Source: Agarophyton chilense
Taxonomy: Eukaryota; Rhodophyta; Florideophyceae; Gracilariales; Gracilariaceae
Assembly: GCA_030374765.1 (NCBI GenBank)
Contig: JARGXX010000010.1
Location: 310,001 to 374,000 of the forward strand
Direction: 5' to 3'
Length of the DNA: 64,000 bases
In this document: in pieces, positions 1 through 64,000 of the stretch
Layout: each line of letters starts with the position of its first letter
Numbering within the stretch: position 1 is the first letter of the stretch
The notes under the pieces: model-generated
The model's input: the letters and a program-made list of their open reading frames with translations, nothing else
Database searches by the model: none
What the model was told of the DNA's origin: nothing
Position numbers and translations under genes: made by a program

Positions 1-2027
1 AAGGTTGCCGAAATCCATATTCCTGATCGAGTCCATGTGGAGGAGATTCGTTATACTCTCGATAATGATTGGCCTCTTCTTCTATTGTAGACATGTGACA
101 ATCAAGAGTCAGGCGGCGACGCCTTAGTGACATTGTTTCAAGATAGCCAGGTTTTGCCACACATTCTGGGATGTTGAAAGCGTCTCTGTAGTTGGTTTGA
201 ATGATACTCAAAAAATGCACCCTTCAAGAGTGATGTGCTAGATTTCTTTTCATAGATGTTCAGCCAGAGCAAGATGCAGCCTCAAGACGCCTACAGGTCT
301 TATATGAAGTAGAATCACATCATGGGAGCAACAAGTTGAGACCCACAGAAACCATTTTTCGTTCTAAGCTGAACCAGAAGCTCAAGCTCTTCATCCTTCC
401 TTGGCGGTTTTGTAAATTTCGGAAAGCTCATTATGTCTTGCACAAGAAGTCAGTGAGCATACAGTTTGCTGCGCAGATTTTTCGAACTGAGAAAAAACAA
501 GGTGCAAAAGTATTCACTAAGAGATGCCAGTTGTGCGCGACGGGTTGGTACTTTATGAATGTCGCACGTCATTGGGGTTGTGTCCCATAGCACCTTTGAC
601 GAGGGGGAATGGAGAAGGGAGATAATCAGTTGCGTACAATCCTTCTCGACTCGGGAAACGTCAAGTCTGTTTCAAAATCATATCCCTAATGCCATTCCAT
701 GTGTTCCCTATACTGCACACAAATCTGTATGGCATAGTAGTTAGGCCAGTTTCGGTCATACCTGAAACAAATTACATGTCGCTCCAACTGAGATTTAGCC
801 CAATCGGTCCAACAAGTTGCAGGATCTTTCGTTGAGGAACGTTTGAACACCAGACGGACGGACTTGACGACATCAATGTCGAAAAGGCTCAGAATTGTCC
901 TATGATCCCTATGGTGAACACATGGTGTTTCACACAAGCCGTCCGTCTACAATGGACGACAGGCGCAATTTTTTACCGAAAAACATACACATCACTCAAC
1001 ACGCCCTCTTTGAGAGGGTTGCTGATTTGCTTTACCTTTAGAGGATAAATGGGGCATTGTTCTACCTACCGAGATAGAATTTTCATCTCCAATTTGTAGT
1101 ACTCCTTCATCGTTACCACCACTGTCGCGAGCAATCAGAGCATGTGTATGTCTCGTTATGAGCTCCTTGGCGGAATGAAAAACCGTCCAATAGCTTTTTC
1201 CGAGCTCAGGGTACATATGCATGCACAATGATATAAAACAGAGACAAAAGCAGTATGAAGTTAACTGCCCTTCCATTCTTCTTTATGCTGACCACAAAGT
1301 GCAAAATACTGCACTACCGTTCTCTGATTCAGCTTATGACCTGCAAAAGACATCCGAAGACAAGTTCCATCTGTAAAATTGAAAAAAACGAGCCGATTCC
1401 GTTTCCGTCTTTGAGCCAATGCAATAAACCTTCGTCCTTCGCCGCTCTCAACCTCGAAGTCATTGTTTGCTTCTATCTCAACAGAATTGGATTGGATTTT
1501 CTCGGTGTCACTCAGCAGCTCTGGTGATATATCCAACGTAACACCGCGGTAGATTGTACTTTAATCACGCCGTTCCGATAACTTTCTAAAGATGGAAATG
1601 CTTCAGAAGAATCCAGAAGCTTTTTCCTTTCCAAAATCCTTCATGCAATGAACGCGTTGATGGTTACAGTTTTGAGACACTGAGAGACATGCTTTTGCTC
1701 CCACTTCAGGTGTGATGTTGATGATCTGAGAAATGCACGTTGTTCGGTAGCACCATCCACACCCTCTTTAGATTTGCAGTACATGGTTTGAGTTGCGTGC
1801 TTGAAAAGTTTCAATGGAACAAAGGACCCCATTTCTCTTACGTAGTTGTCAAGAACCTGCCAGGATTTATGACGCAATCGAGGCGTCTCAACCAACTCTC
1901 TGTCCACGAAGGCCGGAAATGTACTACTCTCCTCATAAGCCCATTTCACAAGCTGGGATACAGCCTCTGTTAGAACTGTTTGAATAAATCCAAAATACTT
2001 TTAGAGCAGCGTGCTACAACCACGTAC
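1..2027. other. Left-edge region without a confident gene
   Basis: No gene is recognised here. On the plus strand a frame is open from the window edge to a TAG at 88-90 (30 codons, including VAEIHIPDRVHVEEIRY); this could be the 3' end of a gene outside the window, but it is too short to identify. On the minus strand, frames at 1641-1949 and 1261-1536 read like protein (for example KWAYEESSTFPAFVDREL) but match no family I know and have no clear splice sites joining them. They could be exons of a gene cut by the retrotransposon at 2028, or chance. Confidence 0.4.
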
Positions 2028-2913
2028 TGTAGGACAACTTTTGGAGCGGCAGTACCACGAAGATGTTCGGGATCTTCTTCTCTTGAGAGACACGCCTAAG
2101 GCGTAGCAGACACGTCCCAGCGGAGCACAGAAACAGAGCCACTCTGGAAAGGCACGACGAAGTCGGGTGTAAGACCGAGGCCAATCCGGCGGGATATACC
2201 TAGAGTGTTTAGGTGAGCACGGCACAGTCCGGGGTGTGACCGATCCTATACGGAGCGGTACCACGGCGATTGTCTGAAAAGGGGCGAGGAAACACTCGTA
2301 TGAGGTGGACGAGCGAGGTGAGTGAGGCGGCCACTCACGAGAGCCAAAAAGGAGAACAAGAGGAAAATAGGGGCGAAACCTTATACAGGGGCGAGACTAT
2401 GGCAAGTGTCGGCGATTAAATATGAACCCACGGTGGTGGTAGCACTCTGGTCGACAGAGGGGTGGATGAACTAACGGGCAACGGGCACTCACGCAGTATG
2501 CGGTGAAGACGCGCCGAATGCGAAAAGTTCAGAGCCAAGACTCCTTCCTTGGTATCCCAAGAGGGTCTTTACTGGGGAGCAGTGCTCAACCTCCTAAGTA
2601 GTGTGGCGCGCGGCCCCTGACAGTGGGCGCGCGCCCGAAAAATAGACACTAAATAGCGATAGCGTAGCCAAATAAATACTAAAAATTACTAAATATTACT
2701 AACCATTAGGTAGAATCTGGGCCACGTGTGGCACGCCTCCTACTCGAGCGTTGGCATCCGTGCAGTCCACGTGTTCCACCCGTGTGCACTTCCGGTCCTA
2801 ACCGGCCGTCAGCACGCAATAGTGGTATAGCTTGTCATAGACCAATATAGTCCTCAAGCGAGCGAACTTTCTAAGTCCTGCGAAGAAACCCCCTTGAAGG
2901 GCATTTTCCTTCA
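2028..2913 (-). repeat. Element 1 left LTR (3' LTR)
   Basis: The 886-bp repeat begins TGTAGGACAAC and ends TTTTCCTTCA on the plus strand, giving the usual TG...CA termini. It is repeated at the other end of Element 1, where Element 2 interrupts it after base 91. The right boundary is fixed by the polypurine tract at 2914. Confidence 0.92.
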
Positions 2914-2928
2914 TATCCCCCTCCTTAG
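2914..2928 (-). other. Element 1 3' polypurine tract
   Basis: On the minus strand this reads CTAAGGAGGGGGATA and directly precedes the TG of the 3' LTR. That is the position and composition expected of the plus-strand DNA primer in LTR retroelements. Related tracts occur inside pol at 5096 and 8234. Confidence 0.85.
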
Positions 2929-3152
2929 ATGATGAACACGCCGTCGAAATGGCGGGGAGGCAACGGTACAACCGGCATAAGAGCTAACCGCGTAACGCGT
3001 TCAGCGACCACTCGACTGTCGAAGGCAGAGCTGCATCACCGAACGACAAACGCAACCACTCGGTAACCACTCCTCGAACTTCGAGCGCTCATCCGCATCG
3101 TACGCCAACTTCCAGCGACCACACCCCGATACCTCGGCGACCAGCACTCCCG

Positions 3153-3995
3153 ATGAACGGTGGTAAAAATCCCCGCCGGGGTTACTTCTCCGGTTTCCAT
3201 TCGGCTCCCCTTCCGGGGGGGAGTGCCTCCTCAACCGCGCAGAGCCAATCCCGGGGTCCCGTTGAAGCTTCAAGCCACATCACTCCTGCGGAGGGCACCT
3301 GGACCAGTTACGACGAGCTCGTCGGGTTAAACCCGCGTCAACATGCAGCGATTCTCAGGAGAGCTCCGTGGTTCCATCCGAAAGCGGTCTTCGACGAAGA
3401 ACTCGTGGCTGCGTATGCTGATGGCAATGCGCGTCTCCCGGGCGAGCTACCGGCTTTGATCACCACTTCGTGGGACGGGTAACGCCGTGTGGCGGTAGAT
3501 TTCATCTTCTTTAACCCATTGGAGCAGCAAGAGATCTCCGAGGCGGAGGCGTCGGCACTCCGGATGGCTCCGCGAGGAATACCATACGGGCACCCCGTGG
3601 GGTTTGTCAACTCAGATGACTTCTACTACGCCTATGGCGGTCATGATCTCCCGGAGGAGGCGGGCGAATACCGTGGCGACGAGTTCATGGAAGACACGAG
3701 AGACCCCGATGGTGCCGATACTACGGCGCAGCCGGTGCAGGGAGCGACTCACGCAGGGGCGGTCATCGATCCAGTGGCGGCGGCGTTACCGGACGAACTG
3801 GAAGTTATCGAGGTCCCCATACGCCCAGAGGCGGTCGTGATCTCCCAGTTCCTTCGGGGTGTTGGACTGAACGCGCAAGCGGCGAGCGGCGACATCGGTG
3901 CGATGAGAGACGCCCTCGCGGCACGGCTGGCCGGCGGGAGTAACCCCTCTAGCGATTCGGGTGGCGCCCACGGCAATCCAGGTTCTTTTAACTAA
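3153..3995 (+). pseudogene. Antisense accessory reading frame of Element 1 (broken copy)
   Basis: This frame lies on the strand opposite gag-pol, between the pol stop and the 3' LTR. It starts with ATG and reaches GYFSGFHSAPLP within 20 residues, matching GYFSGFRSAPLP in the intact Element 2 copy (12725-14428). The C-termini also match (VVISQFLRGVGL versus AVISQFLRQVGL). Relative to Element 2, residues 119-391 are missing through an in-frame 819-bp deletion with a GGT microhomology at 3495-3498, and a CGA codon has become TAA at 3480-3482. The reading frame before and after both lesions is the same. Function is unknown. Many differences between copies are synonymous, which argues that the protein was once under selection. 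Confidence 0.75.
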
Positions 3996-4208
3996 TCCCT
4001 TGTGATCTTTGGTTAGTATGTCTCGCTTTGCGGTAGTGTGTGCAGCAACTTCGAAAATAGTAAACTGCTTTCGTCTATGACGTATTTGTTTTCTTTCTTC
4101 TCTTCCACTTCTTCTGAGTGTCCTTCTCCAGATCTTCTGTGCATCTTCTCCTTCTCCCAAGGGTCCTTATCCAGATCTTCTGTTCCTTTATCCCCATCGG
4201 GTGTCTTC

Positions 4209-5216
4209 TTATCCCACTTGGGCTCGGTCTATGGTAGCCGGCAAAGCCGTGACAGTACGACGATGATACTGTACCACCTTTGACCGAGGTAGGTGCTCTA
4301 TCGGTTCGTCTGAATCCCGTTCGGGGCCGTACCCATACCAACGGACCAAGTGTTGGAGATACCCCTTTGGGTGGTAGGAGTGCTCCAAAATGCGTCCGAC
4401 CACGAACTCTTGGCGGTACACTTCCCGGCCATCCCGTATGATGGTGTCGCTATTTCCGGGTGGTACCCGTCCTGAGCCAGGGGGTACCGAAGTGATCACG
4501 CGTTGGGCGGCTTCGCTCCGGTCGGGCCGTGTAGCGCGCAAGGTGGTCCTCGGCTGAGTAGAATGTCGACCCGACTTCGGCGGTTCATTTTCTCCAAGTG
4601 CCGGATTTGTTTCGGCGCTTCCCACTCCGGTTGGAGGGCCCACACCAGCGGGTAACCCGGGTGGTCGTTCCGCTAATCGGCGTGGTGAAGCTCGCTTCGG
4701 CGGTGAGATTCGCTGGGGCGGTGGCGCATTGTCGCACCTCTCTGTCCCACGGCGAGATTCCGTGTAGTCACGTGAGCGTTCCAATGGCTGGCTGTCCGGC
4801 GTCGGTGCCGTGGATGTATCCGCCTCCCTGTACGGGGTACTTGGCGGTGCGTCGTCCACTCGTACTGTATCAGGCTGCGGTGCGCCGAGCGCATTTTCAT
4901 TCCGTGTTGCACGTGTGGTGACACCTCGGCGAGTGTTGGTGGCGTTATCCGCAGCTGCGTTCTGAGGCTTGGATAGCAACTGCGTCGAGTCATGCAGGAT
5001 GTCGGTATCAGGCACCCCTGATGGGCGAAGAATAGAGCGCGACGGTGCGGCGTTTCCAGCGACGGTATCGACCGGATTACGACGGCTGTCGGGCGCCTCC
5101 CCCTCCTTAGACGATGCACCGTACTTGGTGTCCGTCGGGTGGACTGGGGAGGAGCGACGAATGCGCGACACGATTCCTTTCGGGTTGGGCGCCGCGGGTA
5201 GCGGAAGGTCAGACAA
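4209..5216 (-). pseudogene. Element 1 pol 3' part: disordered linker and chromodomain
   Basis: This is the C-terminal continuation of Element 1 pol, in the same frame as the integrase segment but separated from it by a TAA at 5241-5243. The first ~260 residues are Pro/Ser/Arg-rich and look disordered. The last ~70 form a chromodomain (EFVVGRILEHS, then YLQHLVRWYGYG, then SDEPIEHLPRSKV). Chromodomains of this kind bind methylated histone tails and steer integration. The VRWYGYG segment keeps aromatics where a methyl-lysine cage is expected; Element 2 has Leu in place of the second Tyr. The annotated start is only the first Met after the nonsense codon and is not biologically meaningful. Confidence 0.85.
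5096..5110 (-). other. Internal polypurine tract in Element 1 pol linker
   Basis: The minus strand reads CTAAGGAGGGGGAGG, nearly the 3' polypurine tract of the same element. Element 2 has an equivalent at 16194. It lies within coding sequence (residues SKEGE). It could act as a second plus-strand primer, but this is inferred from sequence only. Confidence 0.45.
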
Positions 5217-5240
5217 ACCCCGAGATGGGTGTGGTAACGC

Positions 5241-7706
5241 TTAGGGACGCGGGTGGACCTGGGGTAAGGGGGTCGATGAATCCGTTTCAACGGGAGCAGT
5301 CACACCAGTAGGTTGGGATGTTAACGGCGGAGGAGCCGATACCACGCGATCGCGGGAGATGCGTTCGTGATTACCAGCTTGGTCAACAACGACAGTGTCG
5401 GGAGCCACCAAAATAACCCGAAAGGGGCCGTCGGAAACGGGTGACAGCTTGTGGCGTTTCTCCTTCTCTGGGTTCCAATACTCCTTGCGGATGAATACAT
5501 AACCGTCGGGGGCGAGACGTGGCGGCGAGCGAGGGGCTTTGGTATCAAAGTCACGCTTGTAAGCGGCCTGGGCTCGGCCCATTGAACGCCGTGCGGCGGG
5601 AACGAGCTTCGTGAGCCAAGTTTTCCACGCTTCGCGGTAAGCAGTCGGTGACGGAAAGGTATCCAGCGTGGGCTGTGGTTCCAGCGCCACGGGCGGTGGG
5701 GTACGGGACAATACTAGCTCGAAGGGCGTTAGTCCAGTTCTCCTGTGCACCTGCGTATTGTACGCAAAGGTGAGCGCATCAGTGAACAAGTCCCATTCTT
5801 TGGGGTGGTCTGCGACGTATGAACGGAGTGTCGCAAGTAATGTCCGGTTGAACCGTTCGGCCTGCCCATTAGTTTGGGGTTGGTAAGTGCTCGTGAACAG
5901 GTTCTTAACGTCCAAGATGCGACACACATCCTCGAAGAACCGAGAGGCGAACTGTCTCCCGTTATCGGAGAGGAGGTTGAGCGGTGGGCCGTAGACCAAG
6001 ACCCAGTGTAGGACGAAGGCTTGAGACACGGTCATAGCGGAGATCTTTCGTAACGGTACGCTCCGGACCAGCTTGGAGAAGCGATCAGTAATTACGAGTA
6101 AGCACTTGTAATTCCGCTTAGTGATAAGGAAGGGACCGAGTATATCGATGGTCACAAACTCCAATGGAGCGCGAGCTGGAAACAGCTTCAACTTCGTCGC
6201 ATGACGGCGGAGCTTGACACGGTTCCGAGGACAATCGGTACAAAACCGCACCGTTGCGTAGCAGTCCCCTGCCATGGCAGGCCAGTAGAAGTTACGGCGT
6301 AGGGTGAGGTGAACTTTCCGTCCCCCGACGTGGCCACTCAGTTTGGAGTAGTGCGACAACCGCACGACTCTCGACTGGAGGTTATGTGGTACCACGATTT
6401 GTGGGTGCGATCCGACGGTCCGTACAAGGTATCCGGCGTCATTCACCTGAAAGGGGAGAGTACCTCCTCCATTGAGTTGAGCGCGGACCTTCGCGCAGAA
6501 CGGGTCAGCGAATTGCTCCCGTATCATCTCCTCTGGAGTAATAGGCACGAAGTTCCCTGGTAAAGGTTTCTCGGAATCTTCCGAGAGAAGAAAGTCGTTT
6601 AATTCGGAACCGGAATCTGAAGAGTCCGTGTCTCGTTCTTCGTCCTCGATGGTAGCGTAGTCGCCATTCACTGCAAAGCACGGTATTTCATCGTCTTTGA
6701 CGGGTAGTGCTTCGCCATTAGTGACCAGGCGGGAGAGAGCATCGGCTTGGGTGTTGCACGATCCTTTTCGGTTCTGCACGTCAAAGTCAAATTCCGCTAG
6801 ACGGAGACGCCAACGCATCAAGCGGCCTGAAGGCTCCGAGATGGAGAGTAGCCATCGAAGTGATGCGTGGTACGTAAAAACGGTGAAATGATTATCCATG
6901 AGATAGGGGCGCAACGTTTGTAATGCCCACATTACTGCAAGGCATTCCTTCTCCGAGACGGAGTAATTCTTCTCGTGGACGTTGAGCGATCGGGACCAGT
7001 ACCCTACGGGACGTCTTTCCCCATTGGGTGCAGTTCGAAACAGTGCACTACCTACTTGGTAGTCGCTGGCGTCCGTATCTACGGTGAAGGGCCTTCCAGG
7101 CTTGGGCAACGAGAGGATCGGGGCGGAGGCGACAGAATCCTTAACAGAGTTGAAAGATTCCGTTTGAACGGGGGTGAAGGGGTCCAGTTTTGGTGGTTGG
7201 CCTTCCCGCAAAAGCGCGTTTAACGGTGCAGCCTTGTCCGCAAAGTGCGGGATGAATCGTCGGTAGACGTTTGCGAGTCCCAGAAAGGAACGAAGCTCGG
7301 TTTGCGTCCGCGGTTCTTTACCCTCTTTGAGTGACTTAACACGAGCCTCCTCGATTGTAACAAGTCCTGGACGGATGACATGGCCGAGATACTTCACTGT
7401 GTCCGTGAAGAAGTTACATTTCTTCAACTTAAGAGTGACACCCTCATCTCGTAGCGTGGTCATGATATCCCTCACATGAGTGAGATGTTTGTCCAGATTA
7501 TCTGAGAAGACGATTATGTCATCCAGGTAGACCAGGCAGGTACGCCATTTGAAGCGGGCCAATAGGATGTCGATGGCTCGCTGGAAAGTGGCGGGGGCGT
7601 TGGTAAGACCAAAAGGCATCCGTTTGAAACGGTAGAGACCGGAGTGACACGCGAAAGCGGTTTTTTTTGGTCTTGCTTCCTTACCGGAACTTGCCAGTAT
7701 CCCCAA
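5241..7706 (-). pseudogene. Element 1 pol: RT palm, RNase H, integrase
   Basis: This segment begins just after a frameshift near 7662 (an A8 run on the minus strand replaces the bases seen in Element 2, net loss of 1 nt). It carries the RT palm with TCLVYLDDIIVFS, the RNase H domain, an H2C2 zinc site (ending RFCTDC), the integrase core (FVTIDILGPF, LLSDNGRQFAS, QTNGQAERFNR) and a GPY/F-like module (SDGPFRVI). In RNase H the expected TDH reads TYH, a likely inactivating Asp-to-Tyr change. The frame stops at TAA 5241-5243, before the linker and chromodomain. It is homologous to the Element 2 pol throughout. Confidence 0.92.
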
Positions 7707-8461
7707 TTGGCGTCCAGGGTTTTAAAGACGGTGGCGGTGCCCAGCGAGTCAATGTACTCGTCCATTCTTGGGATTGGATACATGTCCTTGACGGTAACGG
7801 CATTCAACCGACGGTAGTCGACGAAAAACCTCCAGGAACCATCCTGCTTTGGAGCCAGTACTACTGGAGAAGCCCACGGCGACTGAGCCGGTTCAATGAA
7901 TCCTGCTCGAAGCATTTTAGCCACTTGTGCCTTTTCCTCCGCGCGTGCGGCGGGTCCAGCACGGTATGGGTGCTGAGAGATGGGTCGGGTGTTCGGTAGC
8001 AAATCAATCCGGTGTTCCGTAGTGGCAATCTCACCAAGGGAGCCGTCCCGCATAGTGTTGAAGTCCCTTAAAGGTTCTGGCAATCGATGGCGGTATGACT
8101 CCGGTACGTGGCTGAGATCCAGGTCCTCGACTTCTTGGACTGGATCGGGGCGGTCACCACTCGTTGAAACGGGCTGCGTTCCTGATGTTACAGGTTGAAC
8201 CCCGGGTACCGGTGCTGAAACGGGTTCTGGGCTGTCCCCCTCCTTAGAGTGAACGAGTCCGAGAACGTCAGCTGCGGTCAGCTTTGTCGGCACCATAGCG
8301 ATGGGGTGCGGCATGACGGACCCTATCACTTGGTTCTTCACCAGATACTGGGGTACAGTCCCTAGATTGGCAATCAGCATGTCAAACGGTTGGTTTGGAT
8401 CCACATGGACGATTCCATTCGCAATTGCGAGGCTGTGCATGTCATACAGTGACGACAATGG
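7514..8461 (-). pseudogene. Element 1 pol: linker and N-terminal reverse transcriptase
   Basis: This is the N-terminal half of the reverse transcriptase, with the Ty3/gypsy signature around HPYRAGP, SPWASPVVLAPKQDGSWRF and VDYRRLNAVTV. The polymerase fingers and the first palm strand (ATVFKTLDANWGYWQVPV) are present, and then the frame is lost at the A8 run near 7662. Upstream it is separated from protease by a TAA at 8462-8464 where Element 2 has CAG. Its frame before the frameshift equals that of the protease segment. These lesions make the copy non-autonomous. Confidence 0.88.
8234..8247 (-). other. Internal polypurine tract between protease and RT, Element 1
   Basis: The minus strand reads CTAAGGAGGGGGAC inside pol (residues SKEGD). 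Element 2 carries CTAAGAAGGGGGAGG at the matching place (19368). Its similarity to the 3' polypurine tract suggests a possible extra plus-strand priming site. Confidence 0.4.
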
Positions 8462-8653
8462 TTACAAGACCCGGAGTCCGTGTTGACGGGAGGTTACTTT
8501 CACCATCATTTGGGACTCAGCAGGGACGCACAACGACGCTGCGACGCGGAGATTATTAGATTCACGGTTATCCGGTCCAGGTTCCTGTGCTGCCGGTAGC
8601 GGGACATGCTTCTTCGTTGCACGCCTAAGCGGACGACGAACGATCGGAGTGGA

Positions 8654-9544
8654 CTATCCATCCTCCATCTCGACACGCCGTTGGCGGGGGAAGATCGCTT
8701 CGACGAAGCGGTCGCAAAAGTCACAACCCAAGATGACTGGGGCGGCTAGTTTCCGACATACGACGAAGTCGAGTTTCACCACGCGAGTGCCAACGCGGAC
8801 TACCAGTTCTATGAAATCCACCGTATCTAACGGTGTCTTGTTGGCGTCAGCGACCTCCGGGACTTGGTCGCGGCGGATCCTAGACTGCAAAGCAGGCGGT
8901 AATACTTCCTCCATGACAAAGTTCAGACAGGCACGGGTGTCTAAGACAGTAAGGTGTCGCACCATAAACTGGGGTGAAAGGCCAAGGTCAGCATAGACCT
9001 TGTAATTTCTTTTGGCCATCACCAGAACTCTATCCAGGAATCGGTTATAGGAAACACGTTTCCACGGACGACGCAAAACGCTAAAGTGTTCCGAATTCAC
9101 GTCATTGACGGCCTCTTTCCTTGAAAAGGATTTTGACCGGGGAGCGAGGCTTGGACGCCTCGGGCGCCGTCGACCTCGACTCTGAGGGCGCCCCTCCTTG
9201 AGAGGAGACTCCCACATTCAGTTTTTCTGGGCCTGCTCCGCCAGAGGCTGCTGCTCAGGACGTTGAGCAGGCAACGCCGGGGCATCAGGTCAAGAAGGTA
9301 CCGCAGAAGCGGTGGGGTGACCTACCACGTTGGTGACACGGGATTCCGGTGCAGGTACGATCTGAGCTCGGGGAAGCGACACGTGACGTGGAACATCCGT
9401 TCGAGCACGGATATACGATGCAATCGGGACAGCTGCTTTGTCCTCCGGGGACAGGCCTCGTAATTGACTACGACTTGTGCCCATTCTCGGAGAGCCGACA
9501 CACATTGTGGAGAAGTATGGCCTGGTGTGTATCAGAGATGACAA
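8654..9544 (-). pseudogene. Element 1 protease region (pol N-terminus)
   Basis: This is the aspartic-protease part of pol, in the -1 frame relative to gag. The pol frame overlaps the end of gag (9532-9544), as expected for a -1 ribosomal frameshift. The active-site stretch reads VLDTRACLNFV, so the usual DTGA/DSGA Gly is Arg. Downstream VILGCDFCDRF is well conserved in Element 2. Two nonsense codons break the frame: TGA at 9290-9292 and TAG at 8654-8656 (TCG in Element 2). No zinc-knuckle CCHC motif could be recognised between capsid and protease. Confidence 0.72.
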
Positions 9545-10482
9545 AACAAATCAGAAGCCGGCGTTAGGTGGCGAGGCTCGGCAAACTTCACCGCGGGGCG
9601 GGTATCTCTCCAACCAGAACGCGAAAAGGGAACATTACCACTCTCGTGTGGGACGCGTGGCTCACGAACGCGACCATTATCCGCATACAGTAGCGTGTCA
9701 TCCTCAATCACGTATTGTGACTCGTCCAAGGTTGAGGGTAGCTCCGTTGTCGGGATGGAATGAACGTCACTATGGGATAGCTGCACGTTATCATAATCCC
9801 TTCGAGAGGCCTGTTCGTCGATCATCGAAGCTGATGTGGTACCCGGTTGTAACATCAACGCTTTTGCGGACCTAACCCTGGATCCAGGAGTGCGTGCGCG
9901 CAGGGCTTCACCTTCTGCACGAGCAAACTGCACTAGTTCCAAATACGTGGCTTTAGGTCTATCTTCTCGACGTTGAGCTACAAGAGTCCTGATCGCCGAG
10001 TCCAAACCATCGACAAACATGGTACAACGCTCTTCAGCGGGGTAAACATTGCCACAGCGGTGGAAGGCCTTGTTAGGGCGCGAAGAATAGTCGGTTTCCG
10101 ACTCGCCTGGACGTTGGCGAATGTCCCGCAGGCCGCGTATCGCCTGCTGAATGGCGGAGTTAGTAGCATACGACCTCAGGAGGTATTGAACTGCTTCGGG
10201 CCAGCAGGTTACCTCTCCTTCAGACGCGCGTGATGTACCTCTGACAGAGTGATACTGGTCTTCTGCAAGCCCACGTAAGAAGTACGGTAAGGCAATGTAG
10301 GCCTGTCCCTCGTTCATTCCAAGGATTTCAGCTTCCGCGACAAAGCGTGCCAAGAAATCCAACAATAATATTGGGTCTTCTCCAGTAAACAACTGGTTGC
10401 GAAGTGAGAGCTGCATTCGCTTAATGCAGTCCTTCGCTCTTCCCGTACCACGGGGTGTACGATCCAAAGAGAAGTCCTCCAA
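9532..10482 (-). pseudogene. Element 1 gag capsid region
   Basis: This is a retrotransposon capsid (Retrotrans_gag-like) domain: residues around LFTGEDPILLLDFLARFVAEA, YIALPYFLRGLAEDQYHSV, then QAIRGLRDIRQRPGESETDY and RCTMFVDGLDSAIRTLVA. It is in the same frame as the preceding gag segment but separated from it by a TGA at 10498-10500. The first listed codon is TTG, so this segment is the continuation of gag rather than a separate gene. The downstream ~100 residues are unstructured. Element 2 lacks this whole region. Confidence 0.8.
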
Positions 10483-10497
10483 ACGATAGTACCGGTA

Positions 10498-11277
10498 TCA
10501 TAAGAGCTTCTTAAAGAGCGAATTGGTCGGTTTTAGCTCCTTCAAACCTGTGTGCTTCCTTCCCTTCGTGCGGGCGCAGATCACACCATGGATGGCTGTT
10601 GACCGCTTAGAGCGTGAGGAAGGCTCACAGCGAGCTACTTCCACCGATGAATCGGAAGAGTCGGACTCCGAGGATGAGGAGTCCGACGGTTCGGGATCCG
10701 TGTTCCTTCGCTTCTTTCGAGCCTGGCGGTTCTCTTCCTTACATCCCTTTTCGGATACTGCAACTGGCTCGGCCGGATCATCCCCCGACATTAGGGTTTG
10801 TTCCAACGTCTCGAGACGGCTTCGGACGCGCGAGAACTTGTCCGCGACGTCCTTGACAAAGGCCGAGGGGCCACCAAGGGACTCTAGAATCGAGTTCACA
10901 TCCGCACGGAGGACACGGAGGTCCTCAGAAAAATCCTGCGTAGCAGTGTCGTTTACCTTCTTGCGAAGTGAATCGAACTCCTTTGCAAGGATGACTTGAG
11001 CTTCCCGCATAGAGCGGAGTTGCTCTTCCACAGCTGCAAGGCTGGGATGGGGGGTGAAATCCCTAGCAGCAGAGAGCATCAGGGCGGCGGCAGACGCCGG
11101 TCCTGCTCCACTTGCTGGGGGTGTCGAATCAGAGACAGGAGTTCTCGAGGTCCTTCTACCTGGCACGCCAGTCGATGCACCGGTATGAGACCGTGAACGG
11201 ACCGGGATACGGGTTGGTTGCGATGGTTCCGGTGCACCGGTTTGACTCCGCGTCCTCGGACGGTCTTTGGACGACAT
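10498..11277 (-). pseudogene. Element 1 gag N-terminal part (coiled coil and basic/Ser-rich tail)
   Basis: Gag starts with ATG at 11277 (MSSKDRPRTRSQTG), about 165 nt downstream of the primer-binding site. Residues ~85-165 form a heptad-rich helical stretch (VEEQLRSMREAQVILAKEF...LETLEQTL), and residues ~175-240 are rich in Ser/Asp and basic residues. The homologous Element 2 gag is at 19973-20863. The frame ends at a TGA (10498-10500) that separates it from the capsid; without that codon the two segments would be one frame of about 580 codons. I read the TGA as a decay mutation because nothing around it suggests programmed readthrough. Confidence 0.75.
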
Positions 11278-11420
11278 GAGATCAGAGTCCGTTACACGTG
11301 AGTATCCAAACCCGATCGGCTAGTGGGGCCAAGAAACTTCCTCAAAGAGGGCAACTGATATCAGCCTCAGTTTGTGAGTCCTCTTTCCGATTAATCGTGA
11401 CTGAGTGTGCCCGAGTCAAA

Positions 11421-11442
11421 CTTCTAAGTCGGGAGACCAGTT
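11421..11442 (-). other. Element 1 primer-binding site
   Basis: Just inside the 5' LTR, the plus strand reads cttctaagtcgggagacca followed by gtt. On the minus strand the site begins TGGTCTCCCGACTTAG, three nucleotides after the LTR end. It would pair with a tRNA ending TCGGGAG-A-CCA. This acceptor end resembles yeast-type tRNA-Tyr, but the tRNA is not proven. Element 2 has the identical site. Confidence 0.75.
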
Positions 11443-11533
11443 TGGAGGACAACCCTTGGAGCGGAGACACCACGAAGATGTTCGGCATCTCCCTCTCTTG
11501 AGAGACACGCCTCAAGCGGAGGAGACGCGTCCC
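11443..11533 (-). repeat. Element 1 right LTR, first piece
   Basis: These are the first 91 bp of the right LTR (TGGAGGACAACCC...), homologous to 2028-2118 of the left LTR. The LTR breaks off at GTCCC, where Element 2 is inserted, and resumes at 21953. Confidence 0.9.
11529..11533. repeat. Target-site duplication of Element 2, left copy (GTCCC)
   Basis: GTCCC directly abuts the TG start of Element 2 and is repeated at 21948-21952 after its right LTR. Intact Element 1 LTR has a single GTCCC here (2114-2118). Five bases is the standard duplication for Ty3/gypsy integrase. Confidence 0.93.
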
Positions 11534-12455
11534 TGTAGTGCAACGCCGAGGGCGGCGGAGACACACGATGATGTCCGAGTCTTCCTCCAAGGAGGGTAGC
11601 ACGGCGACGGAGCCTCTCCGGAGTGAACACGACTAAGTCGGGGTGTAAGGCCGAGGTTCACCGGCACGCCAAGCGGGGAGAGTGCGGGATGCTAGAAGGG
11701 AGCAGACCAGGTATGAGCTGTATTCCACGGGAGTGGGCAAGTCTCGAGATCGAGTAATGCACCCACAGGAGTGGCGGTAAACCCGGTAAGCCGGCGCGCG
11801 GCACACGCGCGAGCGGCACGAATAACCAACCACAAAGCAAAAGGGGGAGCTACCACGAGAGTGGGTAAGCGATAAAGGGGGGACCACCCAGTGGGGACGA
11901 TCGGGGGCATGGGCCACGAGAGCCAAAAGACATATGTAGCAAACCCAATACTGGGGCGAGAACACGGCAGTGGTATGAAAGATATACACGCTAACAGCGG
12001 TGAGTCTCCTGTTGACGCAGGGTGGATAAGTCTACCGTTAGTAACGCGGCTTCACCTCCGTAGAGTGTGGAAGACTCGCGAAAGCGGAAAAAGACTTAGA
12101 GCCAAGAACCCTGGTTGAAGAGGTTTACTGAATGTCAGGGCGAGATCGCCCTGGCACTATATAGTGTAGAATACTGTAAAGAGCTCCCTAACCTAGTGTA
12201 ATAAAGCTAAATAAATAGAGAAATATCCAGCCATGCTGTGCCAACCTGTCCTGGGCCACCCGTGGTACACGTGGGTAAGTCACACCCGAATCGGGGCCAC
12301 GGCGCACGGCCGCCGGTGCACTTCGCGTACAACGCGTATACACCTGGCTACGCCAGCCCGCTAGTAGCGGTATTACTCATAGATCTCACAAGTATCGCCC
12401 GAGGCGGAAAAACAACCAAGTCCTGGAAAACGGCCTTCACGAGGGTTGCACTTCA
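11534..12455 (-). repeat. Element 2 left LTR (3' LTR)
   Basis: This 922-bp repeat starts TGTAGTGCAACG and ends GTTGCACTTCA, giving an imperfect terminal inverted repeat. It is nearly identical to 21024-21947. The inner boundary is set by the polypurine tract at 12456. Confidence 0.93.
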
Positions 12456-12471
12456 TATCCCCCTCCTGAGG
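12456..12471 (-). other. Element 2 3' polypurine tract
   Basis: The minus strand reads CCTCAGGAGGGGGATA immediately before the 3' LTR, matching the Element 1 tract in position and core. Confidence 0.85.
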
Positions 12472-12724
12472 CGCGAGTACGACATCCGCGATGGTGGGCG
12501 ACGCGCCGAGACGAATGCATAAGAGTGCAAACAGCTCGCTGGGATCCACTTCATCCGATGCCAACAAACGCAGTGCGGCAAAACTCCAGTCTCCTGGCAC
12601 TAACCGTTCTCAACGTTCCATCTCAACCGAATCCGCATCCTTGGGTGCCAGTCCTCCGATTCCTCGGCATCGTCTTTCGCTTCGCCGGTCTCCTCTTCCG
12701 TTCATCCGGCCTCTTCTCTCACCG

Positions 12725-14428
12725 ATGAGCAACCAAAACAATCAACCGAACCGTCTCCCTGCGGGGTACTTCTCCGGCTTCCGGTCCGCTCCGCTTCCGC
12801 AAAGCGCGTCATCGGCTGCGCCGCAGATTCCTATCGCGAACGCGGCTGCTGCTCCGTACGGAATGTTCCCCCCGAGAGTGTGGCCGCCATACGACATGCT
12901 TGTCGGGCGCCATCCTGGGCCTCATGCGTTCGTTCTCCGGCTTGCGCCGTGGTTCCACCCGATTGCGGTGTTAAACGAAGCGCTCATAGCGATGTACACC
13001 GATGGAAACGGGATGCTTCCGGGCGATATTCCGGCCGTGGCGACAACTTCGTTGGATTGGCGACGCCGCGTAGCGGTCCCGGTCCACGCTGTGGCGCGCC
13101 GGGGTAGTGAAACCTCGGCTTCCGCTCATGCGGCCTTCGTCCTTCTTGGCCATCAACGGCTTCGCCGGGCTCCTTTTGAATATCCCATCGCCGATGGTCT
13201 CGGCACCGACATTCGGCTTTACCGCACTCAAGGTGAGATTGGTTACGTCGACCGCCTGGCGGGTTTGGAAACACTCTCGTGGAGGGGCATCCCGATAGCA
13301 CGGCAAGAGGCCATGTGCTGGACGCGACCGATTATCTGGGCAGAATTCCGCTACATGCGTCGACTTGCGCGGGCCAACTTCCTCGCCCTGATCCGCTTCG
13401 AGCGTCGAGCACGATCCCGATTCGGGTATTTGGTCCCGTATCAGAACGTGGAGATCGAAAGCCGTCGCGTGGCCGACCGACGGGGTCGCTATGTCCTCAT
13501 TCCACCGTGGTGGTCGAACCTCGAGGCCTGCTGGGGCTGTTACATCGAGCTGCCACCAGTCATCACGTATTACGGTTCGTACCTCATCGAGGATCCCGAG
13601 TCCGGACTGTGGTCCGTGGTGATTACAGAATGGGCAGTCCGCGCGGCGGTGTTCATCCTCTGGGAGATGTATGACCAGTACAGACTGTGGTTCCTCCCGT
13701 TCCGGTTGAGGTCCGCGATTCGCAGCCTGGACCTGAGCATCCCACTTGGTGGAGTAACCAACGCCGAAGAAGTGGCGGGTCTTCTCGATTATATCGACCA
13801 GTTGGACTGGACCACCGTTCCGATTGAACAAAGCGGGCGCACCGTGGGTAGCCGGGGTCAGGACCTGTCACCAGGAAGGCGTACTCCCTTGGGAGGTGAT
13901 TTCGTATACTTTGACCCTTGGGAAGGGCACGAGATCTCCGCGGAGGAAGCGAACGAACTCCGGTTTGCACCACGCCATATCCCCGAGGGGCATCCGATCG
14001 GTTTCGTGGACGCGGATGGATATTACCACGTCTACGATGGCGACGATCCAATGGTGGACAACGAACCCGACGACGGGGAAGCGTACGCCGAGGCGGAGGT
14101 CGAGGGATCCGAAGCGGAAGGTCCCTATAACGCGGGGACGCCAGCCACGCCCTACGTGGATTTGGATAACCCCGCGGGGGCTGGGTCGGAGTACGCGGTA
14201 GCTGGACCACCTCCGGTTCCACCGGTAAATCTCCCAAGTGGTGGGGCGTCCGCCCCAGGCGATGCGAGCTCCGCTCCGGCGGGTCAAGCGGCCGTGATAT
14301 CCCAGTTCCTGCGACAGGTGGGGCTGGGGACCAACGCAGCGAGTGGCGATGTTGCCGCAATGCGCGAGGCCCTGATCACCCGCCTCCAGGGAGGTAACCA
14401 ACCCGGGGGCGGTGAGCCGAACCCGTGA
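12725..14428 (+). CDS. Antisense accessory protein of Element 2, function unknown
   Basis: A 567-residue frame on the strand opposite gag-pol, convergent with pol (pol stop at 14608, 179 bp away). The start is the ATG at 12725 (MSNQNNQPNRLPAGYFSGF) because the Element 1 copy also starts a few residues before the shared GYFSGF(H/R)SAPLP; the frame is open further upstream to 12491, but that part is not conserved. Residues 1-118 and 392-567 align with the Element 1 copy; the middle is present only here. The middle is rich in Arg, Trp and Tyr (ARANFLALIRFERRARSRFGY, WFLPFRLRSAIRSLDL). Residues ~420-520 are acidic and proline-rich, and the end is a short conserved helix (AVISQFLRQVGL, AASGDVAAMREAL). 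No signal peptide, obvious membrane segment or known domain is seen. In plant Tat-lineage retrotransposons, antisense frames occur in the same place, but I see no similarity. Confidence 0.72.
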   Translation: MSNQNNQPNRLPAGYFSGFRSAPLPQSASSAAPQIPIANAAAAPYGMFPPRVWPPYDMLVGRHPGPHAFVLRLAPWFHPIAVLNEALIAMYTDGNGMLPGDIPAVATTSLDWRRRVAVPVHAVARRGSETSASAHAAFVLLGHQRLRRAPFEYPIADGLGTDIRLYRTQGEIGYVDRLAGLETLSWRGIPIARQEAMCWTRPIIWAEFRYMRRLARANFLALIRFERRARSRFGYLVPYQNVEIESRRVADRRGRYVLIPPWWSNLEACWGCYIELPPVITYYGSYLIEDPESGLWSVVITEWAVRAAVFILWEMYDQYRLWFLPFRLRSAIRSLDLSIPLGGVTNAEEVAGLLDYIDQLDWTTVPIEQSGRTVGSRGQDLSPGRRTPLGGDFVYFDPWEGHEISAEEANELRFAPRHIPEGHPIGFVDADGYYHVYDGDDPMVDNEPDDGEAYAEAEVEGSEAEGPYNAGTPATPYVDLDNPAGAGSEYAVAGPPPVPPVNLPSGGASAPGDASSAPAGQAAVISQFLRQVGLGTNAASGDVAAMREALITRLQGGNQPGGGEPNP

Positions 14429-14607
14429 CGGGGCACGCGATCCCGATGGGAAGTTTTCGCTTGTGACTTAGAGTAGTATCCCGAGTGCTCGGTATTCCAT
14501 CGATAGCTTCGAATAAAAACCAAGTGACTTGTGTAACCCAAAAGCTTCCTTCACTAGCCTGTTCTCAAGCAAACCTACTTCTCTTTTCTCTTCCACCGAG
14601 GTGGGTG

Positions 14608-17346
14608 TTATCCCACCTGGGCTTTAACAACCGATGCCGGGATTCCCGTCCGCGTTCTGCGGTGATATGACATCACCTTCGAACGTGGGAGATGTTCCAT
14701 CGGCTCATCTGAATCCCATTCGGGCCCTAAACCGTACCAACGGACGAGGTATTGAATATAACCATCCGGATGGTATGAGTGCTCCACTATGTGGTCGACC
14801 ACGAACTCATTCTCGTAGACTTCCCGCCCTTGCGGTCTACGCGTCACCGGACCAAACCGGGGTACGTCCGCAGGTGCGTGTGGGCTACTGTGCCCTTCCC
14901 CCGAGGGGTCGATGGGTTGGTGTTGCATTTCCATGCCCTGGGTAGGGGAACGAACCGGGTTCCGGGTTGCCTTGGTCGCTTGGCGGGTTGCTTCCGCCAA
15001 GGCGTCATGACGAAGAGCGTCAGTTCGACGGCTTCGGCCGGAGGCCTTCCCGTGGGGCAATTCTCCCAGTTTTTGGGTCGTAATGCTTTCCGAGAGTTCT
15101 CGTGCAGAGCCCACCCTTCGGGGGAACGCGGACTCATCCCAAGGCTGGGTTTCGCGGTCGCGTTCCGCGAGTCGTCGGGGTGAAATCCGTCGCGACGGTG
15201 CTGGACTTGACGCGGGAGGCGGTTTCATCACGGGGCGTTGTGCCTTTCCGGGTGAGCCGCCTTGGGCGTTGATTGGCGTATCTCCCGAGCCGGGTGTCGT
15301 CTGGTCACGTGACACGTCCGGCTGATGGCTGGGAGTACTCCGCGCCGAGCTGCGTTCCTCCTCCTCACGTGAGGGCGTGTGCAACGGCGCTGCCGGTATG
15401 TCTGCTCGCTTGGGCGACAAAGTACCGCGACGGGCGTGCAACTCCGGGTCAACCGTGCCTTCCTCACCAACGGGCGGCGAAGTGCGCGGCGAGGAACCCC
15501 TGCGGGGAGCGAGTTCGTCCTCAACTATCCCTTTCGAGGGTTCAACTTCACTCGGCGACGAGGTGCTTCCGTCCTTGACGGGCACATTCTCCGGGGTGAC
15601 CAGTGCACCTTCGACAACGCTTTCGGGGCCAAACGAGACACTCGGAGTGCGTCTGCCACTTCGCGCGGGTTCTGAACCAGCATCAAGCGTGCTGGGTGTG
15701 AATCTCCCGTCTGCTACGGTGTGCTTGCCCGGCTTAGCCAGTGTGTCCTGCCGTACAGTACGAGGGACCACTTCCGATCGATTCGGCCTAGAGGGGCCTG
15801 CGAGGGCGTGCTCTAAGTTTTCCAGCGTAGCTGGTGTCGACGAACCGTGACCCACGGGCTGCGGGTCAACGCTCGACGGCATAGCCGGTCCAGTATCGCG
15901 AGGGCGAACAGCATCCTGCGACGATTTCGGTTTCGCTTCGGCGAGAGGGTTTCCACTACGTGGTGCGTCCTGTCGAGTAGAGTCCCCGTGGGGAGTGCGA
16001 TCAGACGCAGATGCGGTGGCGCTTCCCATAGAGGGTTCAGAAACGGCTATAGCGCGCAAACGCGGAGATGGCACGTCGGTAGACGGGACGTCCGGATCAC
16101 CTTTGTTCTTGCTGGTGTGTCCAGGAGTCCGTGCACCACGGTTGTCATGACGCGACGAAGCGGTTTCCGTCTCTCGACGAGAGTTATGAGCTTCCTCCCC
16201 CTCCTGAGACGGAGCGGCATGGGGAGTGGTTGAAACGCCCAACGGGCGGGGGTAGACACCGCGCCGTGGCGTGAGAGAACAGAGGCCGTTCTGGCCTTGG
16301 TCCGATAAGATCGGCAAGTCAGAGAGTCCCCGGGTAGGGTGTGGTAACGCAGAAGGTCTGGAAACCACGGCAGTGGGCTGAGCCACCATTGTGTGCCGAG
16401 CACCATCATCCTCAGAGAGGGATTGTTGACCCATTTCGGTTACTTCCAACGTCGGTGGAGGGGCGAGTACAACGCGGTCGCGGGAGATCCGCTCATGAGC
16501 GTCGACAATTTCCACCACGATGGTGTCGTCTTTCACCGAAATGACCTTGTAAGGACCGTCCGCGACGGAAGAAAGCTTTTCCTTCTTTTCCTTTTCAGGG
16601 TTCCAGTACTCCTTACGGACGAAGACGAAGTCACCGGCTTTGATTGGCGGGGCCTTACCGCGTACGCGAGAGTCGAAATCACGCTTGTAATCGGCTTGGG
16701 CACGAGCCATCGAGCTTCGGGCGACCGGGATCAGCTTCGTAAGCCACTCTTTCCACCTGTGGCGATAATCCTTCACGGAAGGGAACGCATCCAGCGTGGG
16801 GTGGGGTTCTAACGCCAGAGCGGGCGGAGGGCGGGACAAGACCAGTTCGAATGGAGTCAAGCCCGTAGTACGGTGTACCTGCGTATTGTACGCGAACGTC
16901 AAGGCGTCGGTATATAAATCCCATGTCTTTGGGTGGTCGGCCCCGTAAGAACGGAGAGACGCTAATAGCGTTCGCTTAAACCGCTCCACTTGCCCATTAC
17001 ACTGGGGGTGATAGGTCGGTGTGAACAGGTTCTTGATGTCAAGAATCCTGCACACATCCTCGAAGAATCGCGATGCGAACTGTTTTCCGTTATCGGATAG
17101 AAGATTTACCGGCGGGCCGTAGACGAATACCCAATGGGTTACAAAAGCTTGTGCAACCGTGAAAGCGGATATCTTCCGTAGAGGTACGGTCCGAACCAGT
17201 TTTGAGAAACGATCCGTGATAACGAGTAAAAACTTATGTCCACGTCGTGTGGTGAGGAGCTTACCGAGGATTTCAATGGCGACAAACTCGAGAGGAGCCC
17301 GTGCCGGGAATAGTTTCAACTTCGTTGAGTACTTGCGAAGTTTCAC
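14608..17346 (-). pseudogene. Element 2 pol 3' part: integrase, long linker, chromodomain
   Basis: This 912-codon frame continues the RT segment in the same phase after a TAA at 17362-17364. Residues ~1-180 are the integrase core; the second Asp (LLSDNGKQFAS) and the Glu (QCNGQVERFKR) are present, but the first Asp is Glu (FVAIEILG, versus FVTIDILG in Element 1), which should cripple catalysis. Residues ~235-298 are the GPY/F-like module (VADGPYKVI). About 540 Pro/Ser/Arg/Thr-rich residues follow, then a chromodomain at ~843-900 (VVDHIVEHSYHPDGY, LVRWYGLGPEW, SDEPMEHLPRSKV). A linker this long between integrase and chromodomain is unusual; it is only ~300 residues in Element 1. Confidence 0.9.
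16194..16208 (-). other. Internal polypurine tract in Element 2 pol linker
   Basis: The minus strand reads CTCAGGAGGGGGAGG, matching the 3' tract of this element including its C-to-A difference from Element 1 (CTCAGG versus CTAAGG). It sits at the position equivalent to 5096 in Element 1. Confidence 0.45.
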
Positions 17347-17361
17347 CCGATTCTTAGCACA

Positions 17362-20049
17362 TTAGGTACAAAACCGCACCGTTGCGTAGCAATCCACCGC
17401 CATGGCGGGCCAGTAGAAATTCCTTCGCAAAGTGAGGTAGAGCTTCCGTCCACCGGCGTGTCCACCAAGTTTCGCATATTGCGATAGATGCAAAACTCTA
17501 GACTGTAGAGTATGCGGCACCACGACTTGTGGGGATGACTGAACCGTCCTGACGAGGTATCCAAGATCGTTCACCTCGAAAGGGAGTTGTGCACCGCCAT
17601 TAAGGCAGGCGCGAATCTTCGTACAGAAAGGGTCACCCTGCTGTTCTCTGACCATCTCCTCCGGGGGTATCGGCACAAAATTACCCGGCGGGGGTTTCTC
17701 TGAATCGTCCGAGACGAGCAATGCGTCAATATCATCATCTGATTCCGGGCTTTCGTTCCATTTATCGTGTAACCAATCCGGGTCCCCCGGTGTTCCATCG
17801 TCTACGACGAAGCAAGGTATATCCTCGTCATCGACGGCTAGAGCTTCCCCATTCGTGGGTAAACGCGAGAGCGCGTCCGCTTGCGCGTTCTGAGTGCCCT
17901 TCTTGTAGATCACTTCAAAGTCATATTCCGCGAGGCAGAGTCTCCAATGCATTAAGCGGCCTGACGGCTCCAAGATGGTCATGAGCCATCGTAGGGACGA
18001 GTGATCCGTGTAAACGATAAAGTGCACACCCATGAGGTAGGGACGGAGTGTAGAGAGGGCCCACACAACTGCGAGGCACTCCTTCTCCGACACGGAGTAG
18101 TTCCGCTCGTGGACATTGAGCGAGCGTGACCAGTACCCAATGGGTTTGCGTTCTCCTTCGGGAGTAGTTTGAAAGAGCGCACAGCCTACCTGGTAGTCGC
18201 TAGAGTCCGTGTCCACGGAAAACGGTAGTCCGGGTTTCGGTAACGATAGAATCGGTGCTGATGTGACAGCCTCCCTAAGGGAGTTAAAAGCATCCGTCTG
18301 GGCGGACGTAAAGGGGTCCAGTTTAGGTGGTTGACCTTTCCGCAGAAGCGCGTTCAAGGGGGCCGCGATGTCAGCGAAGTTAGGGATAAACCGTCGGTAG
18401 ACGTTGACCAATCCTAGAAAGGAGCGCAGTTCCGTCTGGGTAGCGGGTTCTTTCGCCTTGCGAAGGGACCTCACTCGAGCTTCCTCGATCATTACACGTC
18501 CCGGACGGATAATGTGCCCGAGATACTTCACAGTATCGGTAAAGAACTCACATTTCCTCAGTTTGAGGGTTATTCCAGCGTCACGTAGCGTGGTCATTAT
18601 GTCCCTGACATGGGTGAGATGGTCATCCAGATTGTTTGAGAATACAATGATATCGTCCAAGTAGACGAGGCAAGTACGCCACTTAAAGCGGGCCAACAAA
18701 ATGTCGATAGCACGCTGAAAGGTAGCGGGAGCATTGGTTAGACCAAAAGGCATCCGTTTGAAACGGTAGAGTCCCGAGTGACAGACAAACGCAGTCTTAT
18801 CTTGGTCCTCCTCCCTAACGGGAACCTCCCAATATCCCCAATTGGCGTCCAAAGCCGTGAACACGGTAGCAGTGCCGAGAGAGTCGATGTACTCATCTAT
18901 TCGTGGGATCGGATACACGTCCTTGACGGTAACATCATTCAAGCGACGGTAGTCAATGCAAAAGCGCCAGGACCCATCGGGTTTCGGAGCCAGTACCACT
19001 GGGGATGCCCACGGCGACTGAGCCGGTTCGATCACTCCAGCTCGGAGCATTTTGTCCACTTGGAACTGTTCCTCTTCTCGAGCCTTGGGACCTGCCCTGT
19101 AAGGGTGTTGAGCCACCGGTTGGGTGTTCGGCAATAAATCTATCCGGTGTTCCGTTGTATTTATCTCACCAAGAGAGCCATCCCACATTGTGGTAAACTC
19201 CCATAACATCTCACGCAGACTATCACGGTGTGACTCCTGTGCATGACCGAGGTCGAGTTCCTCGAGTTCTTTCACGGGGTCTACCCGGTCGTAACTCGTC
19301 GGAACGGGCTTCTTTTCTGTTTCGGCAGGTTGCGATTCCGAATCATTCGGTGATTGGACGGCAGCTTCCTCCCCCTTCTTAGAGTGAACGAGACCGAGGA
19401 CTTCGGCAGCGGTCAGCCTAGTGGGGACCATCGCGGTGGGGTGAGGCATTACCGATCCAATAACTTGGTTTTTCACCAGTGACTGGGGGGTGGAGCCCAG
19501 ATTGGCAACGAGCACGGTGAACGGCTTGTCTGGGACAATCTGCGCGACTCCATTCGCCACGGCGAGTTGATATCCATCGTACAGAGATGAGAGGGGCTGA
19601 AGGACTCGTAAACCGTGTTGACAGGAAGTGACACGCACCCATACTTGGGACTCTGGCGGGATTCGGACAGACGCAGCCACGCGGAGCTTGGTAGACTCCC
19701 GAGAAGCGGGTGGAGGTTCCTGCGCGGCAGGGAGCGGTACGTGCTTCTTGGAGGCACGCCGCAGCGGACGACGGACAATCGGGACCGACGAGCCGTCTTC
19801 CATCTCAACACGCTTTAAGCGGGGCCTTATGGCGTCAACGAATCTGTCACAGAAGTCACATCCCAAGATAATGGGGGCAGCCAATTTCCGGCATACAATA
19901 AAGTCGAGTTTCACCACGAAGGAGCCCAAGCGAACGACGAGAGCGACGGTTCCAACCGTTGACAACGGGTTGTTATTCGCGTCCGCGACGTCGGGCGCCA
20001 CGACAAGGCGGATCTGAGACCGCAAGGGCGGGGGCAGCAGCGACTCCAC
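17362..20049 (-). pseudogene. Element 2 pol: protease remnant, RT, RNase H, integrase zinc site
   Basis: An 895-codon frame. It starts after the protease active site, which the gag-pol deletion removed, so only the C-terminal protease half remains (VILGCDFCDRF). The RT is complete: SPWASPVVLAPKPDGSWRF, FTALDANWGYWEVPV, HSGLYRFKRMPFGLTNAP, TCLVYLDDIIVFS. RNase H keeps its acidic residues (VDTDSSDYQVG, SEKECLAVVWAL, VYTDHSSLRWL). The frame ends in the integrase zinc site: RFCT is followed by TAA where Element 1 has RFCTDC, so a single codon change separates it from the integrase segment. The first codon listed is GTG, not a true start. Confidence 0.92.
19368..19382 (-). other. Internal polypurine tract between protease and RT, Element 2
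   Basis: The minus strand reads CTAAGAAGGGGGAGG, at the same place in pol as the Element 1 tract at 8234. Confidence 0.4.
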
Positions 20050-20863
20050 GATGAAATACGTACCATGGTTTCCTTCTCTTCTCGCGGGCGCGGATCACAC
20101 CTTGGGGGGCATACGACCGTTTAGAACGGGATGAACGCCTGCGATGGCCATTGTCAGAAGACGAATCTGACGAGTCCGACCCATTTGAATGGTGAGAGCC
20201 ACGCGACGACGGTGAGGAGTTCGACGAGTCCGAGTCATCGCTGTCACGCTTTCCACGCCGACGGCGGGTATCGTCCCTTTTCCTCTCGTGTTTCGCTTGG
20301 TGCGACACAGCAACCGGCTTCTCCGGGACGTCTTCCATCAAGATGGTTTGCTCTAACGTCTGGAGACGGGCGCTAACACGATTGAATCGGGTCTGGACAC
20401 CTTCCACGTAAGCGGCGGGACCACCAAAACATTCCAACAGGGTGTTGACGTCCGCCTGCAACAAGCGGAGGTCGTAAACCACTTCCTTCATAGAAGAGCC
20501 ATCACACCTGGAACGCAGGGCTTCGAACTCTTCCACGAAGGCATTGTGCGCTTCCCGCATTACGCGGATCTGCTGCCTCACACTTGAGTTGGTGTCGATG
20601 TGGAACTCGTTTTTCTGGGCCTTTTCGTCGGCAGGAGCCGGGTCATTCACGGCAGGGGCCGGTCCAGCACCAGAATTGGGTCCATTCTTCGACACCTTAG
20701 GAGGTAGCTTGTTGTTCTTGAAGGAGTTCGACCCCTTACTCTTGCCTTTCGGAGGGGCTTGAGGTAACGGCGGGGGAACCCTTCCAGGGTCCGCAGGCAC
20801 CACGTCATTGACGGAACGGCTCCGCGTGATCGCGGGTTCCGCTTCCGACGGTAGTCGTGACAT
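19973..20863 (-). pseudogene. Element 2 gag, truncated (N-terminal coiled-coil part only)
   Basis: The start is ATG at 20863 (MSRLPSEAEPAITRSRS), equivalent to the Element 1 gag start. A helical stretch (RQQIRVMREAHNAFVEEF, VNTLLECFGGPAAYVEGVQ, RLQTLEQTI) aligns with Element 1, followed by a Ser/Asp/Arg-rich tail. After VIRARE the sequence jumps to the middle of the protease region in a different frame; about 1.1-1.2 kb present in Element 1 (capsid and protease active site) is missing. The last ~30 residues are out-of-frame pol sequence. An upstream in-frame ATG at 20926 is less likely because homology begins at 20863. Confidence 0.78.
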
Positions 20864-21001
20864 GGTTGTAGCGTTGACCACTAAGAATAGGACAACAAAA
20901 GCTTCCACCAAGTGGGTCCAAACCAAGAAATTGGAAAGCAGATCTCGACGAGAGAAGACAGCACAGCAATGTGAAAAACAACCAAACCAGGTCCCCCTAG
21001 C

Positions 21002-21023
21002 CTTCTAAGTCGGGAGACCAGTT
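21002..21023 (-). other. Element 2 primer-binding site
   Basis: The sequence cttctaagtcgggagacca plus gtt directly inside the 5' LTR is identical to Element 1, so both elements would prime from the same tRNA despite different LTRs. Confidence 0.75.
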
Positions 21024-21947
21024 TGTAGTGCAACGCCAAGGGCGGCGGAAACACACGAAGATGTCCGAGTCTTCCCCCAAGGAGGGTAGCACGGCGACAG
21101 AGCCTCTCTGGAGTGAACACGACTAAGTCGGGGTGTAAGGCCGAGGTTCACCGGCACGCCAAGCGGGGAGAGTGCGGGATGCTAGAAGGGAGCAGACCAG
21201 GTATGAGCTGTATTCCACGGGAGTGGGAAAGTCTCGAGATCGAGTAATGCACCCACAGGAGTGGCGGTAAACCCGGTAAGCCGGCGCGCGGCACACGCGC
21301 GAGCGGCACGAATAACCAACCACAAAGCAAAAGGGGGAGCTACCACGAGAGTGGGTAAGCGATAAAGGGGGGACCACCCAGTGGGGGCGATCGGGGGCAT
21401 GGGCCACGAGAGCCAAAAGACATATGTAGCAAACCCAATACTGGGGCGAGAACACGGCAGTGGTATGAAAGATATACACGCTAACAGCGGTGAGTCTCCT
21501 GTTGACGCAGGGTGGATAAGTCTACCGTTAGTAACGCGGCTTCACCTCCGTAGAGTGTGGAAGACTCGCGAAAGCGGAAAAAGACTTAGAGCCAAGAACC
21601 CTGGTTGGGGAGGTTTACTGAGTGTCAGGGCGAGATCGCCCTGGCACTATATAGTGTAGAATACTGTAAAGAGCTCCCTAACCTAGTGTAATAAAGCTAA
21701 ATAAATAGAGAAATATCCAGCCATGCTGTGCCAACCTGTCCTGGGCCCCCCGTGGTACACGTGGGTAAGTCACACCCGAATCGGGGCCACGGCGCACGGC
21801 CGCCGGTGCACTTCGCTTACAACGCGTATACACCTGGCTACGCCAGCCCGCTAGTAGCGGTATTACTCATAGATCTCACAAGTATCGCCCGAGGCGGAAA
21901 AACAACCAAATCCTGTAAAACGGCCCTCACGAGGGTTGCACTTTTAA
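21024..21947 (-). repeat. Element 2 right LTR (5' LTR)
   Basis: A 924-bp near-copy of 11534-12455. Its outer end reads TTGCACTTTTAA rather than TTGCACTTCA, so the terminal CA is lost and two bases are gained right at the insertion junction. Confidence 0.93.
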
Positions 21948-21952
21948 GTCCC
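21948..21952. repeat. Target-site duplication of Element 2, right copy (GTCCC)
   Basis: It matches 11529-11533, and the sequence after it (AGCGGAGCACAG) continues the Element 1 LTR exactly where the left piece stopped. Confidence 0.93.
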
Positions 21953-22747
21953 AGCGGAGCACAGAAACAGAGCCACTCTGGAAAGGCACGACGAAGTCGG
22001 GTGTAAGACCGAGGCCAATCCGGCGGGATATACCTAGAGTGTTTAGGTGAGCACGGCACAGTTCGGGGTGTGACCGATCCTAGGCGGAGCGGTATCACGG
22101 CTATTGTCGGAAAAGGCGCGAGGAAACAATCGTATGAGGTGGACGAGCGAGGTGTGTGAGGCGGCCACTCACGAGAGCCAAAAAGGAGAACAAGAGGAAA
22201 ACGGGGGCGAAACCCTATACAGGGGCGAGACTATGACAAGTGTCGGCGATTAAGTATGAACCCACGGTGGTGGTAGCACTCTGGTCGACAGAGAAGTGGA
22301 TGAACTAACGGGCAACGGGCACTCACGCAGTATGCCGGGAAGACGCGCCGAAGGCGAAAAGTTCAGAGCCAAGACTCCTTCCTTGGTATCCCAAGAGGGT
22401 CTTTACTGGGGAGCAGTGCTCAACCTTCTAGGTAGTGTGGCGCGCGGCCCCTGACAGTGGGCGCGCGCCCGAAAAATAGACACTAAATAGCGATAGCGTA
22501 GCAAAATAAATACTAAAAATTTCTAAATAATACTAACCATTAGGTAGAATCTGGGCCACGTGTGGCCTGCCCCCTACTCGAGCGTTGGCATCCGTGCAGT
22601 CCACTTGTTCTAACCGTGTGCACTTTCGGTGCTAACCGGCCGTCAGCACGCAATAGCGGTATAGCTTGACATAGACCAAGCTAGTCCTCAAGCGAGCGAA
22701 CTTCCTAAGTCGAGCGAAAAAATCCCTTCAAAAAGCATTGTCCTTCA
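21953..22747 (-). repeat. Element 1 right LTR, second piece
   Basis: These are the remaining 795 bp of the Element 1 right LTR, homologous to 2119-2913, ending TCCTTCA. Together with 11443-11533 it makes 886 bp, the same length as the left LTR. Confidence 0.92.
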
Positions 22748-22779
22748 AAAGTAAGCGAGAACTACGCCGTAACACTTCA

Positions 22780-23545
22780 TCTTGCGGGAAAATTGTCAAA
22801 AATATATTTTTTCCTCTATCAAAATCTTCAATATGGCGTGAAGTCAACCGTCAAAATTTGTTCAAGTACACAAAATTCAGGAAAACTTTTTTTTAAAAGA
22901 TAAGCACGAGAAAAATCTAGTTGAATGGTCTGCTCAAAAGTCTTATTGGAAAACGGAACGGAATAATGTTATCTTTTCCGACGAAAAAAAGTTTATCTTT
23001 GATGGTCCAGATTGCTTTAATTTTTATTAGCATGATCTACGAATAGAAAAGAAAGAATTTATGACCAAACATTCAGGAAGCGCATCAGTAATGGTTATGG
23101 TTGGAATCTATTCGAAAGGAGCAACTGATATGGCTTTTGTTGAAACTAAAATGAACTCTGAGAAGTATGCTGAGGTTCTACAGAACTTTCTTTTAACTTT
23201 TGCAAACTGTATGAACGGGGAAGAATTTATTTTTTCAAAAAGACAATGCACCTGTGCAAAAGTCCAATTCTGTGAAACAGTGGTTCAATAGTCTAAATAT
23301 GTTGGTTATAGAATGATAGAATGGCCTGCGCGCTCTCCTGACCTCAACTCTATCGAAAACATTTGGATAATGTTGGCTAGAATGGTTTATGGGCAAGGAA
23401 GGCAATTTAATTCTTTTTTTCATCTAAAAAATTGTATCAAAGATTGTTGGGAAACTTTGACTGTATTTCTATCAATCCTTTTGTAGAATCAATGCCAAAG
23501 CGTTTTATATGTGTTATACAGGCTAAAGTAGCAAAAGTAAACTAC
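22780..23545 (+). pseudogene. Tc1/mariner-type transposase relic
   Basis: Pieces of a DDE transposase are readable on the plus strand across frameshifts and stops. They are VIFSDEKKFIFDGPD with the first catalytic Asp (near 22970), then GSASVMVMVGIYSKGATDMAF, then in another frame QKDNAPVQKS (second Asp, near 23245), then EWPARSPDLNSIENIWI (third acidic residue, near 23318). This order and these motifs are typical of Tc1/mariner. There is a TAG after NFY near 23030 and a frame change near 23240. No terminal inverted repeats were found. It starts almost directly at the Element 1 edge, so the 5' part may have been lost with that insertion. The local base composition is AT-rich, unlike the neighbouring LTR elements. 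Confidence 0.82.
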
Positions 23546-26051
23546 TGAACTCGCGTTAGAATAAAAAGGATGCAATAAAGGTTATGTTTTTGAAACACGA
23601 TTTTTGGAAAATTTGCGCGAGGGATATGATTTTGAAACGGACTTTAGGTTTGGTTTCAAAAAAAGTTGATTTTGAATATTATTATCAAAAACTGCGCTCA
23701 TGATCTTTCTTCCCTCATCTCTCAGCACTTTGTGACACCAATCAAAGCGCAAAATTGCATCTCCCTCGCTTTCTACTGACATTGTCTTTTCGCTCAGAAT
23801 AGGCGCTGGGATTGTCTCGATGGGGTTTGTTGGGTATTGCACACTGTGCAGTACAACTTCGGATACAAATTGGTACAATAATTTCGGTGACGCTCTTTCA
23901 CGCCTCAATTTGAGTTTAATCAAAGCTTCTGAACTTGGTTACAGCGCAATTTAGTATTTCAGGTTCAACCCAATTGACTGACTGCTCTTGTAATATCTAT
24001 GTTTCTTCCAGACAAATAATAATCGACGCGTTTCAGCATACAAAGGAACCAGTCGATACCAAACTTATATTAGTTCGTTGTCTTTCATGTATGCTCCGCA
24101 ATATTTTTACTCTTCCTTTCTTAGGCGCTGAATTGCATGTCTTTGATAAATAGAAATTTTCATGACCTAAAAATTTCTCAGTATTCGTTTTCGATACATT
24201 TCTAGACGACATAGCAACTCCATTATCATGGGCTGGCCATGTTAACAAGAAAATACTAAAAGACTTGGGCGTACAGATTTTTCATGCCAAGACATCAATA
24301 GCAAGATGAAGCGTTTGTTTTTTTTGGCTCTAGTTTACATACGTCTACGCCAATTTGAAAGGATATGGACGTAAATGCTTAAAACACATCATACATCGCA
24401 AAGATATCGCTCGAGAGTTTTATTCCCAACTTCCAATGCACAATCCAATAAGATAGCATACTTTTAATAAGTTTCTGGTCCTAACAGGGCAGTTCCAGAA
24501 CACCGTTTTCCTTCGTTTGTATTCTTTCGTAGTGTGTTTAACCTTATTAGCAACTATGCACAAAGCGATTCTGAATACAGTTCTATAAAGCAAACTGCAT
24601 TTTGGAAAAGGGGATCCAGTTGGTTTGCACAGACGAGACATTTAAAAGAATTTGCAGGAAAAACAGCTTGTCCTGAGCCACAAGAGGACAAGACACGTTA
24701 AATATCGAGACATTTTACTGGATCCTTCCTGCAGTTCACCCATACGCTGTTGAACCAACCGTGCCCGCCTCTCCTCTTGTGGAGCCGTGCGAGATATCTC
24801 GAACGTGTTTTGTCTTCGATACATTTTTATTAAGGTTTTTATGTTATCGATATCTCCCATCAATTGGGCATCATAACCCTCCATTGTGCATCGAACACCC
24901 TTGGGTGTCAATAGAAAATCTGTGGTATGCTGAAAAACGACAATGAATCGAAGACTCGATACTACCATGTGTTAAACATTACAAGACATTTTGCACTATT
25001 AGGACCTGGCCTGGTTTAATATCCTACGCTTTGTGTTGTCCGAATATGCTCGTCGTAGGTATGATTCTTTACCAAGCACCGCTAGAAGGCTATCGTATAA
25101 TTCGAAGAGCACTTTTGGACATACGGGATTTTGAGAGACTCAAAGTGACTTAACACAGACATTTCCAGCAACTTCCACCAGGCTGAGGCTGAAGAGTCTC
25201 TTGTGATCGATATCTGTAATCTTTTTTTTTTAAATGTCAGTGCAAATGCTTCGGCCCATTTATTTCCTTCGAAGCAACACCACTTGAGGATTCAGTCCGG
25301 CATGGAATTCATTTAAATCCATACACAACGGCGAATGGCTTGCTGTGTCGTTAATGAAACAAAAGCCCCTGCAACTACCCACGGTGGACAAATACTTAGG
25401 CTTCGAGACTTGCGTCCGTAGTACATCTCAAATACGCAGTGCCCCACTTCGCGATCCCCGTGAGTGCTCTGTGAATGATCCCTGACCAAATGAAACAGAA
25501 GAAGAGCAGCTCATTCTAGTGGATCTGGAGGGGCCGAAGAAATTGTTGGGGTCATTTGTGTGGAAGAGACGAGAAGGAAAGGAGGTTAGGCGGGGGGGGG
25601 GAGAGAGGGCGAGAGAGGCTAAAGGGACATTTTTCACAGTGATGGTATGACTCACGCCCCCTGAGTTACTTCTGTACATGCAGCCCATTTCCAAGAGAGC
25701 TCTTGAAGATATATAGTTTGCGGGTGTCCTTCAATGAATACAGAGCTTAATGAGCCCTGTAACAACAAACATTCCTCCCTCCAATTTATTAGTGTTCAAC
25801 GGTCGTTAAAAGGGTTTGGGGCACTTTGAGTCAGTGGATTTACCCATAGATACTCGTGTTCGAATTCCATTATCTTGCTAGAGGTTAGTGAAACTCTTGA
25901 AAACCATCCAAAGCACCTTGCCACCCTGTGATCATTGCAGTGCGACTACTGCTTTTTATGGATCTATGATAAACACCTAACAATCGACATAGAGCCATAA
26001 TTTAAATGTGCTTCGAAAGACTCGCTGGTAGATTTTCAGGTTTTGTCTTAG
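23546..26051. other. AT-rich region, no gene recognised
   Basis: No frame here matches a family I know. A minus-strand frame at 24642-24968 contains a helical charged stretch (EERRARLVQQRMGELQEG) but nothing decisive. A G-run followed by GA repeats lies near 25591-25617. The stretch sits between two transposon relics and is probably old repeat debris. Confidence 0.5.
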
Positions 26052-26978
26052 GTGAAATATCCTGGCCAATTCAACGAAACCACTCCAACAGTACTGGACT
26101 CTACACGCCAATATAGAACACCGCCGGACATTATTATTGCATGCATTCTGGATAAAGACGGACACAGATTGGCAATGAAGATGCTCAATATATCTGTCGT
26201 TGGAGGAAGTGCGTTCGCAACATGGTGGAAGGATGTATTAGACCCAATAACAGGAATTGCCGCTGCGGGCGTTGGAGTGTCTTCCTTTATCGCAGAAAGT
26301 GTAGCTATGCGCAGTGCAGTGTCAAAATTGATGAAAAAAGTCAGAATGGGTTAGAAGGGACGAGTTAGGATTCTTGCGGACTCACGAAGTGTTGTGGAAA
26401 ACTTACAATCTCCAATACGAAGTCAGTGCTACTCGATGCAGACAGTTTCCATCATGTTGTGTGAAGTAGGGTCGTTCTGTGACATCGATATTCTTTGGGT
26501 TCCAAGCCATTGCGGAATTTCTAGGAATGAAATGGTGGACAAGTTAGCAAAGAAGGCTCTCGGATTACCGTTGGAAACACAGATCAACGTACCAATAGAC
26601 TACACAGAAGTTGGACGGAGGGCAACCGTGAAACAATGTGCCCGACCTTTATTGCCCCACATTTCATCAGATATGGAGTAATTATTGACCCACAGAAGAG
26701 CAGAAACCACACTGGCGCAATTGTTTGTAGGACATACACCAACTTTGCATCCATTGGGAACCCATCTGCGCGGCAAAACAGTTGTGTGTGATTGTAGACC
26801 AGGCGTTCTAAACGACGCGGAACACTTCGTCCTCAGATGCCCCAAGAGGACGAGGTCAAGGAGAGAGTTTTTGCCTCCCATTAGCGAACGTCAGGGACTC
26901 ATTGTTTGTGCTATTATTAGAAAATGGCCTGAGAGAGTGTTGGCGTTCTTGGTGAGTGAACGCTTCTTTGACCATTAG
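26052..26978 (+). pseudogene. LINE-type polymerase C-terminal fragment: RNase H and zinc-binding tail
   Basis: One plus-strand frame with two in-frame stops (TAG near 26354, TAA near 26681). It reads as a type-I RNase H domain: AESVAMRSAV (Glu), VRILADSRSVVENL (Asp), ILWVPSHCGISRNEMVDKLAKKA (final His and Asp). It is followed by the tail usual for such polymerases: TTLAQLFVGHTPTLHPL, then CDC...NDAEHFVLRCP. No reverse transcriptase is visible upstream, so it is a 5'-truncated copy, as is common for target-primed retrotransposons. A domesticated RNase H is less likely given the stops. Confidence 0.75.
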
Positions 26979-29070
26979 CGTTATGCACTATGCTGGAATT
27001 AGGCTAGTGCACCCATAAAGAGAGAGAGAGGTTTTGTCAGTCTGCTACAACGACAGGTTTCAGAGAAGTCGACAAGGAAAGGGTCATCTGCACAGAAGAT
27101 CGTGAGTGAACTATCGAGTCATCAATGCGGATCGAATCTCTTCCAACAGGAAAATTGTAACAATGAACACTGTTTGCCGCTGATTATTGAAAGGATGTTG
27201 TTCTAAAGCGGTATGGAAGCTCTGAAAGGTCGTAGTTGAAGTTTGCAACAGCGTACTCAAGGAAGGAGATCCTCACCATATCCAGAATAGGACGGTTCTC
27301 GACCAGCGCGAATAACAGTTTCAGTAACGGTATGCCCCAGTCATTGCAAATACCTCCTCTTTAGAACTAGAGGAAGAAGAATATGCAACAAAGGTTCTGG
27401 AGTTTTGAAAGAGAAGAAATTACTCTACAGAAAGCAGGATTTCAACAAGATTCCCAATCGCATTTATCGACGAGCACAGATTCAAGTCCAGCTGGACATA
27501 TTGAGAGGAAACGAGACACTTTACACGGCAGGTTCCTGGTCTTGGAAATATCTGAAGTGGGCTGTGATTTGTATTGGCAAAAGCAAAAGCCATGCTCTTC
27601 TATATCATTTAATCTTCCAGAATTTATTCGCTGCTTCGTGGAATCCGCGTCATCAATTTGTCGCAGGAGAAATCGCTGTTGTACCAGACAGGAAGCCTTT
27701 TGAGTTGTTGGCACAGCAATCGTGCAGTCAATACAGAAATCGTTGCACTCACAGCTCACTGTCGACTCCACCTTGCAACATGGATAAAAAGATAGGTCGC
27801 GGGACCCAGGAATCGCGAAACAGTGGAAGGCAGAATTGTCTCAGGGTGAACTCTATTTCTGTGTCATAAATTTAGCTCAGCCTCATGTCTTTCTCTTACC
27901 CTTCCAATGTTTCTCCCGAAGTGTTGCTCAAACACCTTACAGACCTCGTAAGAATCCAATCCCCTTCTCCATCACTTACAAGTTTCGGTTTCCCCAGAAA
28001 ACTGCGACCAGATTTGGATTGTGCAATCAATTTTTGTACTGTCGTACATGAAACAGAGAAAGTCTAGAATCAATTTTGATTTCTATGCGTTCTCATGTTC
28101 TGCGTGGAGGATGAACTGCTCGTGGGTTTTCTTTAAAAGCCATATCGTGACCTGGTCTAGGCTTAAGGTCACATTAGACGCTCTTTCGATATGTCCAACA
28201 AGTCTATGAAGAAGCGGTTTAATTAGTGCTTCAGTTAAAGTCCATGGGAATCTATGTTTCCCTTTCCAGACATGGTTAACACAAAAAAACCAACAAACGA
28301 TTTCACTGATACGAGAACTTGTAGTGATAACTTAAGACGGAGATCAGCGAAGCTCAAAGGATGCTCACAGGATGCTCACAGGACGTCTTTCCTGATGTCC
28401 TATGAGAATTGAGCCCAAGGCGTGTGGTGGAGAAATTGCGAATACTAACGAGGGAGTTGTAAGGGTTATAGGATATCCGCTGTCAGGTTCTATTAAGCTC
28501 TTAATTAGGCCGATAGTTCTTGTATATTTTGACGTTGGGGGAGTGTTGAGAGCGTGCAGAGAGGCCAACACGAAGGGCGAGATAGTCCGGGACCAAGAAA
28601 GCCCGTGTGTCCATGGTGGGGGTCTCTGTGATGGCCGCGGCCACTGGTTTCAATTGTCTACAGCGAGCGCAGCAGGTCGCGGCGAACAGCGCGAGCTCGC
28701 CCCACAGCTGTCAGCCAATGCGGCGTCTGACTACAGTAGTTGTACCATCGTTTGGGATACGCAACCAGCTTTTTCCATCCCCACATGTGCCACAGCTCAT
28801 AGAAGAAGAAAGTAGCATCCCGCGGCTATGGCATATGCAATGGGGACGGCTCTTTATCAAACCCATCATTTGTTCGACGCTACGCTTGAACTATAAACCT
28901 CACGCAGGTGAAGTTTGTGGAACCATTTGGCATTGTCAAAATGGGCTGGAAAGCTAATCCCGAGACACTGATTGGAACTCAAAACAGCGCACTTGCGCAG
29001 CGATTGGTCCGATTAGTAGTTCCCAGTCGCCAAACAACCTTGCTGCCTCCATGGCAACCAGGGAGGCATC
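26979..29070. other. Region without a confident gene
   Basis: A (GA)n stretch near 27020 follows the LINE tail. Plus-strand frames at 27405-27869 and 28607-28957 match nothing I know. A frame following a CAG at 28905-28907 (VKFVEPFGIVKMGWKANPET..., stop at 29079-29081) reads like protein and could be a last exon, but it would overlap the cyclophilin 3' end by 11 bp and no upstream exon was found. A short direct repeat (GGATGCTCACA twice) lies near 28359-28380. Confidence 0.4.
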
Positions 29071-29997
29071 TTAAAGGTTAAGCTCGTACGGCTGATCGAC
29101 ATCAATCGTTCCGCAATCTGCAACCACAACTTCTTCTTTCGGACGGTCCATAGGCCCCATGCGCATACTCTCCAAGCGACTCAACACATCATCTCCCGAG
29201 ATGAGCTTCCCAAAAACAACATGGCGACCGTCCAACCACGGGGTATCTTTGAAAGTAATAAAGAACTGTGCACCGTTCGTATTCGGCCCGGCGTTTGCCA
29301 TAGAAAGCACTCCACGTCCAACATGCTGTTGGTTTTCCGTGGAACATAATGGTTAGTGTCGGCTTTGACCATAATGATTTGCCGCGCAGAGCAAGAGTGT
29401 CTCACCCACGTACTTTTAAGCTGAAGTTCTCATCGTCGAACTTGGCACCATAAATGGACTTGCCACCAGTGCCATCCTTGTTTTCGAAATCACCTATTTG
29501 CATTTGCGCGAGATGCGGTGGAAGCACAGCGGTTGCTCAGAGGTTAGTGGACTACCTCGCGACATGAAAACTTATAAAAAGTCTCTAGATGACAGCTTCA
29601 CGTACCTCCTTGGGCCTGACAGGACATTTCGTCGCGGGCGATATTAGAATATGTGTGAGAAGATTGAGAACATGCACGTTGGAATGGGTGGAGAGTGAAG
29701 CCAGACATGTGGGTTTGAGGCTTTAAAGAGTGAAGAAATACGCACCATGAAACCAGGGATAATCCGGTGGAAGATACTTTCCTTGTAGCCGTATCCTTCG
29801 GTATGAAGCGCGAGGTGCTTGAAATTCTTGGCCGTTCGAGGGACGGCATCTCCAAAGAGTGCAAAAACCATCCGACCGGCTGGCTTACCGCCGACAGACA
29901 TGTCGAAGAAGACATGATCTGTGACGGTGGTAGTTTTCTTGGCGCTGGCGGAGAAGACGAGGGCGGTGAGTAGAATCAAAAGTTGAAAAAGAGCCAT
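29071..29997 (-). CDS. Secreted cyclophilin-type peptidyl-prolyl isomerase (four exons)
   Basis: Catalyses cis-trans isomerisation of prolyl bonds, helping proteins fold in the secretory pathway. Exons on the minus strand are 29746-29997, 29606-29615 (10 nt), 29414-29493 and 29071-29325, giving 198 residues. Donors are GTGCGT, GTACGT and GTACGT; introns 2 and 3 contain CACTAAC branch sites. Residues 1-19 form a signal peptide ([19 protein letters not shown]). The cyclophilin core follows, with the active-site residues in place: HRIIPGFM (Arg, Phe), the Gln/Phe of AQFFITF, and [10 protein letters not shown] (Trp, His). The tiny exon supplies AQG of the AQGGDF motif, so skipping it would destroy the active site and shift the frame. 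There is no KDEL-type retention signal (end PYELNL). It is similar to cyclophilin B of the ER. Confidence 0.93.
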
Positions 29998-30001
29998 CTT
30001 C

Positions 30002-30022
30002 GGGGGGGGGGGGGGGGGGGGG
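30002..30022. repeat. Homopolymer of 21 G (C on the cyclophilin mRNA strand)
   Basis: An uninterrupted run of 21 G lies 5 bases upstream of the cyclophilin ATG, so the mRNA leader would carry 21 C just before the start codon. Such a run is unstable and its true length may differ from the assembly. Confidence 0.9.
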
Positions 30023-31087
30023 AGTTGTTGGAGAATTGACGAAGTTGATCAGAGATGAGAACGTGTTGTTGGAAGATAGAGCAAGAAGACGCATCACCTG
30101 ATCGTGGTGGGTATGTCACTCTCGTGTTGTCCGAAGGCAAGAATGCGGAGCATGGCAAGTTGATTGAAAAAGTTCAAAATAATCGGGAGGGGCCCCGTGG
30201 CGCACGATGATCAGCTCAATATCGGCGTTTGGCCGCCATTGGTCAGCATCATCCGCACACTCCCCCGTTGTCCACCGTGGGCACGGCCGCATGTGCGGCA
30301 GGCCTCCAGGTTAATCTACGAAGGTACATCCACATCCATCGTGGTTCGGATCTGATGCATCGTTTGGCTTTGCGCTCGCAGACTCTGGCGGATGCCAACG
30401 GTTGCTGCACAGCCGCGCTTCGCTAATCCATCTGACCGTTAAGGCGCCTTTTCAGTTTGTGGTTCTACCACCAGACCTTCACACAATGCCGCCTACTCGA
30501 CAGTCTCGATAACAGCGGCGCCTGTGAGGCTCATAACTTCACGCAGCCACACGCTCGCACTGCAGTTCTGGGCCTCGCATCACATCGTCATCGCACCCCG
30601 GATGCAAACGCAGTGCCTTGTTTCGAAATCAGCGCCACTTAAACCGTTATCGCCTTCTGAGTCACGCCGCTGCTCAGTCTATAGCGGTTTACAAAGCCCT
30701 CCAGATCATCGCAAGATGGGGACTTCTCACCTAGCTTATTATGTGCGCAAGTATCTTGACTCTTATGACCAATCCATCACTCCATCACACCTACCACCGA
30801 CTCCGCTCGCATCGACGTGAACGTTAATTATATCGAAGCATGCGGATGACCTCCTTCACATTCCGCCTTCTATCGGTTTTCGTTCACGCCATTAACTTAA
30901 ATTCTTAATTTAATGTTTCTGTTTCAGAAGTGTTATGTCTCTCATCGGACGGAACCCCCATGATGAAATACATGTGGGAAAGAGCGTCACGCTCAGTTCA
31001 ACTCTGTCCTTCTTATAAAGCAACGATAATGGCTGCTCGCAACCACTGTTACCACCAACCAAGCTTCGAACACTTGCTGTTCGAATC
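30023..31087. other. Intergenic region between divergent cyclophilin and C2H2 genes
   Basis: The first part (to ~30820) is GC-rich and probably holds the cyclophilin promoter and leader. The part next to the zinc-finger gene is AT-richer. No gene is recognised. Confidence 0.5.
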
Positions 31088-31501
31088 ATGGAAGATTACA
31101 CCATGGATTCTAACAAGTCTCCAAGTAAATTGAAACAAGGAAGGACACATTGGGAAATCGTCCTTTGCACCAAGGATACCGAAAGCCGCAAAGCGTTCAA
31201 TGCTACCAACCATCATTCAAGGAAACAAAAGATATGCCCATACTGCGGTAACAAATTCTCTGGAATTTCAAACCTCAACAAACACATCAACGGCGTCCAT
31301 CATCGTATTAAACCATTTTCATGTTCCTATTGCGGAGCGGCCTTTCAATATAAGAGCCGATTGAAAGCTCATGTTCAGTCTGTGCACCTGGGTTGGCGGC
31401 CCTTTCAGTGCAAATTTTGTCTCAAGTATTTTAGCGACCGTTCCAACATGCTCAAACACATCAACAAGCAGCATAACGATTCAGCTCAGCCAAAGGAATA
31501 A
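31088..31501 (+). CDS. Small C2H2 zinc-finger protein
   Basis: A 137-residue protein with three consecutive C2H2 fingers in its C-terminal two thirds: CPYCGNKFSGISNLNKHINGVH, then CSYCGAAF...LKAHVQSVH, then CKFCLKYF...MLKHINKQH. Linkers (HRIKPFS, GWRPFQ) resemble the TGEKPF-type linker, so DNA or RNA binding in the nucleus is likely. The N-terminal ~50 residues are charged and without a known domain. The ATG at 31088 is the first in frame. There is no intron. The target is unknown. The protein is short, so it could be a regulator without a separate effector domain or a piece of a longer gene. Confidence 0.85.
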   Translation: MEDYTMDSNKSPSKLKQGRTHWEIVLCTKDTESRKAFNATNHHSRKQKICPYCGNKFSGISNLNKHINGVHHRIKPFSCSYCGAAFQYKSRLKAHVQSVHLGWRPFQCKFCLKYFSDRSNMLKHINKQHNDSAQPKE

Positions 31502-32347
31502 AAGTAATCGAATCTCTCAACGTCATCCTCCAGTGCTAAATTCGTTTCGTCTCGAATTCTGCACTTCAGGATAAGATGATGAACCTGCTTGGACCATTCA
31601 AATCGTGTGCTTCGGTTCTCTTAAGAGTGAAACTTCTATTTGTTTTCGGATCTCACCACTGAGTCAAAAGAACCGCATTCCTTGCAGTTTATGGCATTGT
31701 CGTCAGATTCTAGATTCATTCGGTGTTGGGGTCAGTACTCTAGGTATGGGTGAAGGTTCATGTAATAACAAATCGGTTTTGTGTGGAATGGCGATGTAGA
31801 GCACACAGTGAGGAGGCTTATGGAGAGTCCAGGCAGCCCTTTCAACTATGTCGTACTAGGAAATGCGTGCAATTAAGTGATAGGCGCCTTTACCGGATGG
31901 TATCGAAGCCGAGGCACAGTAACTGCCATGATGGCGAAGCGGATCGAAGGTATCGTTTTCATCGAAGTTACCCCTGAGTTCAGCGGATGGGGCAAGTAAA
32001 TATTTTTGTGGTCTATGTTGAGATATCTTCTCTGTGTTACGAGGTATTAGGCTCGGTCATCAATGGACAATCTGCACGTCCACGCTACGTAATCAGTGCT
32101 GCGAGACCGGTATTCTGTTCTGTTACCCGTTCGAATTGTCTACGTACAATGATGGCATACATCTGGACTGAATTCACTCTGCACTGTCCCATGCAATACC
32201 TCGCTGACGCGGTATGATCAATCCTTTCTTGGGCGACTTAGGGACTTACTAGAACGACCAAGGGCACTATGCGACTCTAAAATTCCAACGTTTCCCTTGC
32301 GGGAAAGTTGGGTTCTTGTCATTTATGAGGATGAGAACCAGGCACCG
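31502..32347. other. Intergenic region between C2H2 and SRP72 genes
   Basis: No gene is recognised. One short plus-strand frame after a TAG at about 31886 (AFTGWYRSRGTVTAMMAKR..., stop near 31978) looks coding-like, but it is isolated and unassigned. Confidence 0.4.
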
Positions 32348-34447
32348 CTATTTCCGGCCCTTCTTTCTTCTCTGAAGACGCGCCCTGCTCCTTGGTGGTA
32401 GCGCATTGGCTTGAGCAGACGAGGCCTTAGAGTGAGCTTTCTCAGCCAAGCTTTGGGCAGCAGCTTCCGCTGACGCTGCATCAGCGCCTTGAGACCCCCG
32501 AAATGACGCTGGATCTCGTTTTGCCTTTTTCTTTCGGTATCCTGATCGCAATGTTTTCGGGATCCATCTTTCTGGGTCTGGGGGAGGGCCATTCGGATCA
32601 TAGTTCTTAGGTAATCTTTTCTTCTTTGGTTTCTTCTTTTCTCGACGAGAAGTAATTGTGGGCAATTTTTCTGGAACATCCGTCGAGGCGCTCGCAGGTC
32701 GGTTAGACAAGTGCTTACGTTTTGGAGGGGGAAGCTGTTCTAATCGCTCAGCATCTTCTTTCGTTACATTTAAACTCGTCCCTGGTAATTTCGACGCTAA
32801 ACGATCGGCTTCGACTGGATCGAAATGTGAGGTAGCCACGACTAATTGTGCAGTATTAAACGCATCACTGCTTGAACTTCGTGAATAATCTCGAAGTATT
32901 TCAGCACTTTCGCGATACAACCCGTTTCTGAGTAGCATTGCTGCCAAATCGCGGCTCGCTTTAGTTTTGAGTTCACCGGATGCCTTGGACACAAAAGCTT
33001 GGAGAAACGATATTCCACTTTGAACGCGATCACATTGCTCTAGAAGCGAAGCAGCCGTAAGAACTGCGGCAGGACATTCCGGAAAGAGCTGCTGGAGAAG
33101 TTCGGCAGCTTTGTATTTTTCACCGAGTGAAGCGGCCAGTTGAACTCTTGCAGCCCGAATAATCGGAGTGTCCGTGGCTTCTGAAAGCATTTTGTCCGCA
33201 CTCTCCAACTCTCCGTTCTTAGCAAGGAGGCTGGCCTCGAGAAGGCATACGAGAGAGTCATCAGAATGATGCACTTTCAGCATTTCAATTTCAGCACGAC
33301 AAGCATCAAGTCTACCCATCTGCACGAAAAGGACCGCTCGGTTCCTTCCCATCGCCTCTCTCTGGTGCGAAGTAAGTTTTCGAACCACGTTTTTGCTGGC
33401 GGTAGTTTTCATTTTCTTGAGTCCTTCGACTAGGGCTTCATGTTGCTGCTTCGACAACGCCCTTGTACCGTCCTGTCTCATTGAAAGAGTAGATTTTCCC
33501 AGAGCAAGTTGCCCAATCGCTACAGTGAGATTGTTAGCTGCAACAGCCAGTGACGCAGCATCACATCTCCTTCCGTTTACTACTTCGTAATAGGATTGTT
33601 TCGCTGCTTCAATATTTCCGGCCATGTGTTTCAAATACGCCTGCTGTACAAAAAGCGGCGCAGTTGCTTCTTCAATGTCATCGTCTTCCTCGTCAAGTTC
33701 TGAATTGATCAAAGCTTCGGCCTTCTCTAAACACGTTTCAGCCTGTCCAAAATCTGCGAGTGCTATATGGCTACACGCCGCGTTGTATTCGATTTCGTAG
33801 CTTGGTCGTAGTCCCTCTTGTACGGAAGGCAATTTGTCATGGCTTCGAGCCAGAATCATGGAGGCCATAGCGTTTGTAGTAAGTTCGTTAACAGCGCTTG
33901 TCAGCTGCTCCAGTTCTGCCGCCGTAACTGGAGAGGCGACTTGTGCCGTTCTCGATGTAATACCTGGCAATCTCCATCGCGACGTTGCAGCGGGCTGTTT
34001 TTTCTCTTTCAGAATACTTCTTGCTTTGGTTAGAAGTTGCTCATACAACGCAACCGCTTCGTCATAACGTCCCGCGCGATAAAGGAGCTGGGCTTTCAAA
34101 TTTTGAAAATGTTCTCCTTGCATGGGGTCTGCTAGCTCAATCGCTTCTCCAAGACGCTCATTTGTCGCCCATGCAGCATACGCCTTCGCGTACAATAACT
34201 GTTGCTTGAACGGTGGGAAATTTGACTGCAAAATAGCTTCAATAGAAGGAATTGCCTCATCTGATCTCCCCAAATGGATCAGCGAAAACGCATGAGCGGT
34301 ATCAAGAATGTGGCTGATGGACGGAGATCGCTTTCTGTTACGCTTCCGAAACTGGTGCACTCGGGTTAACACTGCCTCGTACTGACCTTTGTCGAAAAGC
34401 TGCCGAAGCTCATCTACGGCCCCGTTTTGAAGCTCGGAGGCAGTCAT
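32348..34447 (-). CDS. SRP72: Signal recognition particle subunit SRP72
   Basis: A 699-residue subunit of the cytosolic signal recognition particle, which targets secretory proteins to the ER; SRP72 pairs with SRP68 and binds SRP RNA. Residues ~10-560 are helical TPR-type repeats (YEIEYNAACSHIALADFGQAE, RAGRYDEAVALYEQLL, VFVQMGRLDACRAEI-like blocks). Near residue 623 is the SRP72 RNA-binding signature PDPERWIPK, preceded by a Lys-rich stretch (KKKPKKKRLPKNYDPNG). The tail is Ala/Lys-rich and very basic. The length matches the family (~670 in animals). There is a single exon with ATG at 34447. Confidence 0.95.
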   Translation of the reverse strand: MTASELQNGAVDELRQLFDKGQYEAVLTRVHQFRKRNRKRSPSISHILDTAHAFSLIHLGRSDEAIPSIEAILQSNFPPFKQQLLYAKAYAAWATNERLGEAIELADPMQGEHFQNLKAQLLYRAGRYDEAVALYEQLLTKARSILKEKKQPAATSRWRLPGITSRTAQVASPVTAAELEQLTSAVNELTTNAMASMILARSHDKLPSVQEGLRPSYEIEYNAACSHIALADFGQAETCLEKAEALINSELDEEDDDIEEATAPLFVQQAYLKHMAGNIEAAKQSYYEVVNGRRCDAASLAVAANNLTVAIGQLALGKSTLSMRQDGTRALSKQQHEALVEGLKKMKTTASKNVVRKLTSHQREAMGRNRAVLFVQMGRLDACRAEIEMLKVHHSDDSLVCLLEASLLAKNGELESADKMLSEATDTPIIRAARVQLAASLGEKYKAAELLQQLFPECPAAVLTAASLLEQCDRVQSGISFLQAFVSKASGELKTKASRDLAAMLLRNGLYRESAEILRDYSRSSSSDAFNTAQLVVATSHFDPVEADRLASKLPGTSLNVTKEDAERLEQLPPPKRKHLSNRPASASTDVPEKLPTITSRREKKKPKKKRLPKNYDPNGPPPDPERWIPKTLRSGYRKKKAKRDPASFRGSQGADAASAEAAAQSLAEKAHSKASSAQANALPPRSRARLQRRKKGRK

Positions 34448-35221
34448 GGTGGCTATGCTGCTCTTCGTGAATGAAGAGCAAGAATATTGTTGGCTCGATC
34501 TGGCCGGAAATGATGACGAAGGATGATTCAGACGCTGTATTATGAGACAAGGGAAGATTTTCTTGGGCGTATGCCGATTTTCTCTGTTCGGTACAATTAA
34601 TTGTAGGGTTACAAAAGAAACAAGAGTTCGTTGAGGCTACGCGCCGTATTTGAGGTTGTGGATGGGCAGATTTTGAAGGAAATACGTTGGATCCAAGTCA
34701 GCGTATCAGATGTGAATTGCGGCGAATAACCTCGGATTTAATTCTTACAAAAGATGAAGCTTTAGTGGCGGTTGGTTTCCCCGGCAGTTTGACGATCCTC
34801 ACAAAGAAAGCAATTCTTACTGTTGCTCAAGAAGCCTGAAGAGGCCCCACTGCCTATGCCTGCATGGACAAACGCAGGGTGCAAAGCGCCACATGAGAAA
34901 GCTGCAAAACTTTGATTGATTTAACAAAGTTTTTTTTAACACTGCCCACGTTTACATCGTGGAAAGAAGATTTGTCTCGCTTTTTACCCTTGGTAAATTT
35001 CTTGCTGGTCTGAATGTACTGTCGTACTCTTCGTTTTCTGCACTACTGCACATAATGTAGGGTAGCCTGCACTCTTTGATGAAAATGATCCAGTGCGAGG
35101 ACAGCCAAAGTTCTAAAATCGGGTCGTCCTGCCATTCTGAACTAAGCGCGGAGTTGATGTTTCTTTGCCAGACAAATATTTGCCAAGGGATTCCGTTTCT
35201 TTGACACGCTTCACGGTCCTA
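34448..35221. other. Divergent intergenic region between SRP72 and the STMP1-like gene
   Basis: No gene is recognised. It presumably carries both promoters. A T-rich stretch is near 34930. Confidence 0.5.
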
Positions 35222-35377
35222 ATGTTCGGTAATACGATCACTTTTGCCGTTGGCGTCGGTGTAGGGATATACGTTGCTCAGAACTACGATATCCCGGAGA
35301 TAAAGTCAATGGTCGCGAGGGGGGTCAAACTTCTGCGTAGTTTGGAGAAGGCTGCTCGGAAGGAGGACGATTCGTAG
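35222..35377 (+). CDS. STMP1-like short transmembrane mitochondrial protein
   Basis: A 51-residue micropeptide with one N-terminal membrane helix (MFGNTITFAVGVGVGIYVA), then QNYDIPEI and a charged helical tail ending ARKEDDS. The block GIYVAQNYDIP, and its distance from the initiator Met, match short transmembrane mitochondrial protein 1 (STMP1, DUF4535 family), an inner-membrane micropeptide linked to respiratory complexes in animals. The frame is open upstream from a TTG, but the family start is the ATG at 35222. Identification rests on this short block, so the family is likely but the function here is inferred. Confidence 0.8.
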   Translation: MFGNTITFAVGVGVGIYVAQNYDIPEIKSMVARGVKLLRSLEKAARKEDDS

Positions 35378-35739
35378 AGGAAGACCCAAATTTGTTCCCC
35401 ACATACCCGCTTACATCACTCCATGTGTTGTTGACTTCAAGAATCTTGGAAACTGTATCATATGGGATGAACTCTCAACAAGTTATTCAACAAGTGATTG
35501 TTTGAAAGCCACTAACCTCATGAGGCGTGAGCCTGTACATTTTGCCCCATATGGAATTAACGCTTTTACTTCCCTTTTCACTATAAATCAACTTAGCTCC
35601 AGATGTACCAACCATGTAGGTCAGCCGCACCGGGCGTTAGTTCAGCTGTTGCTCTCCAAAATAAGAATTTGGACAAGTAAGAGTATATCCATTCAGTTTC
35701 TACTTTGTCTGCTATACGTATCATACAGCTGTAGAGTTG
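35378..35739. other. Convergent 3' region of STMP1-like and glutamate 5-kinase genes
   Basis: Probably the 3' untranslated regions of the two convergent genes. No gene is seen. Confidence 0.5.
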
Positions 35740-37020
35740 TCAATTCTTCTCGACAACGTCTACCAGCAAAGCCAGATTATCCCCATGCACAACTACATCG
35801 CTGACCGGGAAACAAAGAATCTTGGAGATCCCATGAGCGCTTTGTCCACCATACTTGATTAAAAACTGGGACGAGTAATTGCACACACCTCGAGCGAGTT
35901 CCATTCCGCTTTCTGTGGAAATGGTTACAGCTGAGTTCACCTCAAAATCTCCCTCACAACTTACCACTCCGCTTACTGACAGAGAGTAACCGTCTCGCAA
36001 CATCGATTCTGCAGATTTATTGATCCTTATCTCTCCGCGGGGTGGGAGGCAGTTGGAGATCCACTTTTTGCGTTCAACGGCAAGTGGGGTTCCTAATGGC
36101 TCGAACAAAGTCCCGAACTTATCACCTGCGTTTTTGACGAAAGCTACCGCACGCGATGGGAAGCGCCCGTGTATGAGGCAAACTCGAACCCCTGCTGCCG
36201 TCGCGAGACGAGCAGCGGTGATTTTTGTCTTCATACCTCCCGTACCCCATTGCGTTCCAGTCGCATTCGACGAAAGATTGACTTCTAACGATTCCATGTT
36301 TTGAACAACAGGAATAGGCTTGGCAGTTTTATCAATACGAGGATTGGCTGTGTAAAGTTGATCTACGTCAGTGAGCAAGAACAGCCACTCCGCTCCGACG
36401 GTCGTACTTACCAACGCAGAAAGCCAATCGTTGTCTCCATATTTCAGTTCCTCAGTTGCAGTAGTATCGTTCTCGTTGACGATTGGAATGACCCCCATTC
36501 TCAACAAAGAGGAAAGGGTATTTTTGGCGTTGATGTACTGATATTCACTACTCAGGTCTCCACTCGTCAACAGAACCTGCGCAACTTTTTGGTTTGCCAT
36601 GCTCATTAGTGCATCGTACGTTCGCATCAACACGATTTGGCCAACGGCAGCATACGCTTGTTTGTCAGCCAGTATTGCAGCTCGCTCTTCGGGAGATGTG
36701 GCATCTGCGACATTTGGGCGCTTAGTGATACCGAGCTCTCTACATCCTATACCTACTGCACCTGAAGTAACCAAGATTACATCATATCCGTCACGTCGTA
36801 GAGTCAATAGCGTGTCCACCAGCAAGCCAATTGTTGAAACTGCAAGTTCACCGGATCCGTTGGTCAACCCTTTTCCGGCGGCTGATGATACAGTTGAAGT
36901 ATCACCGTCAGACTGCTCCCGCATGAGCGTTGATGTCCCAATTTTCACGACAATTATGGGTCGCAGTGATACCGAGTAAACAGAACTGGTTGTCATATCA
37001 GATGTGTCGGGTTTTACCAT
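35740..37020 (-). CDS. Glutamate 5-kinase with PUA domain
   Basis: Catalyses ATP-dependent phosphorylation of glutamate to glutamyl 5-phosphate, the first step of proline synthesis. It has 426 residues. The amino-acid kinase domain spans residues ~20-300, with [11 protein letters not shown] (ATP site), [30 protein letters not shown] and the regulatory region [16 protein letters not shown] domain lies at ~320-410 ([25 protein letters not shown]). This is the bacterial/yeast ProB/PRO1 layout. The protein is not fused to the glutamyl-phosphate reductase, unlike the bifunctional P5CS of plants and animals. No transit peptide is obvious, so it is likely cytosolic. Single exon; ATG at 37020. Confidence 0.95.
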
Positions 37021-37921
37021 TCTATAGAGAGAATAATCATTAGCAGCTCGAAGAAAAGCAACTCAGTTGACATTCAAAGGATTGACTTGCTGCTGAAGAA
37101 GCAGTGGAAAGCCGAGATCGCGTTGTACCGTCCAATAAGGTTGACATATTCTTTTGTATTCCACAATTTGATTCGAGTTTGAAGGCCTTGGGGCCATCGC
37201 CGAGCACAAGATTGCCCCACTCCATCGCGGGCAGTCGGAGACCCTTGGTGCGCCACAACGACACCCTGCACGACCGACAGCAAAGCCATCGCGGAGTAAT
37301 TTTGTCCGGGACTGCAACCCGTCCTTGGCATAGGAATGTGCCCCATGCTATGTGCGCAGGGGCACGAATTTCGGAGGCATAGGAGCGGTTGTCGACTCTT
37401 ATCCCAAGTAGCATGTTTGGTCAACGAGCAGGACGTGCAGTCTTTCATCAGATGTCCAATCGACTCGCCTCCTGGGCACAAGCATACAGCTAAGAAAAAT
37501 TCAGCATAGCATGAGTCACTCAGAGACCTCAAGATTTGGAAATCGACCTCACTACTGCAAGTAGACAGCAAGCGGTATGGACAGACGACTGAAGCAGATA
37601 ACTCATTACCACTCAGTGGATCGCCGAAGCCGTCCGTTCTACGCACGAACAGACACGATGCATTTGCTGGGTCAGAGAAGCTGTCCCTCCTAGCTAGGGA
37701 CAATCAGTCACGATGCCTTTGCTGGATGAGAGAAGCTGTCTCCAGGGACATGCTTTTGAAATACACGTCAAGTATGAACAATGCAATCGTTTGAAAAGAC
37801 TCGTACTAGAATTTTTAATGCCGTGGATCTGAGTCAACCTCAGTCGGAAGAGATGTGCTGCGATGTTCGATAAGAACAGCTGACACCTTACTCCATTTAC
37901 TCGGTAAGCCAAGTTACCATA
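37021..37921. other. Intergenic region between glutamate kinase and phycobilisome linker genes
   Basis: A minus-strand frame at 37074-37703 is open for 209 codons but shows no domain and shares its length with overlapping frames, so I do not call it a gene. The region holds an imperfect tandem repeat (37654-37750). Confidence 0.4.
37654..37750. repeat. Imperfect two-copy tandem repeat
   Basis: CACGATGC(A/C)TTTGCTGG...GAGAAGCTGTC...AGGGACA occurs at 37654-37702 and again at 37709-37750, the second copy about 7 nt shorter. Possibly a small duplication in non-coding DNA. Confidence 0.75.
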
Positions 37922-39496
37922 TCAACTAACGCTCATTTCAGAACCGTCACCGGGGAAGGATGGCCTTGCACCCTTACCGGCAAGAAAGTCTTTTCCAGAG
38001 GCCTTCTTCTCCTCTTCGATTTCTTCAATGAGCTCCTTCGGTAATTTTCCAACATTGCTGAATTCTCTCTTCGTAGACACAATGATGGGTTTCGGAGTAA
38101 TCACTCCACTGTCATCTGACTCTGGGTCGATGATATCTTGTAAAACTGATGGATTTACAGGAATTTCAGAAACTACGACTGTCGGAGCCTGAACCGTGGG
38201 TCGAGTGATGATTGGACTGGCTTCCTTTATTACCTCTTCCTCTATAGAGAGTTCCATTCCCTCAATGTTATAGGTCATCGGGGGTGGAGTAAGAGCCGGC
38301 TTCTCTCGCTCCGCAGAAAGTTGTGCGATGCGACGCTCAATATCAACAATAAGTTGCTTCACTCGTTCCAGTTCTTTTTCCCTGTCGGAAACAGCTGCCG
38401 CTGGTTGTCGTGTTGGTCCATTAAGTTGGTCGACGCCAGAAGCCCCCCAGGCTGCGACTGGAGCTCCCACATATTGCCCTGTGAATACTGTAACTGCTCC
38501 ATTGCCATAATTCTTGCCGTAGAGGGGTGTGACGTCCATATCATTCAGCATTGATTTGAAAGGATTAATAACAGCCCGAGAGCTGTCCAACTTAGCATAA
38601 GCTCGGTCAAGCTCAATTTTAAGTTGATATTCTCTTGCTTTCGCAATATCAAGCTCATTTATATAGCGCTCGAGGGAAACGGCTGGAAGGTCATACTTTT
38701 TAGATGGATGCTCGCCGTTCGGAATGGGCGGCAGCCCATCTGCAACTGAAAAGGCGGGGGTTGGAACGTTTGCCGCAAGCGAAGTGACGAGCGCCTGGGG
38801 CTTGAACTTGTCGGAGCCGGCAAAACCACCTTGAAGGGAACACATGCGATTAAACTGGTTGATCGGGGCGTAGGTACCACGAAAACGCGTGTACGGGAAG
38901 ATATCCTCGCCAAAGACCTCGTCATATTCTGGGTCATCAAAGTAGGAATCAATCTCTGCATCATATCCGCCTGCAGCAAAAATCTTGAAGTGCTTTGAGT
39001 ATTCCACCTGGTTGAGTGGGGCCCGCCCCAAAAAGTGCTTAAAGTTGAGCTCAATGAAGCGGAATTGAGTGACTTTTTCAAAGAAGCGCTCACGATAGGT
39101 ATCAGACTTTGCGACAGCGCGTGCAAATTCCTTGGCAGTTATACGCCCACATCGAAGCTTGGATTCGGCGGTGTAAAACTGTGCACGCTCCTCTTCCATC
39201 AAATACGCATTTCCAAAGAGTTGACGGAGAGCGGTGGAAATGACAGAATCCTTATCCTCATCAGTAAGAGAGACAGGACGGTCCTTGAACAGGTAGCGTG
39301 TGATAGTGTAAGGTTCCAGCGAAACGCGATCGAGGCCGCCAGAGTAGGTTTGGAATTCGATTGCCATGGAAGGGCGCAGTGCAGACGGCGAGGCAGCATG
39401 GCGCGCACGAGCGGCGGGCGAAAGCGCAGCGCGCGACGGGAGAAAGGAAGAAGACAAGGCGCAGGCCGTGACAGGAAGGGCAGACACAAACGCCAT
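37922..39496 (-). CDS. Nuclear-encoded plastid phycobilisome rod-core-type linker
   Basis: Holds phycobiliprotein hexamers together in phycobilisomes on the thylakoid surface. The start is ATG at 39496 (MAFVSALPVTACALSSSFLP), giving 524 residues. Residues 1-~44 are rich in Ala/Ser/Arg with Phe near position 3, typical of red-algal plastid targeting. Residues ~50-215 are a PBS linker (REP) domain: YTITRYLFKDRP, ALRQLFGNAYLMEEER, ITAKEFARAVAKSDTYRERF, FIELNFKHFLGRAPLNQVEY, YDAEIDSYFDDPEY. The C-terminal ~300 residues are not part of the domain; they contain two predicted coiled coils (ERYINELDIAKAREYQL; DREKELERVKQLIVDIERR) and an acidic end. A rod-core linker is likeliest; a red-algal-specific linker with an extended tail is the alternative. 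Confidence 0.9.
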   Translation of the reverse strand: MAFVSALPVTACALSSSFLPSRAALSPAARARHAASPSALRPSMAIEFQTYSGGLDRVSLEPYTITRYLFKDRPVSLTDEDKDSVISTALRQLFGNAYLMEEERAQFYTAESKLRCGRITAKEFARAVAKSDTYRERFFEKVTQFRFIELNFKHFLGRAPLNQVEYSKHFKIFAAGGYDAEIDSYFDDPEYDEVFGEDIFPYTRFRGTYAPINQFNRMCSLQGGFAGSDKFKPQALVTSLAANVPTPAFSVADGLPPIPNGEHPSKKYDLPAVSLERYINELDIAKAREYQLKIELDRAYAKLDSSRAVINPFKSMLNDMDVTPLYGKNYGNGAVTVFTGQYVGAPVAAWGASGVDQLNGPTRQPAAAVSDREKELERVKQLIVDIERRIAQLSAEREKPALTPPPMTYNIEGMELSIEEEVIKEASPIITRPTVQAPTVVVSEIPVNPSVLQDIIDPESDDSGVITPKPIIVSTKREFSNVGKLPKELIEEIEEEKKASGKDFLAGKGARPSFPGDGSEMSVS

Positions 39497-39885
39497 ATTG
39501 CGCGTTAGGGAGATTGGAAACAGGCAGAACGTGGCTCTCTGACGAGGATGAGGTGAACGCGGTGCGGCGAGCAGCGTATACAAAAGTGGTGTCCCGGGGA
39601 CGCGAAAGCGAGGAAGCACGATGAGCTGTTCTTACCGGAGACGTGGCTCGGGCGTAGGCCAGACCATATGGAAACGCAACGCGCGAGCTCACACCAATGA
39701 CAGCGAGCTGCGGAGCAGATTGGGGCGTGTGTCCTCTGACACGTGTGGCGCGTGGCAGTGTCTTTTGTAAGCCCTGTTTACAGCGCTTGTACGTAGATGT
39801 GTAAGACGTTCCTCGGAGAGAAATGTCCCACATGCACTCGTGAAGAAGTGCATCGCATAAGTAGAGGAGAAAGACCTTCTTTCCG
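39497..39885. other. Region between phycobilisome linker and palmitoyltransferase genes
   Basis: Upstream region of the linker gene and 3' region of the palmitoyltransferase gene, both on the minus strand. Open frames here are extensions or shadows of the neighbours. No further gene is seen. Confidence 0.5.
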
Positions 39886-40779
39886 CTATCCAGTGCCTTT
39901 CTCCAGAGAGTGCGGACCTTCGCGTCGCGGGACAGGCAGGAGTAGGATGAACCACCACGGCACCAAGCGCGATGAAAAGGATCCGAAAGCTTCTTGAACG
40001 TTTCTTCGAAAACCGCGATTAAACGGGCCACTGAAACGACCCCACTCGGGAGGCGCAGGTCCGCGTCGCCTCAGAGCAATGTTTTCCAGCCATTCTACGG
40101 TGGTCTGTCCGGTGGCCAACAGGAACAAATTCCAACAAAAAAGAAATGTAAGCGATATCGACATAGAACAGGCAGCAACGGCAGTGAAGAATAAAGTGTT
40201 AGAATCGTGGGTGGTTGAGTACAGGTAGGCGCAAGTCAGTGCTGCAAATGCAGAACCGACGCTTGCCGAGTAAATTAAGCGAAAGAAGAAAGGGTAGTTG
40301 TTCTGCCCGATGCATTTGCCAAGCGCTGGACAGTGGTGACATAGGCGGAAGAAGCAGACGTTACAAAGCGAACAATGATGGGCACGAGGTGGTTTGTATG
40401 TTTGACAAACTGTGCAAAACCTCCATAGCTCCGAGCGTATTACAGCGGTATTCGGGTTGCTCTGGGGGTGACTGGAATGCGCGTTGGCTTCGACGTCGGC
40501 GTGCAGCTGTACAACTCCAGCACAGGTACGCAGACACAAGACATAGTTGGAAAGCACGCTGAACAGAAGATAAAACGAGAAGACTGTGTGCAGAGCTGCA
40601 ACGAGAAGAGGCAGTGACTTGAACACCAGCGGTAGTAGGTACTTGAGATACACGAGCGACGCAGAGAACAACAGCGACAAGGTAAGAACTGTGTACAACG
40701 TGCGAAGAAACCAGTTGAGCTTCTCCACGAAGCGATCAAGCTGCAGCAGCGCGTTCGTTACCACACGCGTCCTGTCCAT
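39886..40779 (-). CDS. DHHC-family palmitoyltransferase with CHHC active site
   Basis: Transfers palmitate from acyl-CoA to cysteines of membrane proteins. The start is ATG at 40779 (MDRTRVVTNALLQL); the frame extends upstream to a GTG only. It has 297 residues with four hydrophobic segments: two before the Cys-rich domain (SLLFSASLVYLKYLLPLVF; LLVAALHTVFSFYLLFSVL) and two after (RLIYSASVGSAFAALTCAYL; FFTAVAACSMSISLTFLFC). The Cys-rich domain reads FCTVCQTYKPPRAHHCSLC, NVCFFRLCHHCPALGKCIGQNNY. Residues 147-150 are Cys-His-His-Cys (codons TGT CAC CAC TGT), so the Asp of the catalytic triad is Cys while the acylated Cys150 is kept. CPW is also CPA. It may be a slow or unusual enzyme, or a pseudoenzyme. 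Confidence 0.9.
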   Translation of the reverse strand: MDRTRVVTNALLQLDRFVEKLNWFLRTLYTVLTLSLLFSASLVYLKYLLPLVFKSLPLLVAALHTVFSFYLLFSVLSNYVLCLRTCAGVVQLHADVEANAHSSHPQSNPNTAVIRSELWRFCTVCQTYKPPRAHHCSLCNVCFFRLCHHCPALGKCIGQNNYPFFFRLIYSASVGSAFAALTCAYLYSTTHDSNTLFFTAVAACSMSISLTFLFCWNLFLLATGQTTVEWLENIALRRRGPAPPEWGRFSGPFNRGFRRNVQEAFGSFSSRLVPWWFILLLPVPRREGPHSLEKGTG

Positions 40780-41156
40780 CGCGTGGTAGCGCGATGGCAC
40801 CGCACAATGAAAAGCCTCTCTGGCTCGCTCCACATCTCTCCTGCTATGTCCAACCCAAGTTTGCTACATGGCTTACAGCCCCTCTGTCAGCCGGAACGTT
40901 CACACTTGTCACGTCTTCATTGGCGCGCCATTCGTGTCGCTGCTACGGGAGCATCTGAAACCCTGCTCATGCGCAGACTCGTATCTCGGGAAGCGCTTGG
41001 AAGATATAATCGAACCCTTACCATCGCAGAGAAACACTACAGTGCGCTCCAGGTTCTCCGTGCATTGTCCCTCGCTCGCCTCGTAGTCAACCAGGCCTTT
41101 ATCACTGCGTCTTCGCGTCGCTCTCGTTCTCACTTTCATCTTTCCCAATATCCGAA
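40780..41156. promoter_or_regulatory. Divergent promoter region, palmitoyltransferase and Leu/Pro-repeat protein
   Basis: A 377-bp GC-rich gap between head-to-head start codons. The open frame at 40783-41160 has no recognisable domain and overlaps the next start, so it is not called. No TATA box is evident. Confidence 0.4.
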
Positions 41157-41642
41157 ATGAAGGCACACTCCAAATCCCAGGCAATCATCGTCGCCCCCGC
41201 CCTTGCCCCTGGTGCCCCCCTCATCACCGGCGCCCTTCTCTGCACTGCTTCGCTCGTCGCTTCCGCACGTCCTCTACAAATCAAGCTACCCAACCTGCCG
41301 AATCTACCAAATCTCCCAGAGCTTCCAAAGGTTCCAAAGCTGCCCAACCTTCCGAAATTGAACTTACCCGACCTCGACCTTCCAAACTTCGGAAAGAAGA
41401 CCCCAGCGAAGAAGCCCGCCGCGCGTGCACCGCGCACCGTGCGGCAGGGTAACGTCAAGATTCGCCCGGCTAGTGGAGTTGTGCCCTCGGATGCCCCCAC
41501 TTTAGCCGAACTTCAAGGAGGGGTCACTGCCGGCACCATTACCGACAGTGAAGGATGGAAGAGATTCCCTTCTCGTCGTATGCCTGGTGCCAACATGGAA
41601 AGCTGGAAGAACCTAGCCAAGCAAGTCGGCCCGAAAAACTGA
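41157..41642 (+). CDS. Leu/Pro-repeat protein, probable plastid or secretory targeting, function unknown
   Basis: A 161-residue protein I do not recognise. Residues 1-38 have a basic start followed by a hydrophobic Ala/Leu/Pro stretch (ITGALLCTASLVASA), consistent with a targeting or membrane segment. Residues ~43-79 are a short-period repeat of Leu-Pro with Asn, Glu or Lys between (LPNLPNLPNLPELPKVPKLP, then KLNLPDLDLPNF). A basic KKTPAKKPAARAP stretch and a C-terminal ~75-residue tail without repeats follow (APTLAELQGGVTAGTITDSE, then WKRFPSRRM). The ATG at 41157 is the first in frame. Its nearness to the phycobilisome linker suggests, but does not show, a plastid role. It could be a thylakoid-associated structural protein. 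Confidence 0.7.
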   Translation: MKAHSKSQAIIVAPALAPGAPLITGALLCTASLVASARPLQIKLPNLPNLPNLPELPKVPKLPNLPKLNLPDLDLPNFGKKTPAKKPAARAPRTVRQGNVKIRPASGVVPSDAPTLAELQGGVTAGTITDSEGWKRFPSRRMPGANMESWKNLAKQVGPKN

Positions 41643-43834
41643 GCTTGTTTGCCGTAGTGCATTGCCTTGTTGCATTGCTTGGCTGCTTAATAATCTGTTT
41701 TGTCTCGCCCTCGGCGTATCTCGGTGTCACTCTGTGTTTGGCTTGTTATCGCTGCGTAAACGACTAGATTCTTTATACATGTTGTATTATTTGCACCTGT
41801 GTTCATCGCTAGGCTCCCCCACTTCTAGCATCTGCGCCGTTTTTCGGGCATCCTAGCCTATGTCTTCTCTCCGTTGATACTTTTGGTTTGGGCGCCACAC
41901 CGCAAGAATCCTACACCATGCCCATTGCGCGATGATTCTTCGTGTCCATCCTGCCCTGGCTTTGCGCCTGTTGTGAGCAGCCTATGATAGGCTATGATAG
42001 ATACGTGAGGAACACATTCTCCCTTGCCTTCCTCTCGCGCGCCCTCTTTCCAAACTATCCTATCCACTCCGTTCGTCAATCAAACAGCAACCCTTCGGGC
42101 CTCCTCGCTTCGAGGTTATTGTTGTGGGGTACTTTTTTGCTTGATCGTTCTGTCAGTCATTCGGCGGGTTGAACAACTGGCCCTGTTAGGAAGTTCATGT
42201 CAAGTGTTTTTTTTTTCATTCTGTCAGGGAATCGCGTCTGTCGTCCTGCGAACATCGGGATCAGGCCTTAATTCCATTTCCTCCCCTATCGTGTTAGAAA
42301 ACAAGTTTCTTGACGACTTTGATTGGTCTCCATAGCAGCTGATATGCTGTTCGAACTACAAGACATCCTCCCCCAGTCAGACTTCGAAGCAATCGAATCG
42401 TTAGCTTAGTACAATCGTTTCAAGCCGGAAGAAGCAGGTCAGGCAAGAGTTGGTTTTGAGATTTTTTTATCGAGAACCTTCAGAAGCGCTACAACATAGA
42501 GTTCAAGGACTGTTGTAGGATTCTTTCTATCAATCTTGACGAGGTGGAGCAATAACTCATTGGCCATGGAGCCAAACGGAAGCCAGCGGTCGCCGGAGTC
42601 GGAAAAAGAGGACGAATAAAGGAAAATCCACAGACTGCGGCGACAACGACAACCGCGCGAAATGTGACCGGTCTGCTGAACAGAAGCATACGAGTGAACT
42701 TGCAAAAGCTGCAAAACTCTTCCACAACGATCAGATAAATGCTTCTACTCAAAAGGGCATTCTAGGCATGAACAGTATAAGCAGGCCAGAATTCCACTTC
42801 TCCAATTGAGAATGTAGAAGCAATGTGAAAGCGTTTGTTAGTCCATGGTTTTCGTGGTACACATGACTGTTTCTTAATACGACACCCCCAAATGCTCACA
42901 ATACATGGCTCAACCGGTGACAGTCCTGCTACCGTAGCCAGAAGCGATAATCCAACCTACTGTGGTCGTGGAGCCACTCGCACCCGAGGATATCTTCCGC
43001 TGATGTCATTCCTAGCTAGGGCCTGCTACATCCTCTGGGAGCTCATAGTCTCCAATGCATTTGTTGAACGATACCAAAACTAGTATTCGTTCTGGTACCC
43101 ATATTTCAACTCCACGCGGACGCTAAACAAATCGAGACTTCAGCCGAGAAAGGAAGCGAGACCAGTGGCATAAATCAATGCTCCCACCGCGAGCAACATA
43201 TTTTATGTATCGAAAGGGCACGGTGCTCGACGCAAACGCAAGTTATGTACCCGGATGAAGGATGCTTTGGAAAGCATCTTCATCCCGGTATTTAACATAC
43301 CCCAAGCCTTGCTGCGGACGACGATTGGTTGCTCGTCAGGTTGTCTATCATGCGAGGCTGTGTGGTTAAGGAAACAATATGGAATAGTTTCACGAAACAG
43401 CAATATCGCTCGGAAAACAGTACATGAAATCTGCTCGTCTTCTCCAGTCGCAACATGGTATACAGGAATGAAGCAGCCTTTTGCTCAATCTGGACACTCC
43501 ACCAAATCTAGATCATTCGATGACAGCAGCTATTGGACATGCTTTTACTATTAGTGCTCCGATTCACGTTGCCAAACCCATTTCCCATGCACCGTGAAAT
43601 CTTTCAAACCCAACGCATCGATGTGTGACATTCACACATTCGATAGTCTCTCCGCAGAACAAGAAAACCGCACTCGCCCTCGTGGCAAGGAACCCTTCCC
43701 TTTGCCATGGGCTTGACGTTCAGAGGAAATTTCCCTCTCGTCTCTCTCTCGTACGAAATGTACAGTTACGAATACAAGCCATGGTTAGCTATATCGCTAC
43801 AACTAAGAACAAAAATGAGTTTGGAGTTGGTAAA
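41643..43834. other. Long intergenic region without a recognised gene
   Basis: Between the 3' ends of convergent genes (Leu/Pro-repeat protein and FZR1). Short frames on both strands have no domain or composition suggesting real genes. Small features: a T-run near 42208 and a TATGATAGGC duplication near 41984. No tRNA was recognised. Confidence 0.5.
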
Positions 43835-45505
43835 CTATCTAATGCTCATCCGAAGTGGGGATAAGCGAGATGAGCTGTCAAGACTCCCTCTTGGATTCTT
43901 CGCGCTCGGGAATACGTTCCAGAATCGCAATGTCTCGTCTCCCGCGCCGGTGACGATGGTTTCTCCTGATGGGGAGACGGAAAGGTACAGTACTCTCAGC
44001 GAGTGTCCCATAAGAGTAACAACCTTTGATAAAGTGGGATACTTCCACACAATGATTTGGTTTTGGCTGTAGCCATGAGTTGACACAATCTCGTTGACGT
44101 TCTTCGACCACGCCAAATTACATACTTGGGATCCGGTGTCAACAGCTGCAAGCGCCGAACCCGTAGTAGTGCTCCAGAAACGTATAGTGCGATCGGCTGT
44201 GCCTCCCCCAGACGCAAGCAAACCTCTCGCGTGTGGAGACCATGCAATAGCCTTCACGGCAGCTACGTGGCAGTCAAATCGCATGAGTGGCGTGTTATAT
44301 GCCACCTCGCTTGAAGACGTGCTGAATGACGTTGAGGTGCCCAAACCAGCGGCGCTCCATACGAACAACTTATTGTCGTTGCCTCCCGAGGCGAGCTGTG
44401 CATCGTCCGGAGACCATCTCAACCCGCACACCTCCTGACTATGACCTGCAAGCTTTGCAATGAAGGGCTCCTTGCATCGCAAATCGCGGTTGAAAATGTT
44501 GGTGTCGCGACCGCCAGAACTGAGAAGCGACGAATTCCATGCAAGACACCCGACGCGCGCAGAATGGCCTTCCATTGTCCGTACGAGTTTCTTAGAAGCT
44601 ATATCCCAAACTTGCACAGTTCCTGATCGAGTGCCAATAGCAAGATGGGTACCTTGTTGATTCCATGACACAGAGCAAACCGGGCCAGCAAACTGCAAAT
44701 CACATAGAGTTGTCACCTTGCTAGTGCAAGCAGACCACAGATAAACACAGTTCTGCAGACCAACTGCGAGCACATTTTGTGATCCCCAATCAACAAGATT
44801 CAAATAGAAATCGTCGGTTAGATAAGGGGCATCCAAAACTTTAAAGGGTGATCTTGCGATCTTTCTAGTGGTGCGGTGAGGGGTAACTGCCATGGACAAC
44901 AGCGCGGTTTTTGAACGTCGCTGGCCGAGATAGAGGTGAGACGTGGCTTCCGAAAGGATCTGTGCGGCATCGGCTGATACCGGGCGGGGCTTTTTGAAGC
45001 GGAAGATGTTGGTGTTGGATGAGAAGGACGCATGCGAAGTAGAAGGCGCTTGTGATCCACTCTGGGCCGGAAGTCGCTTAAGGCCTTCTAGACCGGGATG
45101 TAAGTGCGAGGACGGAGAGTTTATAACCGGTTTTCGGGAATAAGCGACGTCATGATTTGGAGCGGGTGGAAGCGATGCAGGGACGGTGAGGTGAGATTGG
45201 CCAGAGGGAGGGTGGGAGTCCAGAAGCTCTGACTTGAGCAGGAGGGAGTAGCATGACGTGGAGGGAGATGAGGATTTAGGGGAAGGAGGGGCTGCTTGAG
45301 TGTTGGACAGCACTGCGGAATTCTCGGAAGCATATGAGGGGGCGGAGCGGCGCAACAAATCGAAGGCAGCGTGGAGATCACCGGAACCAGCACGGGAGGG
45401 AATGAAGCGGTCGGAATACCGATTCTTGGAGGGGGTTGAGTTGGAGGAGGTGGAGGTGGATGAGGAGAAGGAGGAGGTACTGAGGGGGCGGCGAGAAACG
45501 TGCAT
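43835..45505 (-). CDS. FZR1/CDH1-type activator of the anaphase-promoting complex
   Basis: WD40 co-activator that brings substrates to the APC/C ubiquitin ligase in late mitosis and G1. The start is ATG at 45505 (MHVSRRPLSTSS); the frame runs upstream to 45778 but only from a TTG through a C-rich leader. It has 556 residues. The C-box is DRFIPSRAG at residues 32-40. The signature PFKVLDAPYLTDDFYLNLVDW precedes seven WD repeats (for example HSARVGCLAWNSSLLSSGGRD; SGGNDNKLFVW; LASGGGTADRTIRFW; SQVCNLAWSKNVNEIVSTHG; HSLRVLYLSVSPSGETIVTGAGD). The protein ends in Ile-Arg (MSIR), the IR tail that docks on APC3. The PFKVLDAP and DDFYLNLVDW blocks favour CDH1/FZR1 over CDC20. Confidence 0.95.
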   Translation of the reverse strand: MHVSRRPLSTSSFSSSTSTSSNSTPSKNRYSDRFIPSRAGSGDLHAAFDLLRRSAPSYASENSAVLSNTQAAPPSPKSSSPSTSCYSLLLKSELLDSHPPSGQSHLTVPASLPPAPNHDVAYSRKPVINSPSSHLHPGLEGLKRLPAQSGSQAPSTSHASFSSNTNIFRFKKPRPVSADAAQILSEATSHLYLGQRRSKTALLSMAVTPHRTTRKIARSPFKVLDAPYLTDDFYLNLVDWGSQNVLAVGLQNCVYLWSACTSKVTTLCDLQFAGPVCSVSWNQQGTHLAIGTRSGTVQVWDIASKKLVRTMEGHSARVGCLAWNSSLLSSGGRDTNIFNRDLRCKEPFIAKLAGHSQEVCGLRWSPDDAQLASGGNDNKLFVWSAAGLGTSTSFSTSSSEVAYNTPLMRFDCHVAAVKAIAWSPHARGLLASGGGTADRTIRFWSTTTGSALAAVDTGSQVCNLAWSKNVNEIVSTHGYSQNQIIVWKYPTLSKVVTLMGHSLRVLYLSVSPSGETIVTGAGDETLRFWNVFPSAKNPRGSLDSSSRLSPLRMSIR

Positions 45506-46208
45506 GGCGGGGTGAGGCAGGTGGGGAGGGAATGGGAGAGGAGTGTGGGAAGGACAGGGAACAGGCTGACGAACGGTGCGGGAGGAGGAGCGCCGGTTGA
45601 GCGGAGGGTTTTTGCGACTGAAGTAGGCAGGCTGGACGGGGCAGGAGGGAGGGGGGGGGGGGGGTGGAACGCGGGAGATTTGCCAAGGGTGACGGCGGTG
45701 TAGCGAAATCGGTTGACGGGGAAGCGCGGCGCGTTGTTGGGCGTTGCGCCGCGCGACGGAGGGAAAGAGTGGCGCCAAGACGGTCGGAGCGCGTCACAAC
45801 CGATGCCCGAAGCGGAAGCGCGGCCAAATCAGACACCATCGCGGGGGGCGCATCAGCCGCGCCTCTTGGCATCGCGCTGGCAAGCTAGCACTGACGCGGT
45901 GCGCGTGATTTGGCATGATTTGGCGGTGCTGCGCCGTGGCCGCGTGTCGAGCGTGTCGTGCGTGTCATGCGTGGCCGGCCGCCCGCCACGGCGCCGCTTG
46001 CGCTCTCGTGCTGTGCTGACGTGCTGCCGCCGCGCTGGTACACTAGGCCGTATTACAGCAGATATGTACAGTAGATTCTTACTTTAGCTGGACTGCTTGT
46101 TGGGTGGGGCGGTGGTCGGGCTTGCGGCGAGCCGTGAGAGCGCTTAGCTGCCGTCCGTATTCGACCTCGCAACTTCTTGCTGCGATTCGCGCGGGTGCTT
46201 TTCTCGCT
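45506..46208. promoter_or_regulatory. Divergent GC-rich promoter region, FZR1 and XRN1
   Basis: About 700 bp between head-to-head start codons, very GC-rich, with a G-run at about 45651-45663 (C on the FZR1 leader strand). It contains the 5' leaders of both genes. No separate gene is supported, although several frames are open because of the base composition. Confidence 0.5.
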
Positions 46209-49200
46209 ATGGGTACGTTGTTTCGCTCCCGCTTGCGCCGCGTGCGCCCGCTGCACGAACCCTTCTTCTGACTGTTGAGCCTTCCGTGAGTGCCACCGTA
46301 GGAGTCCCAAAGTTCTACCGCTACATCAGTGAACGTTATCCCCTTATCAATGCGTCGTTGCGAACAAGCCATGCCACCCCCCAGGTGGACAACCTCTACC
46401 TGGACATGAACGGCATCATCCACAATTGCGCGCGCGCAACCCCCGGAAATGGCGGTATTGACACTAAGCGCTACCACTCGGCAACGCCACACGCTGTCAA
46501 AAGCATGCACCAAATCTTCACCGACGTCTTCAAGTACATCGACAATATCATTTCCTTGCTCCCGCCGCGCCGTCTGCTCTACATGGCTATCGATGGCGTC
46601 GCTCCGCGCGCAAAGATGAATCAACAGCGCTCCAGACGCTTTCGTTCCGCGAAAGAGCGCGCCGACGAACACCAGCGTCTCATGAACGACGACCCACTCT
46701 ATGCTGCCGCTGACCTTGATCCGTTCGACTCCAACTGCATTACCCCCGGAACCCACTTTATGCAACAACTCACCTTGGCGCTCAAGTACTTTGTAGCCAA
46801 CAAGATTACAACTGACTCTGTGTGGGGCAGTTTCCGCGTTGTTCTTTCTGGTGCAGAAGCCCCAGGAGAGGGCGAGCACAAGATTATGCACTACATCCGC
46901 GCCATGCGAGAATCCAATCAAATACCCCCGAACACCCGCCACTGCGTATATGGACTGGATGCCGATCTTATTATGCTTGCTCTCGTTACGCATGAGCCGC
47001 ATTTTTTTATTCTTCGCGAAAAGGTTGACTACACGTACTGGCGAAAAAAGAGCGGCCCTCGACTTGCTACCACGCTGGATATGACTGTATTTGGCGAGTT
47101 CGAGCTCCTTTCTATCGGTGTCCTACGCGAGTACCTTGTCGAAGACTTGGGTACCGACAATAACAGCAAACTGCCTTTTTTCGATGTGGAACGTTTAACT
47201 GATGACTTTGTCTTCATTCTTATGCTTATTGGAAATGATTTTCTACCTAACTTGCCAACCCTGGACATAGCTGATGGAACGCTAGATGTACTCCTTCACC
47301 TGTACAAACGAATACTCCCCATATTTGGTGGCTACCTCACTCATCAGGGCACTATCATTCCTCACAGGCTCGAGTTCTTTTTGGCAAAACTGAGTCTTTT
47401 AGAACACGATGTTCTCAAGGCAAAGAAGGAACAAGAATCCAAATCTACTGACTCAAGGGCCAGAAGAGCCGCCTTTCGAGGGAAGACTTTTGCCAATGTA
47501 GATCTGGACATACTTTTCGGCTTTAATCTCATGGATCCAAGCATGTTGCAGGAACCGTTCACTATATCAATGCTACGCGCCGAATCGGAAGCGTTGCGGG
47601 AGAGACTTAGATCTACAAGACTCCCTTATATGAAAGAAGCATATTATGCCTCCAAGTTTGGGAAAGCGATGACAGCTGAAGGTCTGACTGCACTAACTGG
47701 GCGCTACGTCGAGGGTATTTCATGGACTTTGAAGTACTATACGGAGGGCTGTCGTATGTGGCGATGGTTTTATCCCTACCATTATGCACCTTTAGCTTCC
47801 GATGTTTTTAACATCGCCGGTGTGCTGGAGTCGTTTGACAGCAACATCAGACGCCAAAAGCCGTTCCGGCCTCTCGAACAGTTAATGTCTGTATTGCCCC
47901 CTAAATCAGCCTGGTGCTTGCCAAAACCATATCGCCAGCTTATGACGAACGCTTCTTCTCCGATTCGTGAGTTTTATCCGGATTCGTTTGAGACTGATAT
48001 GAACGGCAAGCGAAATGATTGGGAAGCTGTCGTTCTACTTCCGTTTGTAGACGAAAAGAGACTGCTTGATGCCATTCGAACGATCTCGATGTCTAAAGTC
48101 AGTGAACAAGAGAGAATTCGCAACAATCTGGGTGCGTCATTGGTCTACACTCGTTCGAATTCTCCTGTGGAACATGTACCTTCTCCTTTTGGAAACAGAC
48201 TTCCATCCTTTACTAGTATGGCTTCTTACACTGAACTGGAACTTCCATCTCTTCGAGAGGGATGCCCGTTCTCCGCGAGACTGCTGTCAGGCACAAAGAT
48301 GCCTTCATCCAGTAAGGACTTGGTTGATCTTCCAAGTCTTCGTCGCGTTGATTATGGTAGTCGACTGGAAGCAATATCTGTCAATGTGTTCGGCATGCCG
48401 AGCAAATCTGAATCTATCGTATTGGTCATGGGTTTCGAAATGAATGACGAAGACGAACTAGAAGACACCATGCGCCGTCGCACGTCTTTGTCAAGCGTGC
48501 AAGACACAGATATCGCACCGGGGTGTCCTGTGTGGTTTGGATACCCATGGCGATCACCAGGCTTCGTGGAAACTATTGCAAATTCAGACACAACTCGTAA
48601 GGTTGTATCCCACCCGAAAGCATATCACAAGCATTCCTCCACAGCACATATCGAGGCTTATGCAACGAACAAGGGTAAATTTAACACAGACATGAGCACC
48701 TTGGTCAGTGAATTGTTCCAGAAAAAGGCAGTAATGATCTCCCCTCCAAGAGAGATTATTGGCGTGAAAAGAGTGAAACCTGAAAGTAACGTTCACTACG
48801 AAATTCCAAATAAGGTGATTTTGTGCCATGATCAGTTTGTTCAGCGACGTGCTGGCCCCGTTGCTCACATACATGGACGAGGTCACCTAAAAAGGCTTGA
48901 GAAGAATCAAACCGTACTCTACATAGGCCATGGTCCGTACTTTGGGTGCCCATGCACCGCACTTCGGAACACAGGACCTGGAACAGTTACAGTGAAGTTC
49001 ACCAGATCTGAAGCCTCTGCCAAGGAGGCTGCATTCGGATATCGAATAGTTGCTGTTGCGGATCGTGCTCGACGATGGTTCACGACATCAAAATTGGCTT
49101 CTGTGGTTGGTTTGAAAACGGCGGTCGTCGATGCTGTTCTTGGTTCTCTACGAGTAGGCTTAAGCTATTCGAAAGAGGAAATTGACCTTGGCCTTGGAAT

Positions 49201-50776
49201 CAAATATATTGCTAGAGGCCTTGTTGTTCCGGGATACGCAAGAAAAGATGAGAAAGGGATCTTTGTGTTTTCAGACTTATGTATTGATGTGCTGAACAGG
49301 TATCATACTGCATTTCCACAGCTGTTTAAGGCAATAGAAGAAAAAAGAGCAGGAGAGAACCTCAATGGGTGTGGAAGGGGGAAAGGCAGCGTTATTTATG
49401 TCGCGAAAGAGGTATTTAGGGGTTCACCGAGTCCTGATGGGGTTGTAAAAGCTGCGGCAACATGGGTATCGGTTCAGGACGTCGCCCAGCAGCCTCTTGT
49501 ATCTGCAACATCTCAGGTGCTTCCAGCACCAGTTGTCGAGGACCTGGAAAGACACAGTCGGATTGTTCTTGCATTGCAGGACGAATACGAAATCAATATG
49601 AACAAAGCAAAAGATATACAGCACGTCAGGGAAGTCCCGCGAATTGCTCTTATTACTGGCTTCGAAGATCCCACTGATATGGCCGTCTTTGAGGCATCTA
49701 GAGGATCGTCGTATTTCACTCCGGTCCCAGTGGATGGCTTCGGATTGCGTTTGGGAGACCGAGTGGTCGTAAGAACCCGAAAAGGTTCTGTGCCTTTTGG
49801 GTCGAAGGGAACAGTCGTTGGCATCCACCACAGAGACGAAAGTGCTGAGCGTAATGGCTCCGCACCAGAACGAAACGAAACTCCATCGGCTTCATCATTA
49901 GTGGAAGTTGTTTTCGATGAAGGCTTCATCAGTGGTGGAAGTTTAAGCGGCAGATGCAGTGATGGTCGTGGAAAGGCTGTTCCTGCTCACCATCTCCTTA
50001 TAATTCGCCCAGATCGGGACAACGAGTATTATTCACTACACTATGCCAGAATGGCTGCAAAGATTGGTCAACTCAAGCAGGAAGACGAGGATAGGGTTGT
50101 AAGCTTGCTCCGTCGAAAGGCCATTGCCTCTGCCGCTGCTGGCTGTATTGAAAATGATTCGATGAGGAAGAACGATGGCCAATATCAGCGCTCCATTGCA
50201 CCCAACCAAGATAGTGTATTCCGTGGTTTTACGGCGGGAAGCTCTTCGACCGGCGATCCCGCACAGCCTACAATCCCGAGAGGAATAGTTGCGGGACCGT
50301 CAAAGAGGAACACTGCGGCCTCAGCTTTGGCCCCCAAAAATTCGAAGGCCCTGGAGACTTCACCTATTCGGGAAGATCAACTGCCCCTGCCGACTTTTCT
50401 TCACCGGAAAAAAGGTGGATTTAGTTCCGAAAAGAGACGCGAGGCGGCAAGTAAAGTTGAAAGAATCTCCGAGGAGCCTAAAATACCAAATGGAAATTCG
50501 AAGTCGCACAAAGTCGATGAGAACACATCAACTGCTGAAGAAATTCAGGAGCATGTGCTTAAAGCTCTTCTACGTTCGGAAAGTGAGCAGGCCACGCGGC
50601 GTCGTGGTGCCCATAGAGAAAGGACGAACAGAAAGCGTCCACAGAAGCCAAGAGCAAGAGCAGCCGTAAATTCCTCAGAGATACCTTTGGATGATGAGGA
50701 CGAACTATGTTCAAAATGGAATGCGATACAAGAGGAGGTCGAGATCAAGAAAAGGCCCCCCCCATTCTTGGACTAA
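46209..50776 (+). CDS. XRN1: 5'-3' exoribonuclease XRN1
   Basis: Cytoplasmic exonuclease that degrades decapped mRNA from the 5' end. Coding exons are 46209-46212 (ATGG) and 46302-50776, joined across an 89-nt intron, giving 1492 residues that begin MGVPKFYRYISERYP, the canonical XRN1 start. Without the intron the frame would have to begin at a GTG. Catalytic region motifs: LYLDMNGIIHNC, YMAIDGVAPRAKMNQQRSRRF, SGAEAPGEGEHKIMHYIR, VYGLDADLIMLAL, LMLIGNDFLPNLP, all acidic residues present. The middle carries the XRN1 C-terminal-half domains (D1-D3, SH3-like; LRLGDRVVVRTRKGSVPFGSKGTVVG). The last ~250 residues are basic and disordered, as usual. The size and SH3-like region favour cytoplasmic XRN1 over nuclear XRN2. 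Confidence 0.95.
46213..46301 (+). other. XRN1 first intron (89 nt)
   Basis: It starts GTACGTTG, has a CTGAC branch-like site about 32 nt from the end, and ends CCGTAG. Removing it joins ATGG to GAGTCCC and restores the conserved N-terminus. The donor matches the GTACGT of the cyclophilin introns in this window. Confidence 0.9.
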
Positions 50777-51590
50777 CTCCTTGACTGATCTGCACAGAAA
50801 TCGGGCACCTTACTTGCTTAACTTTGGAAGTTGAATACTAACTACATTTTCACAGAGCAAAACCGATAACCTTCTAAGACACGAACATGAGCTTATTCAC
50901 ATCCATCGTAACTGCTTCGGCAGAAGGAATAAGTACAGGAAAAACATGGTTGCCGAACGATGGCGAAAAGGGTAGGGCTTAAAATATCAAGAATTAAAGG
51001 TTGCAATTATTGGTGAACTACACACTTGATTACTTACCTTTTGTACTGGACTGTTTGAACATGGATAGCAGAGACTAAATCGAAGTTCGGAGGATAGGCA
51101 AACTTTTGCCCGATTTTGTCGTGAACAATTTGTAGCGCGGCACATAACTCTCGAATTGATAACTTAAAATATTCGGTTACACTGTGCTGTACTCTGTTTC
51201 AAAAGCACCCCGCTCGCTCCGTAGATACCCTTGATACACACGTGCTTCGCAACTTTAACCTGTCACTCTGTAGCGCATTAGTTCCCACGAAACGACATAA
51301 CTTTTCTCGTAGATCGTGCGTGCCGCATGTTTCCATTGCAAGTGAAGCCGGCCATTTTATCGGCCATATTCGGGTTGGGGGAGTGGCGAAGATAATATTC
51401 CCGCCTTGCGATATTATCTGCGCGCATGTAAGGTTCAAAACGCGCAATCTCGAAGCTAGATTCCTATACATCGAGGTATAGACTTTTTCGGTTTGGTTCG
51501 AGTTGGCACTCTTGGGAAGACTTCGAAGGTAATTCAGAAACCAGCGGTTAGCCCAGAATCAGCCCTCGACACAGTTTTGCTCCCTGTGGA
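50777..51590. other. Intergenic region between XRN1 and the next plus-strand gene
   Basis: AT-rich after the XRN1 stop, more mixed near 51500. No gene is seen. It probably holds the XRN1 3' end and the promoter of the 51591 gene. Confidence 0.5.
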
Positions 51591-53321
51591 ATGGGTTCTT
51601 CTCGCAAGATATCACCGACGCCGCCGAAAAACGCTCAACCGGTACCGGACATTCAAACTCCAGGTTGGTGCAGATACAACCCTGACGATGACTCTGGCGA
51701 TGAGGTGAGTTTAGAACTTTCTCCATTTGACACTTCTGAGTCCAACTACGTACGTCTTCACCAGGAACGTGCTGACTACGAGCGCAGCAGATGGCAGAAA
51801 TTCGAAATTCCTGTCTCTACACCGCGTCGTAAAACTTCAAAGTCTCCCAAACCAGTTTTCCCGACTCCTCAGGAATGTGCATATTATCTTCATGCTGCAT
51901 TGGCAAACATCGCTGGTTCGAGAAAGCCAAAGGCTCCTAGAAGAAAGCAAATTTCTTCAGAATACAAAGCTATCATTGGCGCGCTTAGCGGCGTAGAAGA
52001 GATGCTCAACTCTCAGATTCAACATTTAAGTCAGCATCTCGCCAACGATAATCCGAACCCCGCGAAGGGAAAAAGTTATCCTCTACGTCCTTCTCTCGAA
52101 GGAGAACACTCAGCCCCGTATTCCCCTACCGTTGAATCGGGACTCAGCTTTCTGTTTCATATCACCGCAACTTTTGCCGCGCTTGCCCGTCCAATGCTTA
52201 CGGAGCTGACAAATGCTGCCAAACAATTGGATGCTGAGTTTAAACCCAATGCCCCGAACCTTACTTTCGCAGCGCTCAACAAACACTTTAATCTGGAAGA
52301 AGCAGACAAATCAAGCAGTGGGCGGGTTTCCAAGCGCCTTGGCAACCGGTGTACTTCTGCAAATGGAACCTGCTCAAGTTCAGGACCGACTGTTTCCGAA
52401 CTGGCTGCGGAGATACGACGTTTGATTCCGGAAAAGTACACTTTCTTGAAAGCAAACTTCACGTTGAATCCGAACTATCGCCTGGAAGGTACGGCTCGAT
52501 CATTGGAAGAGATGGCCGCAACTTGTGAACATCCAGAAAGATTCCGACCCCGTACTCCACCTCCATCGCCACCAATTGAAATTGCCAAGTGCCCACGAGC
52601 TTCAAGAACAAGTGTAAAACCACCTACTGCGAAAGGCTCACGAATGTCTAAGAGAACAAGATCGGTCCCCATTTCCGCCAATGGACAACTGAATCGTCAT
52701 CCGAGTTCTGCACAGCGTTCGGATCGATGCCCTTCAAAGCCCCCCCACACAAAACGGCGGAAGCAAGAGCCGGTTTTAGTCACTCCACCACATACACCGC
52801 TGACCTCTAGACCTCCATCACAGTCTTATCGCACCTCTCCTATTGCATCAGATCTGCCTGTGTCGAGAAGACGAGCATCAAATTCTGCTTCGCTATCAGG
52901 ATATATGCAGGGAGGGCCCAGTTCAGGCATGGCGGGCCCATCCTACGGGACACCATCCCCGCCAAACAATCGTCGGAGCTCTGCCATGAAACATGCCTCT
53001 TTCGCTCCCGTTGTTTTTCGATTACCATCTGATGCAAGACAGAAGCTACGGGAGAATGTGAAACGGCGTCTACCGCACGTAAGGACAGAAGAAGACGAAA
53101 ATGAAATGCGGGCATATGCAATAGAAGAAGATGGTGAGGAAGACTCAGTGGACTCTCGCTCATCTCGTTCTAAAAGCGTTCCTAATTCCCCGTTGACAGT
53201 TGATGTGCAGCACGATACTGAGGATAGCAAGGTCAGGCAGCGGATAAAGTTCCACCAGGTTGTTGACGTAGACGAGCCTGAAGTCGTGGAACAGCCAATT
53301 GTGGTGGATCTTGACGCTTAA
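51591..53321 (+). CDS. Unknown SP/TP-rich basic protein
   Basis: A 576-residue protein not recognised. ATG at 51591 (MGSSRKISPTPPKNAQ). The N-terminal part contains WCRYNPDDDSGDE, and residues ~95-180 and ~185-225 look helical (TPQECAYYLHAALANIAG; SGLSFLFHITATFAALARP). The middle and C-terminal parts are disordered, with many Ser-Pro/Thr-Pro sites (RPRTPPPSPPIEI, VTPPHTPLTSRPP, YGTPSPPNNRR), basic clusters (PPHTKRRKQEP, a nuclear localisation candidate) and an acidic end (VVDVDEPEVVEQPIVVDLDA). The many minimal CDK/MAPK sites suggest a cell-cycle or signalling-regulated nuclear protein, but this is inference. Codon-like composition and length make a real gene likely. Confidence 0.75.
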   Translation: MGSSRKISPTPPKNAQPVPDIQTPGWCRYNPDDDSGDEVSLELSPFDTSESNYVRLHQERADYERSRWQKFEIPVSTPRRKTSKSPKPVFPTPQECAYYLHAALANIAGSRKPKAPRRKQISSEYKAIIGALSGVEEMLNSQIQHLSQHLANDNPNPAKGKSYPLRPSLEGEHSAPYSPTVESGLSFLFHITATFAALARPMLTELTNAAKQLDAEFKPNAPNLTFAALNKHFNLEEADKSSSGRVSKRLGNRCTSANGTCSSSGPTVSELAAEIRRLIPEKYTFLKANFTLNPNYRLEGTARSLEEMAATCEHPERFRPRTPPPSPPIEIAKCPRASRTSVKPPTAKGSRMSKRTRSVPISANGQLNRHPSSAQRSDRCPSKPPHTKRRKQEPVLVTPPHTPLTSRPPSQSYRTSPIASDLPVSRRRASNSASLSGYMQGGPSSGMAGPSYGTPSPPNNRRSSAMKHASFAPVVFRLPSDARQKLRENVKRRLPHVRTEEDENEMRAYAIEEDGEEDSVDSRSSRSKSVPNSPLTVDVQHDTEDSKVRQRIKFHQVVDVDEPEVVEQPIVVDLDA

Positions 53322-54224
53322 TGAAAGGATTATCTGTTGTAAACTTTAGAATCGTTCCCACTCATATTCTTTGTTGGTCTCAAATTCTTTGATTTGTTAA
53401 AGGAAAACTTTCAAGGAAATTGGTTCCTGTTCTTAGAGAAGCTAAGATCTTTCCTCGCCATCGTCTAATCATGACTCGGAGCGAATAACTTGTAGATTTG
53501 CTTGAGTGAGGAGTTCGTCGCGTCGAGATGAATCGGTGGACTTTTTTTCTCATGTACAGGATGCATCGACAAGTTCTTTTTATTGAAGTTGTATCGTCGC
53601 TGATTTCGAAACGACGGGGTCACCTTTCCCCAGGAGGTTGTCCATCTTCAACACCAGAACGCTCGGCGATTTCTGTTTAGTCTGCTTTATCCGCGCTTCT
53701 TTTCCTCCATACTTCTGCGTTTGGATTTCATCTCGTCGCTCTTGAAGCCTGTGAATCCGCCCCCCTCCTAGATGTGAACATTTCTTCCAATACGTCTCTT
53801 TTTCTTTTCTCTTCCATTCTGAGCACATTCCTTTTCTTCTTGTTCGAGTGCCCACAATAATCTCTCGTACAGCATGGAAAGAACCTCCAATACCTGTAAA
53901 ACGTTTCTAACAACATAGCCACAAACTAAGATTTTCAGTCGTGTAACGATCACCGAGCCACATAGTGAAAGAAAGCCTTACATCTAGAACATACTGTTAG
54001 TTGCTTGAGAATTCCGCTGCCGATAATCATGGTCTATTCCCTTTTCATTTCTGTACCGTCACACAAATTCACTAAGGCATCTTGGTCTGCGATGTTGCTC
54101 TGTCAAATTCGAGGTTCTTTTTAAACAAGCTCCATCGTCCTTTCAGCAAATCAAACTATTTTCTCTCCAGTAACACTTAACATTAAAAACACCCGATGAA
54201 CCGTAAAAGAACTACAGTAGGTTC
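53322..54224. other. Convergent intergenic region, no gene recognised
   Basis: AT-rich region between the 3' ends of the SP/TP-rich protein and COG5 genes. Short minus-strand frames are Lys/Arg-rich translations of pyrimidine-rich DNA and are not called. Confidence 0.5.
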
Positions 54225-56639
54225 CTAAACCAAAGAACCGAGTTTTTGGCAGATTGAAGTCACCGCTTTGTATTCAGAGCAGAACAAACCATCTCCTGCA
54301 GGAAGACTGTTCTTGTACTCCTCCAAAGACTTTCTAACATCGTTCCATACGTCATCTTCTGTGCTGTGGCCTATCCACTCCACATACTCGCTTGCACTCA
54401 TTCCTTTTCTTCGATGAGGTTGTCTGAGACGATCATCAACGCTCCGCCCTAATAATATGTGGGCGACAGTAGATTGAGACAAGTCACTGACTTGTTTCAC
54501 GACTGTCTCGTCTGCGTCAATGAATTCTTCTGTATCCAATAACATTGAAGATCGCAAGGCTCGAAGAGCTCTATAACTATCACCCAACAATCTTACAGAA
54601 CACAAACTTTCCACCGCCAGTTCTAAACGAGCGGTATCAGTGCTCAATCTTATCTTGGCGGCTTCCGATTGTGGGAAAACTAGACCTACATGACGAGCGA
54701 ATGAATCAAGCACCCATTTTGCAAGCCCGAGAGTCTGAATTCCTAATGATCGACTGCGCCCCAATCCTGGAATTATACCATCGGCGAACATTGATATTTG
54801 CGCTGTAATATCGAGTACATACACGCTACAACCGTCGTCCCCAACCGCTCCTTCCAAATCTTCGGTATGCATGCGCTCAAGAACTTTGTGAATGCTATTC
54901 TTACATGTCGAAAATAGTCCATCTAGAAGCAGGTCGGACATTCGAGAAAGCTGTTTCAACTCCTTTGAGATCGGTTCCGGAACGGCCCCTGACCCATCCT
55001 CTCGCTCCCCTAGAGACCGGGAGGCGGAAGTCGAAAGAGTGACCATTCCATTGTACATGGGCGTGAGTCTCCATTCTTCCAGTTCACTGGTGGACCTCCC
55101 GTTGGACTCTACGTCAGGAGCAGTTGCCGCCGCATAGTCCTCAGCATGACTGGTGTAAAGTCGAATAGCCTGCGCGGCGTTTGATACCGCGATGCGGAAG
55201 AGTTGCGTATCCCCTCTAGCGACAGTAAGCTCCGAAACAAGCGTTTTCGTTAGTGACAGAGCCTCTGCTTCGCCAGGCTGTTTCCCTCCCTCAAAAAGAA
55301 AAGATACGGTTTTAGACAGCCTCTCCAACGAAGCCGTCAAATAATGAGTTTCTACATCAAGAACAGTGTTCATGAACGCACGCTGAATAAAGTCCTGGTC
55401 CGGTATGAGGGGTAACTTTGCGGTTCCTTGAAGGGAAGTAATGGGAGTCGGAGATACCCTTGCCAAGGCAATAACTCGCTCGGCCATATTGGTGAGAGAT
55501 TGGCGCAAGCGAGGATATCTTTCTGCCAACGCAAGAAACACAAACGAAGCCGATGGTCGCTGCAACCTGGTGCGAGAGAGAATAGAAACCTGCTCGCTCA
55601 TGGTTCTTGAGACGGAATCAATGAAATTGGATGCTATGAGGTCATGAAGCAGAGACTTGTGGGTAACATCGCAGTAGCGTCGTGACAACACTTGTTGCAG
55701 AAGGACAACCTTAATACATGATTCCACAACTGTATTAAGCATCTTATCTATATTGGTCCATAGTTCATTTGTTGCAGAGGTCACAGCACTTGGCGTGGAG
55801 GCTCTAGCAGCACCATGAGGGGACTCCAGCCCACGATGCACAGCCGATTGCGTTTCGCGCAATAAGCGTGCTACTTCAGCGTTCACACGCTCAGCCAAAA
55901 CGCCAAGAGAGCTGAACGCAACCACAGCCGCCTCAATGTCAGGCTGACTACGATTTGATAGACCTGACTTTAGCAAAGAAACAGCACGCTTTCTGAGCTC
56001 AGGACCAGCCTTTCTGATGGCAATGATATCCTTGGCTACGCCGTCGACCTTGTCAAGACCGTGCGATGACGACATGGATATCAGTTGTTCAAGTTCGCGG
56101 ATGGCATCCGCTGCAGGCGGCAAGTTGGATGCGGTTGTAGCATCCGAAGTGCCGATCGCAGGATATAAACCAGCGTCCGCAAGCTTTCCAACGCAATATC
56201 TGAACCGCATGAGCGCTCGGATAAGAGCTGCAGCGGCCGTGAGGTTGGTGAGACGTCGCATGGATGCATTCATGGGCTGGTACGGCTGTTCCAAAGCATC
56301 CGAAAGAGCTTGCGTAGCGGTTACGAGTGATGTAACTCCCGTGGAGACAGTGTGCACCTCCTTTTCCAGTGCACCCACGGCCTCAACCTCCGCCAAAAGC
56401 GCATCTTTGCGACGAATCACCTCATGGCGCACGTTTGAAGAAAGAAGTGAAGAAGCTCTCTGTGCCTCATCCAGGGCGGCCTGAATTCGGTGTTGGCGCA
56501 CGGCAGTTCCGACATGGTTGGTGGGAGAGAAGCTGTCGTTGAGAAACACGGAGAGAGCCGGATCTGATCGCAGCGAGCCGACAAGTTGCTCAATACGAGC
56601 TGCTTCTGTGTGCGTGTCGTCCTTAATGGGGCCAACCAT
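54225..56639 (-). CDS. COG5: Conserved oligomeric Golgi complex subunit 5
   Basis: Subunit of lobe B of the COG tether, which captures vesicles recycling within the Golgi. The start chosen is ATG at 56639 (MVGPIKDD), giving 804 residues, close to COG5 in other eukaryotes; the frame is open upstream to 56993, but that part is Arg-rich and overlaps the leader of the divergent gene. Residues ~20-110 carry the COG5 N-terminal pattern (FLNDSFSPTNHVGTAVRQHR, VRHEVIRRKDALLAEVEAV, coiled coil). Next come LDKVDGVAKDIIAIRKAGPE and AAVVAFSSLGVLAERVNAEV (~190-250). Near the end, the GKLRLAADMAQ-like block of COG5 is seen as SEAAKIRLSTDTARLELAVE with SYRALRALRSSMLLD. Assignment rests on this family pattern. 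Single exon. Confidence 0.88.
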   Translation of the reverse strand: MVGPIKDDTHTEAARIEQLVGSLRSDPALSVFLNDSFSPTNHVGTAVRQHRIQAALDEAQRASSLLSSNVRHEVIRRKDALLAEVEAVGALEKEVHTVSTGVTSLVTATQALSDALEQPYQPMNASMRRLTNLTAAAALIRALMRFRYCVGKLADAGLYPAIGTSDATTASNLPPAADAIRELEQLISMSSSHGLDKVDGVAKDIIAIRKAGPELRKRAVSLLKSGLSNRSQPDIEAAVVAFSSLGVLAERVNAEVARLLRETQSAVHRGLESPHGAARASTPSAVTSATNELWTNIDKMLNTVVESCIKVVLLQQVLSRRYCDVTHKSLLHDLIASNFIDSVSRTMSEQVSILSRTRLQRPSASFVFLALAERYPRLRQSLTNMAERVIALARVSPTPITSLQGTAKLPLIPDQDFIQRAFMNTVLDVETHYLTASLERLSKTVSFLFEGGKQPGEAEALSLTKTLVSELTVARGDTQLFRIAVSNAAQAIRLYTSHAEDYAAATAPDVESNGRSTSELEEWRLTPMYNGMVTLSTSASRSLGEREDGSGAVPEPISKELKQLSRMSDLLLDGLFSTCKNSIHKVLERMHTEDLEGAVGDDGCSVYVLDITAQISMFADGIIPGLGRSRSLGIQTLGLAKWVLDSFARHVGLVFPQSEAAKIRLSTDTARLELAVESLCSVRLLGDSYRALRALRSSMLLDTEEFIDADETVVKQVSDLSQSTVAHILLGRSVDDRLRQPHRRKGMSASEYVEWIGHSTEDDVWNDVRKSLEEYKNSLPAGDGLFCSEYKAVTSICQKLGSLV

Positions 56640-56968
56640 GACGGCTGCGCCGACGGGGAAGTGCAGCAGGGGACGGGACGAGGTGGAGTGCACAATGATT
56701 CGCGGGGAGCAGAAGCCGCGGCGCTGCCAGAGGCGGCGTGTCAGCTGTTGAGGGAGACGCTGTGTCACGCGCACGCGCGCGCAGTGACGGAGAGCATAAT
56801 GGCGTGACACGCACCAAAAATCGATGTCCCCGTCTCCCTCGCCCAGTTGCTCGCTTGAAACGCCCCTCACCATCGCTCCCGCTCTCCGTCCGCGCTGAAA
56901 TTGTCTTCGTCGTCGGACTCCGTTGCACTCTCGTTTCATTTCTGACCTGATCGTAGTAACTGGGGAAA
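56640..56968. promoter_or_regulatory. Divergent promoter region, COG5 and NAD-IDH
   Basis: About 330 bp between head-to-head start codons, GC-rich, with alternating GCGCGC near 56770. It is likely shared by both genes. No TATA box is obvious. Confidence 0.45.
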
Positions 56969-58114
56969 ATGCTGTCCTTAGCTCGAGCGGCACGCAATGC
57001 GAGTCGTCCGTTTCGTCGCACGCTCTTCACCCCGACGCCATCGATGATCACCGACCCATCTCGAAACTTTTTCCCTATGAGCAGTCTGGAAGATCGCAAA
57101 ACCCCTGTTTTGCTTCTTAGAGGCGATACAGATACAATTGGAAAGGAAGTTACTACCGCGCTCACGCAGGTACTGGAAGCTGCCAAGGTGCCTATCGATT
57201 TCGTTGCGCCAACTGTTGATTTGAAGATCGATGGTGGTGTCACCAAGGAAGTTATGAACTTGTTTTCCGAGACCAGGGTTGCTGTTAAAGGTCCTTACTT
57301 TACTCCAATTGCCTCCAAGTCCGTCAGTTTGAATGTGCAACTCCGTCAGACATTTGATCTATATGCAAACGTTGTACATGCCTACAACATACCGGGCATC
57401 GAAACCAGGCACAAGAATGTTGATATCGTTCTCATTCGCGAAAATACGGAGGGAGAATACTCTGGTCTGGAACATTCGGCTGTGCCCGGTGTTGTCGAAT
57501 CACTCAAGATCATAACAAAGCAGAAATCCATGCGCATTGCAGAGTATGCATTTCAGTATGCTCTGGCGAATAATCGAAAGAAGGTCACAGTTGTGCACAA
57601 GGCCAACATCATGAAATCCGCCGATGGATTGTTCCTGGAATGCTGTGGCACTGTTGCAGAGAAATATCCCTTTATTGAATATGAAAGCATGATTGTTGAT
57701 AACACATGCATGCAAATGGCTTCTCGGCCTCAACAGTTTGATGTAATGGTTATGCCTAACCTCTATGGCAATATTGTCACCGGTATAGCTACTGGCATCG
57801 TCGGCGGTCCTGGACTTGTTCCCGGAGTTAATGTTGGAATGAGCGGTGCCATTTTCGAACAAGGTAGTCGCCATTCTGCAAGATCACTTGCAGGTCAACG
57901 TTTAGCAAATCCAACTGCCACAATTCTTGGAGGCGCGTTGATGTTAAGATATCTGAAAATGGAACAGCATGCTGACATGATTGAGAGAGCCATAACGCGC
58001 GTGTACGGGACTACTAAATACCGAACCCGTGACCTCGTTTTCGATGATTCTTTCAAAGATGTGAACACCGACGACTTCACTAAGATTGTTATAGATCATC
58101 TTGAGACATCGTGA
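56969..58114 (+). CDS. Mitochondrial NAD-dependent isocitrate dehydrogenase, regulatory-type subunit
   Basis: TCA-cycle enzyme subunit for oxidation of isocitrate to 2-oxoglutarate with NAD. It has 381 residues. The first ~25 are Arg/Ala/Ser/Leu-rich (MLSLARAARNASRPFRRTLF), a mitochondrial presequence. The isocitrate/isopropylmalate dehydrogenase fold follows: DTDTIGKEVT, VDIVLIRENTEGEYSGLEH, KKVTVVHKANIMKSADGLF, DVMVMPNLYGNIVTG, GGPGLVPGVNVG, GSRHSARSLAGQRLANPTA. In catalytic subunits the metal site reads DLYGDI(V/L)SD; here it is NLYGNIVTG, so metal-binding Asp residues are lost, as in yeast IDH1 and animal IDH3B/G. A separate catalytic subunit must exist elsewhere. Single exon. Confidence 0.93.
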   Translation: MLSLARAARNASRPFRRTLFTPTPSMITDPSRNFFPMSSLEDRKTPVLLLRGDTDTIGKEVTTALTQVLEAAKVPIDFVAPTVDLKIDGGVTKEVMNLFSETRVAVKGPYFTPIASKSVSLNVQLRQTFDLYANVVHAYNIPGIETRHKNVDIVLIRENTEGEYSGLEHSAVPGVVESLKIITKQKSMRIAEYAFQYALANNRKKVTVVHKANIMKSADGLFLECCGTVAEKYPFIEYESMIVDNTCMQMASRPQQFDVMVMPNLYGNIVTGIATGIVGGPGLVPGVNVGMSGAIFEQGSRHSARSLAGQRLANPTATILGGALMLRYLKMEQHADMIERAITRVYGTTKYRTRDLVFDDSFKDVNTDDFTKIVIDHLETS

Positions 58115-59473
58115 CTACTTCATAAAGATAATTTTGTCAGTAACGGATGTGATACCCGCAACTATAGTATCGCAGAAGATTAACCTCAATGCTCAAGATC
58201 GAGGGGGCCCCTTTGTACGTGAGGTGCAGAGGACCGTTTGTCTGAATGCGATATATCTAACATCGGGAACGGTTTGTATGTGAGTTCTTACTCGTCAGGC
58301 TTTCAGGCAATTATTGACTCTGTATCGTGATATAAGTTGCAGTTCACTCCGTCTGCAAGTTGCAGCGCAAATCGAAACCTGTTGTTCCCCGTCCCACCGA
58401 CTCATCAAGCCTTTTCCCAAAGTGCTCTAATCTCTAACCAAAATGACTCGTCACTCACGCTTTCCTCTTCTTTTTCTTCCCCTTCCTCATCGTGGACATT
58501 AGCTTTCTATTCATAAGTCAAATTTAAACTTTCTAAAGAAAGTTTCTTCTCATTACGAAGGCATAGAATATATCGGATTCAGATCCGATCAAATCTTGTA
58601 CAGTTTCTACGCTTTTTTTGTGGGACGTCTGCAGCAGTTCTCGTTTCACCGCGTTTGTCTGTGTACAACGAATACGTACCTGATCACAATCTCTCTTACC
58701 ATTCGTTCCGCAGTACTGGTGAAGCTCATGTTCTTAAACGAGTCAGTCGTAAAGTTCCAGCTCGTTCCTCTGCTAATCAACTCATAATTCACTCGTCTTA
58801 TATTTCTCTCCGGCAGCCATTGATTATCTTCGATCGGTATCGCTAGCTAGTTGTCGCAACGCAGATAGATTTTCGGTCAAATGCTTTCTCTTGATCCAGG
58901 GCATAGTAGAAATTGCGCACGTTTCCGAGTGCCATCTGTCTCAATTGCAGCAACGTGTTTGAGAACAAAAGGAGTTAAGCATGCAAATCGCCTTTCTTTG
59001 CGGCGCCCTTCAGCATTTCAGGAACTTTTCATTCGCCTAGCTGCCAAACTGCTCAAGATCTAATGCCGTAACGCCCAAAAGCAAGACACACGATGATGCA
59101 TTGTGGCGCCGTGATACAACAATTGACATGCAAAAACAAAACAAGGCCACGTTTACAGTAGACGGAATTATCCAGAATCAACTGGAGCGACAAATTTCTG
59201 TCTTCCGTTCCCAGAACACATGAAACCGGCGTTAAACTACGATTGCAGCACGATGCAGGACTGGGCTCTACAACTGCCAGTGTTACTGAGTACTGTTGTA
59301 CACTGAATTGCTTCGCGGGTTTCGGTGTGGAAGAGTTCCACGAAGTGTCACAAGGGAGCGACCGTCATAAGCGGCCAGTCAAAAGCACTAGTTTTTCAAC
59401 GTGATTTCACTTGTATTAACTACCACCGTGGAAGCCATAGCTGAGAACCCGAAGCAATAGTCAAGTTTTCATA
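58115..59473. other. Intergenic region between NAD-IDH and Fes1 genes
   Basis: No gene is recognised in 1.36 kb. Donor-like GTACGTGAGG at 58215 and a CTAAC at 58257 look like intron signals just after the IDH stop, but no exon follows convincingly; they may belong to a 3' UTR intron or be chance. Confidence 0.45.
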
Positions 59474-60487
59474 ATGAACAAACAGAATCCCTCTGCTGCA
59501 CAAGGTATTGGGCCAGTTTCCGACGCTATGGAAGCTCTTCAAAAAGCGAAGGAACAAAAGGAAGCCGAAAAAGTATTGAAGGGTGAAAATATAGCTTCGT
59601 TGAATCAACTCTTGCAGTGGAGCACAGCTCATAGCGGGGATCCAACTTGTAAGAACAGCGAAGATCGCCGAAAGGCGGCAAAGAAGACATCAGAACAGCT
59701 CAACAAAGACCGCGAATGGCTCGACAAGGCATTTCCGGACGCATTTTCTGAGATAAAAGAACTCATTCGAATTTTGCGTGAGGAGGCTCTTGAAGACGAG
59801 GCAAAGGTGCAGGTGTTGGAGGGTATTCAAGAATACTTTATGGATCTAAACTACGCCATTAATATCGAGAAGCTTGGTGCGCTTGAACCGGTTATGGAAT
59901 GCCTTGCTTCGGACTCACCAGCCGTGAGGGCTGCTGCATTTTGGGTACTGGGGTCAGCGATGCGTGACCTACAAGAAATTAAAGATCTGATCATGGAAAG
60001 AGAGAGATACAAGGCTTTGGTTACAGGTCTTCGAGATGCAAATGGTTTGGTGAGAGCAAAAGCGGTTATGGCAACTTCCGCGCTACTGAGGCATTCTAGT
60101 CAAAACTTGCAAAATAAGTTTAACGAGGCGGGAGGAATGTCGAGCTTGCGGTCGCTTTTGTGTGACAAAAATCCTCAGGTAAGGCATCGGACAAGGTTCT
60201 TTCTACAACATGCGAGGGAAACTGGAAATGCGGACTTTGTGAGTGACTTGCTTGATGACCAAGTTAGTATTGCTGCCCTGTTAAGCTCCATAGAAGAGGT
60301 GGACGCTGACAATGTTGCCGACGTGGAGGCGGCTGTCGGTGCAATAGATGTACTTGTGGAGACAGACAAGATGGGTTTACTGCGCCTTGCGCCTGAGCTA
60401 CCAGGAATTATAGACGCTCTGAGCGCAAAAAGCGAAGATCACGATCTTCGCGATATACTTCAAAGACTGGCGACTCGCCTAGCCTAA
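59474..60487 (+). CDS. FES1: Hsp70 nucleotide exchange factor Fes1/HspBP1
   Basis: Promotes ADP release from cytosolic Hsp70 and so helps fold or hand off clients. It has 337 residues. The family's N-terminal signature is present (LNQLLQWSTAHSGD, like LLKWSVAHS of Fes1), followed by armadillo-like helical repeats at ~90-270: LEDEAKVQVLEGIQEYFMDL, INIEKLGALEPVMECLAS, VRAAAFWVLGSAMRDLQEI, ANGLVRAKAVMATSALLRHS, NPQVRHRTRFFLQHARE. There is no signal peptide, so it is the cytosolic Fes1 type rather than the ER Sil1 type. ATG at 59474; single exon. It is convergent with the phosphodiesterase gene, whose stop lies only 113 bp away. Confidence 0.92.
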   Translation: MNKQNPSAAQGIGPVSDAMEALQKAKEQKEAEKVLKGENIASLNQLLQWSTAHSGDPTCKNSEDRRKAAKKTSEQLNKDREWLDKAFPDAFSEIKELIRILREEALEDEAKVQVLEGIQEYFMDLNYAINIEKLGALEPVMECLASDSPAVRAAAFWVLGSAMRDLQEIKDLIMERERYKALVTGLRDANGLVRAKAVMATSALLRHSSQNLQNKFNEAGGMSSLRSLLCDKNPQVRHRTRFFLQHARETGNADFVSDLLDDQVSIAALLSSIEEVDADNVADVEAAVGAIDVLVETDKMGLLRLAPELPGIIDALSAKSEDHDLRDILQRLATRLA

Positions 60488-60600
60488 ACGGAAGTGAAAC
60501 GCGAAGACTTTTAGACTGGGAGAAACACACGACAGTCAGAAAATAATATATGAAACACTGATCATGCTGTAAATGAAACGGGTCAAAACTTGGGATGAAA

Positions 60601-62016
60601 TCAAATTTGCAATTCCTTCAACAGAGTGTCGACGTCGTCAGCAATGATTCCTGTGACGCCCTTTTCGAACTGTCTTCTTACAACCTCTGCATGGCTATTA
60701 CTGCTTCCGTAAGTGATGATCGGAGTGTCGTCCGCAACAATCTTATCGATGACTTCAGGTCGGATATCGATCAACCGATTCAAAAGCATGAGTCCATCAA
60801 GGCGTTGAGACTTGACAAACCGGTGTCCCTCCTCAAGACTTGTACACCTAGGATCAGATTCGTCGCACGGTTTATCCAGCGCCTCACAATGCGAAAAGTA
60901 GACTGGGAATTGGTTTTGCTTCATGGATAACATCATGCATACATCGGGGTGGAAAGACAGGAACGCAACTTTCCTTTCAGAGTCTGGATGGGCCGCTCCA
61001 GATGAAATGAGTCCGTCCAACACACGATCAATGTAGTGATTCATCGGAGGATATGGAATGGCCAGGTCTTTCTGCACATTCGGAGCCGGGTATTTGACTT
61101 CCAACAAGAATCCAATATCAGTAGGCAACAAACGGCAAACTTCAGACAAAGTGCGTAGGCTGACACCAAAACACGAATCAGTAATAGCTTTTGTTTCCCG
61201 CGCAATGCGACGAGTTTCCAGCTGCTGCTGAGAAAGCGATGCATGACGAGCGTACGATTGCTTGTATAAATTGTTAAACTGTGCAAAAGTGAGATTGTGA
61301 ACTGGTATCTTAACACTTTCTCGATCGTACATGGGATGTCCCGTGTGATCGCGAGGACGAAAGAACCAGTCATGATACACAACAACTTCGTTATCTCGGG
61401 TAAGCTGTACATCAAGTTCAATGGTACGAACAGCGTCGTTTCGAAGTGTGGCCATCAAGAAAGACTCTATTGAATTCTCAAGAGGGCGCCACGGCGCATG
61501 AGGTCCAGAAGAGCCCATACCACGATGCCCAATAAAGGTTGGCACAAACGATGTCTTCACAATTGAGGGTTGTGGTACAGAATAAGGGGTTATATACAGG
61601 TAGTTAATGGTAAGAATTGCCTGCGGAACATTGTTAGTATCGACCAAGGCACGGGACATATTGCCCCCCCCCGCTCTGGAAAACTCTTGTGATAGAAAGG
61701 TGGTTGAATACGAGTGCGTGGCGGTCGTTAGCTCGAAAGAGATGTGTTCTGTATCATTTGATACATCTATATAAAAGTCAAACCATTGGTTTGGGGTGGG
61801 AGTCGAACCAGAGGGCGGAACATCAATGACTGCTGACTCAGAACGGCATGAGGCATGAAGCTGCAGATGCGAAGAGAAGGAACGTTGGTCGATCCATTTG
61901 ACGACAGGCTTGCAGTCACGAGGACTGCCGGGAACAATGCGCAATAGGGGGCGACAGAGCGGTACTGACGGGTTATGCGGACCAGCCGAGCGTGCTGGCC
62001 ACACCGGAGCAGCCAT
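60601..62016 (-). CDS. GDE1/GPCPD1-type glycerophosphodiester phosphodiesterase
   Basis: Hydrolyses glycerophosphodiesters such as glycerophosphocholine to glycerol 3-phosphate and alcohol. The start is ATG at 62016 (MAAPVWPARSAG); the frame extends a little further only from a GTG. It has 471 residues. The N-terminal ~155 residues end in the strand ILTINYLYITPYS that usually precedes the catalytic domain in GDE1-like enzymes. The GDPD barrel spans ~165-465: FIGHRGMGSSG, PLENSIESFLMA (Glu-Asn of the active site), RTIELDVQLTRDNEVVVYHD (metal/His site), GFLLEVKYPA, VAFLSFHPDVCMML, then GVTGIIADDVDTLL. The catalytic His pair (HRG, YHD) and the Glu are present. Cytosolic or plastid location cannot be told. 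Confidence 0.92.
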   Translation of the reverse strand: MAAPVWPARSAGPHNPSVPLCRPLLRIVPGSPRDCKPVVKWIDQRSFSSHLQLHASCRSESAVIDVPPSGSTPTPNQWFDFYIDVSNDTEHISFELTTATHSYSTTFLSQEFSRAGGGNMSRALVDTNNVPQAILTINYLYITPYSVPQPSIVKTSFVPTFIGHRGMGSSGPHAPWRPLENSIESFLMATLRNDAVRTIELDVQLTRDNEVVVYHDWFFRPRDHTGHPMYDRESVKIPVHNLTFAQFNNLYKQSYARHASLSQQQLETRRIARETKAITDSCFGVSLRTLSEVCRLLPTDIGFLLEVKYPAPNVQKDLAIPYPPMNHYIDRVLDGLISSGAAHPDSERKVAFLSFHPDVCMMLSMKQNQFPVYFSHCEALDKPCDESDPRCTSLEEGHRFVKSQRLDGLMLLNRLIDIRPEVIDKIVADDTPIITYGSSNSHAEVVRRQFEKGVTGIIADDVDTLLKELQI

Positions 62017-63002
62017 CGGAAGAAAGTTAGCGCACGCAAGGGATGCCGTATTGGGCACGGTGGGATAGGGGGTGGCAAATTGGCTCCCTCTGCTGCAGGA
62101 TGCTGAGAACGTAGGTTATCGTTCCGAGTCTGGTATCTGCGGATGGATAGAACGGGGCGAGGGAGCGAGCAGAGAGTGGTTTGTTCGCGCAGGGAATCAA
62201 TCTATAGATTCCATGCATTACGAACAGACCAATTACGCGCACCGAATACGGAGCGCAGTTGCACACTTTGTGGGGCGACTGGGCGTGGAGCCAACGCGTG
62301 TGTGTTAGGCATGATGCAGCCATTAGGAATTTCTGGACACGCGGCGCGGTGGAAGAATGACGGTGCGTGTTAACCAGAGAACAACGCGTTGCCAGCGCTG
62401 AAGTAGTGTGCAAGTGGGCAACGCGGGTGCTCACTAGGCCTAGTGCTCACCGCTGGATGTCATATAAACGAGAGGGGCGCCTTCCCGCGACCACAATGTC
62501 CGCCTCCGAGTTGAACCAACCGCTCCACATCCGCTCCCAACGCGCACGAGCAACGTGGCTTGTGGTTTCAAACGCTTCGTCAATGACGAAGTGTACTAAA
62601 CCACAAGGCCAATGACGAATCGTCTTGTGCACACTTTCGCTGGGCACATGGTACTCGTTGTATGTATCACGTGTAATACGCGTACAGTGATGCATGTTGT
62701 CCCACGTGACACGTGTTCAGGTGTACCTGTTGTCCACGGCATGCGCGATCCGTCGCGATAGCACGGTCTTGGTGTGCCCGGCGCGTTGCGCGCTGTGTGA
62801 CGTCGCGCCGCGCCTGCGCGTTTGATCGCTTGATCCACCAACCCGCCGTCGCACGGGCGGCGACCTGCGCCACTCTGCGACGAAGGGAGTGCTCCGCCAT
62901 CGCCTACGCGCCTCTACTTGACCCCTTCTCCACCCACCCCTCTCCCCCACTCACTCCCCGTTTACCTCAACTCAATCTTTTCATTCATCTTACACGCACC
63001 AG
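62017..63002. promoter_or_regulatory. Divergent intergenic region, phosphodiesterase and NOP58
   Basis: About 990 bp, GC-rich in its right half (62700-62900), between head-to-head genes. Pyrimidine-rich DNA precedes the NOP58 start. No separate gene is supported. Confidence 0.45.
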
Positions 63003-64000
63003 ATGTTGGTGCTGTTCGAAACCCCTGCCGGCCATGCGCTCTTCAAACTGCTGGACGATGCTGTTGTCCGCGATGCCACCGATACCGATCTCGAATCCGA
63101 ATCGTCAATAAAAAAACTTGTTAAACTTAAGGCATTTAACTCCTTCTCTGACACCACTGCAGCCTTTGCTGCTGCCACCGCTGTCTTGGAGGGCAAGCCC
63201 ACAAAGGACTTGAGGAAATTCCTGAAAAAGACCGTAGCGAGTGGCGAGCAAATCGCCGTGGGCGATGCCAAGCTGGGCGCTGCCATCAGGGAGAAGACTG
63301 GTTTGCAATGCCTATTCTCTCAAGGTGTTAGCGATCTCATGAGAGGCATTCGAACTAACTTGGATTCTTTATTACAGGATGAAGAGCAAGCTGCTGTTGC
63401 TGAGAAAAAACGAAGTGCCATGGTTTTAGGGCTTGCGCACTCGTTAAGTCGCTACAAGCTCAAGTTTTCTCCGGATAAAGTTGACACTATGATAGTTCAA
63501 GCTATTAATTTGCTTGATGAGCTTGATAAGGAGATTAACATCTACGCCATGAGATTACGCGAGTGGTACGGATGGCATTTCCCAGAGATGGCTAAAATCA
63601 TCGTTGAAAACGGCGCTTATGCGAAGGCCGTCCACAAAATGGGCATACGATCTGAGGCTGCCACCTGTGACTTTAGTGATATTATTAGTGAAGAGGTGGA
63701 ACAGGAGCTCAAACATGCTGCGCAGATTTCTATGGGAACTGAGATCAGTGAAGAAGATGTGCTGAACATTCGCGCCCTTTGTGACCAAGTTATATCGCTC
63801 ACGCAATACCGTGCTACTCTCTATGAATATCTCAAGAATCGTATGACTGCCATAGCTCCCAATCTCACTGCAATGGTTGGTGAATTGGTCGGTGCTCGAC
63901 TCATCGCACATGCTGGTTCGCTTCTTAACTTGGCGAAATATCCAGCATCCACTGTACAAATTCTGGGCGCTGAAAAGGCCTTGTTCAGAGCGCTCAAAAC
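63003..64000 (+). CDS. NOP58: NOP58 box C/D snoRNP core protein (5' part, runs off the window)
   Basis: Core protein of box C/D snoRNPs, which guide 2'-O-methylation and processing of rRNA in the nucleolus. ATG at 63003 opens a frame of 332 codons that continues past the right edge. The N-terminus MLVLFETPAGHALFKLL is the NOP58 form of the NOP5 N-terminal domain (residues ~1-65). The coiled-coil/NOSIC region follows (~160-220: INLLDELDKEINIYAMRLREW, then YGWHFPEMAKI), then the start of the Nop domain with TAIAPNLTAMVGELVGARLI, AHAGSLLNLAKYPAST and GAEKALFRALK. All signature blocks are present in one exon. The Lys-rich C-terminal tail typical of NOP58 would lie outside the window. NOP56 is less likely given the first 17 residues. 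Confidence 0.93.
   Translation, partial: MLVLFETPAGHALFKLLDDAVVRDATDTDLESESSIKKLVKLKAFNSFSDTTAAFAAATAVLEGKPTKDLRKFLKKTVASGEQIAVGDAKLGAAIREKTGLQCLFSQGVSDLMRGIRTNLDSLLQDEEQAAVAEKKRSAMVLGLAHSLSRYKLKFSPDKVDTMIVQAINLLDELDKEINIYAMRLREWYGWHFPEMAKIIVENGAYAKAVHKMGIRSEAATCDFSDIISEEVEQELKHAAQISMGTEISEEDVLNIRALCDQVISLTQYRATLYEYLKNRMTAIAPNLTAMVGELVGARLIAHAGSLLNLAKYPASTVQILGAEKALFRALK

Follow-up and report, generated by a model that had tools for sequence, protein, structure and literature searches.

A long open frame on the strand opposite gag-pol of an LTR retrotransposon raises the question of whether it is a gene of the element and, if it is, what its product may do. Such a frame occurs in Element 2 (E2) of the window, that is, the whole 64-kb stretch of Agarophyton chilense DNA analysed here. 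Its structure, its copies and relatives in other genomes, the selection acting on it and its possible roles are considered below.

The antisense frame and the element that carries it

The frame occupies positions 12725–14428 of the plus strand and its translation gives 567 amino acids followed by a stop codon. It separates the 3' LTR from the integrase-chromodomain end of pol, which is on the minus strand, and the two genes meet tail-to-tail. Coordinates and translation agree with the preliminary description of this locus, which had reported an intact 567-codon frame opposite gag-pol, between pol and the 3' LTR. Stop codons number 14, 13, 3, 19 and 10 in the five remaining frames of the region. 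The open stretch continues upstream to an ATG at 12491, which would add 78 codons (12491–12724, plus strand; translation putative) and give a product of 645 amino acids. All 30 E2 copies examined retain the ATG at 12725, as do 19 of the 20 loci of the related Element 1 (E1) readable there; the ATG at 12491 is retained in 29 of the 30 E2 copies, and either may be the start used. The extension is free of stops in 28 of 30 E2 copies, and its variants show no clear coding signal when sorted by codon position (20/24/20 for singletons and 6/4/8 for shared variants).

The LTRs of E2 were delimited by alignment. The one at the 3' end relative to gag-pol, located upstream of the antisense leader, spans 11534–12455, and that at the 5' end spans 21024–21943; the aligned pair (11534–12453 versus 21024–21943) shows 16 mismatches in 920 positions (98.3% identity). 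The sequence GTCCC directly before the left LTR, found again 4 bases past the right end of the alignment, fits a putative target-site duplication of E2. A polypurine tract, purine-rich on the minus strand, adjoins the LTR at 12456–12470, and a matching tract is present in E1 at 2914–2928. A pattern scan of one copy per family identified in the E2 LTR a palindromic TATA-like site, CACTATATAGTG (12155–12166), readable on both strands and a candidate promoter element; a similar site was found in the stretch of a third, more distant family (E3), and none in the E1 LTR. About 84 nt past the antisense stop codon there is an AATAAA (14512–14517, plus strand), a possible polyadenylation signal. By eye, it follows the antisense stop in 27 of 30 E2 copies; it is also present in all nine E3 loci scanned, about 50–55 nt past the frame in the four compared (L062, L063, L066 and L069), and was not seen in the E1 stretches inspected.

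On the minus strand the domains follow the order RVT_1, RT_RNaseH, Integrase_H2C2 and rve, which is that of Ty3/gypsy elements. Reverse transcriptase, RNase H and the start of integrase are encoded at 17362–20049 (RVT_1, E 1e-37; RT_RNaseH, E 6e-36; Integrase_H2C2, E 4.5e-7), and the integrase core and the chromodomain at 14608–17346 (rve, E 8.5e-9; Chromo, E 3.9e-5). The Chromo scores of E2 (23.9 bits) and E1 (24.1 bits) are both just under the cut-off of 25.1 bits, and those of two E3 loci (26.9 and 26.4 bits) are over it. A frame in the position of gag (19973–20926, minus strand), recognised by its location and by 41.6% identity over 173 residues to the gag region of E1, gave no match to Retrotrans_gag nor any gag domain match of its own. 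Only about 1 kb (19973–21023) separates pol from the 5' LTR in E2, against some 2.4 kb in E1, where there is a capsid match (9532–10482); this copy of E2 may be without part of gag. At the integrase zinc-binding domain (17346–17362) its pol is split into two open frames, of 895 and 912 codons, that share one reading frame, and the reverse-transcriptase frames of some other copies are open for up to 1926 codons.

E2 appears, from the arrangement of the sequences, to have been inserted into the right LTR of the older E1. The first 91 bp of this right LTR are 83.5% identical to the left one (2028–2118 versus 11443–11533) and the remaining 800 bp are 94.1% identical, an unevenness that would be accounted for by gene conversion or by recombination in the origin of the element. 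E1 also carries a relic of a homologous antisense gene (3153–3995, plus strand), and this was found just as first described: it starts at 3153 and preserves both the GYFSGFHSAPLP block and VVISQFLR. An in-frame stop interrupts the relic at 3480–3482, and about 273 codons are missing, corresponding to residues 119–391 of the E2 protein. Elsewhere in the window there is a gene with a phycobilisome linker domain (37922–39619), as is proper to a phycobilisome-bearing alga; together with the close A. chilense protein matches described below, it indicates a red alga near Gracilariales as the host. The gene-rich part of the window also contains a 576-codon open frame (51591–53321) for which Pfam gave no match at E of 0.001 or lower. 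Scans of the 64-kb window with Rfam and for tRNAs gave no match.

Copies, families and relatives of the antisense gene

The genome (79.8 Mb in 135 contigs) was searched with the antisense protein. Own-genome searches scored between 63 and 150 candidates each, and all copy counts are consequently lower bounds. At least 77 loci, including that of the window, match the E2 antisense protein (78 match rows, the final one being a second piece of one locus); the others are 92–96% identical, and 30 of those listed have no in-frame stop. For the tail of E1 there are at least 150 matches, counting itself, and other E1 copies of the antisense gene are nearly full length, with two of the 22 analysed (L033 and L058) free of stops. 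The use of further homologues as queries brought out E3, in which many copies are open frames of 611 codons. At locus L063, taken with L071, gag, reverse transcriptase and chromodomain are on the strand opposite the antisense gene, and the chromodomain is likewise opposite at L062. The E3 gap between the antisense gene and pol (L063:3060–3200) contains short repeats of the form cttctcgcttctcgagttctt. At least three element families of this genome, E2, E1 and the distant E3, carry the antisense gene. Identity ranks agree between the two proteins: the reverse transcriptases are 82–87% identical between E1 and E2 and 66% between E2 and E3, and the antisense proteins 57% and 38%, respectively.

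Linkage to the element was examined with 107 of 151 reverse-transcriptase matches, of which the 74 at 92% identity or more were used and the 33 at 86–89% were left out. Among the matches listed, 64 of these 74 close E2 copies have the antisense gene within 8 kb on their 3' side and in opposite orientation; in 48 of the 64 the distance is 4,057–4,087 bp. Two partial matches of 96–97% identity stand outside the tally, each having, some 4.1 kb away, an antisense match in opposite orientation. The ten copies without an antisense match among those listed may reflect real absence, rearrangement or a gene outside the matches listed. Three E2-family reverse-transcriptase copies are located on one strand within 18 kb (G000:C22:1516227–1534248), with no antisense gene among the matches listed; this cluster may have arisen when a deleted form was duplicated locally. 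The preliminary description had assigned the frame to a lineage, as opposed to a one-off, and had named absence from most related elements as an argument against the gene. The assignment is sustained by the three or more families, by the presence of the gene in 64 of the 74 close E2 relatives and by homologues in two red algae.

A first protein search with the E2 antisense protein retrieved seven proteins at 32–42% identity, and a second one with alignment A1 returned only six proteins already found. The search with the E3 protein gave 12 others: seven from A. chilense (56–91% identical to E3), one from Gracilariopsis chorda (52%) and four more. Overall, homologues are 29–44% identical to the E2 protein. 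The tree contains two clades with a support of 1.00: E1, E2, P0003 and P0004 make up the first, and P0017, P0018 of G. chorda, two A. chilense proteins and E3 the second, which P0019 joins weakly (0.28). No relatives were confirmed in viral contigs or in bacterial and archaeal genomes. The lack of any family name for this protein, as first reported, persisted through searches of Pfam, NCBIfam, PHROGs and PDB sequences, none of which yielded a convincing match. In the PDB comparisons, the profile of A1 gave nothing at E up to 1, and those of A4 and A5 only weak matches of unrelated appearance (best E 0.16 and 0.21).

The protein has a conserved core at about residues 65–430, with 24 invariant columns among 13 proteins and 11 among 18, followed by an acidic stretch (residues 431–530, pI 4.1) and by a C-terminal tail (codons 521–567; 14285–14425, plus strand) that is conserved in relatives and helical-looking by eye. 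The tail alignment comprised 11 sequences, namely ten of the 18 A4 proteins plus P0003; P0006, which has no tail, P0008, P0012, P0019, P0020, P0021 and L058 were left out, P0019, P0020, P0021 and L058 being given as relatives of P0018 in this selection. Ish1 matched three of the 11 tails (best E 0.0017; 19.1 bits against a cut-off of 26.6) and not that of the window. DUF6127 matched two (best E 0.007) and is the only match of the window's own tail (E 0.048); DUF6127, E3_binding and SAM_6 are further weak matches that compete with Ish1. The profile of the tail retrieved nothing relevant from PDB sequences. A HeH/Ish1-like tail is, on these similarities, a lead only. The maximum hydropathy over 19 residues ranges from 0.96 to 1.64 in 12 members and is 1.57 in the E2 protein (P0001), with two members reaching the usual mark of 1.6 (1.60 and 1.64); by this measure the protein has no clear membrane segment. 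Simple NLS-like motifs are present in four of 12 proteins checked, and P0001 has none.

Selection on the antisense protein

Comparison of the E2 antisense gene with the E1 copy L033 gave an omega of 0.18, close to that of integrase (0.17). Between the E2 and E1 of the window, omega was 0.27 in the gag region (161 codons), 0.15 in PR-RT, 0.09 in RT-RH, 0.17 in integrase and 0.37 at the chromodomain end. The decayed E1 relic of the window, the copy used for these pol comparisons, preserves parts of the antisense gene without the core, and against it the antisense omega was 0.32 for the N-terminal part and 0.24 for the C-terminal part (162 codons). As dS between families is saturated (1.3–2.2), all these between-family values are only approximate. 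The pattern by codon position is direct: antisense gene divergence is 0.32, 0.27 and 0.61 at first, second and third positions, so that third positions diverge about twice as fast as the other two. In raw counts, E1 and E2 copies differ by a mean of 383 non-synonymous against 275 synonymous changes, and the ratio per site is still well below 1.

Variation among copies was studied in 30 E2 and 30 E1 loci, which were the best protein matches among those listed, a choice that creates a bias against changed copies; eight of the 30 E1 loci, with broken or short matches, were left out of the codon counts. Mean omega over all pairs was 0.62 within E2 (30 copies), 0.51 within E1 (22 copies) and 0.22 between them. 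Singleton variants should mostly postdate insertion. Within the two families these had omega values of 0.95 and 0.96 and 29 of them created stops, while shared variants had values of 0.48–0.60 and three created stops. The contrast in stop counts gave p 0.12. Non-synonymous and synonymous counts differed between singletons and all shared variants by Fisher's test (pooled p 1.2e-4; E1 alone 6e-4; E2 alone 0.06), the pooled test being chosen after comparison with the class shared by at least four copies proved non-significant (E2 p 0.42; E1 p 0.10). This class is small, with 10 non-synonymous and 7 synonymous variants in E2 and 15 and 13 in E1. We read these patterns as those that would be expected if dead copies drift while the replicating lineage keeps the protein.

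Selection on the protein had been proposed in the preliminary description, which took a dN/dS near 1 across many copies as the sign of its absence. The present data indicate purifying selection, with an omega of 0.18 between families and constraint on shared variants; values near 1 (0.95 and 0.96) are those of singletons. It is thus almost certain that the frame codes for a protein under selection and belongs to the element.

Known arrangements and possible roles of the product

The arrangement itself is already known from plant Retand-type elements and from the fungal Boty. Plant aORF-3R genes (Grande gene23, RIRE2 and Retand ORF4) are antisense and located between pol and the 3' LTR, and their function is unassigned (PMC7264820, partial text). 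The E2 gene resembles them in place, in orientation and in its presence in most copies (the 64 of 74 among matches listed). Retand elements are non-chromoviruses, with TRP28 encoded in 97% of their clusters (PMC11963269, partial text). Unlike them, E1, E2 and E3 carry a chromodomain. TRP28 (PF04195) gave no match among 18 family members at E up to 10 with HMMER filters on, and membership of this kind was rejected. Consequently, of the parallel with plant Tat-lineage elements drawn in the preliminary description, the arrangement stands and membership does not, because the elements described here carry a chromodomain and Retand is non-chromovirus.

In a non-plant host, brtn is an additional antisense gene of the Boty-like elements of Botrytis cinerea (PMC7264820, PMC8365987, partial texts). 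The E2 gene is likewise an extra antisense gene of an LTR retrotransposon; the host of brtn is, in contrast, a fungus, and the likeness considered is one of arrangement. HBZ of HTLV-1, also an antisense gene, owes its expression to the 3' LTR and plays an important part in the life cycle (PMC10186651, partial text). E2 shares with it an antisense gene in an LTR element, preceded by a 3' LTR and by a leader of some 270 nt, regulation being only presumed here. HBZ is a bZIP protein, a feature taken as defining; unlike it, the antisense protein had no bZIP family among its Pfam matches. Env-like ORFs occupy the same slot between pol and the 3' LTR. They are sense ORFs, though, and on account of the antisense orientation and of the hydropathy, which gave no clear membrane segment, an Env-like protein was judged unlikely.

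With these systems in mind, we give about even chances to the view that this is an antisense accessory gene of a chromodomain-bearing Ty3/gypsy lineage, apparently red-algal, whose product is likely to be a trans-acting regulator. Antisense transcription would start in or next to the 3' LTR and would end in the short gap between the convergent genes. Because the 3' LTR is just upstream of the leader, the simplest assumption is that of an antisense promoter linked to the LTR, and expression from it is probable. Retroviral LTRs are often bidirectional (PMC10186651, partial text), and Grande gene23 has antisense transcription from a promoter upstream of the gene and a nuclear protein (PMC7264820, partial text). 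The product, with its conserved core, acidic linker and small conserved C-terminal tail, would act in trans on the transcription, chromatin or RNA fate of the element. A trans regulator is favoured by analogy with the plant antisense accessory genes and with HBZ, and on the same analogy a nuclear regulator, rather than for instance a particle component, might be proposed at a little under even chances.

The protein could instead be a component of the particle or of the pre-integration complex, with a part in assembly, nuclear entry or integration and not in the regulation of expression. A constraint near that of integrase and the presence of the gene in most close copies fit such a core replication role as well as they fit regulation. 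However, coding opposite gag-pol would presumably require a separate and coordinated expression, and profile comparison of the antisense protein with the E2 gag-position frame, the sole part of gag or pol so compared, revealed no similarity. We consider this role possible but less likely than regulation.

A main function residing in the antisense transcript, through sense-antisense RNA regulation or as a silencing trigger and with the protein secondary, is improbable. The sequence of such a transcript would complement the 3' part of gag-pol RNA, and antisense RNAs with possible regulatory effects have been discussed (PMC7264820, PMC10186651, partial texts). Nevertheless, constraint is evident at protein level, in the low between-family omega, in the shared variants and in the faster third codon positions, and, since RNA function alone would not yield such a codon pattern, an RNA-only reading was rejected.

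Little probability is also given to a host gene captured in antisense, by gene transduction, that still has mainly its host-type activity. Capture has been discussed as a route for accessory genes (PMC7264820, partial text), and the antisense protein matched no gag, reverse-transcriptase or integrase domain in Pfam, as a captured gene might. Against this, no clear host relative outside elements was seen among the 63–150 candidates of each own-genome search, which is a weak test, and the depth of the protein family implies that any capture was old.

Finally, an artefact of composition, or a non-coding strand read as a frame, has a negligible probability and was rejected: the GC content of the region is about 58–61% and high GC lengthens open frames, a cause already contemplated in the preliminary description, but none of 400 dinucleotide-matched simulations reached 567 open codons, the longest run over all frames having a mean of 193 and a maximum of 468, and selection and homologues also speak against it.

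Returning to the antisense accessory gene as the preferred reading, chromoviruses are known to occur in red algae (PMC3605345, partial text). No report of a red-algal antisense retrotransposon gene was found among the titles and abstract openings of the open-licence literature, and the words antisense, LTR, Gypsy and retrotransposon are absent from the main text of the Gracilaria genome paper PMC12502185. What look new are the unmatched protein family, the host group (red algae) and the chromodomain-bearing element. The extension of the arrangement to chromodomain-bearing elements of red algae suggests convergent evolution. More tentatively, and with chances well short of even, the antisense gene may define an ancient clade of chromodomain retrotransposons of red algae, perhaps also of other eukaryotes, with a protein family without relatives and possibly its own fold.

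If this is true, an antisense accessory gene would have been invented here once more, independently of plant Tat/Retand elements, of fungal Boty and of retroviral HBZ, and the 3' antisense slot would be a recurrent site for accessory regulators. The many copies, the three or more diverged families in a compact genome, the selection and the relatives provide an alignment deep enough for work on structure and function, and both the expression from the 3' LTR and the role of such genes become directly testable.
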